DNA from: Candidatus Altarchaeota archaeon
GTDB taxonomy: Archaea; SpSt-1190
Reading direction: 5' to 3'
Length of the DNA: 9,883 nucleotides
Assembly (NCBI GenBank): GCA_030590165.1
Contig: JAUUZA010000023.1
Coordinates: 1-9,883 of the forward strand
How positions within the stretch are numbered: the stretch's first letter is position 1; every line of letters begins with the position of its first letter. The notes beneath the pieces were generated by a model. It made no database searches. It saw only the letters and a program-made list of their open reading frames with translations, and was not told where the DNA came from. A program made the translations under genes and the position numbers. This document shows, one piece after another, positions 1-9,883 of the stretch.

Positions 1-2
1 CT

Positions 3-296
3 TTTTCTTCATCCCAACCAATAACAAAGCCTTTACTAGTTCCTGTTAAAGTTGAAGGACAATCAACAAGAATTAGTCCCCCAATACCAACAATTAAAGC
101 TTCAGGTCATGAAACTCCAGTAATTGCTATTTTGAAAAATTCAGGTCCAATGAATATTGTTGATATAAATTCAATTTTAATTGAACAAGGAATTCATGAG
201 TGTGTGAGAGATACCCTTTTTAATCGAGTTAAAGTACTTATGAAGAAGGGGAAAGTGAATTACGATGAAAAAACTCAAAAATTCTTTATTGGCTGA
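3..296 (+). CDS. C-terminal part of an unknown protein with a winged-helix-like end (5' truncated)
   Basis: This frame is open from the window edge to a TGA at 294-296, giving about 97 residues. The other two forward frames close within the first 50 bases. The first 30 or so residues are rich in Pro, Ser and Thr and look like a linker. The last 60 form a compact pattern of hydrophobic helix, a DINSILIEQG helix, a probable recognition helix around TLFNRVKVLMKKG, and a short hairpin ending YDEKTQKFFIG. That order fits a winged helix-turn-helix domain, so nucleic-acid or protein binding is possible, but the family is not recognisable and the N-terminal part is missing. Its stop lies 32 bases inside endA, which suggests co-transcription and perhaps translational coupling. 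The function remains open. Confidence 0.55.
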   Translation, partial: FSSSQPITKPLLVPVKVEGQSTRISPPIPTIKASGHETPVIAILKNSGPMNIVDINSILIEQGIHECVRDTLFNRVKVLMKKGKVNYDEKTQKFFIG

Positions 297-780
297 AGTT
301 GTTCCTAAGGGAGCTTTTACGGAAGTTTCGTTTATTAGTGATAAAGGATTTGGAGAAATAGTTGAAAATAAGCTTTGGTTGTTTTCTGAAGAAGCAATGT
401 TTCTTTCTGAAAAAGGCTTTCTTGATTTGGGAATGAATGAAAAAAAAGCCAGAAAATATTTTTCAAAACATAATAAGAATTTTTTACACCGTTATTTTGT
501 TTATAGAGATTTACGAATTAAAGGATATGTTGTAAAATCAGGTGCCAAATATGGGGCCGATTTTAGAGTTTATGAAAAAGGTGTGAAACCTTCACATAAA
601 GAAAAACGTGAACACTCTAAATATTTAGTTTGGGTGAAGGGTCAGGATGAAAAACTTGAAATAAAGACACTACTCGGAATAAATCGTGTTTCACATTCAG
701 TAAAAAAGAGATTAATTATTTCCATTGTCGATAAGGAATTGGATATAACTTATATTCAAAATGCCCGAGTTTTACTCTAA
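265..780 (+). CDS. endA: tRNA-splicing endonuclease EndA
   Basis: This enzyme cuts both exon-intron junctions of precursor tRNAs (and archaeal rRNA precursors) at bulge-helix-bulge folds, leaving 2',3'-cyclic phosphate ends. The 171-residue length matches the short homotetrameric archaeal type, as in Methanocaldococcus. The N-terminal half is the usual divergent alpha/beta domain. The C-terminal catalytic domain is clear: YFVYRDLRIKGYVVKSGAKYG (77-97, family signature), then FRVYEKG with the presumed catalytic Tyr103, EHSKYLV with His117, and HSVKKRL with Lys148 as the third catalytic residue. The ATG at 265 gives a normal-length N-terminus and overlaps the preceding frame by 32 bases. The stop codon overlaps the stop of the convergent small membrane gene by 4 bases. 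Archaeal identity of the window rests partly on this gene. Confidence 0.96.
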   Translation: MKKLKNSLLAEVVPKGAFTEVSFISDKGFGEIVENKLWLFSEEAMFLSEKGFLDLGMNEKKARKYFSKHNKNFLHRYFVYRDLRIKGYVVKSGAKYGADFRVYEKGVKPSHKEKREHSKYLVWVKGQDEKLEIKTLLGINRVSHSVKKRLIISIVDKELDITYIQNARVLL

Positions 781-983
781 TCTTTGTTTTCTTTATCTCC
801 GCCCATTACAACAAAACCAACTAGTCCACCTAATACTCCAAGTAATACAAGTGCTGGAGCATATTTACCCATATCAAAACTTGCATTGAGGCCCAATACA
901 TTTTCCCATCCCGGTGTTGTTACGACCAAAACTAAGAGAATCACGAGTCCAACACCCATCCAAATATTTTTACTATTAATCAT
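777..983 (-). CDS. Small two-TM membrane protein, last gene of the membrane cluster
   Basis: This is a 68-residue protein beginning MINSKNIW. It has hydrophobic segments at about 8-25 and 41-60, a short polar loop with a Trp and an Asn-Ala-Ser site (residues 33-35) between them, and a charged tail DKENKD. I chose the ATG at 983, not the upstream in-frame one at 998, because a strong purine-rich ribosome site (GGAGAGGAG) sits 4 bases before it and it overlaps the 111-aa gene by only 8 bases. Two short helices joined by a small loop resemble the size and layout of VirB2/TrbC or CedA1-like pilus subunits, but that resemblance is topological only and no signature residues are visible. Its stop overlaps that of endA on the other strand. 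Function is unknown. Confidence 0.72.
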   Translation of the reverse strand: MINSKNIWMGVGLVILLVLVVTTPGWENVLGLNASFDMGKYAPALVLLGVLGGLVGFVVMGGDKENKD

Positions 984-1311
984 TTTTCTCCTCTCCACTC
1001 ATTCCACTTCTTCCAAATGCTGATATGATTAAGGCCGCAAAAAGAAGAATTATAATTATTCCTGCGCGTCCAAGTACCCAAGCAAGGAAAGTTTCAATAT
1101 AAATATTTAGTCCAAAGAGTAGGACAAAAGCTCCTGCCAAGAATGAGGTAATTGCATAAATCCAACTGATTGCAGAATTGTCTTTATATTCCCCAAACGG
1201 TTTTGTCTTCAAAAGCGTTCCATAAACTAATAGGAACACGAGAGCAAAAGGTGCAAAGAATTGATAAAATCCCTTTTCACTTAACCATAAGATTATGTCT
1301 TCCATTGCCAT
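976..1311 (-). CDS. Three-TM membrane protein, related to the 178-aa neighbour
   Basis: This 111-residue protein has three predicted membrane helices at about 16-34, 48-69 and 84-100, with a charged C-terminus (SGEEKND). The first helix ends in LLVYGTLLKTKPFGEYKDN, a hydrophobic-aromatic segment followed by a short basic/Phe linker. The same layout appears in the 178-aa protein upstream (LILFGVLDQYKIISKDKKVN), so the two look like paralogues over three helices. The ATG at 1311 shares one base with the upstream stop (TAATG) and is preceded by GGAGGAG with an 8-base spacer, both signs of tight translational coupling. A second Met two residues in is an alternative start. There are no catalytic residues and no recognised family. 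A role as a membrane component of a multi-subunit envelope complex is inferred from context. Confidence 0.78.
   Translation of the reverse strand: MAMEDIILWLSEKGFYQFFAPFALVFLLVYGTLLKTKPFGEYKDNSAISWIYAITSFLAGAFVLLFGLNIYIETFLAWVLGRAGIIIILLFAALIISAFGRSGMSGEEKND
988..996 (-). promoter_or_regulatory. Shine-Dalgarno site deciding the start of the 68-aa gene
   Basis: On the minus strand the sequence reads GGAGAGGAG followed by four A residues and the ATG at 983. It lies within the last codons of the upstream 111-aa gene. It favours the internal ATG over the one at 998, which lies upstream of the site. Confidence 0.65.
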
Positions 1312-1847
1312 TATTCTTTCTCCTCCGTTGTTTCTCCCTTACTTATGAATGCAGATAAAATTGCGGCTAAAATACCCATTGATAGGGCAACTCCGCTGGT
1401 TTCAGCTGCCCACACACCAATTTCTCCTGGTGCATTTGCAAATGCTGCATTTACTATCATTACTGACATTATAATTAGGCCTGCATTCCAAATTTTTTCC
1501 TTACCTTTTGGAATCATTCCATTTTGGCTGAGTCCCTTGAATACAAATACGGCCAAAGTTAAAGCAAAAAGCAGGATGATTAAGGCTATACTCATCTTAG
1601 TATAAAACATTGCAAAGAACCATTCAATTTCATTTGTATATGCATAAAGCATAATGAACATTGAGATGAGTAGTGAAACGAGCGCGTTCACTTTCTTATC
1701 CTTACTTATAATTTTGTATTGGTCCAAGACTCCGAATAGTATTAAGAAAAAAATACCTACTGGAAGAATGTAATTAAATAAACCCATTTCTTGGAGCATT
1801 TCCACACTACTGTTCACATTGAATAGGGTTGTGTTGACATCAGCCAC
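1311..1847 (-). CDS. Polytopic (about five-TM) membrane protein of unknown function
   Basis: This 178-residue protein opens with a GTG codon. After a polar N-terminus (MADVNTTLFNVNSS, with Asn-X-Ser/Thr sites) come hydrophobic helices at about 24-42, 53-69, 84-104, 119-136 and 150-169, and an acidic tail GETTEEKE. Helices 1-3 line up with the 111-aa protein downstream, including the linker after the first helix; the last two helices are extra. The GTG start is supported by a TATA-like box centred about 26 nt upstream, implying a leaderless transcript that begins at or near the start codon and would cover the 178-, 111- and 68-aa genes. No transporter, pore or enzyme signature is visible. The polytopic nature invites comparison with VirB6/CedA-type proteins, but I see no sequence motif that proves it. 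Confidence 0.8.
   Translation of the reverse strand: MADVNTTLFNVNSSVEMLQEMGLFNYILPVGIFFLILFGVLDQYKIISKDKKVNALVSLLISMFIMLYAYTNEIEWFFAMFYTKMSIALIILLFALTLAVFVFKGLSQNGMIPKGKEKIWNAGLIIMSVMIVNAAFANAPGEIGVWAAETSGVALSMGILAAILSAFISKGETTEEKE
1320..1326 (-). promoter_or_regulatory. Shine-Dalgarno site for the 111-aa gene
   Basis: GGAGGAG on the minus strand lies 8 bases before the ATG at 1311, inside the end of the 178-aa gene. Together with the TAATG junction it supports re-initiation or coupling between the two genes. Confidence 0.65.
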
Positions 1848-1867
1848 AATGATTTATCTCAGTTATC

Positions 1868-1877
1868 AATAAAAAAG
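1868..1877 (-). promoter_or_regulatory. TATA-like promoter of the 178-aa/111-aa/68-aa operon
   Basis: The minus strand reads CTTTTTTATT, centred about 26 nt before the GTG at 1847, the spacing expected for an archaeal TATA box driving a leaderless mRNA. No Shine-Dalgarno site precedes that GTG, which fits. The hairpin and T-tract downstream of the previous gene separate this unit from it. Confidence 0.45.
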
Positions 1878-1937
1878 CTTTCTCTATTTTGAGGGTAATT
1901 TCAAACTTTGTTGAAAATAAGAAACCCAGAAGAGCCA

Positions 1938-1967
1938 AAAAAATAAAGAAAAAAGCCCCCAAAGGGG
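1938..1967 (-). terminator. Hairpin plus T-tract terminator after the 315-aa gene
   Basis: Ten bases past the stop of the 315-aa gene the minus strand reads CCCC-TTT-GGGG, then GC and two runs of T (six, then seven). A GC-rich hairpin followed by oligo-T is the form of an intrinsic terminator. Archaeal RNA polymerase needs mainly the T-tract, so termination here is well supported even though the stem is only 4 bp. It splits the membrane cluster into separate transcripts. Confidence 0.6.
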
Positions 1968-1976
1968 AAAATTGAA

Positions 1977-2924
1977 TTAGCTTTTTTTCTTTTTGTCAGC
2001 ATCTGCCCAGCCTTTTGCGGCGTCTTTACTTATCATACCTCTTCTGAGGTCTGCGGTAAAACCAGCCACAACTGCTTCTGCGACATCTTCAGATTTTTCA
2101 GCTATTGCTTTACTTCTTAAGACCCCACCATAGAACCACATTATAATGGCTATCAAGAGGTATATGCTAAGCATACTCATGAAGAATCCGCCAGAACCGA
2201 AGAGGCTACTTATCATACTGAGTAATCCAGTGTAAGCACCAGACCTAGCAGCAAGTAAGGCTATACCTAAACTAACTAATTTAACAGTTATTCCACGGAG
2301 CAAACCAGTACTCATTAAAAAATCTTGTAGTATAAACCACAACATCCCAAGAGGAAGCAATAGTGCAAAAAGCATTACTTGTCCTTTGGCATTATTTGTA
2401 ACTGTTAATTCTCCGTATTCATTATTTATCATGTATTCAAAAACATCAATTAAATCAATTTTATTGTTTTTATCTGAATCTGTAATATCTGAGAAAAGGA
2501 TAACTGAATTCGATCCATAAACAAATACTTTATTTTTTGAAGTAATATCTGTACATTGAATTGAGGTAACAAATAAATCATCGCTTAAATCCGAAGGAGT
2601 TTCATCCAATTCAACGGTTGTAAAACTTCCAATAGCACATATATAATCACTTGGGGTTTGTTCTTCATATGTTATGGCAGTAACATTCATTGTCACTTCA
2701 TCTTTTCTAAAACCAAGTTGATGAGTAAAGTAAGCAATACTTGCATCGTCTTTTCCTATAAACATTTGGGTTAAATCCCATCCAACTCTCATAATTCCTT
2801 CAATTAAGGCTGTGAGAGGACTCAAACTGCTTTGTACTCCGGCTGCATCTAAACCTTGAGCCATTACTGGAGCCAAGAAAGCTGCAATTAAAAAAGTAGC
2901 AAAGACTATAGCTTTGTATTTCAT
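1977..2924 (-). CDS. Secreted-domain plus multi-TM protein with an EF-hand/dockerin-like Ca2+ loop
   Basis: This 315-residue protein starts with a signal peptide (5-22, probable cleavage after VMA at 22). It is followed by an extracytoplasmic region of about 155 residues with only two cysteines, Cys96 and Cys124, likely a disulfide. Residues 149-160 (DSDKNNKIDLID) match the 12-residue calcium loop with Asp/Asn at positions 1, 3, 5, 9 and 12, followed by a VFEYMI helix as in dockerin repeats. The C-terminal half carries hydrophobic segments at about 182-203, 211-227, 231-245 and 247-270, then a basic, Ala-rich cytosolic tail (TADLRRGM...KDAAKGW). Architecture, the cysteine spacing and the DFLMSTGL motif after the first core helix match the upstream 252-aa protein. 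The ATG is supported by a TATA box 27 nt upstream. Function unknown; probably part of an envelope complex. Confidence 0.83.
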   Translation of the reverse strand: MKYKAIVFATFLIAAFLAPVMAQGLDAAGVQSSLSPLTALIEGIMRVGWDLTQMFIGKDDASIAYFTHQLGFRKDEVTMNVTAITYEEQTPSDYICAIGSFTTVELDETPSDLSDDLFVTSIQCTDITSKNKVFVYGSNSVILFSDITDSDKNNKIDLIDVFEYMINNEYGELTVTNNAKGQVMLFALLLPLGMLWFILQDFLMSTGLLRGITVKLVSLGIALLAARSGAYTGLLSMISSLFGSGGFFMSMLSIYLLIAIIMWFYGGVLRSKAIAEKSEDVAEAVVAGFTADLRRGMISKDAAKGWADADKKKKS

Positions 2925-2947
2925 ATAAACTTCTCAGTTGTAATGGG

Positions 2948-2960
2948 ATTTAAACCTTTA
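2948..2960 (-). promoter_or_regulatory. BRE/TATA promoter of the 315-aa gene (leaderless)
   Basis: The minus strand reads TAAAGGTTTAAAT, a purine-rich BRE-like stretch plus a good archaeal TATA box centred about 27 nt before the ATG at 2924. There is no Shine-Dalgarno site in the 33-base gap, so a leaderless transcript is likely. The BRE part overlaps the stop codon of the upstream gene, showing how tightly the region is packed. Confidence 0.6.
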
Positions 2961-3716
2961 CTTGGATTTTTTTTCAGCTTCTTTTAGCATTAATTCTCCG
3001 CGATCTTTGTCGGCTTTGACTGCGAGTCTCATTGCGGCAAATGTTCTTTGGCTGTTTTTTGCGGCGTGATAACCGAGTGAAATTTGACCAACAACGAAGG
3101 CACCAACTGAAAGTGCCAATATGAAGAAGATTCCATTGGCGAGAAGGCCATTTCCAGGAATTACATTTATTAAATTTAGTAGAAGTGACCACATTGTTTC
3201 TGTTCTGAATAAAAGAAGGACGAGTGAAAGGCTGACAGTTATTCCACCTCCCATAGCTAAACTGGTTTTATTCGAGAATAAACCCATTGATAAGAATACG
3301 TCTGTAAGAATTGAAGATAGTACAAGTCCAAGTAAAATATAACTTACAAAAAATAATTTGTTCAATGCGAGTTTGTCATTAATATAAATTTCTTCAGAAA
3401 TTCCATAAAGTTCTTCACCTAAAAATTCTTCATCGCCAGGAGTTATTGCAATTTTTTTTTCGGTTAGAATTGCACAACTGACATTTTCATATTCGTTTGT
3501 ATTAATTTTATCTACACTTGTTGTGAGACCTTGCATATTCCAGATATCCGCTAGGACACACATTTGTTCATCACGAACTCCACCAATTGATTTAGTAATT
3601 TCATAAACAACAGTTCCGCCACTTTGTAATAATTCACTTAATTTTGTTAGTGGTGGGGGTAGCATCATAAATGAAAATAAATTGATGAAGAGTAAAACAC
3701 CAATGATGAGGTGCAT
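2958..3716 (-). CDS. Signal-anchored ectodomain plus multi-TM protein, paralogue-like of the 315-aa gene
   Basis: From the ATG at 3716 this is a 252-residue protein. A hydrophobic N-terminus (MHLIIGVLLFINLFSFMML, residues 1-19) acts as signal or anchor. An ectodomain of about 95 residues follows with two cysteines at 53 and 81. Then come hydrophobic segments at about 120-140, 152-170, 176-188 and 192-212, and a basic, Ala-rich tail (RLAVKADKDRGELMLKEAEKK). The two cysteines are 28 residues apart, exactly as in the 315-aa protein, and TDVFLSMGL follows the first core helix where that protein has QDFLMSTGL. I infer distant paralogy. The frame extends to a TTG at 3779, adding 21 polar residues, but that start lacks a ribosome site and would bury the signal sequence. 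No family is recognised and no enzyme residues are visible. Confidence 0.8.
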   Translation of the reverse strand: MHLIIGVLLFINLFSFMMLPPPLTKLSELLQSGGTVVYEITKSIGGVRDEQMCVLADIWNMQGLTTSVDKINTNEYENVSCAILTEKKIAITPGDEEFLGEELYGISEEIYINDKLALNKLFFVSYILLGLVLSSILTDVFLSMGLFSNKTSLAMGGGITVSLSLVLLLFRTETMWSLLLNLINVIPGNGLLANGIFFILALSVGAFVVGQISLGYHAAKNSQRTFAAMRLAVKADKDRGELMLKEAEKKSK

Positions 3717-3734
3717 TTGATTATGTGGGTCCAC

Positions 3735-3745
3735 AATATTATTTT
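3735..3745 (-). promoter_or_regulatory. TATA-like box before the ATG of the 252-aa gene
   Basis: On the minus strand AAAATAATATT is centred about 24 nt before the ATG at 3716, close to the spacing of the other leaderless promoters here. It supports the ATG over the longer TTG-initiated form, whose coding region would include this box. Confidence 0.35.
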
Positions 3746-3798
3746 CTACACAAGTAGATTTGCTTTTCTGATTATTCAATTATTTACAACCAATAACC

Positions 3799-3810
3799 TG
3801 AAAAGTTTAA
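3799..3810 (+). promoter_or_regulatory. Candidate BRE/TATA box for a plus-strand RNA
   Basis: TGAAAAGTTTAA on the plus strand resembles a BRE (GAAAA) joined to a TATA box (GTTTAA). A start site about 25 nt further on would fall near 3828-3833, at the edge of the GC-rich foldable stretch. No protein gene follows on this strand, so it makes sense only if that stretch is transcribed as RNA. Confidence 0.35.
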
Positions 3811-4020
3811 TGCCAGTATGGGCCCCGACTGAGACGGTCGCTTCCCATCTTGGTTCCCATTATGTTTATTTGGGATGGTTATCGCCGCCCCTACATCCTT
3901 AACGCATTGGTTAGATTTAGTAGAGTGGTTTTTGTCTTATTCTAGACTGGCCCATTATGCCTCCCTTTACTCTCGGAGACCACTTGTTTTTAGATGCGAT
4001 TAATCGGGTTTGCCTCTAGC
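3811..4020 (+). ncRNA. Candidate structured non-coding RNA of unknown class
   Basis: The stretch from 3717 to 4052 has no credible gene: all frames are broken by stops within a few dozen codons. Yet positions 3811-4020 are about 47% G+C (99 of 210 bases counted), clearly above the neighbouring genes. Several stems can be drawn: TTAACGCAT (3899-3907) with ATGCG-A-TTAA (3994-4003, one bulged A); inside it 3923-3934 with 3974-3985, 12 pairs of which five are G-U only on the plus strand; an inner GTCT/AGAC hairpin (3934-3947, sharing one base with that helix); CCATCTTG (3845-3852) with TGGGATGG (3871-3878), again using G-U pairs. The G-U pattern and the upstream TATA box favour the plus strand. 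I found no RNase P, SRP, 5S or tRNA signatures. The exact ends are guesses. Confidence 0.4.
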
Positions 4021-4052
4021 CTTAATTTAAGACATCTTAGACATTTAAGCTC

Positions 4053-4664
4053 TTAGTCTTTCTTATAAAAGTACTTTTTCTTCTTTGCAACTATAATAAT
4101 TTCTTCTTCTGGCGGAGGTGTTGGTGGCAAAAATGTTTGAACAAAAATTGGATCTGGTCGTTTATTTTTAGATTTGATAATATATTTTATCCCAAAGAAA
4201 AGGATTGAAAAGAAGGCAAGAACTGAAAGTAAAGGAGTTAGAATTTCCATGTTTTGTCCGGCTTCAAGTCCTGGAAGAATTATTTTTTCGTATCCCCAAA
4301 CTGTATTTATGTCTCTATCACGAATTTCAATAATAATCTCAATTTCTTCAGGTTCGCGTTCATATTTTTCATTTATAGTTTTAATTTCAAAAGGTTCTAA
4401 ATCAAAGGATTGAAAAATTTTTCTTTCAGGACCTTTTCTTATGTTCAATATTAGGGGTAGTGTTTGAGGTTCATTATTTTTTACTTTTATAAAAAATAAA
4501 GCATTTGTTCCAACATAGGAAACATTCATTTCAAAAGTTATATTACAAAAAGAACAGTCAGGACTATTCATACAACTTTCACCGCCGGTGTAATTACAAA
4601 TTCCATCATCTATTTTGAATGCAAAGGCAGACAAGAGTAAAAAAAACAAAAATAATTTTTTCAA
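4053..4664 (-). CDS. Secreted Cys-motif protein with beta-rich domain, C-terminal TM and Pro-rich cytosolic tail
   Basis: This 203-residue protein has a signal peptide (1-16). A short cysteine cluster follows, DGICNYTGGESC...DCSFC (Cys 23, 31, 37, 40), resembling the DGxC-GE-C-NCPxDC motif common after signal peptides in archaeal surface proteins. A region of about 90 residues (42-131) with alternating beta-strand character looks like an Ig-like or CARDB-like ectodomain. A single membrane helix spans about 143-163, and the cytosolic tail has FLPPTPPPEEE followed by a Lys-rich end. Translation starts at TTG, overlapping the upstream TGA (TTGA), with AAAGGAG 9 bases upstream, so it is coupled to the 85-aa gene. 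The domain assignments are by eye. Function is unknown; it could be a surface anchor of the membrane complex encoded downstream. Confidence 0.78.
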   Translation of the reverse strand: MKKLFLFFLLLSAFAFKIDDGICNYTGGESCMNSPDCSFCNITFEMNVSYVGTNALFFIKVKNNEPQTLPLILNIRKGPERKIFQSFDLEPFEIKTINEKYEREPEEIEIIIEIRDRDINTVWGYEKIILPGLEAGQNMEILTPLLSVLAFFSILFFGIKYIIKSKNKRPDPIFVQTFLPPTPPPEEEIIIVAKKKKYFYKKD

Positions 4665-4918
4665 ATTTTTCGTCTCCTTTTTCTACGTTTACTAATGACT
4701 GATTCAGGAAGAATTATTACTCGTTTTTTTGGAGGTGCATAATAACCTTGTTGAGGAGGATAAGGTGATTGGCCTCCGTATGGATTATATGGTTGTTGGG
4801 TTGGGGGCATTTGAATTATTTCAGGTGGCATCTGGTCTTGTGGATTTCCCATTAATAATTTGAAGAGGAAAACACCGACTACAGCAAAGAAGGCTAATAT
4901 TAAGAGTTCAGCTGCCAC
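4661..4918 (-). CDS. Small single-TM protein with Pro/Tyr-rich basic cytosolic tail
   Basis: From the GTG at 4918 this is an 85-residue protein. A membrane helix (about 4-24) begins almost at the first residue. A low-complexity segment rich in Pro, Gln, Tyr and Gly (26-63, with repeats like PPTQQPYNPY and SPYPPQQGYY) is followed by a strongly basic end KRRKRRRKI (77-85). The tail should lie in the cytosol and could bind proteins or nucleic acid; this is inference. The open frame extends to a GTG at 4978, but that would overlap the divergent tatD gene. The GTG at 4918 has AAGGAG 6 bases upstream and places the helix at the N-terminus. The stop overlaps the next gene's TTG start. It is first in the minus-strand membrane cluster and recognised by no family I know. 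Confidence 0.7.
   Translation of the reverse strand: MAAELLILAFFAVVGVFLFKLLMGNPQDQMPPEIIQMPPTQQPYNPYGGQSPYPPQQGYYAPPKKRVIILPESVISKRRKRRRKI
4674..4680 (-). promoter_or_regulatory. Shine-Dalgarno site supporting a TTG start
   Basis: AAAGGAG on the minus strand, 9 bases before the TTG at 4664 and inside the Lys/Arg-rich end of the 85-aa gene. It is the main reason to accept TTG as the initiator, since there is no ATG near the signal peptide. Confidence 0.6.
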
Positions 4919-4924
4919 AAGATA

Positions 4925-4930
4925 CTCCTT
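4925..4930 (-). promoter_or_regulatory. Shine-Dalgarno site deciding the GTG start of the 85-aa gene
   Basis: AAGGAG on the minus strand lies 6 bases before GTG at 4918. It argues against the 20-residue longer form starting at 4978, which would run into the coding region of the divergent tatD gene. Confidence 0.6.
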
Positions 4931-4965
4931 CCAAACAGTATTAAAGTCTTGTTGAATAGCATAAT

Positions 4966-5691
4966 GTGATTGATGCACATTTGCACCTTCATGATGAGGC
5001 GTTTAAAGACGACATAAATGAAGTTCTTTTGAGGGCAAGGAAAAGTGGAGTTGTTGCCTTTGTTAATACTTCAACTAATTTTAAGGACGCTGTAGCTTGC
5101 CTAAATTTTTCGAGGATATATGATAGCGTTTATCCCTGTGTTGGTTTGGCACCATATTCCGACTTGACTGAAATTGATTCTATGCTTCAGTTGATTGAAG
5201 ATGAGCCTGACATTGTCGCAGTTGGGGAAATTGGGTTGGATTGGCCTTATGAAAAAAAACCAGCACAAATTGAAATTTTCAAGAAACAAATTGAGATTGC
5301 GAAGGAACTTGATTTACCTGTTGTTGTTCATTCTCGCTCTGCTGGAAAATATTGTATTGAAATTTTAAAGGAGATGAAAGTAGAAAAAGTTTTACTTCAT
5401 TCCTTTGATGGAGGAATAAAACACGCAAGAGTTGCATTTGACCTTGGGTATCACTTTTCAATACCAGTGACTGTGATTAAGAGTCCACAAAAACAACAGT
5501 TGGCAAAGGAGATTCCGGAGAAATTGCTATTGCTTGAAACCGATAGTCCAGTATTAAATCCAAATGGTGGAAGAAATGAACCAGCAAATTTAGTGATAAG
5601 TCGAGACTTCATTGCTGAATTGAAAGGACTTGAGCCAAAAACAATTGAAAGTATTACTGAAGTTAATACCCGGAAATTCTTTAAAATTTAA
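4966..5691 (+). CDS. tatD: TatD-family metal-dependent hydrolase (putative DNase)
   Basis: This 241-residue protein spans the whole TatD family length. TatD proteins are TIM-barrel amidohydrolase-fold enzymes using two divalent metals; characterised members have DNase or 3'-5' exonuclease activity. The expected ligands are all visible: the N-terminal HxH (His5, His7 in IDAHLHLH), Glu88 in VGEIGLDW, His122 in VVVHSR, His145 in LLHSFDG and Asp193 in LLETDSP, a family signature. The family's usual C-terminal N-x-R-x-F appears as NTRKFF. The start is GTG at 4966, which puts the first metal motif at the usual position; no ATG is available. It diverges from the 85-aa membrane gene with 47 bases between starts and is followed 14 bases later by a Nudix gene, probably co-transcribed. 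The substrate in this organism is not shown by the sequence. Confidence 0.92.
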   Translation: MIDAHLHLHDEAFKDDINEVLLRARKSGVVAFVNTSTNFKDAVACLNFSRIYDSVYPCVGLAPYSDLTEIDSMLQLIEDEPDIVAVGEIGLDWPYEKKPAQIEIFKKQIEIAKELDLPVVVHSRSAGKYCIEILKEMKVEKVLLHSFDGGIKHARVAFDLGYHFSIPVTVIKSPQKQQLAKEIPEKLLLLETDSPVLNPNGGRNEPANLVISRDFIAELKGLEPKTIESITEVNTRKFFKI

Positions 5692-5705
5692 GATTATTGT
5701 TTTAT

Positions 5706-6221
5706 ATGAAATTGATTGGAGAAATTTCAGATGAAGCCATTATTCCAAAATTCAAACAAAAAATAGAAATTGACTTTGGGATGAGAGTTGCGGCTAGAAC
5801 TATTTTATTTAATGATGAAGATAAGATTGCACTTCTTTATGTTTCAAAAAAAAGATACCACAAACTTCCTGGGGGTGGAGTTGAGAGGGGGGAAACAATA
5901 AAACAAGCACTGAAGCGTGAAGTAATGGAAGAAGCTGGATGTGATATTGAAATTATGGGCGAACTTGGAAAAATTATTGAAAAACGTCAAAAACATAAGT
6001 TGATTCAAATTTCTTATTGTTTTGTGAGTAAGGTAAAAAAAAATTATAGTAAACCTACTTTTACTAAAAAAGAAAAATCAGAGGGATTTCAATTAAAATG
6101 GTTAAGAATTAAAGATGCAATTTCCTTGATTAAAAAAGATAAGACCAAAACATATATGAGTAAATGTGTTAATGCTCGTTTGAAGATTTATCTTCACGAA
6201 GTAAAACGATTAGGATTTTAG
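5706..6221 (+). CDS. Nudix hydrolase family protein
   Basis: This 171-residue protein has a full Nudix box at 57-79, G-x5-E-x7-REVMEEAGC, with the metal-binding REVxEE glutamates intact; the last position is Cys where an aliphatic residue is usual. A beta-strand pattern before it (RVAARTILFNDEDKIALLYVSKK) and after it (QISYCFVSKV) fits the Nudix fold. Nudix enzymes cleave nucleoside diphosphates linked to another group; the substrate cannot be told from the sequence, though the LPGGGVE context is that of NTP- or sugar-nucleotide-type members. I chose ATG at 5706 over the in-frame TTG three codons earlier. It follows tatD by 14 bases. Its 3' end overlaps the convergent glycosyltransferase gene by 12 bases, so antisense interference between the two transcripts is possible. 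Confidence 0.9.
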   Translation: MKLIGEISDEAIIPKFKQKIEIDFGMRVAARTILFNDEDKIALLYVSKKRYHKLPGGGVERGETIKQALKREVMEEAGCDIEIMGELGKIIEKRQKHKLIQISYCFVSKVKKNYSKPTFTKKEKSEGFQLKWLRIKDAISLIKKDKTKTYMSKCVNARLKIYLHEVKRLGF

Positions 6222-7229
6222 TAAACTTTTGTAAACTTTAATATATTTGTTAATATTTTTATTCCAATCAAATTCTTTTGCTTTTTTTCTTCCTTTTTTA
6301 CTTAGGCGTTTCCATAAGGAATCATTTGTTAATAATTCGTTTACTGCCTCTATTATTGCTTCCTTTGTTGGTTCAATAATTAAAGCGTCTTTTCCATCTT
6401 TTAGATAATAAGAAACTCCCGCATTTTTGCTGACTATTGTTGGGACTCCACTTGCCATTGATTCTAAGGCTGCAATTCCAAATGTTTCATATTTTGAAGG
6501 AAGCACAAAAACACGAGCAGAACTAAGGAGTAATTTTTGAATTTCACGAGGGACAAAACCAAATATGCGCGCATTTGGATATTCTTTTCTTGGAGTATAA
6601 TCTATCGGATATACTTTTTTTCCAGTAACAAATAATTTTGATTTGAAATCTTTTGAGGCACTCATAAGAGTTTTGAAATTTTTATCTCTTGAAAATCTTC
6701 CTGAAAAAAGAACATAATTTCTTTTTTTATTTGAATGGAAGTGGTCAAACCAGATGCCTGGTGGGATTGTTAAAATTTTTTCTTCATTTATTCCAGCACT
6801 CAATAATTCTTTTTCTATTAATGGCGAAACTGAAATTATTTTGTCTGATTTTTTTAAGATTTGTTTATCTATCTTTTTGAAGAAAAATTTACCTCGTTTA
6901 AATTGAGTAAAAGATAAAAAATTTGTTACAGTTAATGTTGGAATCTTTGCTCTTTTATTCAAGTAAATATTGTTTTGATAGATGTCTGCATTTTTTTCTA
7001 TTTGTTTGAGTGCTTTTTTATAATTTAAGAAAAATTGAGTAAGAATTGCATTATTGTTTTTAGTTTTTGTTTTATTTGTATTATATCCTCTGAATTTTTG
7101 TTGGGTTAAGTCACCTATGACGAAGGTGTCAATTCTCTTTTTTTTAAGAGCAGAAAGGGTGTCAAGTACATTTCGTCCAGTACCAAAACAATTAGGAGGG
7201 AGAATTGGAGCTGACATTCCTACTATCAT
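6210..7229 (-). CDS. GT4-type glycosyltransferase (GT-B fold)
   Basis: This 339-residue protein transfers a sugar from a nucleotide-sugar donor and is probably cytosolic or peripherally membrane bound. The C-terminal Rossmann domain is typical of the GT4 family: SGRFSRDKN (176-184, with the Arg and Lys that contact donor phosphate), PNARIFGFVPREI (218-230), and the E-x7-E motif in YETFGIAALESMASGVPTIVS (Glu248 and Glu256). The N-terminal acceptor domain has the Gly-rich start (PPNCFGTGRN) where GT4 enzymes place their first loop, and is somewhat short and Lys/Asn-rich. There is no signal peptide. Acceptor and sugar are unknown; roles in lipid, S-layer or N-glycan decoration are possible. It converges on the Nudix gene (12-base overlap) and diverges from the amidotransferase fusion. 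ATG at 7229 is the likely start; Met5 is an alternative. Confidence 0.9.
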   Translation of the reverse strand: MIVGMSAPILPPNCFGTGRNVLDTLSALKKKRIDTFVIGDLTQQKFRGYNTNKTKTKNNNAILTQFFLNYKKALKQIEKNADIYQNNIYLNKRAKIPTLTVTNFLSFTQFKRGKFFFKKIDKQILKKSDKIISVSPLIEKELLSAGINEEKILTIPPGIWFDHFHSNKKRNYVLFSGRFSRDKNFKTLMSASKDFKSKLFVTGKKVYPIDYTPRKEYPNARIFGFVPREIQKLLLSSARVFVLPSKYETFGIAALESMASGVPTIVSKNAGVSYYLKDGKDALIIEPTKEAIIEAVNELLTNDSLWKRLSKKGRKKAKEFDWNKNINKYIKVYKSLLKS

Positions 7230-7295
7230 TATTTTCTTTTTATTTGGTTGTTTATTTATTTTTTGTTATTAAATTATCAACTTTTTGTGTGGAAA

Positions 7296-7306
7296 GAGTT
7301 TATTAG
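7296..7306 (+). promoter_or_regulatory. TATA-like promoter of the amidotransferase-Dph6 fusion gene
   Basis: GAGTTTATTAG, preceded by the purine-rich GGAAA, is centred about 25 nt before the GTG at 7327. The spacing fits a leaderless transcript beginning at or near the start codon. No Shine-Dalgarno site is seen. Confidence 0.45.
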
Positions 7307-7326
7307 TGATGACTTGAAATCTTTAT

Positions 7327-9153
7327 GTGTGCGGGATTGCAGGTTGGTTTGGCAAAGATGCAAAAAAACAAGTCATTTCCGCATTAGAGAAGTTAGCTCA
7401 CCGTGGGAGAGATGCATCTGGTGTCGCAGTTATTGAAGGCGGTGCTATTGGTCATAATTTACACGCCACTATTGGACATGTCGTTCAACCCTTCATTGAA
7501 GGTGATGCTTGGATGGTTGGAAATTGTGAGATTTATAATTGGGAAGAACTTTCAAAAAAGTACAAAGTTCAGGCGAGGAATGATGCTGAACTTGTTTTCA
7601 AATTACTATTGAAAAAAGGAGTAAAAATTATTGAAGAGTTTCATGGTCCGTATGCAATTGCGTTTCATAAAGAGAAAACTTATTTAATGAGAGACCCGAT
7701 TGGAGTTTTTCCCTTATTTTATTCACACCTTGCTTTTGCTAGTGAACGCAAGGCCTTTGATGGACTTCGTGAACTTCATCCTCGACATATGTTGGTTGAT
7801 GGGGAATTAATTTATGGTGAAGGTTTTACAAGAAAAGAAGCAACACAAAAAGATATTGATAAGGCTTTGAGAAAGTCGGTAAAGTTGAGAATTCATAATG
7901 ATTTAACTCTCTTCCTTTCAGGAATTGATTCTTCTCTTCTTGCTTATTATTTGAAGGATGAAGGGGCAAATTTTAATTGTGTATCTGTTGGTTTGAAGGG
8001 GAGTTCTGATATGAAGCGTGCTCAGAAAGTTGCTTCCCTTTTAAAATTGAAATTGAAAAAAGTTGAGGTGACAAAACAAAATGCACTTAGTGCTGTTGGA
8101 ATTGTTTCAAAATTAATTGAGAGTTCTGACCCAGTAAAAGTTGAAGTTGGAATGGTGACCTATTTTTCTGCACAAAATGCAGGGAAAGTTTCTTTGTCGG
8201 GATTGGGGGCTGATGAAATTTTTGGAGGATATTCTCGTATGCATCGTTCTCCTGAGAAAGAAACTATTTGGGCTTTGATGAATGTTTATGAACGTTCGGC
8301 ATATCGAGATAATGTTCTTGGACTTGCTGGTGGGACTGAAATGCGTTTACCTTATTTGGATAAAGAAGTTGTCAGTTTATCTCTTGGACTTGAACCTGAA
8401 CTTAAAGTAGGTAAGAAAATTCTTAGAAATATTGCTCAAAATTATTTGGGTGATATTGCACTCCTTCCAAAAAAAGCAGCCCAGTATGGTTCTGGTTTTT
8501 CAAAAATAATTCCGACTTTTAAAACCACATATCTTTCGCAGTTCATTCCAAAGAATCGTAAGTTGGTTGCTTTAGTTAGTGGTGGAAAGGATTCTTGGTA
8601 TGCTATGCATACTATGCAAAATTTGAATTATGAAATTTCGTGTGCTATTGTTATGATGCCTGGTGAGGGTTCATGGATGTTTCATGTTCCTGGAGTTGAG
8701 AAAGTTCCTGAACTTTTATCTCAACATGGAATTGCTGCTATTGCCCAAAAAACTGAAGGGAAAAAAGAAGAAGAACTTGATGATTTACAAATTGCATTGA
8801 GGCTTGCAATTGAAAAATATGGAGTTGAAGGAATTGTTAGCGGTGCGATTTCTTCAGAATACCAACGAGATAGAATAGAAAAAATTGGAAATTGGCTTGG
8901 ACTTTCATGTCATTCTCCCTTATGGGGAACTGAGCCAGAATCATATCTTCGTCGTTTGGTAAAGGAAGGTTTTGTCTTTAAAATTGCTAGTGTTGCGGCT
9001 CACGGATTGAAAGAGAGTTGGGTCGGAAAAACAATAGGAAAAAAAGAAGTCGAAGAATTGATTAAACTTTCAAAGAAGTTTAGATTTAATGCAGCGGGAG
9101 AAGGCGGGGAATACGAAACTATGATAGTTAAGGCACCGTGTGTTAATATTTAA
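7327..9153 (+). CDS. dph6: Fusion: class II glutamine amidotransferase + asparagine-synthetase-like + diphthine-ammonia ligase (Dph6)
   Basis: This 608-residue protein has three parts. Residues 2-165 are an Ntn glutaminase: Cys2 (exposed after removal of the GTG-encoded Met), HRGRD 25-29, NCEIYN 66-71 and Asp86 match the AsnB glutamine pocket. Residues 175-405 resemble the AsnB synthetase domain (SGIDSS 198-203, SGLGADEIFGGY 291-302, MRLPYLD 339-345). Residues 410-605 are a Dph6/ATP_bind_4 domain: LVSGGKDS 416-423, SGAISSEYQRDRIE 505-518, LSCHSPLWG 526-534, GEGGEYET 591-598. Dph6 amidates diphthine on EF2 with ATP and ammonium, the last step of diphthamide synthesis. In the middle domain the ATP loop is SG-IDSS, one residue short of SGGxDSS, and the Glu of SGEGxDE is Leu293. 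I infer that glutamine ammonia may serve Dph6, with the AsnB part degenerate or repurposed; the alternative is a bifunctional Asn synthetase. Confidence 0.93.
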   Translation: MCGIAGWFGKDAKKQVISALEKLAHRGRDASGVAVIEGGAIGHNLHATIGHVVQPFIEGDAWMVGNCEIYNWEELSKKYKVQARNDAELVFKLLLKKGVKIIEEFHGPYAIAFHKEKTYLMRDPIGVFPLFYSHLAFASERKAFDGLRELHPRHMLVDGELIYGEGFTRKEATQKDIDKALRKSVKLRIHNDLTLFLSGIDSSLLAYYLKDEGANFNCVSVGLKGSSDMKRAQKVASLLKLKLKKVEVTKQNALSAVGIVSKLIESSDPVKVEVGMVTYFSAQNAGKVSLSGLGADEIFGGYSRMHRSPEKETIWALMNVYERSAYRDNVLGLAGGTEMRLPYLDKEVVSLSLGLEPELKVGKKILRNIAQNYLGDIALLPKKAAQYGSGFSKIIPTFKTTYLSQFIPKNRKLVALVSGGKDSWYAMHTMQNLNYEISCAIVMMPGEGSWMFHVPGVEKVPELLSQHGIAAIAQKTEGKKEEELDDLQIALRLAIEKYGVEGIVSGAISSEYQRDRIEKIGNWLGLSCHSPLWGTEPESYLRRLVKEGFVFKIASVAAHGLKESWVGKTIGKKEVEELIKLSKKFRFNAAGEGGEYETMIVKAPCVNI

Positions 9154-9155
9154 AG
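9147..9155 (+). promoter_or_regulatory. TATA box overlapping the stop codon of the fusion gene
   Basis: TATTTAAAG is centred about 26 nt before the ATG at 9177, and its TAA is the stop codon of the fusion gene. This suggests that the 104-aa gene and the agmatinase-like gene can be transcribed independently from a leaderless start. Confidence 0.5.
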
Positions 9156-9176
9156 TGAGATTGATGTTGTTTCTAT

Positions 9177-9491
9177 ATGGTAAAAACTAAGAAAAAAGTT
9201 CAATATGTTATTTATAAATTTCCTTCAAAAATAGACAAAAATCACGGTTATTTTTCAGTTTATGATTTGTTTTCTGAACAAAGATATTTTTGGCGAGTTC
9301 CTATTGAAAGAATTGGGGATGCTTACGAAGAAAAACAAAAAGAAGTTTTGCATTCAGAGATAGACAAACTTTGTCTTGGAATGAATATTATTGGTGGAAT
9401 ACCTGATTGTGTGGAATGTACTATTTTTAATAGGGTTAAATTAAGACAAAAAGAAAAAGAATTAATTGAGGGCTATTCCTTACTTTCTTAA
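9177..9491 (+). CDS. Small soluble protein of unknown function
   Basis: This is a 104-residue protein that I do not recognise. It has a basic N-terminus (MVKTKKKVQYVIYKFPSK), an aromatic-rich middle (GYFSVYDLFSEQRYFWRVP, about 24-42), and three cysteines at 66, 78 and 81, the last two as CVEC. Charged helical ends suggest a small soluble alpha/beta domain. There is no signal peptide or membrane helix. One CxxC plus a lone Cys is too little to claim a zinc site within one chain. A TATA box 26 nt upstream supports the ATG. The TAA is followed at once by the ATG of the agmatinase-like gene, so the two are co-transcribed and perhaps functionally linked. It is not aIF5A: the expected KxGKHGxAK hypusine loop is absent. 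Confidence 0.72.
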   Translation: MVKTKKKVQYVIYKFPSKIDKNHGYFSVYDLFSEQRYFWRVPIERIGDAYEEKQKEVLHSEIDKLCLGMNIIGGIPDCVECTIFNRVKLRQKEKELIEGYSLLS

Positions 9492-9883
9492 ATGTTCTTT
9501 TCTACTTTTTTAGTGGATAAAATTAAATATAGTTTGTTTGGGATTCCTTGGGAAGGTGAGTCTAAAACAGCCGTTCTTGGAGTAATTTATGATGCCACAA
9601 GCGAATTAAAAAAAGGTTCAGCGAGTTTTCCAGCCGCAATTAGATTGGCAAGTTATGGAATTGAGTGGGACGAGAATTTTGATGCTATTGATTGTGCTGA
9701 TATTTTACCACAAACAAATCCTGAAAAAATGTTTGAGGGTGTAAAAAATTATTTAGCAGATTTATGGCAAGAGGGGTTTAGGCATTTTTTAGTTCTTGGT
9801 GGAAATCATTCAATTACAATTCCAGTTGTTCAATTCTTATCTGAAAATAAACTAAAGCGTTATGTTCAATTTGATGCACATGC
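9492..9883 (+). CDS. speB: Agmatinase/arginase-family ureohydrolase (3' truncated by window)
   Basis: Only the first 130 or so residues are in the window. The ureohydrolase pattern is clear: GVIYDATSELKKGSASFPAAIR (30-51, matching the family's GxPxDxGxxxxPGxxxGPxxIR stretch), LGGNHSIT (102-109, first manganese His at 106) and FDAH (127-130), which begins the DAHxD metal motif and is cut off by the window end. The usual GGDHS is GGNHS here, an Asp to Asn change. Agmatinases release urea from agmatine to make putrescine. In archaea an agmatinase-like enzyme has also been tied to deoxyhypusine formation on aIF5A through agmatine, which would suit a neighbour of a diphthamide gene; this is inference. 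The ATG follows directly on the TAA of the 104-aa gene. Arginase, guanidinobutyrase or formimidoylglutamase remain possible. Confidence 0.88.
   Translation, partial: MFFSTFLVDKIKYSLFGIPWEGESKTAVLGVIYDATSELKKGSASFPAAIRLASYGIEWDENFDAIDCADILPQTNPEKMFEGVKNYLADLWQEGFRHFLVLGGNHSITIPVVQFLSENKLKRYVQFDAH

Follow-up and report, generated by a model that had tools for sequence, protein, structure and literature searches.

Glutaminase, AsnB-like and Dph6 domains in a single archaeal protein, and their uneven decay among relatives

The window analysed here, a stretch of 9,883 nucleotides comprising one whole contig of a Candidatus Altarchaeota genome, carries a gene in which a class II glutaminase, an asparagine synthetase B (AsnB)-like PP-loop domain and a Dph6 domain are joined in one reading frame. 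The gene very probably encodes the organism's diphthine-ammonia ligase (Dph6), and the explanation that best accommodates all of the evidence, which we favour by a modest degree, is that this ligase is fed by glutamine-derived ammonia passing a dead synthetase domain. The architecture and the idea of glutamine as ammonia source were already published in 2012; what is new is the pattern of decay among the parts of the fusion, as a variation on the published fusion type.

By ORF calling, positions 7327-9153 of the forward strand form a single open frame of 608 aa with a GTG start and an in-frame TAA, on a 9,883 bp contig of a 724 kb source genome (64 contigs, 87.6% complete). The features of the gene and its downstream neighbour are:

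7327..9153, + strand: three-domain fusion gene, class II glutaminase / AsnB-like PP-loop domain / Dph6 (608 aa, GTG start, stop included)
7327..7761, + strand: N-terminal class II (Ntn) glutamine amidotransferase domain, residues 1-145 (Pfam GATase_7 and GATase_6; alignment with 1ct9 and human ASNS)
7855..8526, + strand: AsnB-like PP-loop ATPase domain, residues 177-400 (Pfam Asn_synthase; alignment)
8527..8556, + strand: linker joining the AsnB-like domain to Dph6, residues 401-410 (inside the stretch where the model is least confident, about residues 381-410)
8557..9150, + strand: Dph6 diphthine-ammonia ligase domain, residues 411-608 (PF01902 and TIGR03679 above cut-offs; structure match PH1257)
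9492..9883, + strand: agmatinase-family gene, truncated by the contig end (PF00491; conserved downstream neighbour, outside the proposed mechanism)

A preliminary description of the window had claimed a continuous frame through glutaminase, AsnB-like and Dph6 modules, and this is borne out: Cys2, NCEIYN, Asp86, SGGKDS and GEGGEYET were all found, and Pfam and NCBIfam searches place all three domains in the one 608-aa frame (GATase_7 at residues 53-144, E 5.7e-16; Asn_synthase at residues 177-312, E 2e-29, with a second stretch further on; Diphthami_syn_2 at residues 412-605, E 6.1e-45). An AlphaFold2 model built from 19 sequences (the source protein and related loci) reached a mean pLDDT of 86 and a pTM of 0.76 and was weakest near the linker (residues 381-410); with this pTM and weak linker, the model does not fix where Dph6 sits with respect to the glutaminase. 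The top structural match for the N-terminal two thirds was AsnB (1ct9; Z 38.7 over 420 residues, rmsd 3.7, the alignment extending beyond residue 400), while the last 200 residues matched PH1257 and PF0828 best (PH1257 2d13: Z 25.0, 187 residues, rmsd 1.8).

Proteins of this kind were reported in Methanohalophilus mahii, Methanosalsum zhilinae and Nanosalinarum by de Crecy-Lagard et al. (2012, PMC3541065), and the source protein matches them in its three domains, in domain order and in having a single frame. It was proposed then that glutamine hydrolysis supplies ammonia to DUF71 (Dph6) and to the AsnB part, and the reviewer L. Aravind asked which of the PP-loop domains takes the ammonia and what the role of the AsnB-like one might be (PMC3541065). 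We found no later answer to this question in the literature searched, a body of work outside which most subscription journals lie. Stand-alone Dph6 functions with ammonium, and the yeast enzyme has ATP and ammonium as substrates (PMC5354562). Yeast Dph6 (YLR143W) resembles the source protein in joining an accessory module to the Dph6 core, and that module has been suggested as an ammonia supplier (PMC3585130), although it consists of two C-terminal YjgF/RidA domains rather than a glutaminase.

On sequence grounds, the C-terminal domain belongs to the archaeal type of Dph6 and has the ATP loop (S418-GGKDS; SGGKDS at 8578-8595) and the EGGxxE motif (GEGGEYET at 9097-9120, corresponding to EGG(D/E)xE of Dph6), and it scores 214.5 bits with the NCBIfam model Dph6_archaeal (TIGR03679) compared to an equivalog cut-off of 197.3. 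Fold and motifs are shared with the archaeal stand-alone Dph6 proteins (PF0828, PH1257; TIGR03679), which have no glutaminase and carry about 30 extra C-terminal residues. The residues proposed as EF2 contacts in PF0828 (PMC3541065) are all retained, as read from the alignment, save that Tyr45 is replaced by Trp450. The tail is short also by comparison with the 2012 fusions, ending about 10 residues past GEGGEYET compared to about 40 in the Methanosarcinaceae fusions; the shortening (8-22 residues) is common to the family, and is therefore real. The domain had been called a full Dph6, of which it falls slightly short, the C-terminal tail being reduced. The fusion is the only PF01902 protein and the only Dph6 found in the source genome at 87.6% completeness, no separate complete dph6 being detected elsewhere in it, and both Dph2 and Dph5 are encoded. 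No EF2 turned up in this incomplete assembly; the LHEDxIHRG loop of EF2, which bears the diphthamide histidine, is retained in all eight relatives with a full-length EF2.

When E. coli AsnB (1ct9) and human ASNS are aligned to it, the N-terminal domain shows the complete catalytic set of class II amidotransferases (Cys nucleophile, Asn, Asp), as Cys2 (7330-7332), N67 (in N67-C-E-I-Y-N, with N67-C68-E69 at 7525-7533) and D86 (7582-7584). Judged from its other residues, this glutaminase is not canonical: the same alignment places Leu45 (7459-7461) at the Arg48/49 position, with GHNLHAT instead of GHxRLS, and Cys68 stands where NGEIYN has Gly. These features are not peculiar to the source protein, every retained fusion glutaminase tabulated having Leu at the position of the glutamine-contacting Arg of ASNS, with GHxLH for GHxR and either NCEIYN or NLEIYN for NGEIYN. 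Arg-48 of human ASNS is part of the glutamine-recognition network (PMC6748925), and the amide donor of the fusion should therefore not be assumed; since some stand-alone archaeal relatives also carry Leu at this position, the case for glutamine use is weakened, not settled.

We sampled 57 loci in which the parts are fused or adjacent, one of which (L226) is cut by the contig start. The Cys, Asn and Asp motifs are all present in 42 and all missing from about 13, a single locus (L225) being mixed, and this all-or-none retention is as expected if the retained glutaminases work. On the tree the presence or absence of the glutaminase needs two changes, most simply one loss in the relative G005 and one in Methanosarcinaceae. 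In Methanohalophilus, Methanococcoides and G005 the proteins, whether fused or adjacent, have none of these residues, and the fusion thus does not require a glutaminase. The absence extends to the M. mahii fusion (L230, 214-2337, minus strand), one of the 2012 examples, which is missing all three motifs and has a GATase match below the Pfam cut-off; this protein is probably unable to hydrolyse glutamine. Glutamine feeding is dispensable in these other lineages, and is not general to the fusion.

The PP-loop of the middle domain is degenerate in the source protein (S198-G-I-D-S202 at 7918-7932), reading LS-GIDSS and not LSGGxDS through the deletion of one Gly, and the loop is one codon short in the source gene and in two relatives, G003 and G004 (TCA-GGA-ATT-GAT, compared to TCA-GGT-GGA-ATT-GAT in G001). 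Such a deletion would be expected to abolish ATP use by this domain. The source protein thus keeps its glutaminase residues beside a damaged PP-loop, whereas the M. mahii protein has no glutaminase Cys, Asn or Asp and an intact AsnB-like PP-loop. The two fusion types amount to a natural separation of glutaminase from middle ATPase, and their contrast offers a new route to testing the source of ammonia. Because the glutaminase has been kept in the source protein and two relatives despite the damaged PP-loop, Dph6 is left as the consumer of ammonia in the chain. Identity between the source protein and its homologue in G004 is 66% in the middle domain, 67% in the glutaminase and 64% in Dph6, and these similar rates of divergence argue that the middle domain is still constrained; only per-domain identities were used here, as dN/dS was mostly saturated.

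We propose that the glutaminase domain would release ammonia from glutamine, that the middle domain would no longer consume it but serve as a scaffold or conduit, and that Dph6 would adenylate the diphthine carboxylate on EF2 and then use the glutamine-derived ammonia to form diphthamide; in sister lineages where the glutaminase has decayed, Dph6 would take free ammonium. For the source clade we regard such feeding of Dph6 by glutamine as about an even prospect. Weighing against it are also the use of ammonium by stand-alone Dph6, the loose placement of Dph6 in the model and the failure to find EF2 in the incomplete source genome. A more specific version, in which the dead asparagine-synthetase domain acts as the conduit and glutamine ammonia has been redirected in this clade from a lost active site to a fused EF2-acting PP-loop ligase, is put forward tentatively and may well be wrong. 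The protein had been described beforehand as a glutamine-fed diphthamide synthetase. In favour of that description, it is a genuine Dph6 joined to glutaminase and AsnB-like modules, the only Dph6 found in a genome that also has Dph2 and Dph5, and glutamine feeding is the simplest reading; as a general explanation it fails, sisters with the same fusion (M. mahii among them) having lost all glutaminase residues, and it is further tempered by a retained glutaminase that is without the Arg that contacts glutamine.

The principal alternative, which we consider unlikely, is that the middle domain is an active ATP-dependent ligase for some other substrate, fed by the glutaminase, with Dph6 fused to it for co-expression or a shared substrate and using free ammonium. 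In favour of it, SGGxDS is intact in 52 of the 57 proteins sampled, fused or adjacent, among them those whose glutaminase is dead; members of the AsnB-like family also stand by themselves across archaea, in many cases with no glutaminase, and the Lys of KKAAQ is conserved (K383 of KKAAQYGSGF, at 8473-8475, corresponding to AsnB K449). However, an active ligase is difficult to reconcile with the source protein and two relatives, which keep the glutaminase with a PP-loop one residue short, and with the absence of the catalytic Glu throughout. Also against it, the PP-loop is kept in glutaminase-dead sisters, and the two are thus not coupled. In the source protein Leu293 (8203-8205) occupies the position of Glu348 in E. 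coli AsnB and Glu364 in human ASNS, and the tabulated archaeal homologues have Gln (mostly in stand-alone proteins), Ser, Ala, Leu, Phe or Asn there, never Glu.

It is less probable again that the first two domains survive only as a structural relict, a platform which positions Dph6 or EF2 without hydrolysing glutamine, Dph6 using ammonium. The persistence of the fusion through at least two glutaminase losses, and the Arg to Leu and Gly to Cys replacements in the retained pockets, would fit such a platform, but the joint retention of Cys, Asn and Asp across so many loci, in two distant archaeal groups, is hard to explain without catalysis.

A bifunctional asparagine synthetase plus Dph6 is highly improbable. 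The fusion is the sole Asn_synthase protein in the 87.6%-complete source genome and NCBIfam AsnB models do match it, but with scores below their cut-offs. Compared with asparagine synthetase B (1ct9; human ASNS), the same arrangement of glutaminase and PP-loop synthetase is present, with Leu for the catalytic Glu, a PP-loop minus one Gly, Leu for Arg in the glutaminase, and the C-terminal part replaced by Dph6. Human ASNS carrying E364A or E364Q is inactive even with ammonium chloride (PMC6748925). Thr336 of ASNS is also not matched in a gapless alignment, but the two templates give conflicting alignments around Thr336/Arg339, and this loss is therefore weak evidence only. We consider asparagine synthesis by the middle domain very unlikely, and a comparison of the two fusion types would caution against annotating it as an asparagine synthetase.

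The middle domain is most closely related to AsnB-like proteins of archaea that stand alone and carry the motifs GQGADE and KKAAQYGS; these are unfused to Dph6, mostly have Gln at the Glu position and often lack a glutaminase domain. They belong to a widespread archaeal PP-loop family (L067-L116) that is likely misannotated as asparagine synthetase. Neighbours of the stand-alone genes vary by lineage, including an amidase/GatB pair (in Methanomicrobiales), CCA-adding enzyme, pyruvate kinase, TBP and ATP synthase, and indicate no function for the middle domain. In two loci where an AsnB-like gene adjoins dph6 (L209 and L220, grouping with Methanococcoides), the PP-loop reads SAGIDS rather than SGGxDS.

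The fusion occurs in seven of the 10 genomes of the source class. Five (G001-G004 and G008) encode full-length homologues of 43-66% identity with the same three-domain frame free of stops, and the frame in G005 is missing its first 50 residues; the two parts are separate genes in G007 and G009, and neither was found in G006 (72% complete). In the family of Methanococcoides vulcani, one frame spans both parts in 50 of 111 genomes and the two genes overlap or lie within about 15 bases in 13 more (by our own count); in Methanococcoides itself the AsnB-like and dph6 genes overlap, unfused, at the point of the linker. This survey of archaeal genomes, which the preliminary description had suggested, thus recovered the same domain order well beyond the source genome. 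One short contig of an incomplete genome might raise the suspicion of a misassembly, or of two genes joined by chance, but this is refuted by uninterrupted frames in independent genomes of two groups, and neighbouring genes are conserved as well. The Dph6 tree places G008 with the fusions of Methanosarcinaceae (98) and gives the source family a long branch of its own, and we therefore do not claim a single origin for the fusion. No match to the fusion was found in the viral contigs searched.

Elsewhere in the window, a run of small membrane-protein genes lies on the minus strand (777-4978), with no Pfam match for the ORFs at 1977-2924 and 2958-3779. A 104-residue ORF (9177-9491) without Pfam or NCBIfam match separates the fusion from the agmatinase gene. 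TatD-type and agmatinase-type ORFs, recognised by eye, recur next to the fusion gene in relatives, the agmatinase-type gene lying downstream of it at 9492-9883 in the source and, by eye, at 3983-4789 in L004, 156-998 in L006 and 3237-4121 in L007. In L006 an ORF resembling pyruvoyl arginine decarboxylase (again by eye) stands between the fusion and the agmatinase-type gene, and polyamine genes thus adjoin a gene for EF2 modification.
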